Source: Reichenbachiella agarivorans (lineage in GTDB: Bacteria; Bacteroidota; Bacteroidia; Cytophagales; Cyclobacteriaceae). From it: DNA of 64,000 nt. Position 1 is the first letter of the stretch. Each line of letters starts with the position of its first letter. The notes beneath the pieces were generated by a model. That model saw only the letters and a program-made list of their open reading frames with translations. It searched no databases and was not told the origin of the DNA. A program made the translations under genes and the position numbers. Shown here in pieces: positions 1 through 64,000 of the stretch. The stretch covers positions 3,875,501 to 3,939,500 of the forward strand of contig NZ_CP106679.1 of the NCBI RefSeq assembly GCF_025502585.1, written 5' to 3'.

Positions 1-1910
1 TCAGATCGATCCAATGCAACGGAGCTATTAAATACCTGCAAGACCATAGAACTCACGTGACCCCCTTCGTCTGGAAAAATCAGCTCGACGGTATTCTTCT
101 CACGCAACAGGCCATGTGGCACAGGTATCTCCAGCACGCCAAAGAAGATATCGCGGGTCTTCTGATCATATCCTCGCCAATCATTCAAAACGGGCACCAT
201 TTCTCCGTTGACTTTGAGTGCAGGTCTGAGACTTTTGCCATGGTCTCTACCCATGCCTACCCTGAGTACGGCTTCACCTTGATCTCCTACATTTACCCCT
301 GGGATAGAAAAGACTAAACTCTGCTGAGGTCTGATCGGTACAAGGTAATTGGTCGCATAGTACTTCTGCTCCTCCAAGCTTTCGGTGAGCGAGATTTCGT
401 TTTCAAATTCATATTTCATGATTACGGTAGCCTGCTGTCCCAGCTCGAATGCATCGATGGCCACATCGTAAACCAGTGTATCTAACTGTGGGATGTCATC
501 GATCTCATACAAATGCTGTGCAGTGATTTTTACCAGTGGGTTATTCGTTGTACCTTTTATTTTCAGGTTTACGGTTTTGGATTCTTCATTGAGATTGCTC
601 AGGATTACATAAGCTACACGTCCATCCACATAAGCATCAGCCATCATGTCTATCTCGTTGGACCAAGTATCCACACGTGTACCGTTCAGCTCTGCCCACA
701 TCTGATAGTACTGCAGCAAATAAGTGTAGATATATCCATCATGCGCTTCTTCACCAGGCAACTCCCCGACCTCTCTCATAAGCCGTGGACCATAGGTATT
801 GTACTCCGCATCTGCTGGTTTGGCCCAGCTGGCCTTCAGCAACATGAAAGGGATCGAGTTGAGAATCTGATCTGGGCGCTCCATGAGCTGCACCATCATG
901 GTATTGAACGAACGTAGGTTGTACCAATCCTCCTTGGGATCATAACCTCCTTCGCAGTTTTTGCAGAGCCAACCATACTCTGATACTGAAAATGGCTTCA
1001 CCTCTCCCAGTCTGAGATAACTATAGTGACCTATCATATCCATGATCGCTTCGATATTGCTACCTGATCGATGGAGCTCCTGGGTTATATCACCAGTATT
1101 GTCGATAAAATCATAGAGATGAAAAGAAAAGAAGTCCATATCCGCTCCCGCCTCATCGATAAAGGTTTTCCATGTATTGTTCCAGTGAGAAAAATTGTTG
1201 GATTCGAAAGCGGGGTGAGCCGCAGAGTAGCCGCCCACCCAGAGATTTGGATTCAGTTCTTTGATGCGCTTTGCCACTACGCTATGGTACTTACTCATCT
1301 CCAGGTTTGTCGTGCCGAGCTGGTCGGTCTTTACGAAGGGTTCATTGATCACCTCGATCAAACCAGGCCTAAGTCGGCCTGTCACTCCCCCTTCTCCAAA
1401 ATATTCTTTGAAGTACTGACCGTAAAATTCAGCGGTAGCTTCAAAACCATCGTAGGTCAGTCCCCCTACTGATGTAGCCTGACCATGTGGGAACATGTGT
1501 TCTTGCCCCCCTACTACCATGTTGCTATAGCGGTCTTCCAATTGATGTGCAGCAGTCTCAGCAGCATATGCATTGATTGCCAGTTGACCTCTGGTCTTCA
1601 TGTGATCCACATCGGGCCAACCCACTTTGCCTGGATCTTCTTTGGTATTGTTCCACTCCCAAACGATCGTACCATTGTTACGACCAAAATATATATCATA
1701 GCCCTCGATGAGCGAGAGTTTTTGTTCATCACTCTCCCATTCACTGCCAGTCACATCATCATGAATCGTGATGTATTTGGCTCGGTCAAACTCTGATACT
1801 CCGTCTACCACATGTTTAATATTTAGGTTGACATCTACCGTATCCTGACCATACAACAGGCTACTACTTAATAGAACAAAAAATTGAAGTAAGTAAAATT
1901 TTGTTTTCAT
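1..1910 (-). CDS. GH86 family beta-agarase/beta-porphyranase (3' end cut by window edge)
   Basis: The frame starts at the ATG ending at 1910 and stays open to base 1, so 636 residues are visible and the C-terminus is missing. The N-terminus is a signal peptide ending near LLYGQD, so the enzyme is exported. It reads as a clan GH-A endo-hydrolase of family GH86, which cuts internal beta-1,4 bonds of agarose or porphyran. The candidate acid/base is Glu190 in VINEPF and the candidate nucleophile is Glu311 in SVSEYGW. A beta-sandwich-like region follows the barrel, from about residue 420. It is the last visible gene of a right-to-left cluster and lies 158 bases after the propeller glycosidase gene. 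Family assignment comes from motif recognition; agarase cannot be told from porphyranase by eye. Confidence 0.8.
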   Translation of the reverse strand, partial: MKTKFYLLQFFVLLSSSLLYGQDTVDVNLNIKHVVDGVSEFDRAKYITIHDDVTGSEWESDEQKLSLIEGYDIYFGRNNGTIVWEWNNTKEDPGKVGWPDVDHMKTRGQLAINAYAAETAAHQLEDRYSNMVVGGQEHMFPHGQATSVGGLTYDGFEATAEFYGQYFKEYFGEGGVTGRLRPGLIEVINEPFVKTDQLGTTNLEMSKYHSVVAKRIKELNPNLWVGGYSAAHPAFESNNFSHWNNTWKTFIDEAGADMDFFSFHLYDFIDNTGDITQELHRSGSNIEAIMDMIGHYSYLRLGEVKPFSVSEYGWLCKNCEGGYDPKEDWYNLRSFNTMMVQLMERPDQILNSIPFMLLKASWAKPADAEYNTYGPRLMREVGELPGEEAHDGYIYTYLLQYYQMWAELNGTRVDTWSNEIDMMADAYVDGRVAYVILSNLNEESKTVNLKIKGTTNNPLVKITAQHLYEIDDIPQLDTLVYDVAIDAFELGQQATVIMKYEFENEISLTESLEEQKYYATNYLVPIRPQQSLVFSIPGVNVGDQGEAVLRVGMGRDHGKSLRPALKVNGEMVPVLNDWRGYDQKTRDIFFGVLEIPVPHGLLREKNTVELIFPDEGGHVSSMVLQVFNSSVALDRS

Positions 1911-2015
1911 ATCATTTAATCTTTCATTTTGCTTTTTTGGCATACGCCAAATGTTATTACAAGATAGCATCCTGCAGAAAACAGAATATGCTTCCCAACT
2001 GGACATCCACTAGAC

Positions 2016-2036
2016 AAAGTATATCCCCCCTCGATT
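2016..2036. promoter_or_regulatory. C-tract motif in the GH86 upstream region
   Basis: The 158-base gap between the propeller glycosidase gene and the GH86 gene contains a run of six C at 2025-2030 within TATCCCCCCTCGAT. Similar C/G tracts occur at about 8615-8627 and 10893-10903, each upstream of a gene of this cluster. A role as a regulator-binding site is inference, and a similar tract also occurs at about 57730 outside the cluster. Confidence 0.2.
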
Positions 2037-2068
2037 GACTACAAAACAACTACCTTGACTAACTGAAC

Positions 2069-4498
2069 TTACTCCACAATCAAGCGAACAAAACCCTCAA
2101 CTAGCGCGCCCTGCTTGGTCTTACCGATCAGCTTGCCTACAAAATCCTGAGTTGTCAGCTCATGACTCTTTCCTTCGAAAACCAATACTAGCCCCTCTTT
2201 CGATTCTTTCGTTTTGAGGATCGCTGCTCCCCTGCCATGATTCACCGCTGAGGACGACCCAAAACGCAAAGAGGAAATATCCAGGTCGCTGACTGGATCA
2301 AAACCCGGCTCAGCATAGATCAGCATTTTGATTTTGCTGGCAGAGGAGAATACGCGCTCATCATCGAGCAACATCAGTCTACGGTGCACCTGCAGCGGAA
2401 TAATCAGGTTTTTCGAGTTGTGTGTATCATTGCTGAGATCTTCGGCTTTGGGCACATCCAATGCCGCCAGAGACAGGTGGGTCGCACGACCATACTGATC
2501 CTGGATCACGTGCGGACGCTCCAGCTTGTACCAGTGAGTCCGGGTGCCATCTACGTATTGGGTCACCTCGGTATCATAGGCCAGCCCAGGATCAAAAGTC
2601 CAATGAATACCATCTGGCGACCGCAAGTAAATCGCTCGTTTGTCCAGAAAGGCATTGATCAATAGATGAAACTGCACCTCGTCTTTCCACATCACCGGAT
2701 CTTCATAGTTGGAGTGACGGTAACGAACGGGAATGCTCTCGTTCTTTTGAATCACATCAGTCAGCACTTCGTATGGGCCCAAAATCCCCACTGTACTTTT
2801 CATCATCCGCCCAAACTTAGTCACGAACAGCAGGCTACCATCATCCAGCTGCACACCGGACAGGTTTCTCTCGACCTGATAGCTGCGACTGTCCTGCCAG
2901 CGCGCCGTGTCGTAGTTGATTTTCATCACGCCTTCGCGCTGCCATGGTCCTGACATAGCGGAGGAAGAAAACAAGGTCGGCTCCCAGTCGATCAGCGAAT
3001 AAAGCAGAAAGCTGCCATCATTGAGCTGGACGATATCTGCATTGTGTCCCAGAGCATCCTTGTAATCGTAGGCACGTGGACCAGTCGGACGATAGGGACC
3101 CGTCGCCTGATCTGCTATGGTGTGTACTACCGTAGAATTGGGCCACTCCCAGTGCCCCTTGAGTCCAGCCTCTGGCCACCTCACCACCAACATGTGGTAT
3201 TTGCCATCCTGATCCAGCACCGGATGTCCACCCCAGTACGACCAGTCTGGATGCTCTATGCCATTGTCAGGATCGCGAGGCAAAACCTGATCTGTACCCC
3301 AAAGCTCCCTACTCAGTGCCTGGTGAATAGGCATGTCTTGAATCAAATCGATGAAAGAAGCACCCCAGACAGTTTTGACCTTGGTAGTGATCTCTTGAGA
3401 AGCCAGGCTTCTGTTGCCACTAAAATCATAAGCATATACCTGGTAGGTGATGGCTATTCCTTTGGGTGCTTTGATGTCTTCGTATTCGCCTTTTTTGATT
3501 CTATGGGCGATTAGCTCCCAGTCAGTTTCGGCTTTTCGCCAAACCTCATAATGGGCGATATCCGGTTCGTCTCCCCAGTCCCAGCGCAATTGAATTTCCG
3601 TATCGAAGGCTTGAGCCCGTAATCCTTGAGGTGCCGATGGTGGCCGCTCATCCACTTTGCGTCGACTGGCGATGGGTGATGGGCCTGATTCCTCCTCGCC
3701 CATCTGGCGAGTCACCAGGTAGTCATATGTCTTGCCCGTCACAAAATCCTCATCCAACCATTGCCGTTGGTCGGTCTCTCCTACCCTCTGGTATTCATCT
3801 GTGTCAGCTTCGGAGCGATAGATCAAAAAATTCGTTTGTGACTCAGCGAGTGGATCTGTCCAGGACAGGGACATGCCATCCGGATCGTCTTCGACTGATA
3901 GCGACACAGGCCCGGCATAGTCCTCGGCGACCACTTCGATATTCACATAGTCCAGATAGACTTTGACATCCTGCTCGGAGTAGAAAGTCGCACGAACAAA
4001 AGGAAACCCCGCAGCGACATCAACTGCGCTAAGTCTGTAAGTCCCTGAAAAATGCTCGGTCGTTTTGTCCGAACCGATCAACTTCACCTTTTCTGCGAGG
4101 ATGCGTTCTTGATCCCCAAACACCAGGCTCAGCGAGATCGTGCCCTTGCAGACATACTCCAGATCCGCCCCAAACTCCCAATGCCATACATCGCCAACAT
4201 TCATCTGCTGATAGCTCGGATTGTTGTCCAACAGACTGGATTCGGCCACACCGATGGCATTGCTGCTAAAAAGCGTGCCGTAGTGAATCCCCATGGGCTG
4301 ATCTCCATCTACCACCCGTGTATCCCAAAATGGGGACTGCTTCGCTTGCCGCCAATAGGCTCGGACGGCATTGAAATCTCCGTCATTGACATGCTCGTGA
4401 GGGGGATTGACTCCCATCAGCACCGCCTGAGCCTTCAGTACAACAGCCGGACATGTCGTACAAAAAGCAAACAGAACCAGAAACAACAAACACCTCAT
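2069..4498 (-). CDS. Secreted multidomain glycosidase: N-terminal beta-sandwich, two FN3 domains, GH43/GH117-like propeller
   Basis: The protein has 809 residues from the ATG at 4498; a GTG three bases earlier overlaps the upstream stop and is less likely. The order is: signal peptide (about 1-23), a jelly-roll-like carbohydrate-binding region (about 25-190), two fibronectin type III repeats (about 195-285 and 287-375), then a catalytic-looking module (about 376-730) and a short beta-rich tail. The module has repeated blade-like motifs such as WSYWGGHPV and LERPHV, as in five-bladed propeller glycosidases (GH43/GH32/GH117 types). Position in an agar/porphyran cluster suggests activity on a red-algal oligosaccharide, for example removal of anhydro-galactose or a substituent, but that is inference. 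A related fragment lies in the mosaic gene at 9.3-9.5 kb. The exact GH family is not certain. Confidence 0.7.
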   Translation of the reverse strand: MRCLLFLVLFAFCTTCPAVVLKAQAVLMGVNPPHEHVNDGDFNAVRAYWRQAKQSPFWDTRVVDGDQPMGIHYGTLFSSNAIGVAESSLLDNNPSYQQMNVGDVWHWEFGADLEYVCKGTISLSLVFGDQERILAEKVKLIGSDKTTEHFSGTYRLSAVDVAAGFPFVRATFYSEQDVKVYLDYVNIEVVAEDYAGPVSLSVEDDPDGMSLSWTDPLAESQTNFLIYRSEADTDEYQRVGETDQRQWLDEDFVTGKTYDYLVTRQMGEEESGPSPIASRRKVDERPPSAPQGLRAQAFDTEIQLRWDWGDEPDIAHYEVWRKAETDWELIAHRIKKGEYEDIKAPKGIAITYQVYAYDFSGNRSLASQEITTKVKTVWGASFIDLIQDMPIHQALSRELWGTDQVLPRDPDNGIEHPDWSYWGGHPVLDQDGKYHMLVVRWPEAGLKGHWEWPNSTVVHTIADQATGPYRPTGPRAYDYKDALGHNADIVQLNDGSFLLYSLIDWEPTLFSSSAMSGPWQREGVMKINYDTARWQDSRSYQVERNLSGVQLDDGSLLFVTKFGRMMKSTVGILGPYEVLTDVIQKNESIPVRYRHSNYEDPVMWKDEVQFHLLINAFLDKRAIYLRSPDGIHWTFDPGLAYDTEVTQYVDGTRTHWYKLERPHVIQDQYGRATHLSLAALDVPKAEDLSNDTHNSKNLIIPLQVHRRLMLLDDERVFSSASKIKMLIYAEPGFDPVSDLDISSLRFGSSSAVNHGRGAAILKTKESKEGLVLVFEGKSHELTTQDFVGKLIGKTKQGALVEGFVRLIVE

Positions 4499-4500
4499 CA

Positions 4501-6975
4501 CTACTGCACGACGACATTCAGATCCATCGCTGCACCTGACACAGGATTGACATAGAGCATTGCTCGGCCTTCATGTGTGGTCACCTTTGATTGGAAATGG
4601 TCAGACACATTTTGCTCCCAGCCGTTGTCCACGGCGACCAGCTTTGCTCCTTCGATGATTACTGTCAATTCTCTCTCTTGATGGCTCACTGCACGCCCCT
4701 TTTCATCGACCAGCTGTAGTGCGATCAGCCACAGACCATCATCGTCTTGCGGACGAAACTCAATCTCAGATACAGCACACACAGGATTGCTGGCTGTCTC
4801 CAGTACATATTCATCGGCCAGTTGGCCGGCGATGTAGCCATGCACCGTCAGTACGCCCGCGTCGAAAGGCACTTGCCACTTCACGATATTGTCATCGCTG
4901 AAGTCGCTCCTTTTTTTTCTGCCTAGGCTCTCGCCATTGAGCAATAGCTCTACCTCCTCACAGTTGCTGTAAGCCTGTACGATGACCGATTCACCTCTCT
5001 GGTAGTTCCAGTGGGGGTGTATATTTTGATACCACTCCCAGCGACGGAGCTGACTCCACACTGGTGCGGGCGTCATCTGCATATCAAACTGCCAACCACT
5101 GCCCTCGTCGTAGCTGTACTCCGACTCATCAGCACGTGCCGTAACGGCATACACCTTGGGCTCATCCCTCCACAGGCACTCAAAAAAATGTCCGCGTGGG
5201 GTCTTGAATCCCGCAAAGTCGAAGAAGGAAATATTGAGTCCCTTCCTTGGCCAGGGGCCCGCCTCACCCATGTAGGCAAATCCCGTCCAGGCAAACATGC
5301 CCGCTACGAAAGGGCGGCTGTTGACACTCGTCCACTCGGAGTAGGTACCCCAGTTTTCTGAGCCGATGATCTTCATGTCCGGATAGGTCTCGTGTGCCGC
5401 ATCGTAGCACTCGGCCCGGTAGTTGAACCCCAGCACGTCCACCGCATCGGCATAGCCACTCACTGCAGCAATGGCCGGTCGTACACTGCCGCAAGTGATC
5501 GCCCGCGTGGTATCTTCTTCCCTGACCCAGCGAGAGAGCTGCTCCGCCACAATGGCAAGTGAGTCCGTACCACCCGTCACACTATCAAATACCGCTTTTA
5601 CTCGCTTCGGATCAAACTCGGGCGTGTCACCATAGCCCGCGTTGTCTGGGTTGAGGATAGCAAAGGCCTTAGAGTAATCCGGGAAAGTCCACTCGATCTC
5701 ATTGCCGATGCTCCACATCACCACACTGGGGTGGTTATAGTCGCGACGGATCAGGTCTTTGAGATCTCGCTCTGCCCATTCGAAAAACACCTCGCTGTAG
5801 CCCTCTGCGATTGCGCCTTTGGCTGCATTGTCCCCCAAGTAGACCAAACTTTTGCCCTTGGGGCTGTGCCACTCATCAAAAAACTCGTCCATGACCAACA
5901 TTCCCATTTCGTCGCAGACCTCCATCAGCTCTACCGAATGTGGGTTGTGTGACATGCGGATCGCATTGACGCCTATGGATTGCAGCTGCGCTACACGATA
6001 TTCCCAGACAGACTTGGGCACTGCCGCACCCAACGCACCCGCATCATGATGCAGGTTCACCCCTTTGATTTTGATATTTTCTCCGTTGAGGAAAAAGCCC
6101 TGGTCAGCATCGAATCGTGCCCGGCGTATGCCAAAGGGGTGAGCTTTACGGTCGATTTCATTGTCCCCTTGGTAAACCTGAACAACCGCTTCGTAGAGAT
6201 GAGGGGACAACAAGCCCCAGAGCTGGGCCTGACCCACTTGCAGCTCTGCCACAAATCGCCCGTCTCGCTGCTCCGCATCTGCTTGTGCTACGACTGTACC
6301 CTGAGCATCGACAACCTCGACTTTGACCGTCGTATTGTCATCCATATCGGTCACACTAGCATCGATCACTACCATCGCTTTTTGACCTTCTATTTTGGTT
6401 GTTGAGATTTTAGTACCCCAAGTTGTCAGATGAGTAGGGTGTGCGCGGACGAGGTGCACGTTTCTGTAGATCCCCGACCCAGTGTACCATCGTGCATCCA
6501 CGTATGCCGAATGGTCAACTTTGACCAGCAGTTCGTTGGGGGCTGCGTCGTTGAGATAAGTAGTCAGGTCGTACTCAAACGAACTGTACCCACTGGATCT
6601 GATACCGAGGTGATGACCATTGATCCAGACCTCCGCATTGCAATACACCCCGTCGAATATGATGCGCGTGTCTCGCCCATCGTCAGCAAGGCTAAACTGC
6701 TTGCGATACCAACCGACACCCCCTGGCACAAATCCGGTGCTGGCGGCTGTCTGCTCCTGCTGGTAAGACTCGCGAATACTCCAGTCGTGCGGCAAATCGA
6801 CATTAGCCCAGTATGTAATCTGCTCATTATCAATTAACTGACCGAGAAAAAACTCCCAATCGTCATTGAACAATGTTTCCTCTCGCGACACCTCGGCCTG
6901 CTGACAACCTATCAGCAAGATGCCCAAACAGAGACTGCTCAAGTATTGCATTATTCTTTCTACGTTCATAATCAT
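4501..6975 (-). CDS. GH2 family beta-galactosidase lipoprotein
   Basis: This 824-residue protein has a lipoprotein signal ending LLIGC (Cys24), so it is probably anchored in the outer membrane or faces the periplasm. The layout is a standard GH2 one: sugar-binding sandwich (about 35-185), immunoglobulin-like domain (about 190-285), TIM barrel (about 290-600) and C-terminal beta domains. Glu426 in SIGNEIEW is the expected acid/base and Glu540 in IIGSENW the expected nucleophile. In this cluster it would trim beta-linked galactose from agar or porphyran oligosaccharides made by the GH86 enzyme. Its ATG overlaps the GH29 stop by one base (TGATG), and its TAG stop lies two bases before the next ATG, so translation is probably coupled. 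A later start at Met9 is possible. Confidence 0.88.
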   Translation of the reverse strand: MIMNVERIMQYLSSLCLGILLIGCQQAEVSREETLFNDDWEFFLGQLIDNEQITYWANVDLPHDWSIRESYQQEQTAASTGFVPGGVGWYRKQFSLADDGRDTRIIFDGVYCNAEVWINGHHLGIRSSGYSSFEYDLTTYLNDAAPNELLVKVDHSAYVDARWYTGSGIYRNVHLVRAHPTHLTTWGTKISTTKIEGQKAMVVIDASVTDMDDNTTVKVEVVDAQGTVVAQADAEQRDGRFVAELQVGQAQLWGLLSPHLYEAVVQVYQGDNEIDRKAHPFGIRRARFDADQGFFLNGENIKIKGVNLHHDAGALGAAVPKSVWEYRVAQLQSIGVNAIRMSHNPHSVELMEVCDEMGMLVMDEFFDEWHSPKGKSLVYLGDNAAKGAIAEGYSEVFFEWAERDLKDLIRRDYNHPSVVMWSIGNEIEWTFPDYSKAFAILNPDNAGYGDTPEFDPKRVKAVFDSVTGGTDSLAIVAEQLSRWVREEDTTRAITCGSVRPAIAAVSGYADAVDVLGFNYRAECYDAAHETYPDMKIIGSENWGTYSEWTSVNSRPFVAGMFAWTGFAYMGEAGPWPRKGLNISFFDFAGFKTPRGHFFECLWRDEPKVYAVTARADESEYSYDEGSGWQFDMQMTPAPVWSQLRRWEWYQNIHPHWNYQRGESVIVQAYSNCEEVELLLNGESLGRKKRSDFSDDNIVKWQVPFDAGVLTVHGYIAGQLADEYVLETASNPVCAVSEIEFRPQDDDGLWLIALQLVDEKGRAVSHQERELTVIIEGAKLVAVDNGWEQNVSDHFQSKVTTHEGRAMLYVNPVSGAAMDLNVVVQ

Positions 6976-8519
6976 CAGTCTACATGTGCCGCTACGTCAC
7001 CTCCAATATCATTTTCTGAGTAGCCTTCGAGTTTGATTTTAAAGGCATGTGCATAGCTCGTCGGCCACTCTTTGGGTGCTTTGATCACGAGTCCCTTGCT
7101 ATTTCTCTCCCAAGAGATCGACTCATCACTACCCAGCAGCGACACCTCAAGGATACGCGAGTTGAGTACGCCGATATCAGTACTCAGCGTTTTCATGACA
7201 ATATCATTTTCGGTCTTGTCCATCACGATAGCATAGACTTCCTTGTCGGATTTTTTGGTGTAGCGGATGTCACGATCAGTATATACTATCTCCATTTTTT
7301 CTTCCACCTTATGTCCGCCTTCCGGCAAACGGGTCGGTCCTTCGCCAAACACGGTCCATGGTCTTGTACCATAGATCGCACCGCCATTGACAGCCAGCCA
7401 CTGCCCCATCTCGGTGAGCAGATCGACCATCTCTTGTGGGATAGTGCCATCTGGGTTGGGTGGTACATTGAGTAGCATCAGGCCATTTTTCGCCACGATA
7501 TCTACCAGTATGTCGATCAATTCATTGGGAGACTTGAAATGGGTATGTGGACGGTAAAACCACGCCCCTGGCGAAGTATCTGTCAGCCATGTAGGATTTT
7601 TGGGCTGATTGGGTCTACCGCGCTCATAATCCTTGATGGCCATGCTTTCGTCATAAGTACTTTCCTTGTATGCCACTCCAACTTCCTTGCCCCACTTCTC
7701 GGCCTGGTTGTAGTAATAGGCCAAAAACTTGTAACGCGTCTCTTCGGTCATGTTTTCCAACCACCAATCGAACCACAGCAGATCGGGCTGGTAGGTATCA
7801 ATGTATTCTTTGAGCACTGCCCACCAGTTTTTGTAAAAATCTGCATCTGGTGTATCCGACTCCAGCGAGTGCGGATTGGTGTAGAGGTCATAATCCTCTG
7901 GTGCTACGCCACCATAGGCATGCGCTGGGGCGAAGTACTTCCAGGTGAAGGCATGGTGAAAGGAAGCCATGTACTTCATGTCTCGTGCTTCAATTTCCTT
8001 TTTCAATTCGGCAGATGGGTCTATACCGCCATAGTTCATAGAGTTCCAGCGAGTAGCCTTGCTATCCCACATGGCGAAGTTATCGTGGTGCATGGCAACA
8101 GGCCCGGCAAATCGAGCGCCTGATTTTTTAAATAGCTCAGCCCAAACCGCCGCATCGAAACCCGACGGGTCAAATTGCTCGATTATATGCTTGTAACCAT
8201 ACTCTGCCGGGTCGCCGTACTTGTTGCTGTGGTGTACGAAATTGTTACTAGGTTTACCGTTTTTAGTCGGCACTTTGTCTCCATCCTCGTACATCACCTT
8301 GCCATGCCAGCCCGCGTACCACTTGCCTTCCGCTGTACCTTCGAAGGCCGAAGACACAGGTCCCCAGTGAGTATAAATACCAAACTTGGCATCCAAAAAC
8401 CACTCTGGTATCTCATAGGTTTCTAGGGAGGAGTGGGTGGGTTTAAATTTTTTCTTTTGGGTGTAAGCCGTACTCACCGCAGCGGCAAGCAGCACCATGA
8501 TCAAAATATTCTTTTTCAT
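6975..8519 (-). CDS. GH29 family alpha-L-fucosidase-like enzyme (possible alpha-L-galactosidase)
   Basis: The 514-residue protein has a signal peptide (about 1-20) and a clear GH29 barrel. Visible motifs are KFGIYTHWG near residue 46, HHDNFAMWDS near 144, and DLLWFDWW, where Asp251 is the expected retaining nucleophile. A C-terminal beta-sandwich follows the IYGTRPW segment. GH29 enzymes release alpha-linked L-fucose, and some family members act on L-galactose, which is a porphyran building block. Activity on L-galactose here is inferred from the cluster context. It is the first intact gene at the promoter-proximal side of the cluster, since the two genes upstream are broken. It couples to the GH2 gene through TGATG. 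Confidence 0.87.
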   Translation of the reverse strand: MKKNILIMVLLAAAVSTAYTQKKKFKPTHSSLETYEIPEWFLDAKFGIYTHWGPVSSAFEGTAEGKWYAGWHGKVMYEDGDKVPTKNGKPSNNFVHHSNKYGDPAEYGYKHIIEQFDPSGFDAAVWAELFKKSGARFAGPVAMHHDNFAMWDSKATRWNSMNYGGIDPSAELKKEIEARDMKYMASFHHAFTWKYFAPAHAYGGVAPEDYDLYTNPHSLESDTPDADFYKNWWAVLKEYIDTYQPDLLWFDWWLENMTEETRYKFLAYYYNQAEKWGKEVGVAYKESTYDESMAIKDYERGRPNQPKNPTWLTDTSPGAWFYRPHTHFKSPNELIDILVDIVAKNGLMLLNVPPNPDGTIPQEMVDLLTEMGQWLAVNGGAIYGTRPWTVFGEGPTRLPEGGHKVEEKMEIVYTDRDIRYTKKSDKEVYAIVMDKTENDIVMKTLSTDIGVLNSRILEVSLLGSDESISWERNSKGLVIKAPKEWPTSYAHAFKIKLEGYSENDIGGDVAAHVD

Positions 8520-8607
8520 CTACTTATCTATACTTTGCAAAAAGAGCGCTCCAGCGCATAAGCAATGCTAAGCATGATGCCACACTGTGGGGGTGGGTAA
8601 ATGCTAA

Positions 8608-8630
8608 GGCAAAACAGGGGGGAAATTGCG
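8608..8630. promoter_or_regulatory. G/C-tract motif upstream of the GH29 gene
   Basis: The 154-base gap between the mosaic pseudogene and the GH29 start holds CAGGGGGGAAATTG, read on the minus strand as CAATTTCCCCCCTG. Nearly the same string lies upstream of the sulfatase at about 10893. The similarity suggests a shared control element for this cluster, and with the upstream genes broken it may be the main promoter region for the GH29-GH2-propeller genes. This is inference from two sites. Confidence 0.25.
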
Positions 8631-8673
8631 CCACCCTACAGAATGCCGTGTTTATAACCCATGGTCAGGACCA

Positions 8674-9541
8674 TCAAGGCCACAATTGGATTTTGTACAC
8701 CAAAGCAGCATCCGCCTCAGCAGGCTTGGTTTGAGGCTGATGTACGACCAGTCCTTGCTTACCTCTGTGCCACTGGATAATCTCTTGACTGCCCAACACA
8801 CTAACAGATTGCATTTTTATACCTTTCGCCTCCTGAGCAAAAACCTTCAGTACTCGCTGAGACTCTTGGTCGTCCCATCCAAGCTGAATGACATAGACGA
8901 CATCTCCCTTGCGCGTATAGCGAATGTCGTGCTCATGGAGTTCATCTAGCCCTCCTTTGAGTGCATCAAATTCGTTCCATCCGTCGTGGGGACGCTGGCG
9001 AATCTGCGTCGGGCCTTGGCCATAAGCCACAAAGGGGCGCGTGCCATAGATAGCCTCTCCGTAGCGCGACATCCAGGCGCCGATGCCCTGCATGGCATCT
9101 ACCTGCTCCTGAGGTATCGTACCGTCTGCCATAGGGCCTGCAGAGAGTAACATAATGCCGTTTTTGCTTACCACGAGGTTTCCATTGACCCTCGACTTCT
9201 CTTTCGATCAATAGTTCAGCTGGCTCATATACCCGCTCTCCAAAGTTTTGTATTTCAACTGTGACCTTCAGCCTATTGGCACCCCAGTAGGAGTACTCGC
9301 TATCCTCTAGTCCATTATCTACCGATCGCGGCACTACAGCATCGGCACCCCAGACATCTGATCGCAACTCTCCTCGTAGAGGGATCGGTTCCAACTAATC
9401 CATAAATCTGCCGCCTGGTATAAGTTTCTCCCAACCTTCAGGTCGTGTTCGTGTCACATCTTGGGCCATCGCCCCGCCTACGAAGGTGCACAAACCTACT
9501 AGTAGCCAATGTTTGATATATTTTGCTTGCATTACTTTCAT
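8674..9541 (-). pseudogene. Mosaic pseudogene: propeller-glycosidase N-terminus + unknown segment + GH29 C-terminus
   Basis: The start is the ATG at 9541, overlapping the sulfatase stop as ATGA. A signal peptide ends at GAMAQD, then homology to the propeller glycosidase begins. An in-frame TAG at 9397-9395 interrupts it. Past the stop, a segment containing RSDVWGADAVVPRSVDNG matches the LWGTDQVLPRDPDNG region of the intact enzyme at 2069-4498. After WGANR the sequence changes to an unidentified beta-type segment (KVTVEIQNFGERVYEP). Near 9175 the frame shifts by one, and the rest (VSKNGIMLLSAGPMADGTIP to the stop at 8674) is the C-terminal part of a GH29 enzyme, similar to residues from about 340 on of the neighbour at 6975-8519. 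No catalytic core survives. It looks like successive deletions joined remnants of two or three glycosidase genes. Confidence 0.8.
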
Positions 9542-10815
9542 TTCACTAAAACCTCGTCCCCCACCTGCGTTTGCCATTGCTGCAGTTGCTCCACCAAGGT
9601 TGCTTCGATCCGTTTGGACTTTCTTTTATCAATCAGATTGTGGGTCTCCCAGGGGTCTTGGCTCAGATCGTAAAGCTCGCGATCTCCAGACTTGGGGTAG
9701 ATGATCAACTTGTTATCACCCGAGATGATACCCCGCTGACTGTCGAACATCGCCAGGTAAATCGACCCACGTGCGCCCGAGCCCTGCTCGATCTGAGGTA
9801 ACAGACTCTGGAAAGCCACATGCTCAGGCTTGGGTATATCGAGCAGATCCAACAGTGTCGGATATACATCCTGTAGATACACTCTTTCTGCTATTTTTTT
9901 GTCAGCCGACTAGCCTGGAGCTTTGATAATCAGCGGTGCTGTCACGCTAGGCTCGTAGAGGCACACCTTACCCGCCACGCCATTTTCGCCAAAGCTGATC
10001 CCATGGTCGCTCATGAATACAATGATGGTATTGTCATACTGCCCACTGGCTTTGAGTGCAGCGATGATATCCCCAATCCTCTCGTCCATATGAGTAACCA
10101 TAGCGTTGTTTTGCTGCACACGATTGCGCATAGTCTGCTTACTCAGCGGAGCATTGGTGTAGTTATATTCGATATTGGGATTGAGTGGGCCTTCTACCAC
10201 ACTGGGAGGTAAAGGCATCTCATCTACTGGATATAGGTCGTAGTATTTTTGCTCAGTCTGTCGTGGTACATGCGGCGCATTGAAAGCCACATAGAGGAAA
10301 TAGGGTGCTTCGTTATTATAGTTCTCAATGAAAGAAACCGCTTCCTGACCTGTGATGTCCGTCACGTGTCCCTGTGGTGTATTATAAGTCTTGAGTTGAC
10401 CAGGTTGGATACTACCCAAGCTATCGAAAATCTCAGCTACTGGCTTGCCCCAAGCATGCCACTTGCCCGTCATGTAGGTCGCATAGCCTTTCTCCTTGAG
10501 TAGTTCAGGCATAGACTTGGGCGCATTGTCTTTGGCAGTATTTTGGCTATCCCAGAGGTACTGACCATAGAAAAGCATCGTACGACTCGGTACGCAAACC
10601 GCTGGCGACCAGCAGCCCATGTTGTAGGCAGAGGTAAAAGACACCCCCTCTTCTGCGATCCGATCGATATGAGGTGTCTTCATGACTGGGTAGCCAAACG
10701 CCCCCACGGCCTGATTGCTCTGATCGTCAGACTCGATGAATAGGATATTTGGTTGAGCGATACCTGCTACCGATACGCCTAATAATAGATAAAGAACGAA
10801 TAGTCTTTTTTTCAT
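9538..10815 (-). pseudogene. S1 family sulfatase interrupted by an in-frame amber codon
   Basis: The frame codes for a secreted formylglycine-type sulfatase. It has a signal peptide (1-20), a metal-binding ESDDQ near residue 30, and the modification motif CVPSR with Cys74 as the formylglycine precursor. SDHGISFGENG lies in the metal and substrate region. After residue 301 (IIKAPG) a TAG at 9912-9910 ends translation. The same frame then runs on through VYPTLLDLL to a normal C-terminus at 9538, about 115 more residues, so the only visible lesion is one codon. Sulfatases in porphyran clusters remove sulfate from L-galactose-6-sulfate units; that substrate is inferred. The truncated product would lack the C-terminal subdomain and is probably inactive. 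Readthrough or a sequencing error is not excluded. Confidence 0.82.
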
Positions 10816-11549
10816 ATCACATGCCTGATTTGGTATGGAACAAAACTAGGGCAGAGTGCTATGACTTATGGGAGAGAAAACCTGACCGATCGCAGGGGGA
10901 AATTGGAATATGCCGATCACACAATGAAAAATAACTACTCTTGGTTACTTTGCATTGCCAGAGTGGAGAAGTACAGTCAATTGAAATCAAGTCTCCACAG
11001 TTGTACAGCACACATTTGCATTTCGTGTTTTCGACACTTTTCATTTGACGGTGAAAATAATTGAAGCTGATTTAGGTTCAAGATTGCGTATCCCAGAGGA
11101 TTTTCATTCTTCCTCGAGTCTTTGTCAGGAAGAAGAAAATAAGAGCGGGCTTATCAGTGTTCCGGTTATTGATAAAAGCACGGGTAAGTATAAAGTCAGG
11201 AAAACCATCGGATGGCGTACTGATCCTGAAAAAGTAACCCGTCTGGCTCACAAAGGGAATAAATGAATTGATGCATATAAAATTAGATCTAAACGGGCTA
11301 AAGAAGCAAATCGCTGCTATTCTCGATGATATATCACTAGAATGATTTTCTGGAAAAAATATTATTAATCGAGCAAAAGCAGAGATGGTTAGCAAACCAA
11401 TTTGACCTAGCCTAGACGCGGGTGTCCAGTGTCGAAAATAGGAAAATAGGGAGGGAATCAAAATCACATTGACAGACTGATTTACTAGTGGGCTAGTTCA
11501 ATTTCAAAATAGTCTTGGTTCTTGATTCTAAAAATCTAGCGTCTAGTAT
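10816..11549. other. Gene-poor region upstream of the galactan cluster
   Basis: These 734 bases separate the sulfatase from the hypothetical gene at 11550-12095. They contain a G-tract site (GCAGGGGGAAATTG, about 10891-10904) that resembles the one at 8613-8627, and the transposase remnant described separately. About 11510-11560 is a low-complexity stretch of repeated CTAGTATCTA-like words. The promoter of the sulfatase-led operon should lie near 10820-10950, but no clear Bacteroidota -33/-7 pair could be picked with confidence. Confidence 0.5.
11115..11300 (+). mobile_element. IS1634-type transposase N-terminal remnant
   Basis: Two frames together spell the usual start of an IS1634-type (IS4 superfamily) transposase. 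FVRKK is read from 11121, then after a one-base frameshift comes NKSGLISVPVIDKSTGKYK, followed by RKTIGW and DPEKVTRL. A TGA near 11264 sits where the family has a tryptophan (KGNK-stop-IDAYK). After about 11300 only short scraps in several frames can be guessed. No terminal inverted repeats or catalytic core were found, so this is a dead fragment of perhaps 5-10% of the element. Assignment rests on recognising the N-terminal motif. Confidence 0.65.
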
Positions 11550-12095
11550 CTAATAATTGAGCTCCCTACTCTCGACGTTTCTAAACATGCCTTCAGATTC
11601 ATAAAATTTACCTGCTTCGATCATACCGAGGTACTCTGTTTCGCCTTCCCTTTTTTCATAAACATATTGTCTGCCTAAATAATCCAAAGAATACAAATCA
11701 AACCCCATCGAAATATCGGCATCTCGTACCACTATCGCATCAAACAACATCCCTGTATGTGTGTGGTAATTGTGATCTAGGTAGAAATAAAGGATATGCC
11801 CCTTTTCGGATACAGGGTCAATGACATGCTCGGAAATCATTCGAGTCGAGAAGTTCTCAAACTTGATTTTTCTCCAAATAAAGAATGGTGAGCCTTTGCT
11901 GGCAAATATCTTCCACTTGTACCAGTACGTGACTTCAACATCTTCAAATCTAAATTTGACCTTGCGGTAATAAAACAAATTGAGAGAGTCAATGTAATAG
12001 GCGGCCGCCAACAAAATCATCACCAAGAAAAATACCATACCTGACACGAGCATCGTGTTGTTTTCGGGATCCAATATCAAGTCGGCAATTATCAT
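11550..12095 (-). CDS. Hypothetical membrane-anchored protein
   Basis: I do not recognise this 181-residue protein. It has one strong transmembrane segment at about residues 15-36, with a short N-terminal stretch before it. The rest is rich in aromatic and charged residues and looks like a soluble beta-rich domain. There is no signal peptidase site, lipobox or known catalytic motif. It is divergent from the conserved gene at 12261 and stands alone between that gene and the decayed transposase fragment. It could be a lineage-specific protein. Confidence 0.6.
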   Translation of the reverse strand: MIIADLILDPENNTMLVSGMVFFLVMILLAAAYYIDSLNLFYYRKVKFRFEDVEVTYWYKWKIFASKGSPFFIWRKIKFENFSTRMISEHVIDPVSEKGHILYFYLDHNYHTHTGMLFDAIVVRDADISMGFDLYSLDYLGRQYVYEKREGETEYLGMIEAGKFYESEGMFRNVESRELNY

Positions 12096-12260
12096 GACCT
12101 GAATTTACATTGTGTTTCTGTGAAATACCACTACTCTGTGCTGCATAAACGCCACTAATGATTTAGACAAGCTTCAAATAAGACATTTTTTGCAAAAAAA
12201 AGTGTCAGGCTACCAATAAAGATTGACAAGTCCATACTTTTGCTCAAACTCCAAAACATT

Positions 12261-13676
12261 ATGGAATCAGGCGTACATACTACCAAAGAAAAAGCCCTCT
12301 CACTCAACCTCAACGAATCCATCTATGGCTCTCTGGCCGAAATCGGTGCGGGACAAGAAGTAGCTGCCAATTTTTTCAAGGCAGGTGGCGCCTCTGGTAC
12401 CATTGCCAAAACCATGTCCGCCTATGACATGGACTTCTCTGATGCAATCTATGGCGCGACTGACCGGTACGTCTGTGAGGACAAGCTCCATAAAATGCTC
12501 AACAAAGAATATGGTCTACTGTCGGTGCGACTGACTCGCCGAGCAGACACCAGCAAGTTCTTTGCCTTTGCCAATACGATCGAAACCATCAATTTTAAAA
12601 AAACCAACCAAGGACATGGCTGGTTGGGTGTTCGCTTTCAGATGGAGCCCAATGCTGAACACAACGACATCATCATCCATGTGGTACTCAAAGATCCAGA
12701 AGCCATCTGGCAGCAGGAAGTACTAGGCAAGATTGGAGTCAATTTGATCTATGCATGTTTCAACCACTCAGACAACCCTGATCGTATGATGGTATCCATT
12801 GTGGACAACATCAGTGAAGGGCGTGTAGAAATTGACTACTTCAAACTCACAGGCCCTAATTTTCGTCATGTAGACAACCGCCTCATGAGTCTCAAACTGG
12901 TCAAATACGGTCTATCTCATGCTGCCATGTTTGACAAGGACGGGCACAACAAACAACCCTCCACCTTCCTCTACAAGAAAAACGTCTGTGTACTGAGAGG
13001 GTATTTTAGGCCCTTTACACTGGTGAGCGAAGACATGATTCAGTCAGCCATCAATCAGTTTCACAAAGACACGCTGATAGACCCCGAAAAAGTCCTGATC
13101 ACCACCGAGCTGACTATCAACGATTTGACCAGAGATGGAAAAATTGATGATTCAGACTTCTTGGATCGAGTCAAAATATTGAATTCGCTAGGACACAACG
13201 TCCTCATCTCTAATTACACAGAGCATTACAAACTAGCAGCCTATCTCTACCAGTTCACCAAAGGCAAGCGAATGTCATTTGTGATTGGCACTGACAACTT
13301 GCGCAAGCTTTTTGACGAAGAGTATTATTTCAACCTAAAGGGTGGATTGCTTGAATCATTCAGTAGACTATTTGGATCCAACGTCAAGTTGCTCATCTAC
13401 CCTACTCTGTTTCAAGACAAAATTGAAACCACGCTCAATTTCACTCCTCCCAAACTATTGGAACATCTCTACTTGTACCTCAAGGAGAATGATTTTATTG
13501 AGGACATTGATTCGGCTAAAAGGGACATCCAACACATCCAATCATCAGATGTATTGGATATGATCCAGTCAGGACAGTCTGATTGGGAAGCACTCGTACC
13601 TGCGACGGTAGCTGATATCATCAAAAAGAACGACATGTTTGGCTACTCATCAAAAAATGAGACCGCAACTCATTAA
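12261..13676 (+). CDS. Conserved protein of unknown function (often labelled nicotinate-nucleotide adenylyltransferase)
   Basis: The protein has 471 residues from the ATG at 12261; a TTG 21 bases upstream is less likely. It belongs to a well-conserved family seen in many Bacteroidota, marked by the N-terminal NLNESIYGSLAEIGAGQEVA and by HGWLGVRFQ near residue 130. Database entries often call such proteins nicotinate-nucleotide adenylyltransferase or even TonB-dependent receptor. I see neither an N-terminal HxGH nucleotidyltransferase motif nor a signal peptide or barrel, so those names are not supported by the sequence. It is predicted to be a soluble cytoplasmic protein. It is followed 57 bases later by a sodium symporter gene on the same strand, but no functional link is known. 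Confidence 0.8.
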   Translation: MESGVHTTKEKALSLNLNESIYGSLAEIGAGQEVAANFFKAGGASGTIAKTMSAYDMDFSDAIYGATDRYVCEDKLHKMLNKEYGLLSVRLTRRADTSKFFAFANTIETINFKKTNQGHGWLGVRFQMEPNAEHNDIIIHVVLKDPEAIWQQEVLGKIGVNLIYACFNHSDNPDRMMVSIVDNISEGRVEIDYFKLTGPNFRHVDNRLMSLKLVKYGLSHAAMFDKDGHNKQPSTFLYKKNVCVLRGYFRPFTLVSEDMIQSAINQFHKDTLIDPEKVLITTELTINDLTRDGKIDDSDFLDRVKILNSLGHNVLISNYTEHYKLAAYLYQFTKGKRMSFVIGTDNLRKLFDEEYYFNLKGGLLESFSRLFGSNVKLLIYPTLFQDKIETTLNFTPPKLLEHLYLYLKENDFIEDIDSAKRDIQHIQSSDVLDMIQSGQSDWEALVPATVADIIKKNDMFGYSSKNETATH

Positions 13677-13733
13677 GTTTTTTATCAATCATTCTTTTTC
13701 ATATATCTTCGTGATTTCACACAAACAATTATA

Positions 13734-15125
13734 ATGGCAGCAAGAGGACATTTTAGCAATAGATTGGGTTTTATATTGGCAGCTGCAGGCTCTGCGGTAG
13801 GTTTAGGAAATATATGGAAATTCCCTTTCGAGGTAGAAAAAGGTGGGGGCGCTGCATTTGTTGTCTTGTATCTTATCTTCTGCTTTGCCTTGTGTTTTCC
13901 CGTCATGGTTACGGAGATTGCCATTGGTCGCAAGACAGAAAAAAACCCAGCGGGAGCATTTGTGGCTTTGGGCTTCCCTAAATGGAAATACTTGGGCATT
14001 TTGGGCATCATCAGTGGCATCATTATTCTGTCCTTTTACAACGTAGTGGCAGGTTGGGCATTTGGTTATTTCATCGAAATGGCTCAAGGCAACTTTGAGA
14101 TAGGCAATCAATTTGGAGACTTCATTACCAATATTTGGAAGATTTCTCTCTATGCCATTCTATTCATGGGTGCTACCGCTTTGATCGTCTCCAAAGGTAT
14201 ATCTGGCGGAATCGAAAGAGCTGCGAAAATATTGATGCCTTCCCTCATTTTGATGATTTTAGGCATTTTGCTGTACTCATTTACACTACCCAATGCAATG
14301 ACAGGAATCAAGTATTACCTGATTCCAGAATTTTCGGAGTTGAATCTCGCGACAATTGGCGGAGCACTCAGACAAGCATTCTTTTCTTTGTCGCTAGGTA
14401 TGGGTGCCCTGATCACCTATGGCAGCTACTTTTCTAAAGACGAAAACATCATTGCTTCGGCAGCTTCTATTACTTTGTTTGATGTAGGAATCGCATTCTT
14501 TGCAGGATTGATGCTATTTCCTTTGGTTTCTTATAGTACGGGTGGTGACATGAGCAACATCCAAGGTGGCGCAGGATTGATCTTTACAGTTCTCCCTGGC
14601 GTATTTCAGTCATTGGGACCAATCTTGGGTATCGTCCTAGGATCGTTGTTTTTTCTTTTGTTGTCATTTGCAGCACTGACTTCTACCGTTTCGTTGCTAG
14701 AGGTGCCTGTAGCCTATATCGTGGATGAATACAAAGCCAATAGAAACACCGCTGTGATCATCATGGCAGTCATCATTTTTGTCACAGGTATCCCTTCTTT
14801 GATAGGCAATGGATATAGTGAAATATTTACAAATTTCGTAACTTATGTCGGAGCGGATCATCCAACAGACTTCATGACTTTCTTAGGTCAGGTGGCTGAC
14901 ATATTCCTTCTCTTTGGTGGTTGCTTGATTGTCACTTTCGCAGCGTACGTCTGGAAAAAAGAAAATCTCCACGCTGAGATTGCTCAGGGATACGAAGGGT
15001 ACCATCAGTCTTTTGTCAAAAAATTTATCAACATCACAGTGAGCTATGTGTGTCCTGTTTTACTTGGATTGTTGTTTGTGCTAGTCATTCTCAACAACTT
15101 CTTTGGGATAGAATTGATTAGGTAG
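13734..15125 (+). CDS. Sodium-dependent transporter, neurotransmitter:sodium symporter (NSS/SNF) family
   Basis: The 463-residue inner-membrane protein has about 11-12 transmembrane helices. Its N-terminus carries the NSS signature GFILAAAGSAVGLGNIWKFP, which includes the unwound part of helix 1 that binds sodium and substrate in LeuT-type transporters. It also has the conserved helix 2 region with EIAIGRKT. Bacterial relatives import amino acids with sodium, but the substrate cannot be read from sequence. The stop codon is TAG, which matters when judging the amber codons at 9.4 and 9.9 kb. Confidence 0.9.
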   Translation: MAARGHFSNRLGFILAAAGSAVGLGNIWKFPFEVEKGGGAAFVVLYLIFCFALCFPVMVTEIAIGRKTEKNPAGAFVALGFPKWKYLGILGIISGIIILSFYNVVAGWAFGYFIEMAQGNFEIGNQFGDFITNIWKISLYAILFMGATALIVSKGISGGIERAAKILMPSLILMILGILLYSFTLPNAMTGIKYYLIPEFSELNLATIGGALRQAFFSLSLGMGALITYGSYFSKDENIIASAASITLFDVGIAFFAGLMLFPLVSYSTGGDMSNIQGGAGLIFTVLPGVFQSLGPILGIVLGSLFFLLLSFAALTSTVSLLEVPVAYIVDEYKANRNTAVIIMAVIIFVTGIPSLIGNGYSEIFTNFVTYVGADHPTDFMTFLGQVADIFLLFGGCLIVTFAAYVWKKENLHAEIAQGYEGYHQSFVKKFINITVSYVCPVLLGLLFVLVILNNFFGIELIR

Positions 15126-15205
15126 GTTCGAGATTTTCAGCACAGATGCATCTATCTTAATCAAACAAGACTGTAGACTTTAGTCTATTGACAATCGGTT
15201 GCTCT

Positions 15206-15979
15206 CTATTTCTTGACGAAGGTATCAATATCACCATCCAGCATAATTGTATAATTGCCAGGTCTGAGCAGTCTGAGAGGGATTTTTTTGGCAGTACCTT
15301 TGAGAATCACTGTGCCGCTGATATCCATGATTTCGAAGCGTGCCTCCCTAGACAGATAGATTACATCTGTCACGACTTTGGGTGAGAATGTCACGCCCTT
15401 GGGGTAATAATAATATTCTACCTCTTCTGAGTAGAGATAGCGACCATTGGGCAGTTCATATCTAATCCTGTATTTGTTCCCTCCATCGCTATGCTCTGGA
15501 TAGTACACGTATTGCGCACCATCAAAATGTCCTTTGGCCTGCTGAGTAGCCACTTCATCCCAATATTCCTTGTTGAGTTTTTCGATCACAAAACGTCCCT
15601 CAGTGCGATCCCCCTTGGTAAACCAATGCAATACCGAATCCCTCATCACCAAACTGTCAAACTTGAAAGAAGAGTAATACAGGATGGCTTCTGGGTTTAC
15701 TATTTTGGGGGTACAACTGTCCGCATGATGAATCCTGACACTAACTGGAGAAAACATTTCTACCTCATTGAAATTGAGCCGAATGGCGGTCAGACTCAAA
15801 TTGACCTTAGACGGCTTCCCGTTGATCATAATAGACTGAATACAAAACGAGTCTCTTGCTACCATGTAGGGATTTTTGATATACAAACTCTCCCCTTTGT
15901 TCACTCCAGTGAGCAAAATATCCTGTCCAACAGCCATTTGCACAGACCCCACAACCAATAGCAACAAAAGAAACCTCAT
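15206..15979 (-). CDS. Secreted protein with a type IX secretion-like C-terminal tail
   Basis: The 257-residue protein has a signal peptide ending VQMAVGQD. The central part is beta-rich and I do not recognise it. The last 50 or so residues read FEIMDISGTVILKGTAKK, then LLRPGNYTIML and a final FVKK. This resembles the type A sorting domain used by the type IX secretion system for export to the cell surface or medium, although it is somewhat short. It is convergent with the symporter gene, 80 bases away. Surface location is inferred from the tail. Confidence 0.7.
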   Translation of the reverse strand: MRFLLLLLVVGSVQMAVGQDILLTGVNKGESLYIKNPYMVARDSFCIQSIMINGKPSKVNLSLTAIRLNFNEVEMFSPVSVRIHHADSCTPKIVNPEAILYYSSFKFDSLVMRDSVLHWFTKGDRTEGRFVIEKLNKEYWDEVATQQAKGHFDGAQYVYYPEHSDGGNKYRIRYELPNGRYLYSEEVEYYYYPKGVTFSPKVVTDVIYLSREARFEIMDISGTVILKGTAKKIPLRLLRPGNYTIMLDGDIDTFVKK

Positions 15980-16190
15980 CTAATATCTTAGAAATTTTAT
16001 ATTCAGGTTAAAATTATACACATAATCACAGAACACAGTAGCGTATTCCTATAAATAATACAATTGCATCACAAACAGACTGTTACCTACCCGTCTCTTG
16101 ATGATTAAATTTAGATGTAACATTATTAGTCATATTTCGATTGATCTTAGTCGGGTCTTGATAAATTTGACACGATTAACTACCGATTGC

Positions 16191-17447
16191 ATGAAGAGAA
16201 TCATTCTGAGCATCCTGCTTTTGGCCTCCATTCAAGCCAAAGCCTCCTACCTCTTTTTACCGATGGACAATTCTCAGTCCAATCACTTGAAGGCCTATGG
16301 TATAGCCTACTGGGTGCTGCAAAATGACGTCAAAGTAGACTGGTTGCTCAACTACAAAGGAGGTTCTTTCATGTTCAAATACATGCAAGCCTTCGAAAAC
16401 GAACTGGTCATCAGAGGAGTCAGCTATCAAGTGATCTCTGACGCTCAAGCCAACTCCCTCCTGGCAGAAATCGCCAGTCCAGCTTCCAACATGGATGCCA
16501 TGACCTTGGATAAGTACCCCAAAATTGCTGTGTACTCTCCCAAAAGTAAACAGCCCTGGGATGATGCTGTGACTTTGGTACTTACTTACGCCGAGATCCC
16601 TTATGACGTGGTCTTCGATGATGAACTGATGTATGACGAATTGCCCAAATATGACTGGCTCCATCTTCATCATGAGGATTTCACTGGCCAGTATGGCAAA
16701 TTTTACCGTGTGTACCAGCATTTCCCTTGGTACCAGCAGCAGCAGCAAGAGTACGAAGCATCTGCGCGCAAACATGGTTTTAGCAAAGTCTCACAACTCA
16801 AATTGGGGATTGTCAAGAAAATACAAGCTTATGTAGCTGGGGGTGGATTCCTATTCGCTATGTGCTCAGCAACGGATACTTATGACATAGCTTTGGCTGC
16901 TGAGGGTGTGGACATCTGTGAGTCCATGTTCGATGGTGACCCGATGGATCCCAATGCACAGTCCAAACTAGATTTTGACAAGACCTTTGCTTTCAAAGAC
17001 TTCATCTTGGAGCGAAATCCCTACGTCTACGAGTTTTCGAGCATAGACACTGCTCCTGCACAAAGAGGCCTCAGAGAAGACAATGACTATTTCACACTCT
17101 TTGAGTTTTCGGCCAAGTGGGATCCAGTCCCTACCATGCTAACACAAAACCACGAACACATCCTGAAGGGCTTCATGGGCCAAACGACTTCATTCAAAAA
17201 AAACCTAGTCAAGTCAGACGTAGTAGTGCTCGGAGAGACCAAATCTATCAATGAGGTCAAATACATTCATGGTATCTATGGCAAAGGCTTTTGGACCTTC
17301 TATGGAGGACACGATCCTGAGGACTACCAACACATGGTAAGCGAAGAGCCTACAGACCTCAACCTCCACCCCAACTCCCCAGGCTATAGATTGATTCTCA
17401 ATAATATTTTATTTCCAGCAGCCAAAAAGAAGAAACAAAAAACTTGA
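16191..17447 (+). CDS. Exported protein with a class I glutamine-amidotransferase-like fold (family often mislabelled asparagine synthetase B)
   Basis: Translation from the ATG at 16191 gives 418 residues starting with a signal peptide (MKRIILSILLLASIQAKA); the 31 codons before it read like non-coding sequence. The middle part has PKIAVYSPK, then YDWLHLHHEDFTGQYGKFY near residue 150, and AGGGFLFAMCSATDT near 225. The last motif resembles a nucleophile elbow of class I amidotransferase or ThuA-like folds. Members in Bacteroidota are commonly labelled asparagine synthetase B, but a secreted protein without an N-terminal Cys or a PP-loop synthetase domain cannot be that enzyme. The substrate is unknown and the protein is probably periplasmic. 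Confidence 0.75.
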   Translation: MKRIILSILLLASIQAKASYLFLPMDNSQSNHLKAYGIAYWVLQNDVKVDWLLNYKGGSFMFKYMQAFENELVIRGVSYQVISDAQANSLLAEIASPASNMDAMTLDKYPKIAVYSPKSKQPWDDAVTLVLTYAEIPYDVVFDDELMYDELPKYDWLHLHHEDFTGQYGKFYRVYQHFPWYQQQQQEYEASARKHGFSKVSQLKLGIVKKIQAYVAGGGFLFAMCSATDTYDIALAAEGVDICESMFDGDPMDPNAQSKLDFDKTFAFKDFILERNPYVYEFSSIDTAPAQRGLREDNDYFTLFEFSAKWDPVPTMLTQNHEHILKGFMGQTTSFKKNLVKSDVVVLGETKSINEVKYIHGIYGKGFWTFYGGHDPEDYQHMVSEEPTDLNLHPNSPGYRLILNNILFPAAKKKKQKT

Positions 17448-17532
17448 GAATCAAACACATTTTCTCTCAAAATCACCTGCTTTGACCTAACTTCGACGGT
17501 ACAAATCATTCAAATAGTATAATCACATAACC

Positions 17533-18357
17533 ATGGATAACAGAAAACTTTTGCCCTTCATTTTAGTAGGTGCCGTTGCTTTATTTATTCTCTTTAGTTT
17601 GTCATCAAGTCTATTCTTCAAAGTAGAACCCGCAGAACGTGCGATTGCTTTTTACACCCTATCTGGTAAACTAGACAAAGAAAACATCATCACCCCAGGA
17701 TGGCATGTCAAAGCACCGTGGACGAGCATCTATACTTATGATGTCTCTGAGAGCAAAGTAGAAGAAAGCATGGATGTATTGGACAAAAATGGTCTGTCCA
17801 TCAGTGTGGATGTTTCTGTACGATTCACGCCTATGAAAGACAAAATTGGAGAGATACAAGAAAATTTCAAAGGAGAATACATCAGTGTATTGGTCATCCC
17901 TGAGGTAAGATCATCGGTGAGGCAAGTGATGGGAAGATTCACTGCCGAAGAAATCTACTCTACCAAAAGAGCTGAAGTGGAGACAGCCATCAAAACAGAG
18001 ACTGAAAAAGTCCTAGGCAGCCCTCAAAATAATGTAATCATGAAAGCCTTGCTAATCAGATCCATTAATCTCCCCGCTCAAATCAAGCAAGCTATCGAAA
18101 ACAAATTGCAGCAAGAACAAGAAGCTTTGGCATATCAGTTTCGCCTAGACAAGGAAAGAAGTGAGGCAGAAAGAATGAAAATTGGTGCAGAAGGAGAAGC
18201 CAGAGCCAACCAAATCATCAACTCCAGTTTGACCCCAGCCTTGCTAAAAATGAGAGGAATAGAGGCGACCCAAACCCTCGCCACTTCACCTAACGCAAAA
18301 GTAATTGTAATCGGTAGTGGAAAAGATGGCCTGCCCCTTATATTAGGTGACAATTAA
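17533..18357 (+). CDS. Prohibitin/SPFH (Band 7) family membrane protein
   Basis: The 274-residue protein has an N-terminal membrane anchor (about 10-31) followed by an SPFH domain (about 33-210). The segment VEPAERAIAFYTLSGKL is typical of the prohibitin type. A helical region rich in Glu, Lys and Ala (about 195-235) should drive ring assembly, and the tail ends in SGKDGLPLILG, common in this family. Such proteins form large membrane rings and influence membrane proteases; the partner here is unknown. It lies between the amidotransferase-like gene and citrate synthase, all on the plus strand. Confidence 0.9.
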   Translation: MDNRKLLPFILVGAVALFILFSLSSSLFFKVEPAERAIAFYTLSGKLDKENIITPGWHVKAPWTSIYTYDVSESKVEESMDVLDKNGLSISVDVSVRFTPMKDKIGEIQENFKGEYISVLVIPEVRSSVRQVMGRFTAEEIYSTKRAEVETAIKTETEKVLGSPQNNVIMKALLIRSINLPAQIKQAIENKLQQEQEALAYQFRLDKERSEAERMKIGAEGEARANQIINSSLTPALLKMRGIEATQTLATSPNAKVIVIGSGKDGLPLILGDN

Positions 18358-18423
18358 ACTTCTTTTTGAGGCAATTTATCTTTAGATTCGCGACTATAAT
18401 AGTCTTAAACATATTCAGTAAAA

Positions 18424-19710
18424 ATGTCAGAAATAGCAGAAATCAAGGTAGGAGATAAAGTCATAGAACTGCCGATCGAAGTGGGTACCGAAAATGAAAA
18501 AGCAATCAACATAGGTACTCTACGTGCACAATCTGGACTGACAACATTAGATCCGGGATATAAAAACACCGGTGCAACCAAAAGTGCAATCACTTTCTTG
18601 GATGGTGAAAAAGGAATTTTGAAACACAGAGGATATTCGATCGAAGAATTGGCCGACAAGTCAAGCTTTATTGAAGTTTCTTACCTTTTGATCTACGGGA
18701 ATCTTCCAACTCAAGAAGAGCTGGATAATTTCAAAAGTGCAATCACAAAGCATACGCTCGTACACGAGGACATCAAGAAAATATTAGAAGGATTTCCTTC
18801 TACCGCACACCCAATGGGCGTGTTATCTTCTTTGGTTACTTCGCAGACAGCGTTTTACCCAGAGTCATTAGATCCAAACAGATCTATCGAAGAGGTGAAT
18901 TTGAGCATCATTAGAATTATCGCTAAGATGCCAACCTTCGCAGCCTGGGCGTACAAAAATCAAGTGGGACACCCTGTGGTGTACCCAGACAACAGCTTGG
19001 ATTATTGCAGCAACTTCTTGAAGATGATGTTTGCATTGCCTTCTGAAGATTACAAAGTAGATCCTATAGTAGCCAAAGCATTGGACACACTATTGATCTT
19101 GCATGCAGATCACGAGCAAAATTGCTCAACTTCTACTGTAAGAATCGTAGGTTCATCACAAGCTAGCTTGTATGCTTCGCTTTCAGCAGGTATCAACGCC
19201 CTATGGGGTCCATTGCACGGAGGTGCTAACCAAGCTGTGATCGAAATGCTTGAAGCAATCAAAGCTGACGGTGGAGATGCAGACAAGTACCTCGAAAAAG
19301 CAAAGGATAAAAATGACCCTTTCAGATTGATGGGATTCGGACACAGAGTTTACAAAAACTTTGATCCAAGAGCTAGAATCATCAAGAAAGCAGCGAATGA
19401 CGTATTGGAAAAGTTAGGAGTAAATGACCCAGTATTGAACATCGCCAAAAGACTTGAAGAAAAGGCCTTGACCGATGAATATTTTATCCAAAGATCATTG
19501 TATCCAAATGTGGACTTCTACAGTGGCATCATTTACAGAGCATTGGGTATCCCTACAGAAATGTTCACTGTGATGTTTGCTTTGGGTAGACTACCAGGCT
19601 GGATCGCTCAATGGAAGGAAATGAGAGAGAACAATGAGCCTATCGGCAGACCAAGACAAGTGTATATTGGTGAAAAAGATAGATCATACGTCGATATCAA
19701 CAAGAGATAA
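18424..19710 (+). CDS. gltA: Citrate synthase
   Basis: The 428-residue enzyme condenses acetyl-CoA and oxaloacetate to citrate, the first step of the TCA cycle. It is of the type I (hexameric) length. Catalytic motifs are visible: HADHEQNCSTSTVR, HGGANQAVIEML, GFGHRVYKNFDPRA (second catalytic His) and the C-terminal GRLPGWIAQWKE with GRPRQVY. It has its own upstream gap and a strong intrinsic terminator just downstream, so it is probably transcribed alone. Confidence 0.97.
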   Translation: MSEIAEIKVGDKVIELPIEVGTENEKAINIGTLRAQSGLTTLDPGYKNTGATKSAITFLDGEKGILKHRGYSIEELADKSSFIEVSYLLIYGNLPTQEELDNFKSAITKHTLVHEDIKKILEGFPSTAHPMGVLSSLVTSQTAFYPESLDPNRSIEEVNLSIIRIIAKMPTFAAWAYKNQVGHPVVYPDNSLDYCSNFLKMMFALPSEDYKVDPIVAKALDTLLILHADHEQNCSTSTVRIVGSSQASLYASLSAGINALWGPLHGGANQAVIEMLEAIKADGGDADKYLEKAKDKNDPFRLMGFGHRVYKNFDPRARIIKKAANDVLEKLGVNDPVLNIAKRLEEKALTDEYFIQRSLYPNVDFYSGIIYRALGIPTEMFTVMFALGRLPGWIAQWKEMRENNEPIGRPRQVYIGEKDRSYVDINKR

Positions 19711-19730
19711 TAAAATAATCTCTTGACGAA

Positions 19731-19762
19731 AACCTGAAAGCCATACGCTTTCAGGTTTTTTT
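19731..19762 (+). terminator. Intrinsic terminator after citrate synthase
   Basis: A perfect 11-bp stem (AACCTGAAAGC at 19731-19741 with GCTTTCAGGTT at 19747-19757) and a 5-base loop are followed by a T run. It lies 20 bases after the citrate synthase stop. Confidence 0.93.
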
Positions 19763-19925
19763 ATGCGCATTTTTAGAAGAATAGATTTTCAGAGTCAAGA
19801 AAACCAGTACTTGTCGGGTCTTTTTCTTTCGATTCATTGCACTAGCCTTAGGCAATACTTTCACTGTTTTAACCTGTGAATTGCAAAATTCTGATATATT
19901 TTAGCACAAAATCAAACACACAATT

Positions 19926-20375
19926 ATGTACAGCATCTTACTATACGCTCACTCATGGATCAGATGGGCGGTATTAATCTTGGCAGTTCTATCAATCTAC
20001 AAGTCATTTGTTGGCAGCAAAGGAAATCTCCCTTACACCAAGTCTGATAAATCTATTGCAGCAGCATTTGTAGGTACCCTACATTTGATGTTTCTCTTGG
20101 GATTAGGCCTCTATTTCACCAGTCCCTATGCGTTCAATGCCTTTGGCGGAGATGTCTCTGTCATGAAAGAACCCACACTTAGATATTGGGCGGTCGAGCA
20201 TGTCTTTATGATGATCGCAGGCATAGCCATCATCAGCATTGGCAAAGCCAAAGCCAAAAGAGCAACTACAGACAAGGAGAAATTCAAAAAGCAGCTGATC
20301 TTTTTCAGCATCGGCCTACTGGTCATTTTGAGCAGGATTCCTTGGGGAGAGAGCGCAAGACTATTTAGATTCTAA
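19926..20375 (+). CDS. Small four-helix membrane protein (cytochrome b-like)
   Basis: The 149-residue protein has four predicted transmembrane helices (about 8-25, 45-65, 88-107, 124-140) and no signal peptide cleavage site. Histidines in or near helices (His9, about His53 and His92) resemble haem ligands, and similar short Bacteroidota proteins are sometimes annotated as cytochrome b. Haem binding is inference. It starts after the terminator at 19731-19762 and probably has its own promoter in the AT-rich stretch around 19880-19910. The two outer-membrane genes follow 28 bases later. Confidence 0.75.
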   Translation: MYSILLYAHSWIRWAVLILAVLSIYKSFVGSKGNLPYTKSDKSIAAAFVGTLHLMFLLGLGLYFTSPYAFNAFGGDVSVMKEPTLRYWAVEHVFMMIAGIAIISIGKAKAKRATTDKEKFKKQLIFFSIGLLVILSRIPWGESARLFRF

Positions 20376-20403
20376 ACCTTTTCAATCACTAACAATAACA
20401 ACC

Positions 20404-21006
20404 ATGAAAAATCTATTCCTACTCACCATACTTGGCTTATTGGCACTCAAGAGTCAGGCACAAGTAGATGCCCAGCTGAATATTGTCAACTTTATGCTAT
20501 TTGAGGCCTCAGGTTCGGTCGAAAAAGCCATCAATAACAGAGTAAGTATAGGAGGGTTTGCGGGATACTACTATGGACTCCCAGAAGACAACAGTGATAT
20601 ACTTCCTGTATTTAATGGAAATGGTGGCGAGAACAAATATTTCTATGTGGGCCCTGAGATCAAATTTTATGTATTACCCAAAGATAAAATTGATCGCTTC
20701 TATATCGGAGCATATGCCCGCTATTTAGGAGGAAAAGCCACTTCTCCCGACACAGAAGAATACATCAATGGCAATTACGTCCCAATAGAGGTCTCCTCCA
20801 CCTACAACAAAGTAGCTTTTGGATTCAGTATTGGGTCCAAATGGGTACTACCTAGCAACATTATGTTTGGTGTCCATGGTGGTTTGGACAGAAATATTGT
20901 CTCTATATATGAGAACAATGATTACCTAGACCATACCCTTGGGGGTGACGACAATGAAAATTTTGGTTATCGCATAGGTATTAGTCTAGGATACAGATTC
21001 AATTAA
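20404..21006 (+). CDS. Outer-membrane beta-barrel protein, first of a tandem pair
   Basis: The 200-residue protein has a signal peptide ending SQAQ. The remainder alternates short beta strands and turns and ends with a strand closing in GYRFN, as in small 8-stranded barrels. The motif FGFSIGSKWVLPSNIMFGVH near residue 140 is matched in the next gene by FGINMGFKWVTRSNLLIGFN, so the two are paralogues from a local duplication. Only 12 bases separate them, which points to co-transcription. No substrate or function can be assigned. Confidence 0.75.
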   Translation: MKNLFLLTILGLLALKSQAQVDAQLNIVNFMLFEASGSVEKAINNRVSIGGFAGYYYGLPEDNSDILPVFNGNGGENKYFYVGPEIKFYVLPKDKIDRFYIGAYARYLGGKATSPDTEEYINGNYVPIEVSSTYNKVAFGFSIGSKWVLPSNIMFGVHGGLDRNIVSIYENNDYLDHTLGGDDNENFGYRIGISLGYRFN

Positions 21007-21018
21007 ACCCTAGAAAAC

Positions 21019-21684
21019 ATGATAATGAGACATCTCAAATACATCGGAATTTCGTTATTGCTACTCTTTGCTTATACACAAAAGGCAAATGCTCAGCAAG
21101 ACATCCAAATCAACTTTAGTAACTTGATTTTTTATGAAATCAACGTCAACCACGAGTTTGCCACATTGGGAGACGAAGTTTCTTTAGGTGTATTTGGTGG
21201 ATATGTCTATGGATTCCCTGAGCAAGACAACCACAGATATTATTATTTTGGTCCTGAACTACGCATTTATCCTTTTGCTACCAATGGAACGGATGGTTTT
21301 TTCGTGGGAATCTACGGCAGGTATAAAAACGGATATACCAGAAGAACCCTCGAAGAGAATGGCTATACACTGATTAGCAATGACTATATAGAAAACAAGG
21401 ATTCTGAAAACATTGATTTTCAAAAAGTAGCCTTTGGTATCAACATGGGGTTCAAATGGGTCACCCGATCCAATCTTTTGATTGGATTCAATATGGCACT
21501 AGGAAGGAATGCTTACTACAACTATGAGGATGATTTCCCCAATAGTATCAAACATCAGGTAACCTCTGATTCTTACCACAGTTCAATAGATGGCAACAAT
21601 ATTGACAGCCAATACTGGGATTTCAGAGTCGGCTTCAATATCGGCTACCGATTTGGTAGCTCTAAAATCAAAACTTCGGAGTAA
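21019..21684 (+). CDS. Outer-membrane beta-barrel protein, second of a tandem pair
   Basis: The 221-residue protein has a signal peptide ending KANAQQ; starts at codon 1 or 3 (ATG ATA ATG) are both possible. It shares the barrel layout and the SKWV/FKWV strand motif with the preceding gene, with an extra loop of about 20 residues near the C-terminus. Its last 17 bases overlap the 3' end of the convergent maf gene. Function unknown. Confidence 0.75.
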   Translation: MIMRHLKYIGISLLLLFAYTQKANAQQDIQINFSNLIFYEINVNHEFATLGDEVSLGVFGGYVYGFPEQDNHRYYYFGPELRIYPFATNGTDGFFVGIYGRYKNGYTRRTLEENGYTLISNDYIENKDSENIDFQKVAFGINMGFKWVTRSNLLIGFNMALGRNAYYNYEDDFPNSIKHQVTSDSYHSSIDGNNIDSQYWDFRVGFNIGYRFGSSKIKTSE

Positions 21685-22246
21685 TCCCAAAATCGGATTT
21701 CAGGCTCTGATAAACACGATGTATCGGTAAGCCGACTACTGAGTAAAAAGAACCTGAAATCTTCTCTACACCTACCATCCCCATCCACTCCTGGATACCA
21801 TAGGCTCCTGCCTTGTCCATGGGCTGATAAACCGATACATAATGATGAATTTCCTCATCAGTCAGTTGGCTCATCGTCACCTCTACCCTATCACTGAAAC
21901 TGACCACTTTCTCTCCATCCGAGATACAAACCGCAGAGACGACCTGATGCGTGTTGCTTGCCATAGATCGTATCATATCAACAGCTTCCTCTTCGCTCTT
22001 GGGCTTCCCCAACACCCGCTGCTGATGTATCACAATCGTATCAGCAGTAATCACTACCTCCTCATCCAATATTGCTCTGTAAGCTTGGTTCTTTTTGACC
22101 GCCAAGTACTCTGCGACCTCATCTGCGGGCATGTCTCCGTAGCTTTCGTCTACTTCCAGTGTCTTCACCTCAAACGCCATTCCCAACTCTCGCAGCATTT
22201 GTTGTCTTCTTGGTGAATTAGATGCCAATATCAGTTTTTTGCTCAT
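21668..22246 (-). CDS. Maf family nucleoside triphosphate pyrophosphatase
   Basis: The 192-residue protein begins with LILASNSPRRQQML, the Maf signature that binds the triphosphate. It also has ADTIVIHQQRVLGKP in the active site and GAYGIQEWMG near the C-terminus. Maf proteins hydrolyse modified or canonical nucleoside triphosphates, probably as house-cleaning enzymes, and were first described as septum formation inhibitors. It lies 13 bases after accC on the minus strand and overlaps the convergent barrel gene by 17 bases. Confidence 0.93.
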   Translation of the reverse strand: MSKKLILASNSPRRQQMLRELGMAFEVKTLEVDESYGDMPADEVAEYLAVKKNQAYRAILDEEVVITADTIVIHQQRVLGKPKSEEEAVDMIRSMASNTHQVVSAVCISDGEKVVSFSDRVEVTMSQLTDEEIHHYVSVYQPMDKAGAYGIQEWMGMVGVEKISGSFYSVVGLPIHRVYQSLKSDFGITPKF

Positions 22247-22259
22247 TTATTTATTCAAA

Positions 22260-23741
22260 TTATGATCTCCTCGATTGCCAACCTGCAGATTTTTGATTCA
22301 CTGGCAGACTGGCTTCTTTTTGCTTTTGCAATACCTTGACTGCCACGATCGCTGCAAGAGCATTCTTCTCAGCAAAATCCTCTTCCAATGCAGCAGGATC
22401 AAAATGTTTGGATACAAATCCTGTATCAAACTGACCTGATCTAAAAGCAGGATGATTGATAGCAAACTTACAAAACCCCAGTGTGGTTTCTACACCACCA
22501 ATTTTGAAATCTTCTATGGCACGTATCATTCGATCAATCACTTCATCCCTAGTCGCTGCCTTGCATATCAGCTTGCCAATCATAGGGTCATAGTGCATTG
22601 CGACAGTCATACCTTGTTCATAACCATCATCTACTCTCACGCCCACACCCTGCGGTCTTTGATACAAAGTCAATTGACCCGTAGAGGGTAAAAAGTTATT
22701 GCTAGGATCTTCGGCACAGACCCTCACCTCTATGGCATGTCCGTGAATTTTGAGATCTTCCTGAGTGAACGACAACATGCCCCCCTGTGCTATCTTGACT
22801 TGTTCCTTGACCAAATCAATACCTGTTATCTCCTCTGTCACACAATGCTCCACCTGCAAGCGCGTATTCATCTCTAAGAAGTAAAAGTTCATAGCACTAT
22901 CTACCATAAACTCCACCGTACCTGCGCCCACATAATCACATGCTTTGGCAGCTATCACGGCAGCCGCCCCCATCTCCATTCGCTTCTCATGAGTCAAAAC
23001 TGACGATGGTGCTTCTTCGATAAGTTTTTGATGTCGGCGCTGAATACTGCATTCACGCTCAAACAAATGAACCGTATTGCCATGGCTATCTGCTAAAACT
23101 TGGATTTCGATATGTCGGGGATTCGACACATACTTTTCTATGAACACTGCATCATTACCAAATGAAGTCGCCGCTTCGCTAATGGCACGTGCCATCATCG
23201 ACTCCAATTCATCCTCGCTATTTATCACACGCATGCCTTTGCCTCCACCACCTGCAGATGCTTTAATCATCACGGGATACCCAATATCACTGGCCACACG
23301 CTTAGCCTCCTTGACATCAGCCACAGCTTCATTGACACCTGGAACCATAGGTACCGCATACTTTTCCATCAACTGCTTAGAAGTTAACTTATCTCCCATC
23401 AACTTCATGGAGTGAGGACTAGGTCCTATCAGTACGATACCATTATCCTCCAACGCGCGGGCAAAAAGCGGATTTTCGGACAAAAACCCATAGCCAGGAT
23501 GTACAGCATCTACATCATGCTCCAGACATACCTCTACAATCTTATCTATATTTAAATAAGATTTTGCAGCAGCTGGTTCTCCTATGCAAACTGCCTCATC
23601 TGCGAAACTCACATGAGGAGAATTGCGCTCCGCCGTACTGTACACCGCAAGGGTCGAAATCTTCATCTCCTTGGCTGACCGCATGATTCTCAGAGCTATC
23701 TCTCCTCTGTTGGCTACTAGGATCTTCTTAAACTTTTTCAT
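22260..23741 (-). CDS. accC: Acetyl-CoA carboxylase, biotin carboxylase subunit
   Basis: The 493-residue ATP-grasp enzyme carboxylates biotin on the carrier protein in fatty acid synthesis. It starts with KKILVANRGEIALRIMRSA. It has the glycine-rich loop KASAGGGGKGMRV, the metal-binding FLEMNTRLQVEHCVTE, and EVRVCAEDP. It is about 45 residues longer than the usual enzyme (about 450), the extra part being a Lys/Gln-rich C-terminal tail. The carboxyl carrier gene accB is not next to it, so the paired carrier cannot be named; a propionyl-CoA or pyruvate carboxylase subunit is a less likely alternative. Confidence 0.88.
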   Translation of the reverse strand: MKKFKKILVANRGEIALRIMRSAKEMKISTLAVYSTAERNSPHVSFADEAVCIGEPAAAKSYLNIDKIVEVCLEHDVDAVHPGYGFLSENPLFARALEDNGIVLIGPSPHSMKLMGDKLTSKQLMEKYAVPMVPGVNEAVADVKEAKRVASDIGYPVMIKASAGGGGKGMRVINSEDELESMMARAISEAATSFGNDAVFIEKYVSNPRHIEIQVLADSHGNTVHLFERECSIQRRHQKLIEEAPSSVLTHEKRMEMGAAAVIAAKACDYVGAGTVEFMVDSAMNFYFLEMNTRLQVEHCVTEEITGIDLVKEQVKIAQGGMLSFTQEDLKIHGHAIEVRVCAEDPSNNFLPSTGQLTLYQRPQGVGVRVDDGYEQGMTVAMHYDPMIGKLICKAATRDEVIDRMIRAIEDFKIGGVETTLGFCKFAINHPAFRSGQFDTGFVSKHFDPAALEEDFAEKNALAAIVAVKVLQKQKEASLPVNQKSAGWQSRRS

Positions 23742-23901
23742 GAGGCATCCATTCGATTATAAGTTTCATTATTGGGTTTACCATCAGGTAAAATGATCAA
23801 GATCATACAAATAGCTCCAAAGGCTATTGCCAAAGATGGTTAATATGTTAAATTTGCAAACATTTTATTATTGATCAAGATCTATAAAGGCTAGTAAATT
23901 A

Positions 23902-25149
23902 ATGGATTTATTTGAAAAATTTTCGAAGGACATGGGCCCACTTGGGCAGCATTCAGACATGGATAATACTAATTATTACATGTTCCCCAAATTGGAAGGT
24001 CCCATCGCTCCACGCATGCAGTTCAGAGGTAAAGAGGTATTGACATGGAGTTTGAACAACTACTTGGGTCTTGCCAACCATCCGGAAGTGAGAGAAGCTG
24101 ATACAAAGGCTACAGCAGATTGGGGATTGGCTTATCCTATGGGAGCCAGAATGATGACGGGAAACACGGAACATCATGAAAAATTCGAAAATGATCTTGC
24201 TGCCTTTGTTCAGAAGGAATCATGCATGCTCCTCAACTTCGGTTATCAGGGCATCATGTCTGCGATTGACGCCCTTGTTGGCAGAAAAGACATCGTAGTA
24301 TATGACGCAGAATGTCATGCATGTATCATCGATGGTTTGAGACTTCACGTTGGCAAAAGATTCGTCTATCTACACAACGACATGGAGAGCTTGGAAAAGC
24401 AATTGGTACGTGCAGAGAAAATGGCTAAAGAAACAGGAGGTGGGATTTTGGTCATCACCGAAGGTGTATTTGGTATGTCAGGAAGCATGGGTAACCTCAA
24501 AGGCGTGGTGGAATTGAAGAAAAAATTCCAATTCAGACTACTTATCGACGATGCACATGGTTTTGGTACTATGGGCAAAACTGGTGCAGGAACGGGAGAA
24601 GAGCAAGGTGTACAGGACGGAGTAGATTTATACTTCTCTACATTTGCTAAGTCAATGGCCAGCATTGGAGCCTTCATCGCAGGTGACAAAAATGTCATTG
24701 AATACCTAAAATACAATACAAGATCTCAAATTTTCGCTAAGTCTCTCCCAATGCCATTGGTACTTGGAAACCAGAAGAGATTGGATTTATTGAAATCTAG
24801 CCCAGAGTTGAAAGACAAGCTATGGACTATTGTAAACGCTATGCAAAAAGGCCTTAGAGATAAAGGTTTCAACATAGGAAAAACACAGTCTCCCGTAACG
24901 CCTGTTCTTTTGAATGGTATCTGGCAAGAAGCTGCCAATATGATCATGGACTTGAGAAACAACTACAATATCTTCTGCTCGATGATCGTGTATCCAGTAG
25001 TCCCTAAAGGTGTGATTATGTTGAGAATTATCCCAACTGCAGCTCACAGTTTGGAGGATGTTGACCAAACGATTTCTGTATTCGAAGAGATCAAAAAGAA
25101 GTTGGATAAAGGCGTATATCAATCAGAAGAAGTAGGACAATTGGCATAA
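23902..25149 (+). CDS. Alpha-oxoamine synthase (serine palmitoyltransferase or cysteate acyltransferase type)
   Basis: This 415-residue PLP enzyme of fold type I has LLIDDAHGFGTMGKTGAG and the lysine motif FAKSMASIGAF for the cofactor. The N-terminal NNYLGLANHPEV and GARMMTGN motifs are typical of the family, which condenses an amino acid with an acyl-CoA. Family members make glycine, alanine or serine products. In Bacteroidota with this type of protein, sphingolipid (serine) and capnine sulfonolipid (cysteate) synthesis are the known roles. Which one applies cannot be decided by eye. It stands alone, divergent from accC, and is followed by the histone H1-like gene. Confidence 0.85.
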   Translation: MDLFEKFSKDMGPLGQHSDMDNTNYYMFPKLEGPIAPRMQFRGKEVLTWSLNNYLGLANHPEVREADTKATADWGLAYPMGARMMTGNTEHHEKFENDLAAFVQKESCMLLNFGYQGIMSAIDALVGRKDIVVYDAECHACIIDGLRLHVGKRFVYLHNDMESLEKQLVRAEKMAKETGGGILVITEGVFGMSGSMGNLKGVVELKKKFQFRLLIDDAHGFGTMGKTGAGTGEEQGVQDGVDLYFSTFAKSMASIGAFIAGDKNVIEYLKYNTRSQIFAKSLPMPLVLGNQKRLDLLKSSPELKDKLWTIVNAMQKGLRDKGFNIGKTQSPVTPVLLNGIWQEAANMIMDLRNNYNIFCSMIVYPVVPKGVIMLRIIPTAAHSLEDVDQTISVFEEIKKKLDKGVYQSEEVGQLA

Positions 25150-25253
25150 TTGATTTTTTTTCAAAAAACATGCTCTATTAAGTGTAATTAATGTTTTTTG
25201 GTATAAATTGCCCCACTTGTTTATTATTCAATAACCTTAAATTATAAAACAGT

Positions 25254-25430
25254 ATGAACAGATTTAATGAAGTGAAAGACCTGATCCTAGCATTAGAAGG
25301 TGATTTTGACAAATTCTATGATAAGAAGAATCAAGCAGCTGGCACGAGAGTAAGAAAAGGCATGCAAGAACTAAAAAACCTAGCTCAAGAGATTAGAGTT
25401 GAAGTTCAAAACGTCAAAAATCAAGGTTAA
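25254..25430 (+). CDS. Histone H1-like (Hc1-type) small DNA-binding protein
   Basis: A 58-residue frame at 25254-25430 begins MNRFNEVKDLILALEGDF. It has the conserved middle NQAAGTRVRKGMQELKNLA and a helical, charged C-terminus. This matches the short histone H1/Hc1-like proteins widespread in Bacteroidota, which are thought to bind DNA and shape the nucleoid. It is preceded by a 104-base gap with its own AT-rich promoter-like sequence and ends 10 bases before a strong terminator. Confidence 0.85.
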   Translation: MNRFNEVKDLILALEGDFDKFYDKKNQAAGTRVRKGMQELKNLAQEIRVEVQNVKNQG

Positions 25431-25440
25431 TTGATCTTTA

Positions 25441-25488
25441 AAGACATAAAAAAAGGAGCGATGAAAATCACTCCTTTTTTTATGTCTT
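25441..25488. terminator. Bidirectional intrinsic terminator
   Basis: A perfect 18-bp inverted repeat (25441-25458 with 25471-25488; core AAAAAAAGGAG/CTCCTTTTTTT) has a 12-base loop and A/T runs on both arms. It lies between the histone-like gene (plus) and dapA (minus) and can end transcription from both sides. Confidence 0.94.
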
Positions 25489-25496
25489 ATTGGTTC

Positions 25497-26367
25497 TTAA
25501 GAGAGCTTCTTTGCCGCGGCTTCTATCTTAGCATACAGTTCTTTAGAAGCTGCGACCAAAGGCAAACGCAAGACATTCTCACCCAATCCTTTACTATTCA
25601 AAAGTGCTTTTACCCCAGTCGGGTTTCCTTCTACGAATATCAAGCTCAACAACTCCTCAATCTCTTTGTTGTGAGCGACAGCCGTATCCATATCCCCTGC
25701 CAATGCTTGGTTGACAATCTGTACGGTGTGCTTGGGCAGTGCATTGGCAATCACTGAAATAACTCCATGGCCACCTGCCTGAATAAATGGTATGATTAGA
25801 TCATCATCGCCAGATGTCAAGAGAAAATCATCAGGCATAGATAGTGCTATTTCACGACACTGATCTACATGATTACCATTGGCTTCTTTTATCCCTATGA
25901 TATTAGGATGCTTGGCAAGTTCCAAGACTGTTTTTGCTTCTAAATTCACCCCTGTACGTTTTGGCACATTGTATAGGATGATGGGTTTTTTGGCAGCGTC
26001 TGCAATAGCCTTGTAGTGAGCTTTCAACCCCATCTGATTGGGACGATTGTAATAGGGACATACGACCAAAAAAGCATCAACTTCTACTTCAAACTTTTTG
26101 AACTTCTCAACCATGGCTCGGGTATCATTGCCTCCCAAACCATAAACAATTGGTAAATTTTTGTTATTCACAGACTTGACAAAGCGCAGCACCTCTATCT
26201 TCTCCGCTCCTGACAAAGTAGGCGACTCAGCTGTCGTACCCATCACTACAAGGTAATCCACCCCTCCATCAGTCACATGCTTCACCAAAGCTGCCAATGC
26301 ATCAAAATCCACTGAAGAATCCTTACTAAATGGTGTGACCAAGGCAACTCCTGTGCCCTTAAATTTG

Positions 26368-26375
<8 letters not shown>
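25497..26375 (-). CDS. dapA: 4-hydroxy-tetrahydrodipicolinate synthase
   Basis: The 292-residue TIM-barrel enzyme condenses pyruvate and aspartate semialdehyde, the first committed step to diaminopimelate and lysine. It has GTTAESPTLS near residue 45 and ILYNVPKRTGVNL with the catalytic tyrosine near residue 133. IIGIKEANG near 160 carries the Schiff-base lysine. It is the last gene of a ligA-DUF6913-dapA unit. Its start overlaps the upstream gene by 8 bases, and the bidirectional terminator follows it. Confidence 0.95.
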
Positions 26376-28964
<2,589 letters not shown>

Positions 28965-29068
28965 TCAATATTGGAAAGCATTTTTAAATTATTAACTAAT
29001 TCAATAGAAACTGTTAATTAATGATTTCTGATTCTCTAAATTTGCCGCTGCATTAAAACTTTAAGAAA

Positions 29069-30385
29069 TTGTCTAATATTTTAGCCATTACAGGAAGACC
29101 CAACGTCGGTAAGTCTACTCTTTTTAACCGACTGGTAGAATTCAAAAAAGCCATCATGGATAACGAAAGCGGTGTGACTCGCGATCGTCATTATGGTTTT
29201 GGACAATGGACGGGCAAATATTTCACAGTCATTGATACAGGTGGATATGTAATGGGGTCTGACGACATATTCGAAGAACAAATCCGAGAACAAGTAAAAA
29301 TGGCCTTGGATGAAGCCACCGTTATCCTATTTATGGTGGACTGCAAAGATGGCATGACAGACATGGACAAGGACTTTGCCAACATACTTCGTGAGTTGAA
29401 AAAGCCAGTTTATGTAGTAGCCAATAAGGCAGACAATCCTGATCTAGAAATGCAATCTTCTGAATTTTATGCATTGGGACTGGAAAGTGAAGTCTTCTCT
29501 ATCTCCTCTGCTAGTGGCTCTGGTACAGGAGAGTTGCTAGACCAAGTCGTGACGCACTTCCAAGATGATGATGTTGAAAATCCTGAGGAAGGAATCCCGA
29601 GGATCTCTATTCTTGGAAGACCCAATGCTGGAAAATCCTCATTCTTGAATGCCCTATTAGGCAAGGACAGGTCTATCGTCACAGACATCGCTGGTACCAC
29701 CAGGGATGCTATCAATAGCCGATACAAATTGTTCGGCAAGGATTTCATCCTCACGGACACCGCTGGGATTCGAAAGAAAAGCAAGGTGAGAGAGGATATC
29801 GAATTTTATTCCGTACTCCGTGCCATCCAATCCTTACAAGACAGTGATGTCTGCATGGTGATGGTAGATGCTACCCGAGGATTTGAAGCACAGGATATGA
29901 GCATCATTGCCTTGGCTGACAAGTACAAAAAAGGGATCATGATCATGGTCAACAAATGGGACTTGATTGAAAACAAGGAGAGCAATACTGCGGAACATTT
30001 TAGAAAAGAAATTCAGGAAAAACTGGGCAACCCACTCTCCTATATTCCGATTATTTTCACTTCAGTGCTTACCAAACAAAGGATTTTCCAAGCAATGGAA
30101 CTAGCCATTGAGGTCAATGAAAATAGAACCAGAAGAGTACCCACTTCGGAACTAAATGAAGTCATGCTACCTGAGATAGAAAGGTATCCACCGCCTGCTT
30201 TGAAAGGCAAATACATCAAGATCAAGTACATCACACAGTTACCTACAAAAACGCCTTCGTTTGCCTTCTTCTGCAATCTACCACAATACATCAAAGAACC
30301 GTATGAGCGATTCTTGTTGAATAAATTGAGAAGTCACTTCAACTTCCAAGGTGTACCTGTAAAAATCTATTTCCGCCAAAAATAA
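29069..30385 (+). CDS. der: Ribosome-associated GTPase Der (EngA)
   Basis: The 438-residue protein has two GTPase domains, with P-loops GRPNVGKST near residue 9 and GRPNAGKSS near 180, and their NKAD/NKWD motifs. It ends in a KH-like RNA-binding domain. Der acts in 50S subunit assembly. The start is a TTG at 29069, chosen because MSNILAITGRPNVGKS is the family N-terminus and no ATG lies closer. The SprT-like gene begins at the base after its stop. Confidence 0.96.
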   Translation: MSNILAITGRPNVGKSTLFNRLVEFKKAIMDNESGVTRDRHYGFGQWTGKYFTVIDTGGYVMGSDDIFEEQIREQVKMALDEATVILFMVDCKDGMTDMDKDFANILRELKKPVYVVANKADNPDLEMQSSEFYALGLESEVFSISSASGSGTGELLDQVVTHFQDDDVENPEEGIPRISILGRPNAGKSSFLNALLGKDRSIVTDIAGTTRDAINSRYKLFGKDFILTDTAGIRKKSKVREDIEFYSVLRAIQSLQDSDVCMVMVDATRGFEAQDMSIIALADKYKKGIMIMVNKWDLIENKESNTAEHFRKEIQEKLGNPLSYIPIIFTSVLTKQRIFQAMELAIEVNENRTRRVPTSELNEVMLPEIERYPPPALKGKYIKIKYITQLPTKTPSFAFFCNLPQYIKEPYERFLLNKLRSHFNFQGVPVKIYFRQK

Positions 30386-31000
30386 TTGTCACACGAAAAG
30401 CACAGAGCGACATTCGAAAGGCACCTGCCAGCGGGTGCCGTAGCTTATTGCTTTGAGCTGTGGAAAGAACTTGGTTTCAACCTCAAGGTGACTGGCAATC
30501 GTGTATCCAAATATGGAGATTACCGCTATGATCCTAACAGCAAGAGACACAGCATATCTGTCAATGGAGGATTAAACCCCTATGCTTTTCTCGTCACTTA
30601 CATCCACGAGGTAGCTCACAAGACCAACTACGACCTGCATCAAAACAAAGTGAGTCCACACGGCCAAGAATGGAAACACCAGTTCAAAAAACTGATGATC
30701 CCAATGCTACACGAAGACATTTTCCCTATGGATATCCTCAAGCCGCTGGCCTTGCATATGAAAAACCCAAAAGCTACCAGTGTCTCTGATCCAGTACTCT
30801 TCAAAGCTCTCAGAAACCATGACAATAGCAAATCCAACCTATTCTTGAGTGAGATAGAAAATGGGCAAAAGTTCCTGTTCAGAAAAACCATCTATCGCAA
30901 ACTCGAAGAGCGTCGCACACGTGCCCTCTGCATTGCACTAGAGTCTAGCAAAAAATACCTCATTTCTGGTACAGCTCCTGTACAGGTGTTTAAGAATTAA
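30386..31000 (+). CDS. SprT-like zinc metalloprotease-family protein
   Basis: The 204-residue protein has the zinc motif HEVAHKTNY near residue 75 and a preceding GDYRYDPNSKRHSI segment, as in SprT/Spartan-like proteins. The start is a TTG directly after the der stop, so translation is probably coupled to der. Relatives in eukaryotes digest DNA-protein crosslinks; the bacterial function is unclear. No C-terminal zinc ribbon is visible. Confidence 0.83.
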   Translation: MSHEKHRATFERHLPAGAVAYCFELWKELGFNLKVTGNRVSKYGDYRYDPNSKRHSISVNGGLNPYAFLVTYIHEVAHKTNYDLHQNKVSPHGQEWKHQFKKLMIPMLHEDIFPMDILKPLALHMKNPKATSVSDPVLFKALRNHDNSKSNLFLSEIENGQKFLFRKTIYRKLEERRTRALCIALESSKKYLISGTAPVQVFKN

Positions 31001-31222
31001 CCTTCAGGAATTGAAAAAGTGTAAAATTGAAAGTACCTGTCATGGCGAGGTTATTGAACCATCAGACAGATAGAACTGATGCTTCGGAGTTACTTGTCTC
31101 CCTTCGAGAACCTCATGGTGACAAGCGATTAATCTGTACTTCAATGTAGCGTTTAGCACAAAGCGTTCTGCTTTTATGTATTTTCTTACGAACTTTGATT
31201 TTTCGTATCACACAATCAGACC

Positions 31223-31420
31223 ATGGTCGACGGCAAAACCAGAAGTAACATCAAAATAGGATCAGAAGTAGATATTGTCCTCAAAAAAGACCAGCGCAGT
31301 GGCACACTCACCAGAGGAATCGTTGCTAAACTCCTGACCAAATCCCCCTCACATACCCACGGCATCAAGGTCATGCTCGAAGATGGACAAGTAGGCAGAG
31401 TGAAAGAAGTCTTGGGATAA
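31223..31420 (+). CDS. YwbE family protein
   Basis: The 65-residue protein matches the YwbE family along its full length: IGSEVDIVLKKDQRSGTLTR, then HTHGIKVMLEDGQVGRVKE. It is a small beta-rich KOW/SH3-like protein of unknown function, found in many bacteria. It stands alone, 222 bases after the SprT-like gene; that gap shows nothing recognisable. Confidence 0.9.
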   Translation: MVDGKTRSNIKIGSEVDIVLKKDQRSGTLTRGIVAKLLTKSPSHTHGIKVMLEDGQVGRVKEVLG

Positions 31421-31505
31421 ACCCCTAGTTCGAAAGTTTCCATTCAAAAAAACACCTGTCACAAGCCAGTAATATCACAAAGAGTCTCTAATCTTGCAAT
31501 CTAAT

Positions 31506-31592
31506 GCCCACGTGCTGAAATTGGTAGACAGGCTAGATTCAGGTTCTAGTGTTCGCAAGAGCGTGAAGGTTCGACTCCTTTCGTGGGCACCA
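31506..31592 (+). tRNA. tRNA-Leu (anticodon CAG)
   Basis: An 87-base class II tRNA with a 7-bp acceptor stem (GCCCACG with CGTGGGC) and the D-loop TTGGTAGAC. The anticodon arm CTAGA-TTCAGGT-TCTAG places CAG at the wobble triplet. A short variable arm and GGTTCGACTCC follow, and the CCA end is encoded. It reads leucine CUG codons. Confidence 0.96.
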
Positions 31593-31622
31593 CAAGTGTA
31601 GAACAAATACCGGGAAGACAAG

Positions 31623-32606
31623 TTAATTATGCTCTCTGCTTTTGATATTTCTGTTCTTCCAAGATTCTTTTTCTTGTTTCAGCTCCTTCTTTTGCTGATC
31701 ATTTAGATCAAGATGCAAAAGATCAGAGACATCAGGTTGACCTGCATCTACCCAGCAAGTGTACCATATATCCCCCACCATTTTGATACTGGCTCTCATC
31801 TGACGTTCTACCATTCCATTTAGACTCTGATGATAGGCTTGTGAGTATTTTTTCGAATATACCCTCACCGTGGTGTTACCCCTCTCTTCATAACTGTATT
31901 TTTTACTACTCGAAAAACTCTCCGAAAGCTGTTTTTCAAACAACAACACCGAATCAACTGCCAAATGTGCCTGCTTCACTCCTGCCCACACATACTCACT
32001 GACCTGATCTACATAGACTGCTCTACCCACAAAAAAATTATAATCTCCATCCCAAAGCTCAGGCAATCTTGATTCCCAAAATCCATGGATTCCATGCTGA
32101 TCTGTCAATTGCCCATTGTAATTTTGGGTGGTATGAAGCGGTACATTCGCATCAGCTATATAGTGTCCAATGTCTGCTGAGTACCTCAGTATTTTTTCCA
32201 AGTTATGTTCCTCAAATGCCTTGGTCAACTGCCATTTCATCAAAGAAATATGCCAAGGTACTATCCCATAGGCCTGCAACGTATCTTCTGTGTAGATAGC
32301 TACCGCACTGTCCCAGCGATGTGGCAATATTTCAAATACATGCTCGCCATACACATCCAAATCTATGTAGTGTCGAGGTGCTTCTTCTTTGATCGCGTAG
32401 CGCCTTTCGTCAGGATTGACGGCATTTTCTGTGATATAAACAATGTGTCTTTTGTACAAATCAATGAGGTCTGGAGGCAAAGTAAATACCGCCAAGCGGT
32501 TGATTTTTCGATGTGCATGGAATCCCCAAATGACTGAAGACTTGGATACAACCTCACCAACTATCAATACAAAAATAGCAATGGCCAAAATGCGAATGGT
32601 CTTCAT
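31623..32606 (-). CDS. Secreted zinc-dependent phospholipase C/S1-P1 nuclease-like protein
   Basis: From the ATG at 32606 the protein has 327 residues and a signal peptide or anchor (MKTIRILAIAIFVLIVG). Conserved zinc-ligand-like motifs follow: WGFHAHRKINRLAV, PRHYIDLDVYG and IGHYIADANVPLHTTQNYNGQ, then HGIHGFWESRLPEL. These resemble the all-helical zinc-dependent phospholipase C and S1/P1 nuclease fold. Substrate is unknown. It reads away from the neighbouring dacB and begins 129 bases from its start. Confidence 0.82.
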   Translation of the reverse strand: MKTIRILAIAIFVLIVGEVVSKSSVIWGFHAHRKINRLAVFTLPPDLIDLYKRHIVYITENAVNPDERRYAIKEEAPRHYIDLDVYGEHVFEILPHRWDSAVAIYTEDTLQAYGIVPWHISLMKWQLTKAFEEHNLEKILRYSADIGHYIADANVPLHTTQNYNGQLTDQHGIHGFWESRLPELWDGDYNFFVGRAVYVDQVSEYVWAGVKQAHLAVDSVLLFEKQLSESFSSSKKYSYEERGNTTVRVYSKKYSQAYHQSLNGMVERQMRASIKMVGDIWYTCWVDAGQPDVSDLLHLDLNDQQKKELKQEKESWKNRNIKSREHN

Positions 32607-32735
32607 GAATAAGGTTGGTTTGTTCGAAATATTCATCAAATACACCTCAATGAACAGACTAAAACTAAGGAATTGACGCGAGAGATTCAATACTTACTAT
32701 AACCAAAAGCATGAAATTGCTTTTATCTTAGCGTC

Positions 32736-34055
32736 ATGAAATTCATTCCTTCTCTCAGTGTTGCCATACTTCTACTTCTCACCTCTTGCGCTACACTCAA
32801 GACCAAGGTTACCAACAAGAAAGTCATCAAGGCAATAGAGAAAGATGAAGTCTACGATACCCACTTCACAGGTTTTGTACTACATGATCCTAGCAGCCAC
32901 GAAAATCTCATTGAGATCAATGCTGATCGGTTTTTTACTCCAGCCTCCAATACCAAACTTACCACCCTGTACGCCTGTTTGCTCAACCTAGGTGATTCCA
33001 TCCCTGGGCTGAAGTACGAAATCCAAAACGACACCTTGTATTTTACTGGAACTGGCGACCCTAGCTTCCTCAATCCAGATTTTCCGAATCAACCTGTTTT
33101 CGATTTTCTTCGCCAGTCCAAATACACGCTTGTCTATGTTGAACCTCGATTTTTAGACGACACACAGGCAGCAGGTTGGGCTTGGGAGGATTATGAATAT
33201 TATTTTCAGCCTGAGCGAAACGGCTTCCCAATTTACGGCAACACATTGCACTTCGTCTATGACTCCATTTCGAATCATTTCGATATTGAACCTCCGTTTT
33301 TTTCAGATTATGTGACGCTGTATCCGACCTATGACAAAAGCTACAAACATGCCCGAGATCTCACCGCCAACATCTTTCACTTTGCACCAGACACGACTCG
33401 TGCAGCATATAAAAACCGGATTCCATTCAAGACTTCCGATGAAATGACCTTTGCACTGCTGGAAGACACACTCCGTCGTTCCTTGGGTCGTATTGCATTT
33501 TATGAATTTCAACAACCCCTTTTCAAATATGCAATTGAGAGCAAAGACCTTTACGCATTGATGCTCAAGCGCAGCGACAATTTCATCGCAGAACAACTTA
33601 TCTATGTAACCACACAAGAAATGGGACTAGAAATGTCCTTTGCAGCATTGAGTCAGCATGTCATGCTCCGAGAACTTGACCCTCTGAGATCTCAAGTGGA
33701 ATGGAAAGATGGCTCAGGCCTATCCAGATACAACCTTGCTACTCCTACTTTCATGATTGAGCTCCTCCAATTGATTTTGCAAGAAATAACCATGGATGAA
33801 CTCAAAGCACTCTTGCCCGCAGGAGGAAAAGAAGGTACGATGAAAGATTGGTATCAACCAGCACAAGGACAAGAGCCCTACATATACGCCAAGACTGGCA
33901 CCTTGAGCAACATCCACAACCTGACAGGTATCATCCAAACCAAATCTGGCAAGAACCTACTCTTCACCTACATGAACAACAACTACAAGGGCGGTTCATA
34001 TCCAGTGAAACGACACATGCAAAAAGTATTGACCCTGATCAGAGACAAATACTAA
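32736..34055 (+). CDS. dacB: D-alanyl-D-alanine carboxypeptidase/endopeptidase (PBP4, peptidase S13) lipoprotein
   Basis: The 439-residue protein has a lipoprotein signal ending LTSC (Cys18). The serine-penicillin-binding motifs are in order: SNTK (Ser71-Lys74), SDN in LKRSDNFIAEQ near residue 288, and KTG in YAKTGTLSN near 387. The S13 family trims or cuts peptidoglycan cross-links in the periplasm. It is lipid-anchored here, and lies upstream of, but on a separate transcript from, the MarR-efflux operon. Confidence 0.92.
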   Translation: MKFIPSLSVAILLLLTSCATLKTKVTNKKVIKAIEKDEVYDTHFTGFVLHDPSSHENLIEINADRFFTPASNTKLTTLYACLLNLGDSIPGLKYEIQNDTLYFTGTGDPSFLNPDFPNQPVFDFLRQSKYTLVYVEPRFLDDTQAAGWAWEDYEYYFQPERNGFPIYGNTLHFVYDSISNHFDIEPPFFSDYVTLYPTYDKSYKHARDLTANIFHFAPDTTRAAYKNRIPFKTSDEMTFALLEDTLRRSLGRIAFYEFQQPLFKYAIESKDLYALMLKRSDNFIAEQLIYVTTQEMGLEMSFAALSQHVMLRELDPLRSQVEWKDGSGLSRYNLATPTFMIELLQLILQEITMDELKALLPAGGKEGTMKDWYQPAQGQEPYIYAKTGTLSNIHNLTGIIQTKSGKNLLFTYMNNNYKGGSYPVKRHMQKVLTLIRDKY

Positions 34056-34096
34056 AAATACCGTTCATCAAAAAAAACAACCCCTTTTATAATACA

Positions 34097-34116
34097 TTGG
34101 TTGCATACGCAACTAA
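34097..34116. promoter_or_regulatory. Candidate MarR operator
   Basis: The sequence TTGGTTGCATACGCAACTAA contains an inverted repeat (GTTGC-ATAC-GCAAC). It lies 31 bases before the marR start, just downstream of a TATAAT-like stretch. Position and symmetry fit an autoregulatory MarR-family operator; that it controls the efflux operon is inference. Confidence 0.55.
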
Positions 34117-34146
34117 CCAAAAGTACTTTCGTAAGCAAATTCGGGA

Positions 34147-34617
34147 ATGGCAAAGAAAAAAATTATCATAGAAGATTCTATACTCTCTTTGATGGGTAAA
34201 ACCATGAAGGCGCTGCACTACTTCATTGGAGATAGCTTCCACTCATATGGTATCGAACTGACCCGTGCACAGTTTGTTTTGCTCAAAGTACTCAGTACAC
34301 ACGAAGGCATCGTACAAAATGACCTGGCATTTATAACCAACAGAGATAAAACTTCGTTGGCAAGATTGCTCAGCACCATGGAAAAGAAAGAACTCCTGCG
34401 AAGGGAAAGTTCCGAAACAGACAAACGTACCAACCTGGTACATATCACCAGCAAGGGTGAAGAAGCTCTGAAAATGGCGCACCCCATCATCAAGGATGCA
34501 CTCAAAGTCATTCAATCCAATATTTCAGAACAAGAATTAACAACAACTATAGAAGTATTAAAAAAAATTAGAAAGAACATCAATGCTGATGAACTCACTA
34601 TGCCCTATCAGAATTAA
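34147..34617 (+). CDS. MarR family transcriptional regulator
   Basis: The 156-residue protein has a winged helix-turn-helix core with LTRAQFVLLKVLSTHEG and NDLAFITNRDKTSLARLLS, and the wing ETDKRTNLVHITSKG, all MarR hallmarks. It is the first gene of a four-gene efflux operon and ends 3 bases before the adaptor gene. It probably represses the operon through the inverted repeat at 34097-34116 until a small molecule releases it; the inducer is unknown. Confidence 0.93.
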   Translation: MAKKKIIIEDSILSLMGKTMKALHYFIGDSFHSYGIELTRAQFVLLKVLSTHEGIVQNDLAFITNRDKTSLARLLSTMEKKELLRRESSETDKRTNLVHITSKGEEALKMAHPIIKDALKVIQSNISEQELTTTIEVLKKIRKNINADELTMPYQN

Positions 34618-34620
34618 ACT

Positions 34621-35742
34621 ATGAACAGAAAAATTACAATCGTACTAGGAGTCGCCCTGATAGTTGCAGGGATATTTGGCGCGAAAAAAATCGCAGGAAG
34701 CAAGAAGGAATTTACCAAAGTAAGTGAGAAATCCATCTCAACCATCTTTACCGAAAAGGTAAAAAATGGTAGTCAAGCCATTCATATCATAGAAAGCGGA
34801 CGACTCACCGCCAAAACGAAAGCGGAATTGTATGCGGAAGTACAAGGAGTCATGCAAGCTACCAGCAAAGAGTTCAAAGCAGGCGTCAGATACAGCAAAG
34901 GACAGGTACTCATCAACATTCGTAGCAATGAGTCCTATGCCAAACTACAAGCCCAAAAAAGCACCTTGCAAAATCTGATAACAAGCATTTTGCCAGACTT
35001 GAGACTTGACTATCCAGATGCCTACAAAAAATGGAATGACTATGTGGTCAACTTTGACCTAGACAAAACAATAGCGCCTTTGCCAGAAACAACCACTGAC
35101 AAAGAAAAGTATTTCATCACTGGCAAAAACATCTATACGACCTACTACAACACCAAAAACTTGGAGATCATCCAAAGCAAATATCAGATTAGAGCTCCTT
35201 TCAATGGCGTATTGACAGAGACCCTGGTGAATCCAGGCACAGTGATCCGTACTGGACAAAAACTGGGTGAATTCATAGACCCTGCTGTCTATGAGCTGGA
35301 AATCGCCATCAGTCATTCGATGGTCAGTGCATTGGCTCCAGGCCAAAACGTAAAAATCACAGCACCTGGGGTCACCGACAAAACTTGGACAGGGAAGGTT
35401 GCCAGAATCAACGGCAAGGTGGATGCTACCACCCAAACCGTATTGATATTTATCGATGTAAAAGGAGAAAATCTCAAAGAAGGCCTCTACCTAGAAGCAC
35501 ACATCGAAGGGCAAAAACTAGACAACGTATATGAAGTAGACAGAAAACTACTCATAGAAGGCTCAAAGCTATATACAGTGGTAGATCACAAGTTGGTGTT
35601 GGTACCAATCACCATCATGCACAAAACACAAAGCACAGTCATCGTGTCTGGATTGGCTGACAATACGGAGATTGCATCCAAAATTATCCCAGGTGCTTAT
35701 GAAGGCATGGAAGTCAAAATATCAAGCGAAAACAAACAATAA
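34621..35742 (+). CDS. RND efflux periplasmic adaptor (HlyD/membrane fusion protein)
   Basis: The 373-residue protein has an N-terminal signal anchor (about 5-22), a lipoyl-like domain split by a helical hairpin (YAEVQGVMQAT, later YQIRAPFNGVLTE), a beta barrel (PGQNVKITAPG) and a C-terminal proximal domain. It bridges the inner-membrane pump and the TolC-like channel encoded next. It sits 3 bases after marR and 3 bases before the permease. Confidence 0.92.
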   Translation: MNRKITIVLGVALIVAGIFGAKKIAGSKKEFTKVSEKSISTIFTEKVKNGSQAIHIIESGRLTAKTKAELYAEVQGVMQATSKEFKAGVRYSKGQVLINIRSNESYAKLQAQKSTLQNLITSILPDLRLDYPDAYKKWNDYVVNFDLDKTIAPLPETTTDKEKYFITGKNIYTTYYNTKNLEIIQSKYQIRAPFNGVLTETLVNPGTVIRTGQKLGEFIDPAVYELEIAISHSMVSALAPGQNVKITAPGVTDKTWTGKVARINGKVDATTQTVLIFIDVKGENLKEGLYLEAHIEGQKLDNVYEVDRKLLIEGSKLYTVVDHKLVLVPITIMHKTQSTVIVSGLADNTEIASKIIPGAYEGMEVKISSENKQ

Positions 35743-35745
35743 TCC

Positions 35746-38700
35746 ATGCAAAAAATAATTGACCATTTCATCAAATACCCTGTAGCGGGGTGGGTGATTG
35801 TAATCGCCTTTGTATTCCTTGGGTTGACGGGTTTGTTCAACATGAAATCTTCTTTCTTTCCGCTGGTAGAGAGTCGCAACATCACTATTACTGTAAACTA
35901 TCCTGGCGCCTCTCCACAAGAAATGGAGGAAGGGATCGTACTCAAAATAGAAGACAACATCAGAGGATTGGTAGGAATTGATCGTTTCACCTCTACCTCA
36001 TCTGAAAACAGCGCCTCGATCCTGATTGAGGTCATCAAAGGCTATGACATAGACGCTGTATTGGCTGATGTCAAAAATGCAGTAGATCGAATTCCGTCTT
36101 TTCCAGTAGGTATGGAACCTGCGGTGGTATCCAAGGGGATTTTCATTACAGAAGCAGTCTCTATGACTCTCAGTGGAGAAAATGTACCCTTGACCTCTCT
36201 AAAATCCATAGCCAGAGACATCGAAACAGATCTAAAAAACACTGAAGGTATCTCACAGGTAGAAGTCATGGGATATCCTGAAGAAGAGATAGAAATAGCC
36301 TTGAGCGAAGACAAACTCAGAGCCTACGATCTGACCTTCGAAGAAGTAGCCAGAGCGGTCTCTAGCACCAATATTCTGGTCACTGGTGGTACCATCAAAA
36401 CATCAACTGAAGAATACCTAATCCGAGTCAGCAACCGGGTTTACCACGGAGATGAACTAGATCATTTGATTGTAAAAGCCAGTGAAAATGGTGACGTGAT
36501 TCGACTCAGCGACATTGCAGATGTCAAAGACCGATGGTCAGAGACCCCAGACAGGTTGTATTTCAATGGCAAACAAGCAGTTAGAATCCGTGTCAATGCT
36601 ACCATCTCTGAGGATTTGATAGATGCTGCTACCAAGACCAAAGCCTACATCACGGAATTCAATGCGACCAACGACAATGTCAAAATCGACATTACGAGAG
36701 ATTCATCAACTACGGTACTACAAAGATCGCAACTGCTGTTTGAGAATGGTATCGTCGGTATGTTGCTGGTGCTATTCTTTCTAGCGATATTTTTGAAACC
36801 AAGATTGGCGTTTTGGGTGGCATTTGGTTTGCCGATTGCCTTTTTGGGTATGTTCATCTTTGCGGGATTTGCAGGCGTCACGATCAACGTACTCTCGCTT
36901 TTTGGGATGATCATCGTGATTGGTATTTTGGTCGATGATGGTATCGTCATCGCTGAAAACATTTACTATCACCATGAACAAGGCAAAAGCCCCATAGAAG
37001 CGGCAGTCATGGGCACCAGAGAGGTGCTACCAGCCATCGTTTCTGCGATATTGACCACTCTTGTTGCGTTTTCTACTTTCTTTTTCTTAGAGGGTCGCAT
37101 TGGAGAGTTCTTTGGAGAGGTGGCCATGATTGTGATTTTGACCTTGAGTGTATCGTTGGTTGAAGCCCTAATTATTCTGCCTTCTCACGTCGCTCACTCT
37201 AGGGCGCTATCCAAAGATCAGAAGACCTATGTATTTAACAAATATGCTGACCAAGGCATGAACTGGTTCAGAGACAAAGTTTATGTCCCATTTTTGACCT
37301 TCTTTTTGCATCACAAAGTACTTGGTTTTGGGATTCCAATATTCCTACTTGCTCTCACCTTTGGATCCATGAATGCAGGCATCATACGTTCAACATTCTT
37401 CCCCCAAATAGCCAGTGATAGAGTAACTATCGAGCTGGTGATGCCACAGGGAACGCACGAATCCATCACAGATTCGATCAGCACAGCCATTGAGCAAATC
37501 GCTTGGGAAGTTGGCAAAACTTTCAACGATAGACAAGAAAAAGATGCCATCGAAAGTATCGTCAGAAGATTAGGCCCAGGCGCATCCAAAGCTACGATTG
37601 ACATCAATTTGCTACCAGGAGAAGAGCGACATTTCCCGTCATTCGAAATGTCAACTGCCGTTGGTGACAAAGTAGGACCAATACACAGTGCTGAAAGTGT
37701 TGTTTACGGTTCGGGAGGAAATTTTGGTGGCTCCCCTATCTCCATATCGCTACTCAGTGACAACATCGAAGAGTTGAAAGCAGCCAAGGTGATGCTGAAA
37801 GAATACATGAAAGAAAATCCTTTGCTCAAGGACATTCAAGACAACGATCCTCAGGGAATCAAGGAGATCAAAATTACGCTTAAAGACAGAGCCTATGCTA
37901 TGGGGTTCAGGTTGAGCGATGTGATCAATCAGGTACGGTATGGATTCTTTGGGTTTCAAGCGCAGCGTTTCCAGCGTAGACGCGATGAAATCAAAGTATG
38001 GGTTCGCTATGACGAAAATGAGCGGTCTTCTATCAAAAATCTGGACGACATGCGGATTGTTAGTCCTAGTGGAGCACGAGTGCCATTGAGTGAAATCGTC
38101 AATTATGAAATTGAAAGAGGGGAAATATCTATCAATCATCTCGATGGAAAACGTGAAATCAGAGTCGATGCAGATTTGAAAGACCCCAAAAATTCAGCCA
38201 CAGAAATCATGGCGACAATCAAGGAAAAAATGCTACCAGAAATGAAGGTAAAATTCCCTCATGTCACGCCCATTTTTGAGGGACAAAACCGGGAAGCCAA
38301 CAAGACCACAAGTTCTGCTGGTAAAGTCATCCCAATCATTCTCTTCTCAATTTTCGTGATTATCGCCTTTACTTTCCGATCATTTAGCCAACCCTTGTTG
38401 CTCCTTCTCATGATTCCATTTAGCATGATTGGCGTAGCATGGGGGCATTGGATTCATGATTTTCCGATCAATATCTTGTCATTCTTGGGTATCATCGCCC
38501 TGATTGGTATTGTCGTCAATGATGGTCTGGTATTGATTGGCAAGATGAATAGCAACCTCAAAGAAGGTATGAAATACAATGATGCCATCATAGAAGCAGG
38601 AAAATCGAGGTTCAGAGCCATTTTCCTTACTTCCATTACCACAGTGGCAGGTCTGGCACCCTTGATCTTTGAGACTAGTCGTCAGGCTCAGTTCCTCATA

Positions 38701-38901
38701 CCTATGGCGATCGCAATCGCCTATGGAATTGTCATGGCTACTATCCTGACCTTGGTCATGTTGCCACTCATGTTGTCCACAGGCAACGCCATCAAGGTCT
38801 ATACACTGTGGTTATGGGAAGGCAAAAAACCAACTTCCGAAGAGGTAGAAAGAGCAGTAAAAGAACTAGAAGTAGAAAATGGTGAACACGATCATGAATA
38901 A
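35746..38901 (+). CDS. RND family efflux permease
   Basis: The 1051-residue length is typical of AcrB/MexB-type pumps. There are two blocks of transmembrane helices (about 345-540 and 860-1020) and large periplasmic loops after TM1 and TM7. Visible features are the N-terminal FIKYPVAGWVIVIAF, TM4 with GIVVDDGIVIAENI-like residues (GILVDDGIVIAEN), and PLSEIVNYE in the porter region. It exports lipophilic or toxic compounds with proton flow; the substrate is unknown. The last bases overlap the TolC gene start. Confidence 0.94.
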   Translation: MQKIIDHFIKYPVAGWVIVIAFVFLGLTGLFNMKSSFFPLVESRNITITVNYPGASPQEMEEGIVLKIEDNIRGLVGIDRFTSTSSENSASILIEVIKGYDIDAVLADVKNAVDRIPSFPVGMEPAVVSKGIFITEAVSMTLSGENVPLTSLKSIARDIETDLKNTEGISQVEVMGYPEEEIEIALSEDKLRAYDLTFEEVARAVSSTNILVTGGTIKTSTEEYLIRVSNRVYHGDELDHLIVKASENGDVIRLSDIADVKDRWSETPDRLYFNGKQAVRIRVNATISEDLIDAATKTKAYITEFNATNDNVKIDITRDSSTTVLQRSQLLFENGIVGMLLVLFFLAIFLKPRLAFWVAFGLPIAFLGMFIFAGFAGVTINVLSLFGMIIVIGILVDDGIVIAENIYYHHEQGKSPIEAAVMGTREVLPAIVSAILTTLVAFSTFFFLEGRIGEFFGEVAMIVILTLSVSLVEALIILPSHVAHSRALSKDQKTYVFNKYADQGMNWFRDKVYVPFLTFFLHHKVLGFGIPIFLLALTFGSMNAGIIRSTFFPQIASDRVTIELVMPQGTHESITDSISTAIEQIAWEVGKTFNDRQEKDAIESIVRRLGPGASKATIDINLLPGEERHFPSFEMSTAVGDKVGPIHSAESVVYGSGGNFGGSPISISLLSDNIEELKAAKVMLKEYMKENPLLKDIQDNDPQGIKEIKITLKDRAYAMGFRLSDVINQVRYGFFGFQAQRFQRRRDEIKVWVRYDENERSSIKNLDDMRIVSPSGARVPLSEIVNYEIERGEISINHLDGKREIRVDADLKDPKNSATEIMATIKEKMLPEMKVKFPHVTPIFEGQNREANKTTSSAGKVIPIILFSIFVIIAFTFRSFSQPLLLLLMIPFSMIGVAWGHWIHDFPINILSFLGIIALIGIVVNDGLVLIGKMNSNLKEGMKYNDAIIEAGKSRFRAIFLTSITTVAGLAPLIFETSRQAQFLIPMAIAIAYGIVMATILTLVMLPLMLSTGNAIKVYTLWLWEGKKPTSEEVERAVKELEVENGEHDHE

Positions 38902-40207
38902 ATATATAATCCTAAGTATCCTGATTCTTGGCATCACTGCCAAGAGTTGGGCGCAAGCGGTCCTGAGTAAATCTGATGCGGTGTCTATTGCACTGGAAAA
39001 CAATTTTGACATTCGTGCAGCAATCAATGACCAAGAAGTAGCCGAAAACAACGCCAGTATCTTGAACAGTGGGTATTTGCCTACTGTCACCGGGACTGCT
39101 GCAACCAACTATTCGATTTCCAATTCTAATCTTACATTTAGCGACGGCTCTGATACGACTATCAATGGTGCTAATAGTTATGGCACCAACGGTCAGGTAA
39201 GGTTGGACTACACAGTATTCGATGGGTTTGGTAGAATGTACAACTACAAAATTCTACAAATGAATTATGATTTGAGCGAACTCCAGGCACGTCTAGTGAT
39301 GGAAAACACCCTCATCAATCTCTTTACAGGATACTATGAGATCGCAAGGTTGACAGAAAATGAGCAAACGCAGAAGGAGACCCTAGACATCTCTCGTGAA
39401 CGTCTCCAAAGAGCCAAATACAGCTTTGACTATGGTCAAAACACCAATCTGGATGTACTCAATGCAGAGGTAGACTACAACACAGACAGTATCAACTACC
39501 TGACTATTACGCAACAACTCCGCAACCAAAAGAGAACCCTCAATCTCATGATGGGAAGAGATGTACGGATAGAGTTTGAGGTAGATACGACATTGACCTT
39601 CGATGACATACTATACAGTACCATAGAAGAGCATGCAAAAGTGTACAATGCGACGGTCTTGCAAGAAAAAAACCGCTTGACCAGTAGTCAGTACAGTATC
39701 CAAGTGGCCAAGTCATCCATCATACCAAAGATTGGAATCAATGGATCGTATGGGCACAACTACAACCACAACGCCCCAGGCAATTTTTTGAGTGAGTTGA
39801 ATTCTACTACTGGGACGGTCGGAGCATCTCTATCATGGAATATATTTGACGGAGGAAAATCGAATATTCAACGACAAAACAGCAGGTTGGCGTACGAAAA
39901 CCAAAAAATATCACTCGAAAGAGCAGAACTGACTTTGGAGACACAGCTACAAAATGCCTGGACACTCTACCAAACAGCACTCTTTGTGATGCAGGCTGAA
40001 AGCAAAAACCTGGACACCAATCAGTTAAATTTTAATCGATCCAAAGAACAATATGAATTGGGTCAGATTACCTCCATTGAATTCAGACAAGCACAGTTCA
40101 ACCTACTCACTGCAAGTCTCAACTTCAATCAGGCTAAATACAGTGCAAAAAATGCAGAACTTGCCCTACTACAGTTGAGTGGCAGCTTGCTCAATGCCAG
40201 CTTTTAA
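38894..40207 (+). CDS. TolC family outer-membrane efflux channel
   Basis: From the ATG at 38894, which overlaps the permease stop by 8 bases (ATGAATAA), the protein has 437 residues. A signal peptide ends SWAQA; a start 15 bases earlier is less natural. Two repeats of long coiled helices and short strands fit an OEP channel: ALENNFDIRAAINDQEVAE near the start and ISLERAELTLETQLQNAW near residue 345. It completes the tripartite pump with the two preceding genes. Confidence 0.92.
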   Translation: MNKYIILSILILGITAKSWAQAVLSKSDAVSIALENNFDIRAAINDQEVAENNASILNSGYLPTVTGTAATNYSISNSNLTFSDGSDTTINGANSYGTNGQVRLDYTVFDGFGRMYNYKILQMNYDLSELQARLVMENTLINLFTGYYEIARLTENEQTQKETLDISRERLQRAKYSFDYGQNTNLDVLNAEVDYNTDSINYLTITQQLRNQKRTLNLMMGRDVRIEFEVDTTLTFDDILYSTIEEHAKVYNATVLQEKNRLTSSQYSIQVAKSSIIPKIGINGSYGHNYNHNAPGNFLSELNSTTGTVGASLSWNIFDGGKSNIQRQNSRLAYENQKISLERAELTLETQLQNAWTLYQTALFVMQAESKNLDTNQLNFNRSKEQYELGQITSIEFRQAQFNLLTASLNFNQAKYSAKNAELALLQLSGSLLNASF

Positions 40208-40218
40208 GAAACATAATT

Positions 40219-40270
40219 AAAGCGGGATCTGTCAACGTCCTATTGGTCTGATAGATTCCGCCTTTATCAT
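40219..40270 (+). terminator. Probable terminator of the efflux operon
   Basis: A 13-bp stem (GCGGGATCTGTCA at 40222-40234 with TGATAGATTCCGC at 40249-40261) pairs fully when two G-U pairs are allowed. It has a 14-base loop and T-rich sequence after it, beginning about 15 bases after the TolC stop. Confidence 0.55.
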
Positions 40271-40392
40271 ATTATTTTTTCAAGTCTCAAGACGCAAATC
40301 CTAGCTCTCAGCAAACCCCTTTCTATTTCTAAGTTCTTCATTTCTCTTATTGCTTGCATACAAGTAAATAAAGGTGGAATTTTGTAGCTCGT

Positions 40393-42258
40393 ATGAAGAA
40401 GAAAGTTGAAATCCTCGCTCCTGCCAAGAATCTGTATCAAGGCATGGCAGCCATCAACGCGGGTGCTGATGCTGTGTACATTGGTGCGCCTCAATTTGGT
40501 GCCCGAACCAATGCAACCAATTCAGTCGAAGACATCGCAGAATTGGTGAGATACGCACATTTGTTTAAGGCGCAGGTATTCGTGGTACTCAACACGATTT
40601 TGTACGACAAGGAATTAGAAACTTGCAGAAAACTGATCTTTGAATTGTATGAGATTGGCGTAGATGCCCTGATCGTCCAAGACATGGCCATCATGGAGAT
40701 GGACATCCCTCCTATTGTAATCCATGCAAGCACACAAGCCAACAACCGTGACCCAAAACATGTCAAATTCCTGAAAGATGCAGGAATGAAACGGGTGGTA
40801 TTGGCAAGAGAACTGAACCTCGATCAAATCAGAGAAATCAGTGAGGCTACCGATGTAGAATTGGAGTTTTTCGTGTCAGGCGCACTGTGTGTGTCGTTTA
40901 GTGGCAATTGCTACATGAGCATCGCGGGTGGTGAGCGCTCTGCCAACCGAGGATCTTGTGCACAAAACTGCAGATTGCCCTACAACCTGATCGATGGTAC
41001 AGGCAAAACATTGATTGCCAACAGTCATTTGCTTTCTATCAAGGATTTGGATCTCAGTGATCAGTTACCAAATCTAATCGAGGCAGGGATCACTTCGTTC
41101 AAAATAGAAGGAAGACTCAAAGACATCGTTTATGTCAAAAACAATGTATCCTTTCTCAGAAAAAAACTTGACAGCTTCCTAGAGGGGAACGAAAAATTCG
41201 AGAAGGCATCCTCTGGCAGAACCTTTTATAACTTTGACGCAGAAATGGATCGCAGCTTCAACAGAGGCTACACAGACTACTTCGTCAACAAGCGTACAGA
41301 AAAAATCGGGTCATGGGAAACACCTAAATCTCAAGGACAAGTGATAGGCAGATTGGTGGAAGTCAAAGGCAACGGCTATGTCATCGAAAATGCCTACAAG
41401 CTCAACAATGGCGATGGCTTATATTTCATCAATGAAAATGGAGAGGCCGATGGGGTACAAATCAACACCATCATCGACGACTTGGTCATTCCCAACACCT
41501 TCAAACCCATCAAACCAGGTACATTGATCTCTCGAAATGCCGATGCTGCATTCAACAAGTTGGTAGAAAGAGAAGATAGTGCGATCAGAAAAATTGGCGT
41601 AACGCTTGTCCTTGATGAAACAAGCAATGGCTTCCAATTGACTGCCGTCGACGAAGATGGTCATGCCAGCACTTGGTCTATTGAATCAGAAAAGGAAGTC
41701 ACCAAAAACGGTGAATCCATCATCGATAACATCAAGAAAAACTTATCTAAAACAGGCAACACACCATTCATTGCTGATAAGATCGAGATCAATTTCTCAA
41801 ACCACTGGTTTCTACCCATATCCAAAATCAACGAAATGCGCCGAGTGGTTCTAGAGCAATTGATAGATGTGCGTGTCAACGAATACCATAGAGAAGAATA
41901 CCAAATCACCAAAACCGATCACCCCTACCCAGTCTCACAACTGGACTTCACCTACAATGTGTCCAACAAACTTGCTAGAGCATTTTACAAACGACACGGA
42001 GTGACAGAGATCGAAAAGGCATTTGAACTGCAATGGGATCCAGGAAAATCTCGTGTGATGACCACCAAATACTGTGTCAAATACGAACTCGGAAAATGCC
42101 CGAGATTCCAGCGAGAAACCATGGGCGAAAAAGTAGTCGAACCGCTAGTCTTGAAACATGGCGAAAACGAGTACAAATTGAAGTTCAACTGCAAGCCTTG
42201 CGAAATGGAAATTTGGGAAAAAGACGCTGAATTGGTATTTGATGAAGATGAATTTTAG
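40393..42258 (+). CDS. Peptidase U32 family protein (TrhP/RlhA-like RNA hydroxylation factor type)
   Basis: The 621-residue protein starts VEILAPAKNLYQGMAAINAG, the U32 barrel signature. It contains GALCVSFSGNCYMS and NRGSCAQNCRLPYNL, which carry the conserved cysteines. A long C-terminal part (about 330-621) ends with further cysteines (CVKYELGKCPRF, FNCKPCEME) that could hold a cluster. U32 proteins were named collagenases, but TrhP and RlhA act in hydroxylation of tRNA and rRNA; this protein is of that longer type. The exact RNA target is unknown. It precedes the SMR gene by 9 bases. Confidence 0.87.
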   Translation: MKKKVEILAPAKNLYQGMAAINAGADAVYIGAPQFGARTNATNSVEDIAELVRYAHLFKAQVFVVLNTILYDKELETCRKLIFELYEIGVDALIVQDMAIMEMDIPPIVIHASTQANNRDPKHVKFLKDAGMKRVVLARELNLDQIREISEATDVELEFFVSGALCVSFSGNCYMSIAGGERSANRGSCAQNCRLPYNLIDGTGKTLIANSHLLSIKDLDLSDQLPNLIEAGITSFKIEGRLKDIVYVKNNVSFLRKKLDSFLEGNEKFEKASSGRTFYNFDAEMDRSFNRGYTDYFVNKRTEKIGSWETPKSQGQVIGRLVEVKGNGYVIENAYKLNNGDGLYFINENGEADGVQINTIIDDLVIPNTFKPIKPGTLISRNADAAFNKLVEREDSAIRKIGVTLVLDETSNGFQLTAVDEDGHASTWSIESEKEVTKNGESIIDNIKKNLSKTGNTPFIADKIEINFSNHWFLPISKINEMRRVVLEQLIDVRVNEYHREEYQITKTDHPYPVSQLDFTYNVSNKLARAFYKRHGVTEIEKAFELQWDPGKSRVMTTKYCVKYELGKCPRFQRETMGEKVVEPLVLKHGENEYKLKFNCKPCEMEIWEKDAELVFDEDEF

Positions 42259-42267
42259 CCTACTCAT

Positions 42268-42594
42268 ATGCATTGGTTCATCCTGATAGTCGCTGGATTG
42301 TTTGAGGTAGCTTTTGCCTCTTGTTTGGGCAAAGCCAAAGAAACTACAGGAGTAGAAGTATATTGGTGGTATGCTGGCTTTTTGCTTTCACTTAGTATCA
42401 GCATGCTATTGTTAATCAAAGCCACCGAAAACCTACCCATAGGTACAGCTTATGCTGTATGGACAGGTATAGGTGCCGTAGGGACTGTTTTGATGGGCAT
42501 TTTTTTATTCAAAGACCCAGCTAGTTTCTGGCGCATTTTCTTCATCATCACCTTGATTGGTTCCATCTTGGGACTAAAACTGGTTTCTCACTGA
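42268..42594 (+). CDS. Small multidrug resistance (SMR) exporter, Gdx/SugE-like
   Basis: The 108-residue protein has four transmembrane helices. It has the essential glutamate (Glu13) in AGLFEVAFA, and LPIGTAYAVWTGIGAVGT in helix 3, close to the Gdx/SugE subgroup. That subgroup exports guanidinium in exchange for protons. The segment after Glu13 differs from the usual Gdx pattern, so a quaternary-amine role is possible. No guanidine riboswitch was found upstream because the U32 gene ends 9 bases before it. Confidence 0.88.
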   Translation: MHWFILIVAGLFEVAFASCLGKAKETTGVEVYWWYAGFLLSLSISMLLLIKATENLPIGTAYAVWTGIGAVGTVLMGIFLFKDPASFWRIFFIITLIGSILGLKLVSH

Positions 42595-42808
42595 CATTCA
42601 GCCTACCCAAATTATTATCATAATGCAGTGATCTCTGAACTTTATAGTATCACATCACTATGACAAATTCATGGACAGCCAGGGAATGTTCTTAAAAACC
42701 CTTGGAATACTTCCTGCATAGTATTAAATTAAAAATTGGATTCGCATGGATCATAAACTTTCAGTTACCTAGTTTCATTAGACATTCCCAATTTGAAATC
42801 CACACACT

Positions 42809-43105
42809 ATGAAACCAACTACCTTGTACTTGACAATTGCAAGTGTGATTCTTTTGATTTGGAACTATCCAACAGAATCAGCTCAAGCAAAAATCTCGCA
42901 ACAAATACTCCCTACAACAAGCCAGGATTCTTGGGTAAAATCAACCAAACTACAAAAGGTTGCAAATGGCAAGGAGCAAAAAGAATCGAAAGACAATTCA
43001 TTTTCTTTTTACAAACCTACACGCATTCGTAACATTTCATTAACCATAAGTAAACGATTAATGCAATTAATTCCTTTTATATTATCAACTAACCAAAACC
43101 ATTGA
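42809..43105 (+). CDS. Small secreted hypothetical protein
   Basis: This 98-residue frame has a signal-peptide-like N-terminus (MKPTTLYLTIASVILLIW). The rest is Lys/Ser/Gln-rich and I do not recognise it. It is coupled by TGATG to the DUF4136 gene, which supports its reality, but it has no conserved motif I can name. The 214 bases before it hold no recognisable gene. Confidence 0.45.
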   Translation: MKPTTLYLTIASVILLIWNYPTESAQAKISQQILPTTSQDSWVKSTKLQKVANGKEQKESKDNSFSFYKPTRIRNISLTISKRLMQLIPFILSTNQNH

Positions 43106-43716
43106 TGAAAAAGATTCTATATGCATTTTGTTCGGTAGTCATGATATGTCTACAGGGCTGCTATCCATCTGGTCCAGAGTACGCAGAAGAACTGGATGTA
43201 GTCTATACCGCCTTTGATGAAGCATTTGATTTTGATGTACAGGCGACTTATGCCATGCCAGACAAAATCGTGATTGATGTAACTATTGATCAAAATGGAG
43301 ACACCACTTACGTCTACATGAAGGAAAAATATGCCACAGCTATCCTCAACAAAATTGATGACAATATGCAGTCCTATGGCTGGACCAAGGTAGCTACTGA
43401 TCAATCACCTGACATGGTCATCACACCAGCTGGTATATCCAACACCAATTATTTCTACAATTGGTGGTACAACTGGTGGTATCCTTACTATTACTGGGGC
43501 TGGTACTATCCTCCATATTTCACGATAAGTAGCTATACTGTAGGTACCATGATCCTTGTCATGTCACATCCCGAAGAAGATAGCCCAATTGGTCAATCCC
43601 TCGCTCCATGGATTTCCGTAAGCAATGGCATACTGACCAACTACAATGACATAGATCGAGCAACCGGTGCTATCGATCAGAGTTTTGAGCAATCACCCTA
43701 TTTGAAAATCAACTAA
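43105..43716 (+). CDS. DUF4136-type lipoprotein
   Basis: The 203-residue protein has a lipoprotein signal ending LQGC (Cys19). The mature part matches the DUF4136 pattern: FDVQATYAMPD, then NKIDDNMQSYGW. An aromatic-rich stretch of Trp and Tyr near residue 115-135 and a YTVGTMILVM strand follow. The start ATG overlaps the stop of the upstream small gene. DUF4136 lipoproteins are outer-membrane associated and of unknown function; a barrel gene follows 13 bases later. Confidence 0.78.
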   Translation: MKKILYAFCSVVMICLQGCYPSGPEYAEELDVVYTAFDEAFDFDVQATYAMPDKIVIDVTIDQNGDTTYVYMKEKYATAILNKIDDNMQSYGWTKVATDQSPDMVITPAGISNTNYFYNWWYNWWYPYYYWGWYYPPYFTISSYTVGTMILVMSHPEEDSPIGQSLAPWISVSNGILTNYNDIDRATGAIDQSFEQSPYLKIN

Positions 43717-43729
43717 CCCACATAGACAG

Positions 43730-44320
43730 ATGAAGAAGCTATTATTAATACTGACAATCTGTGTAGCTACGCTTTCGCTAGCTCATAGTCAAGATAGACA
43801 AATCTCCATAGCATATTCTGTGGCCATACCTCTCGGTGATGTAGGTGATTATATCCAAAATGTAAGTCCTCGCGGTGTGTATTTGAACTACAGTCACTTT
43901 TTCTATGAGAAGATTTCAGTAGGACTCAGTGCTGGCATCACCACGTTTTATGAGGAGAAAGCCAGTGACACTTATAGTTCAGGCAATATTACTGCTACAG
44001 GGAAGCAGTTTAGGTATAGCAATCACATCCCTCTAATGGCCACTGCAGCATATTATTTACAACCTGAAAGTAAGTTTAATCCCTATGCTCAAATAGGAAT
44101 TGGGACCATGTACACGAGGAGGGATACAGATATGGGCATCAAAAGTGTAGAGGAAGAAGCTTGGGGATTTGCTTTGGCTCCAGAGATAGGCATTCAATAT
44201 GAACTCTCAATGTCAAAATCTCTCTTGTTCTCCATCAAGTATTGCAATGGATTCAAAGCAGGCAACGAATTGGATCAATCGCAATCTTTTTTAACATTCA
44301 ATTTTGGTATTACTTTATAA
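43730..44320 (+). CDS. Outer-membrane beta-barrel protein
   Basis: The 196-residue protein has a signal peptide ending AHSQDR and short alternating strands. It ends LTFNFGITL, as in small OmpA-like or OmpW-like barrels. It is coupled to the DUF4136 lipoprotein gene (13 bases). No function can be named. The next gene is 227 bases away and that gap holds nothing clear. Confidence 0.7.
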   Translation: MKKLLLILTICVATLSLAHSQDRQISIAYSVAIPLGDVGDYIQNVSPRGVYLNYSHFFYEKISVGLSAGITTFYEEKASDTYSSGNITATGKQFRYSNHIPLMATAAYYLQPESKFNPYAQIGIGTMYTRRDTDMGIKSVEEEAWGFALAPEIGIQYELSMSKSLLFSIKYCNGFKAGNELDQSQSFLTFNFGITL

Positions 44321-44547
44321 ACGAACACCCTATATGATCTGTGATGGAATCAAAATCAGCACTTTACCGTGTCACCCTTTTCAAATAAACTCAACGAACA
44401 CAGTATTTGTTCACTCATTCTAATCAAAAATAAAACAGAAAAACCGTCTGAAAGAGGAAGTTTCGGTAATTTTAATAAAACAGGTATGTGATATAAGATT
44501 AACTTACTTACATGAATTATTCTCGTAACAATAAATCAATTATAACT

Positions 44548-46098
44548 ATGAAAAAACGAACTGTAGTTTTTAATACTGCGCTTCTTTTGATGCTTATGCT
44601 ACCCGCTTTGGCATTTGCACAAAAGAAAAAACCCAATATCCTTGTGATATGGGGAGATGATATCGGACAATCGAACATCAGCGCTTATACACTTGGAATC
44701 ACTGGGTATCAAACAAAAAATATTGACAGAATTGCTAAGGAAGGAATGATATTCACCGACTACTACGCAGAGCAAAGTTGTACGGCCGGACGCTCATCCT
44801 TTATTCTAGGGCAAAGCGTATTCAGAACAGGATTGAGTAAAGTAGGTATGCCAGGTGCAGCAGAAGGGATATCTGAAAAAGATCCAACGATTGCTGAACT
44901 ACTCAAGCCTGCGGGCTACGTTACTGGTCAGTTTGGTAAAAATCACCTTGGAGACAGAGATGAACACTTACCAACCAATCACGGTTTTGATGAGTTTTAT
45001 GGTAACCTATATCATTTGAATGCGGAGGAAGAACCAGAATTACCAGATTATCCAGATCCAAAAGAATACCCAAATTTCAGAAAAAACTTTGGACCTAGAG
45101 GAGTGATTCATTCAACTGCCGATGGTAAAATTGAAGATACGGGACCATTGACTAAGAAAAGAATGGAAACCATAGATGATGAATCATCTGAAGCAGCCAT
45201 AAAGTTTATTAGGGAAGCTGTAAAAGCTAACAAACCATTTTTCGTATGGTGGAATGGTACACGCATGCACTTCAGAACACACGTAAAACCTGAGTTGAGA
45301 GGAATATCAGGACAAAATGAGTATGGCGATGGCATGGTAGAACATGACATGCATGTTGGGAAATTTTTAGACCTTTTGGATGAATTGAAAATTGCTGACA
45401 ACACGATTGTCATGTACTCAACAGACAATGGCCCACACAAAAACACTTGGCCTGACGCTGGTATCAATCCATTCAGAGGAGAAAAAAACACCAACTGGGA
45501 AGGTGGTTGGAGAGTCCCTGCTATGGTAAGATGGCCTGGTACAGTTGAGCCTGGGTCTATATGTAATGAAATCATGTCTGGTATGGATTGGATGCCTACT
45601 TTCTTGGAGGCTGCAGGTCAAAAAGACGTACCTCAAAAGCTATTAAAGAGCTATACCGCAAATGGAAGAAACTTTAAAGTGCATCTAGATGGCTACAGCT
45701 TTGTGCCTTATTTCAAAGGTGATGTGGATAAAGGCCCTAGAAAAGAAATTTTCTATTTCTCAGATGATGGAGATTTGACAGCCTTAAGATATGATGATTG
45801 GAAGCTTGTATTTATGGAGCAGCGATCTCCTGGTACTTTGCAGGTATGGGCAGAGCCATTTATTCCATTGAGGATGCCTTTGGTCTTTAACCTGAGAAGA
45901 GACCCTTATGAATTTGCAACAATTACTTCCAACACGTACTACGATTGGTTGCTGGATCATGCATTTATGTTGGTACCTGCACAAAAAATTGTAGGAGATT
46001 TCTTAATGACGTTTAAGGATTACCCTCCAAGAATGAAAGCTGCTAGTTTTAGTTTGGATAAAGTAATGGAAAAGTTGAATACACCTAGAAATAACTAA
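44548..46098 (+). CDS. S1 family sulfatase with CTAGR motif, first of a tandem pair
   Basis: From the ATG at 44548 the protein has 516 residues and a signal peptide ending LAFAQ. A metal-binding WGDDIG lies near residue 36 and the modification motif CTAGR at Cys78, a C-x-A-x-R variant of the formylglycine site. Later motifs are GKNHLGDRDEHLP and STDNGPH. S1 sulfatases use formylglycine and one calcium ion to cleave sulfate esters. The substrate is unknown; unlike the sulfatase at 9538-10815 there is no glycosidase nearby. It starts a plus-strand gene set that runs to the MoxR/Bat genes, with the paralogue only 12 bases later. Confidence 0.93.
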   Translation: MKKRTVVFNTALLLMLMLPALAFAQKKKPNILVIWGDDIGQSNISAYTLGITGYQTKNIDRIAKEGMIFTDYYAEQSCTAGRSSFILGQSVFRTGLSKVGMPGAAEGISEKDPTIAELLKPAGYVTGQFGKNHLGDRDEHLPTNHGFDEFYGNLYHLNAEEEPELPDYPDPKEYPNFRKNFGPRGVIHSTADGKIEDTGPLTKKRMETIDDESSEAAIKFIREAVKANKPFFVWWNGTRMHFRTHVKPELRGISGQNEYGDGMVEHDMHVGKFLDLLDELKIADNTIVMYSTDNGPHKNTWPDAGINPFRGEKNTNWEGGWRVPAMVRWPGTVEPGSICNEIMSGMDWMPTFLEAAGQKDVPQKLLKSYTANGRNFKVHLDGYSFVPYFKGDVDKGPRKEIFYFSDDGDLTALRYDDWKLVFMEQRSPGTLQVWAEPFIPLRMPLVFNLRRDPYEFATITSNTYYDWLLDHAFMLVPAQKIVGDFLMTFKDYPPRMKAASFSLDKVMEKLNTPRNN

Positions 46099-46110
46099 TC
46101 AATCATTAAT

Positions 46111-47622
46111 ATGAAACATACAACTAATATTTTATTAGTACTGCTAATGCTACCCGCTTTGGCATTTGCACAAAAGAAAAAACCCAACATCCTAGTGATA
46201 TGGGGAGATGATATCGGCTGGAGCAACGTCAGCTACATGAACAATGGTCTGATGGGATACAAGACCCCAAACATTGACCGAATAGCTAATGAAGGTGCCA
46301 AATTCACCGATTGGTATGGACAGCAGTCATGTACTGCAGGTCGAGCAGCTTTTATCTTAGGACAACATCCATTCCGAACTGGGCTTTTGACCATCGGCAT
46401 GCCAGGATCAAAGCAGGGTATTCAAGACAATCAGGCAACTATCGCCGAAGTATTGAAACCACAAGGCTATGTATCTGGTCAATTTGGCAAGAATCACTTA
46501 GGTGATCAAGACCAACATCTGCCAACCGCACATGGATTTGATGAATTCTTTGGAAATCTCTATCACCTCAATGCTGAGGAAGAACCAGAAGGTTACTATT
46601 ACCCAAAAGACCCAGATTTTAGAAAAAAATATGGCCCACGTGGCGTATTAAAGAGTAGTGCCGACGGAAAAGTACAAGATACAGGGCCATTGACTAAGAA
46701 ACGTATGGAAACTGTAGACGAGGAGTTTGAAGCTGCTGCAGTGGCCTTTATTAAAAAAGCACATGCTGAAGGCAAACCTTTCTTTTGTTGGTTCAATTCT
46801 ACACGTGTACACGTATGGACTCACCTAAAACCTGAAAGTGAAGGAGCTACAGGCATTGGTCTCTATCCAGATGCGATGGCAGAGCATGACCTCTCAGTAG
46901 GTAGACTGCTTGATTTGCTCGATGAATTAGGCATTGCTGACAATACGATCGTAATGTACTCTACAGACAATGGTGCTGAAAAATTCACATGGCCTGACGG
47001 TGGTACTACACCATTCGCTGGTGAAAAAGGAACTACATGGGAAGGTGGTTTCAGAGTACCTACAGCCATTCGTTGGCCAGGTGTGATCAAGCCAGGCACA
47101 GTCTACAATGACATATTCTCTCATGAGGACATGATGCCTACCTTAGCAGCTGCAGCAGGTGAGCCAAACTTGAAAGAAAAGATGTTGAAAGGCTATAAAG
47201 CCAACAATAAGACTTTCAAGTCTCACCTAGATGGTTATAATTTGATGCCGTACTTCCAAGGAAAAGAAAAAGAAGGTCCTCGTAAGGAAATATTCTATTT
47301 CGATGCTGGAGGTAACATGAATGCTATTCGTTATAACAACTGGAAGTTGCACTTTACTATCATGGAAGGTTCTATCAATGAGGCTTACAGAAAAGCTCCT
47401 AGCTGGCCAATTGTAATCAATTTGAGAGCAGATCCATACGAAGTTTCATGGAAAGCAGCACTCTACACCAAATGGTACGGTGACAATATGTGGCTGTTTG
47501 TGCCTGCACAGGCTTATGCTGGGCAGTTCTTGTCCACATTCAAAGAATACCCTCCTGTCATGGGCTCTTCGCTATCTATTGACAAGGTGGTTCAAAGCAT
47601 GACGGCACCACCGAAGAACTAA
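46111..47622 (+). CDS. S1 family sulfatase with CTAGR motif, second of a tandem pair
   Basis: The 503-residue protein has a signal peptide ending LAFAQ, WGDDIG near residue 31 and CTAGR with Cys74. GKNHLGDQDQHLP and STDNGAEKF are later active-site motifs. It is a close paralogue of the sulfatase 12 bases upstream. The region coding the signal peptide and first strand (46147-46217) differs from the upstream copy at only two of 71 bases, which is much closer than the rest of the gene. A terminator-like hairpin follows it, so read-through would be needed to reach the HAD and MoxR genes. Confidence 0.93.
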   Translation: MKHTTNILLVLLMLPALAFAQKKKPNILVIWGDDIGWSNVSYMNNGLMGYKTPNIDRIANEGAKFTDWYGQQSCTAGRAAFILGQHPFRTGLLTIGMPGSKQGIQDNQATIAEVLKPQGYVSGQFGKNHLGDQDQHLPTAHGFDEFFGNLYHLNAEEEPEGYYYPKDPDFRKKYGPRGVLKSSADGKVQDTGPLTKKRMETVDEEFEAAAVAFIKKAHAEGKPFFCWFNSTRVHVWTHLKPESEGATGIGLYPDAMAEHDLSVGRLLDLLDELGIADNTIVMYSTDNGAEKFTWPDGGTTPFAGEKGTTWEGGFRVPTAIRWPGVIKPGTVYNDIFSHEDMMPTLAAAAGEPNLKEKMLKGYKANNKTFKSHLDGYNLMPYFQGKEKEGPRKEIFYFDAGGNMNAIRYNNWKLHFTIMEGSINEAYRKAPSWPIVINLRADPYEVSWKAALYTKWYGDNMWLFVPAQAYAGQFLSTFKEYPPVMGSSLSIDKVVQSMTAPPKN

Positions 47623-47638
47623 TTATACAATAACTTTT

Positions 47639-47676
47639 ATTTCCTTGAGCACATCGTTGCTCAAGGAAATTTTTAC
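47639..47676 (+). terminator. Intrinsic terminator or attenuator after the sulfatase pair
   Basis: A perfect 13-bp stem (ATTTCCTTGAGCA with TGCTCAAGGAAAT, 47639-47651 and 47658-47670) with a 6-base loop CATCGT precedes a run of T. It lies 16 bases after the second sulfatase stop and 14 bases before the HAD lipoprotein ATG, so it may let the sulfatases be expressed above the downstream module. Confidence 0.85.
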
Positions 47677-47689
47677 TTACCACGCTTAT

Positions 47690-48703
47690 ATGAAACCCTC
47701 CCTATACACAATACTTTTAGCTGGTACCTGCCTGATATTTTCTTGCCAGCCTACACCACAACCCATAACCGAACAAAAAGAAATTAAAGACCCACTTCCT
47801 TCTTGGAATGAGGGCAGTAATAAAACAGCAATCATTGATTTTGTCAATGTAGTTACTGATGACCAGAATCCTGAGTATGTAAAGCCTCTTGATCGGATTG
47901 CCGTATTTGACAATGACGGTACACTTTGGTCAGAGCAACCAGCCTATTTCCAACTTTTCTTTGCCATAGATCGCATCAAGGCGATGGCATCAGATCATCC
48001 TGAATGGAATGAGCAACAACCCTTCAAAGCTGTATTGGAAGGTGATATGAAAGCACTTGTGGCTTCTGGAGAAAGAGGATTGATAGAATTGGTGATGACC
48101 TCACATGCAGGTATGACAACTGATGAATTCGAGCAAATCGTCACTGACTGGATCGCAACTGCCAAGCACCCCAGGTTTGACAAACCCTATAATCAACTCG
48201 TGTATCAACCTATGTTGGAATTGTTAGATTACCTCAGAGCCAATGAGTTCAAAACCTTCATTGTATCTGGTGGTGGTATAGAGTTTATGCGACCTTGGGC
48301 CGAAGCAGTCTATGGCATACCAAAAGACCAAATTGTCGGGAGCAGTATCAAAACAAAATTTGAAATCAAGGAGGGTGTACCGCAAATCACACGTCTACCA
48401 GAACTGGATTTTATAGATGACAAAGAAGGGAAACCAGTCGGCATCTGGAAATTCATAGGTCGCAGACCCATCTTTTGTGGCGGCAACTCCGATGGTGACC
48501 TACAGATGATGCAATATACCGCCTCTGGTAAATACAAATCGATGATGCTGTATGTACACCATACCGATTCTGTGCGTGAGTGGGCCTATGACCGCCAGTC
48601 ACATATCGGCCAGTTTGACAAAGGTCTGGATGAAGCAAAAGCCAACGGATGGAACCTTGTGAATATGAAAGATGACTGGAACAAGGTATATCCATTCGAT
48701 TGA
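47690..48703 (+). CDS. HAD-superfamily phosphatase-like lipoprotein
   Basis: From the ATG at 47690 the protein has 337 residues with a lipoprotein signal ending IFSC (Cys19). HAD motifs are complete: DNDGTLW (nucleophile and acid/base Asp), TFIVSGGGIEF, and the C-terminal acidic GNSDGDLQM. Similar to the phosphoserine-phosphatase branch, but extracytoplasmic and lipid-anchored, so its substrate is likely an envelope or imported phosphate ester. It follows the sulfatase pair and precedes the MoxR set. Confidence 0.87.
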   Translation: MKPSLYTILLAGTCLIFSCQPTPQPITEQKEIKDPLPSWNEGSNKTAIIDFVNVVTDDQNPEYVKPLDRIAVFDNDGTLWSEQPAYFQLFFAIDRIKAMASDHPEWNEQQPFKAVLEGDMKALVASGERGLIELVMTSHAGMTTDEFEQIVTDWIATAKHPRFDKPYNQLVYQPMLELLDYLRANEFKTFIVSGGGIEFMRPWAEAVYGIPKDQIVGSSIKTKFEIKEGVPQITRLPELDFIDDKEGKPVGIWKFIGRRPIFCGGNSDGDLQMMQYTASGKYKSMMLYVHHTDSVREWAYDRQSHIGQFDKGLDEAKANGWNLVNMKDDWNKVYPFD

Positions 48704-48728
48704 TTAAACCACCATAACCATTAACCTA

Positions 48729-49469
48729 ATGAACATAAACTTGACCAAAACGACTATAGGAAGACAACACTGTCTCGAAAAAATAGAGCGATCACCCTTG
48801 TTTGATAGGACTGTTTTATTAGTCGTTTTGATCATTTTAATTTTTGGCAGTACTGATCTACGTGCCCAAGATGCCAACAACCCCATTGACCCGAGTCCCA
48901 CTGGAGGATTATGGAATAGATTCTATGGAGAAGATCAATCACGGCTACAATTTTTAACCAACCTGACCTATGGCAATTGGTTCTACAGATTCACCGCCGA
49001 AGCAGAGTTTAATTACAACAACAACCCCAACGATAGTCGATTCAGTGGTGCTAACTTTCTCGTTGCTAGATTGTTTAAATCAAAAAATGGCCTGCATCAT
49101 TTCGGCATAGGAGGTGTGGTTAGCTACTATCACAAATCTCGCTGGGCAGGAGGTGTGAATTTCGTCTCGGTAAGCAAATTCGGTGACTGGAAAGTCATTA
49201 CGCTGACCACTTTACAAGGTGGCAAAGATATCTTCACCATGGAGTTCCAACCAGGACTGTACCATGACTTTGAGAATGGATGGTATTTTAGGAGTCACCC
49301 CCGCATGTTATTTGATTTTGAGAATGAACAACACGAAATTCCTATAGGAGCTGGGGTAGGTAAAATATTAGATACCAACGGACCAGTAATTAACTTATTC
49401 TTCGAACCTCAGTATGATTTGCACAACAAGCTACCCATGCTTTATACAGGTATTAAAATGTTGTTTTAG
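48729..49469 (+). CDS. Putative outer-membrane protein
   Basis: The 246-residue protein has a late hydrophobic segment (about 28-42) ending TDLRAQD, so the true start may be internal or the signal unusually long. The mature part is beta-rich with aromatic turns (NLTYGNWFYRFTAE, HFGIGGVVSYYH) and ends KMLF, a terminal Phe typical of outer-membrane barrels. No family is recognised. Its place between the HAD lipoprotein and MoxR suggests it belongs to the same system. Confidence 0.65.
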   Translation: MNINLTKTTIGRQHCLEKIERSPLFDRTVLLVVLIILIFGSTDLRAQDANNPIDPSPTGGLWNRFYGEDQSRLQFLTNLTYGNWFYRFTAEAEFNYNNNPNDSRFSGANFLVARLFKSKNGLHHFGIGGVVSYYHKSRWAGGVNFVSVSKFGDWKVITLTTLQGGKDIFTMEFQPGLYHDFENGWYFRSHPRMLFDFENEQHEIPIGAGVGKILDTNGPVINLFFEPQYDLHNKLPMLYTGIKMLF

Positions 49470-49551
49470 TCCCTATGTGGCAGCAAAATCATGATATTGA
49501 GATAATTGTACGAATAAAATTTTAGCAAACAAAACGATCAAACATACCGAA

Positions 49552-50517
49552 ATGACTACATTAGAATCAATCCAAGAGCTAAAAACTAGAATGTCAGCCT
49601 CTATTATTGGGCAGGATCAATTGATCGATCGCATCATCTTGGTGTTGCTAGCAGATGGCAACATGCTCCTCGAAGGCCTACCTGGCTTGGCAAAAACACG
49701 CGCCATCAAGTCTTTGTCTAAAGAGCTCAATTGTGGATTGAGCAGAATCCAGTTCACCCCAGATCTCTTGCCTTCCGATATTACAGGCACAGAAATCTAT
49801 CAACCCGAACTGGAGGAAAAATTTGTCTTTCAACGGGGACCTATATTTAGCAACTTGATTCTGGCGGATGAGATCAACCGAGCCCCAGCCAAAGTGCAAT
49901 CTGCCCTACTAGAAGCGATGGAAGAGCGGCAGGTATCTGTAGCGGGTCAGACCTATCCCATGGATTCGTTGTTTATGGTCATGGCTACTCAAAATCCTGT
50001 AGAACAAGAAGGTACCTATCCCCTACCAGAGGCTCAAATGGACAGATTCCTGATGCATGTGATCATCAGCTACCCAGATGATGCCTCCGAACTCACAATC
50101 CTACGTCTCAACAGACAAGAACAAACAGCAAGTAAGAAAGAACAAAAAGACCGCATCTCTCCTGAGGTCATTTTTGCAGCAAGACAAGAAATCGCTGAAG
50201 TCAAAATATCGGAGAATATGGAAAAATACATTGTGGATATTATTTCAGCCACCCGCTATCCTGAAAAATACAACGATGAATTGAGGAGCTGGATAGATTT
50301 TGGTGCTAGTCCTAGGGGCTCTATTGCGCTGGATCGTGCCAGCCGAACCCATGCTTGGATGAGTGGCAACAAGGCTGTGACGCCTGACGATGTCCGTGCA
50401 GTGGTCCACGACTGCTTGCGCCACCGTTTGATTCTCAGTTATGAAGCCAACGCCGATGGTATCACCGCAGATCAAGTGTTGGACGAGGTTTTAAAACAGG
50501 TCGCAGTAGTGGGTTAA
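49552..50517 (+). CDS. MoxR family AAA+ ATPase
   Basis: The 321-residue protein has the MoxR-type Walker A GLPGLAKT (residues 42-49), Walker B with ILADEINRAPAKVQSALLEA, and sensor 1 region ATQNPVEQEGTYPLPEAQMD. MoxR ATPases act as chaperones with VWA partners to mature metalloenzymes or envelope complexes. It is followed 81 bases later by DUF58 and then by four overlapping genes, and is the likely motor of this set. Its C-terminal lid (RHRLILSYEANADG) is standard. Confidence 0.96.
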   Translation: MTTLESIQELKTRMSASIIGQDQLIDRIILVLLADGNMLLEGLPGLAKTRAIKSLSKELNCGLSRIQFTPDLLPSDITGTEIYQPELEEKFVFQRGPIFSNLILADEINRAPAKVQSALLEAMEERQVSVAGQTYPMDSLFMVMATQNPVEQEGTYPLPEAQMDRFLMHVIISYPDDASELTILRLNRQEQTASKKEQKDRISPEVIFAARQEIAEVKISENMEKYIVDIISATRYPEKYNDELRSWIDFGASPRGSIALDRASRTHAWMSGNKAVTPDDVRAVVHDCLRHRLILSYEANADGITADQVLDEVLKQVAVVG

Positions 50518-50598
50518 TTCACTCGCCTCTACCAATAGTAAATCTCCCTCGTACATAAAAAACTGCTTAGAAACATCTATGGGAGAAAAAAATGACCC

Positions 50599-51543
50599 AT
50601 GAAAAACAAAACCTCACATATCGATTACCCCAAAGACGTCTTCACCAGTTTGAAAGAACTGCTGTCAATGGAGCGTTTTGCTCAGGTCATGAGCCTATTG
50701 GCTAATAAACAAAAGGTAAAAAGTGTACTTGGAGGTAAGCATGCATCCAAATTGCGAGGGAGAGGACTGGACTTTGAAGAAGTGAGAAACTATGTCAAAG
50801 GAGACGATATTCGCAACATTGACTGGAAAGTAACCGCCCGCACCAAACAAACACATACCCGTGTGTTTAGTGAAGAAAAGGAGAAACCAGCTCTCATCGT
50901 AGTGGATCAATCAAAGACGATGTTTTTCGGTTCGCAAGTACGAACCAAATCTGTAGTAGCTGCAGAACTAGCGGCAGTGGCGGCATTTCGTGTACTCAAA
51001 CAAGGGGATCGTGTCGGAGGAGTTGTCATAGCTGACGATGGCATAGACATCATCCAACCTAAGCGAGACCGGCGCAATATCCTTCGTTTTCTAGAAAAAA
51101 TAGTAACTCGAAACCAAGCGCTTGCAGACTCAGTAGTTGCTTCCAGAGAAAATGTACTCAAAGAAGCCATGTTGAAAATACGCAACCTAGTGACACATGA
51201 CTATCTCGTGGTAGTCATCAGTGACTTCAATCAATATTCCTTGGATGTCATGCGTTTCATTTCTCAAATCGCACAACACAATGATGTGATTTTGGCCAAA
51301 GTGACTGATCCTATGGAGAAGATCATACCCTCAACCAAGTTTGTAGCAGGAAATACCGACACACAAGTAACTGTGGACGGAAAACACAAAGCACTGAGAG
51401 ATCATTTTGAGACGGGTTTTGAATCAGATTATCAAAATTTTCAATCACAGATGAAAAAACATCGAATCCCAGTGTTTACCATCAATACGGTAGATTCTAT
51501 TGATGATCAATTGAAGGATGTTTTTGCTGGAAGGAAAAAATGA
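50599..51543 (+). CDS. DUF58 domain protein (MxaS-like)
   Basis: The 314-residue protein has the DUF58 signature GRGLDFEEVRNYVKGDDIRN and IDWKVTART near residues 53-80. A degenerate VWA-like site DQSKT follows near 105. It corresponds to MxaS in methanol dehydrogenase clusters and to the first Bat partner of MoxR elsewhere. Its stop overlaps the next start by 4 bases (ATGA). No transmembrane segment is seen, so it is probably cytoplasmic, at the membrane. Confidence 0.94.
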   Translation: MKNKTSHIDYPKDVFTSLKELLSMERFAQVMSLLANKQKVKSVLGGKHASKLRGRGLDFEEVRNYVKGDDIRNIDWKVTARTKQTHTRVFSEEKEKPALIVVDQSKTMFFGSQVRTKSVVAAELAAVAAFRVLKQGDRVGGVVIADDGIDIIQPKRDRRNILRFLEKIVTRNQALADSVVASRENVLKEAMLKIRNLVTHDYLVVVISDFNQYSLDVMRFISQIAQHNDVILAKVTDPMEKIIPSTKFVAGNTDTQVTVDGKHKALRDHFETGFESDYQNFQSQMKKHRIPVFTINTVDSIDDQLKDVFAGRKK

Positions 51544-52031
51544 CACAACAACCTCAACATATAGCAGATAGTGTACAACTAAGCTCTGGAGCGAAAGAGA
51601 TCGCCCTGCAAGGACTGTATGAACCATCCCCATTCACCTTTACTTTTGAGACTGTGGGATGGAGTATTTTGCTTGGTGTGATCGTATTGATACTTATGCT
51701 TGTACTCATTTTCCAAGTCAGGAAGTACATTCACAATCGCTACCGCAGAGAAGCTATCCAAGAAATGGAGGCACTGAATCAGGTGACCTTGAGTGCTATT
51801 TTTACGATCATCAAAGGTGTAGCTATTCAAGTTTTTGGACGAGAGCAAGTCGGTGCATTACACGGTGGTGCGTGGCTCATTTTTTTGGAGAAAAGTGCAA
51901 AGGGCGTTCAGTTTACTCAATACGAAACAGACATTTGCCTTGCACTCTATGCCGACGAGCAAGTAGACGAAACCGTACAACAAGAAATTATTTCCAACGC
52001 AAAAAAGTGGATATTGACCCATGCCAGATAA
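51540..52031 (+). CDS. DUF4381 domain membrane protein
   Basis: The 163-residue protein has one transmembrane helix (about 38-60) followed by the DUF4381-like YRREAIQEMEALNQ and GALHGGAWLIFLEK motifs. The segment before the helix (LQGLYEPSPFTFTFETVGW) is the usual periplasmic lead. It overlaps DUF58 by 4 bases and the VWA gene by 11. DUF4381 proteins occur almost only with MoxR-DUF58-VWA genes and have no known activity. Confidence 0.88.
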   Translation: MTQQPQHIADSVQLSSGAKEIALQGLYEPSPFTFTFETVGWSILLGVIVLILMLVLIFQVRKYIHNRYRREAIQEMEALNQVTLSAIFTIIKGVAIQVFGREQVGALHGGAWLIFLEKSAKGVQFTQYETDICLALYADEQVDETVQQEIISNAKKWILTHAR

Positions 52032-53031
52032 TTTCCATATAGCATTCCCTTGGGCGTTGGCTCTGTTGCCACTACCGCTACTGGTATATTGGCTACTGCC
52101 ATCACTAAGGATGCGCAGTGCGGCGTTGCTTTTGCCCAACTACCACAAGGCAGTAGAATATACGGATCAAAAACCACGAAAATCAGCCTTTGTAAAGAAG
52201 AGAGGCCTATTTAGTTGGCTAATCATGTTTGTCATCTGGTGTCTATTGGTCGCAGCAATGACCAACCCTCAGCTAGTGGGCAAACCAGAAATGAAAATCA
52301 AAACCTCTCGCAATTTTCTGATCGTGGCAGATATTTCATTTAGCATGGCCAAGACTGATTGGAAAATAGATGGTAAAAAATCACGGCGGTGGGACGCAGT
52401 AAAGGACGTCATGCATGATTTTATCCAAAAGAGAAAAGGAGATCGTATGGGTTTGGTGTTTTTTGGAACCAATGCGTACATACAGGCACCATTCACGCCC
52501 GATTTGCTCACAGTAGGCCAAATGCTCGATGAAGCTGACGTGGGGATGGCAGGTCAGATGACTCACATTGGCAAGGCGATCAACAAAGGTTTAGAAATGT
52601 TTGACAATGACACGCTCAAAACCAAGGTCATGCTTTTGCTCACTGATGGAATCGATGCTGGAGACGGGATCCAGCCCTTGGATGCAGCTGATAGAGCGCG
52701 CAAAGATTCTGTGATGATCTACACCTTGGGCATCGGCACACCTGGTCATGGTGGGTCTGATCTCGACGAACGCACCTTGGAGCAGATAGCGGAATTGACA
52801 GGTGGTCAATATTTTCTAGCTAAAGATGAAAACCGACTCAAAGAAATCTATAGCGAGCTAGACAAATTGGAACCTATGGAATATGAAGAAACACAAAACA
52901 AACCTGTCACCATGCTCTACCCCTACCCATTGGCTGTAGCCATGGCACTGGCGATTTTATCTACCATGCTGTCAGTATTCGTGAGCGCGATCAAGGTTTT
53001 TAGAGAAAGAAAGGAGGCCAACTATGCTTGA
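52021..53031 (+). CDS. VWA domain membrane protein (BatA-like)
   Basis: The 336-residue protein has transmembrane segments near 8-24, 62-80 and 305-325. They flank a von Willebrand A domain with a full metal-adhesion site: DISFS near residue 104 and TDGIDAG near 204. It overlaps the DUF4381 gene by 11 bases and the next gene by 8. In MoxR systems VWA proteins are the partners contacted by the ATPase, with the domain facing the periplasm. Confidence 0.93.
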   Translation: MPDNFHIAFPWALALLPLPLLVYWLLPSLRMRSAALLLPNYHKAVEYTDQKPRKSAFVKKRGLFSWLIMFVIWCLLVAAMTNPQLVGKPEMKIKTSRNFLIVADISFSMAKTDWKIDGKKSRRWDAVKDVMHDFIQKRKGDRMGLVFFGTNAYIQAPFTPDLLTVGQMLDEADVGMAGQMTHIGKAINKGLEMFDNDTLKTKVMLLLTDGIDAGDGIQPLDAADRARKDSVMIYTLGIGTPGHGGSDLDERTLEQIAELTGGQYFLAKDENRLKEIYSELDKLEPMEYEETQNKPVTMLYPYPLAVAMALAILSTMLSVFVSAIKVFRERKEANYA

Positions 53032-54742
53032 CGGTTTGTTCCCCATAGACTGGGAAGTTTTTCACTTTCTCAGACCTAGATTTTTGTGGCTGATCATACC
53101 CATAGTACTCATCCTACTGCTAGGTTTAGTGAGTTTTGCTCAAGAAATCCGCTGGAAAGTGGTCATTGCTCCGCATCTGAGACCCTATGTCATCCAAAAA
53201 GGCAATCAGCGAACCAAAGCATGGATGAATTTTGCCTTGCTCCTCATGTTGTGTTTGGGCGTGTTGGCACTGGCTGGCCCTACATGGAAAACAATCAAAC
53301 TCCCTGGTCGGGTCTTAGAAACACCTATGGTCATTGTGCTGGATCTGTCTCAAAGCATGATGGCAGAGGATCTCCAACCCAATCGCCTAGAAAGAGCCAA
53401 ATTCAAAATTCAGGATTTACTCGAAAAGAACCCAAGAGCACGTGTGGCATTGGTTGGTTTTGCTGGTACTGCTCACACCATCGTACCTTTGTCATGGGAT
53501 TATGAAATCATCAACAGCCATATCAAAGGTTTAAAACCCTCAGTCATGCCCTATCCTGGTTCGGATTTAGGGGCAGCATTGGTACTGGCTGATACAATCA
53601 TGTCAGTGACAGATGCACCTGGCACGGTGGTTATTTTGACCGATGATTTTGATGACAGCCTGTTTAGCATTTTCAAAGATTTTACCGAAAGGACTCAAAA
53701 CAAAATAGAAATCCTACCTATGAACACCCCAGGTGGCAGTACCATTCCGACACGTTGGGGTCGTGGCACGATGAAAGACAGTGATGGACACCCTGCCTAC
53801 TCATCAATCAACCAGGCCACACTCAACAAACTGGGATCACTAGAAGGTGTCACAGTCAATGCCATGACACTAGATGACAGTGATGTAGAGGTGATTAGCA
53901 AAAAAATAGCCGCTCACTTGAAGTTTACTGAGCAGCCCAAAGAGAAGAAGGATGATTGGCGAGATGCGGGTTGGTTATTGATTTTCCCAATGGCCTTTCT
54001 TGCCTTATTTTGGTTTAGAAAAGGTTGGGTAATATATGCTGTGTCATTGTTCTTGTTGTCATCCTGTGGTCAAATAGAAACATTTGAAGATCTATGGTTT
54101 ACCAAAAACTATCAAGGCCAAAAACTGGCCAATGAAGGAAAGTATGAAATGGCTGGAGATCGATTTGACGACATGATGCACAAGGGAGTGGCTTATTATA
54201 AAGCGGGTGATTATGATCAGGCTATCAAGGCATTTGACCAAGACACCACTGCCATCGGTGCCTACAATCTCGGCTTGGCATACTTTCAAAATGGTGATAC
54301 GATCGCTGCGCTAATGGCTTTTGATCAGGCAGTAGCACTAGACCCTCAGCTACAACCCGCTCGCAGCAACCAACAAGCCCTAGGCAGACTGGTAGGAACA
54401 GATGGTATGAGTGTAGGCACTGCTGCAGAAGAGGACCACAGCTCCCAAGCCAAAATGAAGCGCAACGACAGCATGGAAGACCTGAGTGGTGGAGGGCAAG
54501 AAGCAACTAAAAAAGACATGGAAAAAAAGCGGCTAGAAGAAAATGTGGCATCCAACATTCACAAGGGAAAGGAACTCGATATGCCTCCTAAAGACATGGA
54601 TATTGAAATTCAAAAACAGAACGATACCAACATCATCATGCAAAAAGTAGATGACGATCCTTCGATGTTTTTGCAGCGAAAATTCGAATATCAGGTACGC
54701 AAAGACCAAATAAAACCCAAAGCCAATGAGACCAAATGGTAA
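53024..54742 (+). CDS. Fused VWA and TPR membrane protein (BatB-BatC-like)
   Basis: This 572-residue protein joins two proteins that are often separate. The first part has transmembrane segments near 15-33 and 64-82 and a VWA domain with DLSQS near residue 108. After membrane segments near 310-345 there is an internal lipobox-like LLSSC (Cys348). TPR-type repeats follow at about 365-455 (GVAYYKAGDYDQAIKAFDQ, LGLAYFQNGDTIAALMAFDQ). The tail is Lys/Glu/Met-rich. The internal Cys motif suggests the TPR half came from a separate lipoprotein. It overlaps the BatD-like gene by 17 bases. Confidence 0.9.
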   Translation: MLDGLFPIDWEVFHFLRPRFLWLIIPIVLILLLGLVSFAQEIRWKVVIAPHLRPYVIQKGNQRTKAWMNFALLLMLCLGVLALAGPTWKTIKLPGRVLETPMVIVLDLSQSMMAEDLQPNRLERAKFKIQDLLEKNPRARVALVGFAGTAHTIVPLSWDYEIINSHIKGLKPSVMPYPGSDLGAALVLADTIMSVTDAPGTVVILTDDFDDSLFSIFKDFTERTQNKIEILPMNTPGGSTIPTRWGRGTMKDSDGHPAYSSINQATLNKLGSLEGVTVNAMTLDDSDVEVISKKIAAHLKFTEQPKEKKDDWRDAGWLLIFPMAFLALFWFRKGWVIYAVSLFLLSSCGQIETFEDLWFTKNYQGQKLANEGKYEMAGDRFDDMMHKGVAYYKAGDYDQAIKAFDQDTTAIGAYNLGLAYFQNGDTIAALMAFDQAVALDPQLQPARSNQQALGRLVGTDGMSVGTAAEEDHSSQAKMKRNDSMEDLSGGGQEATKKDMEKKRLEENVASNIHKGKELDMPPKDMDIEIQKQNDTNIIMQKVDDDPSMFLQRKFEYQVRKDQIKPKANETKW

Positions 54743-56054
54743 ATTCTATCTGATTTGGGTGTGGTTGGCGATAGTAGCGCTCACCACAGACCTACAGGCG
54801 CAAAGGCTTTGGAGTCAGGTGCACCTCAACCGCTCGGCTACCTATGTCGGTCAACCTGTTGAGGTCAGTATCACAGTGTACACTTCTACATGGTTTACCT
54901 CTGGTTTGGACTTGGGCAACATCCAGATTGATGGTGCTTATACAATTTATTTTAGACCCGTCAGTGTGTCCATGTATGTAGATGGTGTCAATTATCCGGG
55001 TATCCAACTGATCTACCACGTTTTTCCTTATCAAGAAGAGGACATTGTCTTTCCATCTCTGACTTTGGAAGTAGAGACTCCTCCAGATGGAGATTTCAAG
55101 GGTGTAAAACACCACCTAAAAACGCAAGAAAAGGTAATCAAAGTACGCCCAGCTCCTCCAGGGTTTGATAAGACAGACTGGCTGGTGGCTACAGGAATGT
55201 ATGTATCTGATCATTGGTCTGGCAGCCTGAAACAAGTAAAAGTTGGAGATGTACTGGAGCGCAAGATTGCTCGTACCGTGTATGGTACAGTTGCCGAATT
55301 GATTCCTCCTATTGGATGGGATAGCACGGCCAGTGTGAGCATGTACCCCGATCGCAGCATCACCCACAACGAAAAGGGAAAAACCAGCATTAGTTCGTCG
55401 CGAACAGAAGGCATGCGGTATCTTTTCGAAAAGGAAGGCACGGTCACTTTGCCCGAAATGGTGTTTACCTATTTCCATCCCTATCGCAAAAAACTCTACA
55501 AACGCACACTCAAATCGATAACAATCGAGGTACAACCCAACCCTGATTTGGGCGTGCTCAAAAGTGTGCGTGACAGCCTACTCGTGCAGCAACAGACAGT
55601 GGAAGCCACTGCGCAAGAAGATCAGCCTTGGCGTTTTATGGGATTGTCAGCCAAACAGCTCGCTACCATCTCGGTATTGTCTCTGCTCATGCTGTACATA
55701 CTGATCAAGGTGTTGCGGTATTTGATCGCTGCGTTTCGTCAGCACAGACAAAACTACCGAGCATCGGAGGCATACTTTTTTGACCTTTACAAAAAAGCCT
55801 CTCACCACAACAAGGCAAACCAGTCAGAACAAGCACTGTATCGATGGATCGACGAATTGAAATTGGAACAACCTACCTTACGCTACTTTGTAGACAATTT
55901 TGGAACCGATGCCTTGCGACAAGCATTTTCCAATCGAGAAACTGTCTCTTCTCTTTGTCTCCATACAAAGGAATGGAAATCAGCCAGAAAGAATTATCTA
56001 CAAAGTCAAAATCAATTGGGCTTTCAATCTCAACCAGGATGGATCAATCCGTGA
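54726..56054 (+). CDS. BatD-like membrane protein
   Basis: The 442-residue protein has a signal peptide ending LQAQR. Beta-sandwich domains follow (LNRSATYVGQPVEVSITV and PPIGWDSTASVSMYPDRS), as in BatD/oxygen-tolerance proteins. One transmembrane helix lies near residue 310-335, and a helical cytoplasmic tail (YRASEAYFFDLYKKA) completes it. It is shorter than many BatD proteins. It ends the plus-strand block that starts at the sulfatases, with an 87-base gap to the convergent DinB-like gene. Confidence 0.88.
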   Translation: MRPNGKFYLIWVWLAIVALTTDLQAQRLWSQVHLNRSATYVGQPVEVSITVYTSTWFTSGLDLGNIQIDGAYTIYFRPVSVSMYVDGVNYPGIQLIYHVFPYQEEDIVFPSLTLEVETPPDGDFKGVKHHLKTQEKVIKVRPAPPGFDKTDWLVATGMYVSDHWSGSLKQVKVGDVLERKIARTVYGTVAELIPPIGWDSTASVSMYPDRSITHNEKGKTSISSSRTEGMRYLFEKEGTVTLPEMVFTYFHPYRKKLYKRTLKSITIEVQPNPDLGVLKSVRDSLLVQQQTVEATAQEDQPWRFMGLSAKQLATISVLSLLMLYILIKVLRYLIAAFRQHRQNYRASEAYFFDLYKKASHHNKANQSEQALYRWIDELKLEQPTLRYFVDNFGTDALRQAFSNRETVSSLCLHTKEWKSARKNYLQSQNQLGFQSQPGWINP

Positions 56055-56141
56055 GTTTCCAATGACGATACTTTCTCCCTGTGAAACCGAGCATAGGATT
56101 CAGAGCCCTCATATAGCCAGTGTAGGTAGGTTGTGCTTGGT

Positions 56142-56729
56142 TCACTCCTTTACTTTGCCATCCATCATATTGGCCTTGGAGTTGAGTGGGTTGCCAGTGC
56201 TGCGTCTAAAGGAAGAGATTTGACCACAGTGCCAAATGGCATCTGCGATAGGGCCATTGATATCATTCCAAAAAGGATATTCTTTGCTCCCCTTGTCACT
56301 GAGAAATACCACGTTGTAGTTTTTAAAATCCTTGTCTTTGCTATTTCTCAGTAGGAGGCTGGCTTCTTCGATGTTTTTAAGGGTGGCTTCTCTTTTTTGA
56401 GCAAAAGTCATCTCTGGTGTAGCCATTCGTACATCTGTCGCTTGCTGCAAAACGGAATTGTAAACAACCCTCGTCAAATCATAAATATGATCCACTGTCT
56501 CTTGCGTAGTTCTCGCCTCCGCATTGGGTTGGTATTGCAAATCTGTCTCGGTCAGACTCGCAGTAGCCCAATAGTACCGATACCCCAACCCGTCAAGCAA
56601 TCTAGCTGCCACTGTACCTGCACTGTAGTGATCTGGCGCATCGGGGATTTCATAGTAATAATCAGTAGATTTTTGAGCATGCAATTGAATACTCACCAAC
56701 AGGATAGCAAATGTAAGGATGTGTTTCAT
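56142..56729 (-). CDS. Exported DinB-superfamily protein
   Basis: The 195-residue protein has a signal peptide ending LHAQ. The mature part has the DinB four-helix pattern with ETVDHIYDLTR near residue 77 and ADAIWHCGQISSFRR near 163, giving two or three histidines for a divalent metal. DinB-fold enzymes include thiol-dependent transferases; an exported member of this kind has no assigned role. It is convergent with the BatD-like gene. Confidence 0.83.
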   Translation of the reverse strand: MKHILTFAILLVSIQLHAQKSTDYYYEIPDAPDHYSAGTVAARLLDGLGYRYYWATASLTETDLQYQPNAEARTTQETVDHIYDLTRVVYNSVLQQATDVRMATPEMTFAQKREATLKNIEEASLLLRNSKDKDFKNYNVVFLSDKGSKEYPFWNDINGPIADAIWHCGQISSFRRSTGNPLNSKANMMDGKVKE

Positions 56730-56826
56730 AGAATATATAGTTTGATTTTTACTCCAACAACAATAAGCATTACGGGTTGTTTTATTGTGATCCTTGCATG
56801 GATAATGCTGAACAATTCATTGTATC

Positions 56827-57606
56827 TCAACTCAACAGGTTTTGTAGTTTTTCCTCTCCATGAAACAATAAAGCAGACACTATGCTGGATTTATTGATCG
56901 GCCCCATGACATGTGGAAAACGAGCTTGTCTGGACTCAACATACTCCCACTCTAGCCGCTGATCCAATCGATCGGGATGTATCACCAACAACACCATGTC
57001 CACTCCCGCATCGAAGTAGCGCTGATACGAAATCATCAATTCCTCCATCACTGAGCAATGGATAAATCCCTCGGTCTCTAATGAAGAATGGGTATAATTG
57101 AACTCCGACAATTGACTATTCCAAAGCTCAGCAGTGGTCAAATGAAAAATCGGTTGCGCCAAGACAGACCTCTGGGTATTCATCCGCTGGTACAGATGAC
57201 TGATCAGTCTTGATACCACGAAATTGACCTGACCAAGCAAAAACACATGCTGATGGTTCTTCTCTTCAACCACCAAAGCCTTTTGCCCGATAAATCCCCA
57301 ATACATCAATCCAAAGAAGAAAAAGATGCTAAACAGGTTGAGGTTGTAATTGTACCAACCCAGTGGTAGCGCCATCATCGAAAGAGAAGTCCCGATCCCT
57401 CCTCCTACCAATGCAACGATCAGTTTTTTGGTCTGCACCTGAATTAACTTGATTTTATCAAAATCAATGACCGTACTTTTTCCCTTGTGGACGATCTGCA
57501 TCATGCCAGAATACAGGATGATTTTGTTCGAATTATCCCCTTCTTTATTCATATAGCATTGCAACACAGCGGCTTCTTGTTTGGTCATCTCTTCTTGGTC
57601 ACTCAT
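56827..57606 (-). CDS. DUF952 protein fused to an N-terminal membrane domain
   Basis: The 259-residue protein has two parts. Residues 1-145 include a PH-like strand stretch (KIILYSGMMQIVHKGKSTVI), two transmembrane helices near 66-105 and EKNHQHVFLLGQV, suggesting a small membrane-bound PH-type domain. Residues about 150-259 match DUF952, with ETEGFIHCSV, LLVIHPDRL and FPHVMGPINKSS. DUF952 proteins are usually short stand-alone cytoplasmic proteins of unknown function, so the fusion is unusual. It is followed by 369 bases without a gene. Confidence 0.78.
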   Translation of the reverse strand: MSDQEEMTKQEAAVLQCYMNKEGDNSNKIILYSGMMQIVHKGKSTVIDFDKIKLIQVQTKKLIVALVGGGIGTSLSMMALPLGWYNYNLNLFSIFFFFGLMYWGFIGQKALVVEEKNHQHVFLLGQVNFVVSRLISHLYQRMNTQRSVLAQPIFHLTTAELWNSQLSEFNYTHSSLETEGFIHCSVMEELMISYQRYFDAGVDMVLLVIHPDRLDQRLEWEYVESRQARFPHVMGPINKSSIVSALLFHGEEKLQNLLS

Positions 57607-57975
57607 TTATTCTTGTGTAACGAATGGTTATTCGTGAAGGGTTAAAAGTAAGAAAGTTTTGGGTCTATATGATTTATAGTGGAAAGTGTATTTCAGTCAT
57701 GTAGATAACTAGTTTACTCCAATATTCCCCCTCAAGTCGGAGGACTCTTACTTTTCTTGATAAAAAATAAACAAAAATCAGGGCAAGGAGTCAAAAAGCT
57801 GTCAAACTTTCCACTTTCAAGCTTTACGGACTTTCAACTTATAACTATTGACTTTAAACATTTCACTTTTTAACTCCTGAACTCAGGATCAAATTGACCA
57901 TTTCGGTCTAACAACTAAATAATTAATACTCTAATAAGATCATTGCGCACATTGTATTAATATTGCGTCCAGATC
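57607..57975. other. Intergenic region without a recognised gene
   Basis: This AT-rich gap holds degenerate ACTTT(C/T)AAC-like words at about 57800-57880. Similar words recur at about 63640-63680. A C-tract (ATATTCCCCCTCAAG) lies near 57723-57737. No RNA gene or conserved promoter pair was found. The stretch near 57900-57960 probably holds the promoter of the polyprenyl synthase gene. Confidence 0.4.
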
Positions 57976-58950
57976 ATGGCATTGAAGATAAAGGATATAC
58001 AAGCACCCGTTTCTCTGGAAATGGCAGAATTCGAGAAACGATTCAGGTCATCCATGAAAAGTAATGTGATGCTGCTCGACAAAATCATGTCGTACATCGT
58101 CAAACGAAAGGGCAAACAGATGCGACCTATGTTCGTCTTCTTATGTGCTGCCACCGTCGGGAAAATCGAAGACTCTACCTACCGTGGTGCCTCCCTGATC
58201 GAACTCCTCCACACCGCCACCCTAGTCCACGATGATGTGGTAGATGAATCCACCTACAGGCGAGGTTTCTTCTCCGTCAATGCACTCTGGAAAAACAAAA
58301 TTGCTGTCTTGGTCGGTGACTTTCTACTGTCTAGAGGCATGCTCCTGTCCATCGACAATGGTGATTTCGATCTGCTCAAAATCGTATCAGAAGCCATCCG
58401 CGAGATGAGCGAAGGAGAGATTCTCCAGATGGAGAAAGCCAAAAAACTGGACATCACAGAAGAAGTCTACTACGAAGTGATCCGACAAAAAACAGCCAGC
58501 TTGATCACTGCCTGTTGCAAAGTAGGTGTCGCTTCGGCAGGAGCTGATCCTGTCACCATCCAATCCTTTGGTGAGTTTGGTGAGAAAGTCGGAATGGCCT
58601 TCCAGATCAAGGACGATCTCTTCGACTATGGCACCCAAGAAATTGGCAAGCCTCTGGGTATTGACATTCGCGAAAAGAAGATGACCTTGCCACTGATTCA
58701 TGCGCTCAATCAATCGTCTAGGAGTGAAAAGAAGCACATCATCAACATCATCAAAAAGCACAACGAGAATACCAAAAAAGTCAATGAGGTAATCAAATTT
58801 GTAGTGGACAAAGGTGGGCTGGACTATGCCCAAGGCGTGATGAATCGCTACCATACAGAAGCCATCGACATCCTCCGTACCTTCCCAGACTCAGAGGCAC
58901 GCCAGTCGCTGGAGCAGCTCGTACAGTTCACGATAGAGAGGTCGAAATAA
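57976..58950 (+). CDS. Polyprenyl diphosphate synthase (trans-isoprenyl, octaprenyl type)
   Basis: The 324-residue all-helical enzyme builds the long isoprenoid chain of menaquinone or related quinones. Both aspartate-rich motifs are present: LVHDDVVDE near residue 84 and FQIKDDLFD near 211. They bind the magnesium-diphosphate groups. KRKGKQMRPMFVF near 39-50 binds isopentenyl diphosphate. The residues before the first motif are small, which fits a long product, but chain length is inference. It stands alone. Confidence 0.93.
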   Translation: MALKIKDIQAPVSLEMAEFEKRFRSSMKSNVMLLDKIMSYIVKRKGKQMRPMFVFLCAATVGKIEDSTYRGASLIELLHTATLVHDDVVDESTYRRGFFSVNALWKNKIAVLVGDFLLSRGMLLSIDNGDFDLLKIVSEAIREMSEGEILQMEKAKKLDITEEVYYEVIRQKTASLITACCKVGVASAGADPVTIQSFGEFGEKVGMAFQIKDDLFDYGTQEIGKPLGIDIREKKMTLPLIHALNQSSRSEKKHIINIIKKHNENTKKVNEVIKFVVDKGGLDYAQGVMNRYHTEAIDILRTFPDSEARQSLEQLVQFTIERSK

Positions 58951-59084
58951 TTCGCTTTACGCTAAGCGCCTTGCGCTGTACGTTTGAGACTGAGTGGGAA
59001 ATATTTTTAGTTCAAATCATCCTCGTCTGTGACCATAGCCGTCAGGTTAAAGACGCGGACGATTGGGGGACTAGTTATCGTATT

Positions 59085-59939
59085 TTAAGTTATAGCGTTT
59101 CTGATGTCTTCCCTAGTTGATCCATTATAGAGGGTATTGATTTTAGGAGAAATTTTGTTCAATTTCTTGAGACTCAATCTACTCATCAAGATGGTTTGCC
59201 TCTTGGCATACCTTATATCCTTGTTATTTTTTAGAAACATTCCTAATCGAACAAATATCAATTCTAAGTTCATGTAAAACGCAATGCAGTAAGCGAAGGG
59301 GATAAAGGTAATTGATAAGATAATCGGTAGCAGAAAGGACTTTAGGTTTGGTAAGTTTGCAAAACCATGAAAATCAATCCAGATATCACGAATTGAAATT
59401 CCAAGTACAACAACTCCGAAAATTGTAAAAACCCAATCAATTAGTGATTTGACTTTCTGAGTTCGTTCCTCTCGCTCTGCAACAGCTTGGATCATTGCAA
59501 GGAAAGCAATAATTGGTAGGAGTATAAGTTCAGTTATCAAACTGAATTGGTGAATATTTACGACAAACTCCAATATCAAAATTAACTTTAAATTATCACG
59601 AACCATGTTCTTGAAGAAGTCCTTTTCCTTTCCAGCTTTTTTCAGGTTAAATAGAATGAGAAACCCAGATCCAATGAACCAATAAATTGAATCTTTAAAA
59701 AGTGAGAAGTCCCAAAAACTAAGTCGATAAAGCAGATATATTATTGAACTTGAATAAAGAATTGCTAACAAGATGACTATTAAGATAGAAGTAACAAAGA
59801 AGGATTTAAGAACGCCCCTTGAGGCCATTCTTATTCCCTTGTTAAATTGAATCCCCAAAATTATTGGCAATATCCATATAACTGTAGAAAGTTCTCTGTT
59901 ACTGAATATGTCGTAGAGTTCGGTCACTTTAAAATTCAA
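59085..59939 (-). CDS. Hypothetical AT-rich membrane protein
   Basis: The 284-residue protein has six or seven predicted transmembrane segments (about 18-32, 46-70, 84-98, 115-135, 138-152, 165-183, 200-228) and a basic C-terminal tail. I do not recognise a family. The gene is clearly AT-richer than its neighbours, uses many Ile, Leu, Phe and Lys codons ending in A/T, and lies alone between gaps with repeats. This is compatible with acquisition from another genome, but only by inference. Confidence 0.6.
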   Translation of the reverse strand: MNFKVTELYDIFSNRELSTVIWILPIILGIQFNKGIRMASRGVLKSFFVTSILIVILLAILYSSSIIYLLYRLSFWDFSLFKDSIYWFIGSGFLILFNLKKAGKEKDFFKNMVRDNLKLILILEFVVNIHQFSLITELILLPIIAFLAMIQAVAEREERTQKVKSLIDWVFTIFGVVVLGISIRDIWIDFHGFANLPNLKSFLLPIILSITFIPFAYCIAFYMNLELIFVRLGMFLKNNKDIRYAKRQTILMSRLSLKKLNKISPKINTLYNGSTREDIRNAIT

Positions 59940-60174
59940 GGTAGATTTTGTTCAGTTTAGAGGTTTGATAGCTAAAGGTTTTTATAACGTTTTGTAATTT
60001 TGTTGCAGCTACACAGTAGTACATCTGGATGGCCTCTATATTATTGATTCCCCCAAGAATACTCCTTTCCTCCCTTCGATACAAACATCCAATCTTAAAA
60101 GTCAAATCACCAGCAAAAAATACCCAGATATAGGGAATCTGCTGTCCCAGAGCAGGAAGGACAGTATCTATTTA

Positions 60175-60205
60175 GACCTATAAGGTTTTAAAAACCTTAT
60201 AGGTC
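60175..60205. repeat. 31-base perfect palindrome
   Basis: GACCTATAAGGTTTT, a single A, then AAAACCTTATAGGTC form a perfect inverted repeat of 15 bp per arm. A hairpin of this kind can end transcription, though no classical T run follows in either direction beyond the arm itself. It is of a type that recurs in Bacteroidota intergenic DNA. Confidence 0.85.
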
Positions 60206-60312
60206 TTCGACGATGATGTAACTGTGAGAAATCTTGCAAATGAAACAAACCCAGAAAACCGCTCAAAAGCATCAAAAACACCCTTTTTCAATGCCATTTG
60301 TAGTGTATCTAA

Positions 60313-60553
60313 AAACCCGCGCAGATTTGATACAAAGTCTGCACGGACTTGATGCCAAGTCTGCACGGATTTGATGTCAAGTCTGCGCGGATTTGGAGCC
60401 AAACCTGCGCAGATTTAAAAAAAGACTAGGCAGACTTAAGGCAAAGTCTGCCTAGTCTTGGGACAAAACCTAGGCAGACTTTGGACAAAACCACAGCAGA
60501 CTTTAGAGAAAACCACAGCAGACTTGGAACTACATCTGCGCGGGTTTTTGAAG
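60313..60553. repeat. Array of eleven 22-base palindromic repeat units
   Basis: Eleven consecutive units follow a 22-base period (one step is 21). Each has a 16-base near-palindromic core related to AAGTCTGC/GCAGACTT and a 6-base spacer such as GATGCC or GGGACA. Unit 6 (60422-60437) and unit 7 (60444-60459) cores are exact reverse complements, so they can also pair as a long hairpin. Many deviations from the palindrome still pair as G-U on one strand. The array has no neighbouring cas genes and the spacers are far too short for CRISPR. Confidence 0.9.
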
Positions 60554-60685
60554 ACATGTTTTTAGCTAATGAATCTACACTCTCTACGGGGTATTCCAAC
60601 GACTGTATTTGGGTGTGACTCTTTGTATTTCTACCCGACCGTATTGCGTCAAACACTGAGCGCAATGCAGCAAGCCAATCGCGTA

Positions 60686-62602
60686 TTACCTCGGAACCAT
60701 CTCGATCAGATCATCGCTATTCAAATAGACGATCCCGTCATCCATCAAGCCTCTAATCGCCTCGGTGAGTACAAAGTCATTGTGCTGTCCTGATGATTGT
60801 TTGAGTGCTGCCAGAGTTTGTCTTTTTTTGGTTTCTAGTGCATGGAGAATGGCTCGTTGGGCTTTTTCAATCTCCACCTCAAACCCCTCCTCCTTCTTGG
60901 CTTTGATGCAGACATCGCAGACACCGCAGTTGAGATATACTACTTCGTCAAAATACTCTTGGAATATCCTCGTGCGACAGCCTGTTCTGTTTTGGGTGTA
61001 GGCGACCATGGCCTGTGTTTTCTGTTTGATTACCTCCTGTCGGGGTTCGGTGAGTCGATAGTATCGCTTCAATGCAGACTGCTCCTGTCGAGGCATCAAG
61101 TAGGTCAACTGTGGTTTGGTCTTCAACGGATCGTAGATTACCATTCCATTTTGGGACAGAAAATTCAGCTTCTTGATCACCTCACTCTTAGAATCCTGAC
61201 TCACCTTGGCCAACTCGAACTCAGAGATCGTCATGAAGTCCAAATACAACTCCCCTCCATACAGGCGCAATAGGGCTTTGAACAAAGCATCGTAGCGGGC
61301 ATTGGCAATCACGAACTTGTAGATCTCCTTGTTGGACACGTTGATCGTCAGACTGCTGCCACGTGAGGAGTTTTCGCTGAGCAAGAGCAGCCCCATCTCC
61401 TGCAATTTTTTGATGGTATGATACACCTCCATGGCTTGGAGGTTGTACTGATAGGAAAACGCCTTGAGATCAAAATCAAAACTCTGCCATTCGCTACTGC
61501 CAGTGGCCAATTTGTAATAATTGGCAAGCGCTTGGTAGATCCGCTCGACATATTCTAGGGAAGGATTCCTCAGTTTCTCACTTCGCTCCAGGTTGAATAC
61601 ATCTGTGGCGTTGTACAGCAAGATCGCATAGGCATTTCGCTCATCACGACCCGCACGTCCCGCTTCCTGATAGTAGGACTCCAAAGAATCTGGGAGATCC
61701 AAATGAATCACGATCCGCACATCAGGCTTGTCGATCCCCATCCCGAAGGCATTGGTACAGACCATCACCCTCCTGATGTTTTTGATCCACTCCTCTTGCT
61801 TCTTTTGCCTCACATCTGGCGCTAGCCCTGCGTGGTAAAAGTCCGATGAGATTCCCTTTTGGTAGAGAAATTTGGCTACATTTTCCGTTTCCTTGCGGCT
61901 CCTCACATAGACGATGGCACTGCCTTTGACATTGGTTAGAATCTCCAGCATTTTTGGTCCTTTGTTCTCCAGATCAAACACCGAGTAGGATAAATTCTTA
62001 CGTGCAAAGCTCTTTTGGAAAATCTGTGGATTGACAAAGCTTAGCTTTTCACAGATATCCTGCTTGACATCCTTGGTCGCAGTAGCAGTCAACGCAATCT
62101 TCTTGACGGCTGGGAGGATGTCATACACCTGAGCAATGTCTGCATAAGATGGGCGAAAGTCATAGCCCCACTGCGAGATGCAATGCGCCTCATCCACCGC
62201 CAATAGGCTCACATTCATTTGCTTAACCCGAGCGACAAAGAGATCTGAAGTCAATCGCTCTGGCGCTACATAGAGAAACTTCACCTGACCCTGCACGCAA
62301 TTGTCTAGCAATACATCAATTTCGCGATTGGGCAAGCCTGAATACAACGCGGCAGCTTTGATTCCACGTTTTTTCAATTGATAGACTTGATCATTCATCA
62401 GAGCGACCAATGGAGAAATCACCAAACATACACCTTCCAACATCAATGCTGGCACCTGAAAACAAATGGATTTACCTCCTCCAGTTGGCAAGAGAGCCAA
62501 GGTGTCCTTGCCCGCCAACACAGACTCGATGATGTCCAGCTGCATGGGACGAAAATCCTCGTAACCCCAGTATTGTTTGAGTATGTCGTGTGGAGTAGCC
62601 AA
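60686..62602 (-). CDS. recQ: ATP-dependent DNA helicase RecQ
   Basis: The 638-residue protein has Walker A LLPTGGGKSICFQVP near residue 38 and the DEAH box VDEAHCISQWGYDFRP near 134. RecQ motifs IVYVRSR and QEAGRAGRDE follow. The zinc-binding domain (CRTRIFQEYF, CGVCDVC) is at about 515-545, then the winged-helix part. There is no clear HRDC domain. The start is a TTG at 62602, chosen because the usual N-terminal helix begins there. RecQ unwinds DNA in recombination and repair. It lies downstream of the dehydrogenase gene on the same strand. Confidence 0.95.
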   Translation of the reverse strand: MATPHDILKQYWGYEDFRPMQLDIIESVLAGKDTLALLPTGGGKSICFQVPALMLEGVCLVISPLVALMNDQVYQLKKRGIKAAALYSGLPNREIDVLLDNCVQGQVKFLYVAPERLTSDLFVARVKQMNVSLLAVDEAHCISQWGYDFRPSYADIAQVYDILPAVKKIALTATATKDVKQDICEKLSFVNPQIFQKSFARKNLSYSVFDLENKGPKMLEILTNVKGSAIVYVRSRKETENVAKFLYQKGISSDFYHAGLAPDVRQKKQEEWIKNIRRVMVCTNAFGMGIDKPDVRIVIHLDLPDSLESYYQEAGRAGRDERNAYAILLYNATDVFNLERSEKLRNPSLEYVERIYQALANYYKLATGSSEWQSFDFDLKAFSYQYNLQAMEVYHTIKKLQEMGLLLLSENSSRGSSLTINVSNKEIYKFVIANARYDALFKALLRLYGGELYLDFMTISEFELAKVSQDSKSEVIKKLNFLSQNGMVIYDPLKTKPQLTYLMPRQEQSALKRYYRLTEPRQEVIKQKTQAMVAYTQNRTGCRTRIFQEYFDEVVYLNCGVCDVCIKAKKEEGFEVEIEKAQRAILHALETKKRQTLAALKQSSGQHNDFVLTEAIRGLMDDGIVYLNSDDLIEMVPR

Positions 62603-62642
62603 TAGATCAACAGTCGTGATAAAAGGTGACTTGCTTCATGGA

Positions 62643-63575
62643 CTAAAGATCGAGTTTAGCGATCTTATCTACAAGGACTCGGTTGATATTCTGATAAGAC
62701 TCATAGGACCAACCACCCACATGTGGTGACACCAACACTCGATCCATGGCAAACAAAGCATCATAGGTCTGCTTTTGTTCGGCCGTGAGTTTGGTAAATT
62801 TTTCGTTCTCCAACACATCCAATCCTGCATGGGTGACTTTGCCAGATTGCATTGCCTGCAACAGGTCTTTGGTCACCACCACTTCTCCTCTGGCAGCATT
62901 GATCAGTACTATGTTCTTTTTGAATTGCTGCAAGTAATCTGCATCTACGAGATTTCGTGTATGATCAGTGAGCGGGACATGCAAACTGAATATATCTGCC
63001 TGCTCAAAAATATCCTCCATGCTAACCTCCTCTACATACAGGTCTGTAAAATTGGTCTTGCTGATGTCGTAAGCGATCACGCGACAGCCAAAACCAGCCA
63101 ACTTCTCCGCCACCGCACTGCCCATGTGTCCATATCCCAACAGCGCAATGGTTTTGCCACTCAACTCAAAACCTCTGTTGCCTTCTCGGTCCCAGATGTA
63201 GCTTTTCACCTCCCGATTGGCACGTACCAGGTTGTTGGACAAACTCAGCAACATCCCGAGTACATGCTCACCAAGGGCATCACGGTTTCCTTCAGGAGCA
63301 TTGAGGATTTGAATCCCGTGCTCATGAATATAGCTTACCTCCAACTGATCGATACCCGCTCCAGCTCTGCCTATAAATTTGACACTCGGCTTGGTTGACA
63401 GCAACTCCGCATCAATGGTGGTTTTACTCCTCACGATCATGCCTACGTATAGATCGGGAGCCTCCATGATTTGCTCGCGTGTCACGAAGGGTTGATAATC
63501 TGCTTCAAAACCAATCTTGTGGAGCATGGCAGTGATGCTGTCATGCATGTCATCAATGATGAGAATTTTTTTCAT
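62643..63575 (-). CDS. D-2-hydroxyacid dehydrogenase (phosphoglycerate dehydrogenase-like)
   Basis: From the ATG at 63575 the protein has 310 residues. A catalytic domain encloses the NAD domain with GYGHMGSAVAEKLAGFGCRV near residue 145. NAARGEVV carries the catalytic Arg region and VSPHVGGW the catalytic His. It lacks the C-terminal ACT domain of long SerA types, so it is the short form. It may be the serine pathway enzyme, but glyoxylate or hydroxypyruvate reductase activity is equally possible. recQ starts 41 bases downstream of its stop. Confidence 0.88.
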   Translation of the reverse strand: MKKILIIDDMHDSITAMLHKIGFEADYQPFVTREQIMEAPDLYVGMIVRSKTTIDAELLSTKPSVKFIGRAGAGIDQLEVSYIHEHGIQILNAPEGNRDALGEHVLGMLLSLSNNLVRANREVKSYIWDREGNRGFELSGKTIALLGYGHMGSAVAEKLAGFGCRVIAYDISKTNFTDLYVEEVSMEDIFEQADIFSLHVPLTDHTRNLVDADYLQQFKKNIVLINAARGEVVVTKDLLQAMQSGKVTHAGLDVLENEKFTKLTAEQKQTYDALFAMDRVLVSPHVGGWSYESYQNINRVLVDKIAKLDL

Positions 63576-63696
63576 GATTGTATTTGTACTCAACTCAAAT
63601 TTTACTTTATCCTATTTGAGTGAATGGAAAATAATAATGTTCCACTTTTTAACTTTCATACCTTTAACTCTAAACTCCCGAATTTTTCAATTCAGA

Positions 63697-64000
63697 TTAA
63701 AGTCCATACAGCTGATGTGCTACGAAGAAATACACAGCTAATCCCAACAAATCATTGGCAGTGGTGATAAACGGCCCAGAAGCAATCGCAGGATTCACGC
63801 CGAGCTTATCCAAAATCAACGGCGTAATCGTTCCCATAAAGGACGCCAACAGCACCACACTAAACAAGGCCGTACTTACTGTAGTCGCGATGGTTTGATC
63901 TGAAGTCGAAAAGATCACGATTCCAAACACAATGATCGCAAGGATAATTCCATTGACTACCGCTACCAGAAATGTCTTGATGAGTTTCTTGAAGATCGAA
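63697..64000 (-). CDS. Magnesium transporter MgtE, C-terminal part (5' end cut by window edge)
   Basis: The frame is open to the last base and about 100 residues are visible. They contain the C-terminal membrane helices of MgtE, with KTFLVAVVNGIILAI, then SFMGTITPLILDKLGVNPAIAS and FITTANDLLGLAVYF. The last motif carries the aspartate region that lines the magnesium pore. The regulatory N and CBS domains lie outside the window. About 120 bases separate it from the dehydrogenase gene; the ACTTT-like words there are non-coding. Confidence 0.9.
   Translation of the reverse strand, partial: SIFKKLIKTFLVAVVNGIILAIIVFGIVIFSTSDQTIATTVSTALFSVVLLASFMGTITPLILDKLGVNPAIASGPFITTANDLLGLAVYFFVAHQLYGL

Follow-up and report, generated by a model that had tools for sequence, protein, structure and literature searches.

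What is the function of a six-gene MoxR set that lies in the same gene run as two sulfatases? The question is raised by a locus in a 64,000 nucleotide stretch of the genome of Reichenbachiella agarivorans (hereafter the window; the genome, G000, is one contig of 4.47 Mb and is 98.18% complete). An earlier note on this DNA had described ten plus-strand genes between positions 44548 and 56054, and we find all ten as described (Table 1). The reading frame of sulfatase A opens at 44512; the internal ATG that the earlier note had taken as the start is preferred because the protein then begins with a plausible signal peptide. The frame of the HAD gene opens with a TTG at 47645, and its best start is the downstream ATG that yields a lipoprotein-like signal. 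A motif check established that both sulfatases carry CTAGR, as had been noted. The MoxR and DUF58 genes are separated by 81 bases, and the last five genes do overlap one another in the manner reported, successively by 4, 11, 8 and 17 bases.

Table 1. Genes of the ten-gene run, in window positions
Feature	Position	Strand	Evidence
S1 sulfatase A, CTAGR	44548..46098	+	Pfam Sulfatase; Sec-type signal peptide by eye
S1 sulfatase B, CTAGR	46111..47622	+	Pfam Sulfatase; Sec-type signal peptide by eye
HAD phosphatase (probable)	47690..48703	+	Pfam HAD; lipoprotein signal by eye; relative of 4ovy
Putative outer-membrane beta-barrel	48729..49469	+	no Pfam match; related protein in locus L142
MoxR AAA+ ATPase	49552..50517	+	Walker A GLPGLAKT, Walker B DEINR; Pfam AAA_3 209 bits
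DUF58 protein	50599..51543	+	Pfam; MxaS-like position
DUF4381 membrane protein	51540..52031	+	Pfam
VWA1, BatA-like	52021..53031	+	Pfam VWA; MIDAS DxSxS present
VWA2 plus TPR, BatB/BatC-like	53024..54742	+	Pfam VWA and TPR; MIDAS DxSxS present
BatD-like protein	54726..56054	+	signal helix, beta domains, transmembrane-length helix, helical tail (AlphaFold)

Pfam supports the BatD assignment of the last protein weakly, with a score of 17 bits that lies below the cut-off of 24.1. The architecture of its AlphaFold model (mean pLDDT 86.9) fits this assignment; a fold search with the model gave nothing useful, the query-normalized TM being ≤0.20 among the 50 matches listed. The putative barrel protein has its strongest matches, of 248 bits (L142) and 97 bits (L074), at loci of the clade described below, and weak matches elsewhere.

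DUF4381 was employed as the marker of the set in genome searches. It was matched in five of eight genomes of the genus, strongly in four. Among 296 Bacteroidota genomes 52 gave a match, the window being the sole strong one, and at the ten weak Bacteroidota loci taken, the seven that could be scored were ordinary Bat-type sets. The survey was therefore moved to the Pseudomonadota (matches in 161/397 genomes), Planctomycetota (46/199) and Desulfobacterota (28/247). The neighborhoods of 4 genus, 10 weak Bacteroidota, 97 Pseudomonadota, 9 Planctomycetota (all nine DUF4381 matches above 100 bits) and 14 Desulfobacterota regions were searched with profiles derived from the window and from loci found through the HAD lipoprotein (see below). 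L141 was dropped before counting as it shares a contig with L045, L242 contains two sets but was counted once, and 12 of 136 regions contained no scorable set (L143, L145, L146, L156, L157, L160, L201, L255, L256, L258, L261 and L263).

We then have 133 loci from four phyla, for which a tree was calculated from concatenated MoxR, DUF58 and VWA1 sequences (954 columns, LG+G4). The window falls into a group of 46 loci with an SH-aLRT of 100. Nine of these 46 came from the HAD scan, the window is one more, and the other 36 were found through DUF4381 alone. In a second tree, of 69 of the sets, the clade is recovered with UFBoot 100 / SH-aLRT 99, and is present in 100% of 200 bootstrap trees. Both trees are unrooted, were made without a mixture model and gave composition warnings, to which the 133-locus tree added long-branch warnings, and mxa clusters are absent from the rows of the tree. 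The window's MoxR-DUF58-DUF4381-VWA-VWA/TPR-BatD set thus belongs to a distinct, well-supported clade. Within it the Walker B pattern of MoxR is found in 46/46 sets and the strict Walker A pattern in 40/46, while the MIDAS motif DxSxS is present in VWA1 of 46/46 and in VWA2 of 28/44 sets.

Is this simply the Bacteroides aerotolerance (Bat) operon? The gene content, MoxR-DUF58-BatA/B/C/D, is alike, and the NCBIfam models of Leptospira BatA and BatC match the window proteins, albeit below their cut-offs. However, the seven scored Bacteroidota Bat loci lie outside the clade and none has a sulfatase within 5 kb; the window's set does not group with them either in the 69-set tree, which includes three of the seven (UFBoot 100 / SH-aLRT 99), or in the 133-locus tree, which includes all seven. 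The ordinary DUF4381-MoxR set of the Pseudomonadota usually has the same six-gene order, but it too falls outside the clade, and its commonest other neighbors differ.

The clade is distinguished by its neighbors. In 38/46 clade loci an S1 sulfatase is found no more than 5 kb from the set, compared with 0/87 loci outside the clade, and these counts are identical at thresholds of 25, 60 and 120 bits. Linked clade loci occur in the Pseudomonadota (22/24), Bacteroidota (8/11), Planctomycetota (5/8) and Desulfobacterota (3/3), while the corresponding values outside the clade are 0/72, 0/7, 0/1 and 0/7. Because Pseudomonadota genomes with at least two DUF4381 copies were taken first, linked second copies are over-represented, and the share of 24/96 Pseudomonadota loci in the clade should not be read as a population frequency. 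When only the clade loci found through DUF4381 are counted, two of which are in the window's genus, 31/36 are linked. At the 38 linked loci the nearest sulfatase usually shares the strand of the set (35 loci) and lies upstream of MoxR (30 loci). As a control on detection, all 21 PF00884 genes in control stretches of the window's own genome were recovered. Distances between sets correlate with those between their sulfatases (Mantel r 0.51 for 38 loci, with 0/2000 permutations as high), although relatedness inflates r.

Could the linkage be incidental, a general Bat-type stress operon having come to lie in sulfatase-rich DNA? Some of the genomes are indeed rich in sulfatases, and eight clade loci are unlinked. 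But none of the 87 other loci is linked, and the linkage spans four phyla. A control within single genomes is also available: of 14 fetched genomes with at least two sets, 13 contain both kinds, and in these a clade set was linked in 12/13 and a non-clade set in 0/13. On this basis incidental linkage was rejected, and we regard it as extremely improbable. The earlier note had further proposed asking whether the sulfatases co-occur with the set more often than chance allows. They do; over 20 Pseudomonadota genomes in which a clade set had been found at that stage of the survey, and which have 1–17 PF00884 matches each, 19 were linked where 0.55 were expected. One genome (G525) carries three clade sets, two of them beside sulfatases and one of those two also beside an anSME.

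The proposal that the MoxR set serves sulfatases is therefore strongly supported by linkage. The earlier note had also held that MoxR-Bat sets without a sulfatase neighbor would count against it. Such sets do occur, both as the 87 loci outside the clade and as the eight exceptions within it (L006, L007, L011, L164, L181, L245, L246 and L249, with no sulfatase within 5 kb). The genome carrying L181 (G517) has a single PF00884 match, of 62 bits. Two cut-off loci that are likely clade members by score, L255 and L258, were not counted and have no sulfatase in the available piece. From the genetic linkage we consider it very likely that the set is dedicated to sulfatases.

Which sulfatases are these? 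In a tree of 161 sulfatases (FastTree), all 48 that neighbor a set fall into one S1 subclade of 99 rows, the remaining rows being 42 HAD-only members and nine further sulfatases. The clade is thus linked to a single CTAGR sulfatase subfamily in the Bacteroidota, Pseudomonadota, Planctomycetota and Desulfobacterota. Only one of the 21 sulfatases read from elsewhere in the window's own genome falls into the subclade (L284, genome position 2434518); the other 20 lie outside it, and a set serving all sulfatases was rejected on that ground. The set-neighboring sulfatases have the S1 signature C-x-[AP]-x-R and the Asp-Asp / Asp-Asn calcium ligands; CTAGR, the DN pair and the DD pair are each present in 48/48. 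The best solved relative of the two window sulfatases is the arylsulfatase 7aj0 (204–212 bits). In AtsA the reported calcium ligands are Asp13, Asp14, Asp317 and Asn318, which match the DD and DN pairs of the linked enzymes, and sulfatases are described there as calcium dependent (PMC5066984); S1 sulfatases are reported to have an essential calcium ion in the active site (PMC10154612). No feature was seen in the linked sulfatases that explains a need for help. Moreover, many sulfatases of the subfamily adjoin the HAD gene in fetched stretches that contain no set. Since a 19-row HAD-only subclade within the sulfatase tree has no MoxR link, and genome G313 contains such a subfamily sulfatase with no DUF4381 match, not every member of the subfamily can depend on the set.

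Our overall reading, to which we assign a probability of about 0.6, is that these six genes encode a MoxR-VWA chaperone whose task is the maturation of a single S1 sulfatase subfamily. Other recurrent neighbors have to be weighed against it. Might the same machinery instead assemble another envelope protein encoded alongside, such as a multiheme cytochrome c/TPR protein, the HAD lipoprotein or the barrel? MoxR systems are reported to serve redox enzymes (PMC3893208, PMC12657314), and a clustered protein family lies within 6 kb of the set in 18/46 clade loci and 0/87 others. In 16 of the 18 it is a multiheme cytochrome/TPR protein with 7–8 CxxCH motifs, including Tamlana loci that lack a sulfatase; at the remaining two (L165 and L168) it is a shorter, heme-less, HEAT-like protein. 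However, no open reading frame of the window has two or more CxxCH motifs, and the sulfatase is the most constant neighbor of the clade.

The HAD gene is likewise found within 5 kb in 24/46 clade loci and 0/87 outside. A scan of named genomes gave 184 relatives of this lipoprotein in several phyla, the best 80 of which were taken as loci. A sulfatase lies within 3 kb of the HAD gene in 63 of these best 80, while a MoxR set is present in nine; 71/80 show none, although several of the contigs, and many of the stretches without a set, are short. The solved relative of the HAD protein is 4ovy (phmmer 414 bits), and its nearest characterized fold is that of the Pseudomonas phosphorylcholine phosphatase 4as2 (TM 0.53, 15% identity). 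It is probably a periplasmic phosphatase that partners the sulfatase with or without a MoxR set nearby. Because it tracks sulfatases and has this nearest fold, a phosphatase partner is more likely than a maturation factor. The earlier note had the HAD lipoprotein and the barrel handling the product or import, which is at most a tentative assignment. Overall we think it unlikely that the client of the set is one of these other envelope proteins.

The known sulfatase maturation enzymes, FGE and anSME, are also found near the set. An FGE-domain protein lies within 5 kb in 10/46 clade loci (1/87 outside) and an anSME in 3/46 (0/87 outside), so that one or the other is near 12/46. NCBIfam offers no fitting FGE model, the FGEs of L144 and L228 matching GldK best and below cut-off, and so the catalytic cysteine pair was taken as the criterion for an FGE; it is present in 7/10 of the clade-linked proteins. 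The anSME at L165 scores 484 bits against the TIGR03942 cut-off of 349. In the sister genome G004, locus L144 has an FGE, two sulfatases and the MoxR set in succession, and locus L045 of Reichenbachiella agariperforans has a sulfatase, the HAD gene and the MoxR set. Twelve FGE loci from the window's order (L301–L312) were examined also, and 8/12 of their FGEs have both a lipoprotein-like N-terminus, judged by eye, and the cysteine pair. Formylglycine may consequently be made after export in those relatives, on the same side of the membrane as the VWA and BatD domains.

The window itself contains neither FGE nor anSME, a statement of the earlier note that our domain and model searches upheld. 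The whole G000 genome has 25 PF00884 matches (the weakest of 32 bits, and one with an internal stop). It contains no FGE with the catalytic cysteine pair and no anSME above cut-off, the one model, TIGR03942, giving 20 bits against 349. All four of its FGE-domain candidates lack the pair and were rejected as maturases; two resemble the GldK/GldJ type, which is reported to lack the FGE cysteines (PMC12421860). BLAST with the L144 FGE aligned ~300 residues at no more than 35% identity in G000 and no more than 33% in G001, with further short fragments, compared with 52–100% in G002–G005, and no FGE orthologue was found in G001 by this search. Rich in sulfatases yet without a recognizable formylglycine-making enzyme, G000 poses a separate problem.

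Might the set then act on the formylglycine step? It could hand the exported sulfatase, still in its cysteine form, over to a lipoprotein FGE in the periplasm, or it could support a new route where FGE and anSME are absent. The FGE and anSME genes near the clade sets, the lipoprotein-like FGEs of L301–L312, with which oxidation may be periplasmic, and the situation in G000 and G001 are all consistent with such a role. The distribution in the genus argues against simple substitution of one system for the other: an FGE bearing the cysteine pair occurs together with a strong DUF4381 set in G002 and G004 and without one in G003 and G005, while G006 and G007 lack the two alike. Moreover, the other sulfatases of G000 are far from the set, and the absence of anSME rests on one model. 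We consider a role in this step quite improbable. A further scheme would have sulfatase maturation completed in the periplasm by an ATP-driven machine of the inner membrane: sulfatases, once exported, would encounter both lipoprotein FGEs and the MoxR-VWA-BatD complex, and where no FGE or anSME is found the complex would act with an oxidizing partner as a third route to formylglycine. We hold this to be very improbable. FGE and anSME make formylglycine, and no protein of the MoxR set matches either family in Pfam or NCBIfam.

How, then, could a MoxR-VWA machine act on a sulfatase? The Mxa system (MxaRSACKL) also has MoxR, VWA and DUF58 proteins clustered beside a periplasmic calcium enzyme, and we take the DUF58 protein to be the equivalent of MxaS, as did the earlier note. 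Its MoxR-MoxC/L proteins are said to support calcium insertion in methanol dehydrogenase (PMC12657314). However, the Mxa client is a PQQ enzyme whereas a sulfatase lies beside the window's set, and no dehydrogenase was found by Pfam among the ten genes. In NorQD a MoxR AAA+ protein with a VWA partner is reported to remodel its client and enable metal insertion (PMC13036017, PMC9976466), the metal being iron in nitric oxide reductase. NorQD, CbbQO and RavA-ViaA share with our set the MoxR-VWA pairing, but they are two-protein systems, most likely cytosolic, for which the accessible parts of these reports name no counterparts of DUF4381 or BatD.

We infer that the role of the dedicated chaperone machine is probably sulfatase maturation in the broad sense. 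Completion of the active site is favored because MoxR-VWA pairs are reported in metal insertion and S1 sulfatases hold an essential calcium. A cytoplasmic MoxR hexamer, fuelled by ATP, would drive a complex in the inner membrane that consists of DUF58, DUF4381, BatD and the two VWA proteins. After export, the sulfatase would be held by the VWA (MIDAS) and BatD parts, which would finish its active site at the inner membrane and in the periplasm. The likeliest step would be calcium loading or folding at the Asp-Asp/Asp-Asn site beside the formylglycine; calcium loading specifically, which is suggested by analogy, we propose only tentatively. No paper listed in our searches of the open-access literature, a scope outside which most subscription papers fall, describes an association between MoxR or DUF4381 and sulfatases, nor is one described in the accessible part of PMC7159879.

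The whole MoxR clade gains a concrete candidate client, and one that is testable by a simple color assay. MoxR-VWA systems are widespread, and to our knowledge few of their clients are known. A further suggestion from the linkage is that FGE or anSME is not enough for some sulfatases. Such an extra requirement could explain why recombinant sulfatases can be inactive, and could aid their production.

A multiheme cytochrome c/TPR protein with 7-8 CxxCH motifs is encoded within 6 kb of the MoxR set in 16 of the 46 clade loci, compared with none of the 87 others. Among the surveyed sets, a membrane protein family is confined to seven clade loci (L174, L176, L178, L189, L228, L232 and L271), and all three members examined contain a spermidine-synthase domain. 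The window has a lipoprotein and a barrel gene ahead of its sulfatase-MoxR run; inspection by eye found a small lipoprotein and possible barrels 5′ of HAD-MoxR in the Tamlana loci (clade loci lacking a nearby sulfatase) too.

Features of the window, its genome and the clade loci
Feature	Location	Strand	Remark
DUF4136 lipoprotein and small outer-membrane barrel	window 43102-44320	+	immediately upstream of ten-gene run
Sulfatase match	window 9835-10752	-	internal TAG; possibly a broken gene
Sulfatase of linked subclade	L322 3093-4583	-	
Cytochrome c/TPR loci	L006, L007, L011, L058, L166, L171, L174, L180, L184, L186, L192, L199, L227, L231, L252, L262		7-8 CxxCH, ≤6 kb from clade set

The genome holding the window has 25 matches to PF00884 (Pfam Sulfatase). 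Among its sulfatases that were read, that of L322 is the sole further member of the subclade containing all set-neighbouring sulfatases; it is adjoined by a DUF1254/DUF1214 protein, and the 8 kb stretch around it contains no MoxR set. In this genome (L147-L150, L321), the search for formylglycine-making enzymes returned FGE candidates that all lack the catalytic cysteine pair; no anSME scored above the model cut-off. Elsewhere in the Bacteroidota (L301-L305, L307-L309, L144 and L032), FGEs with the cysteine pair carry N-terminal signals that by eye are lipoprotein-like, which suggests that in these organisms the enzyme is periplasmic.
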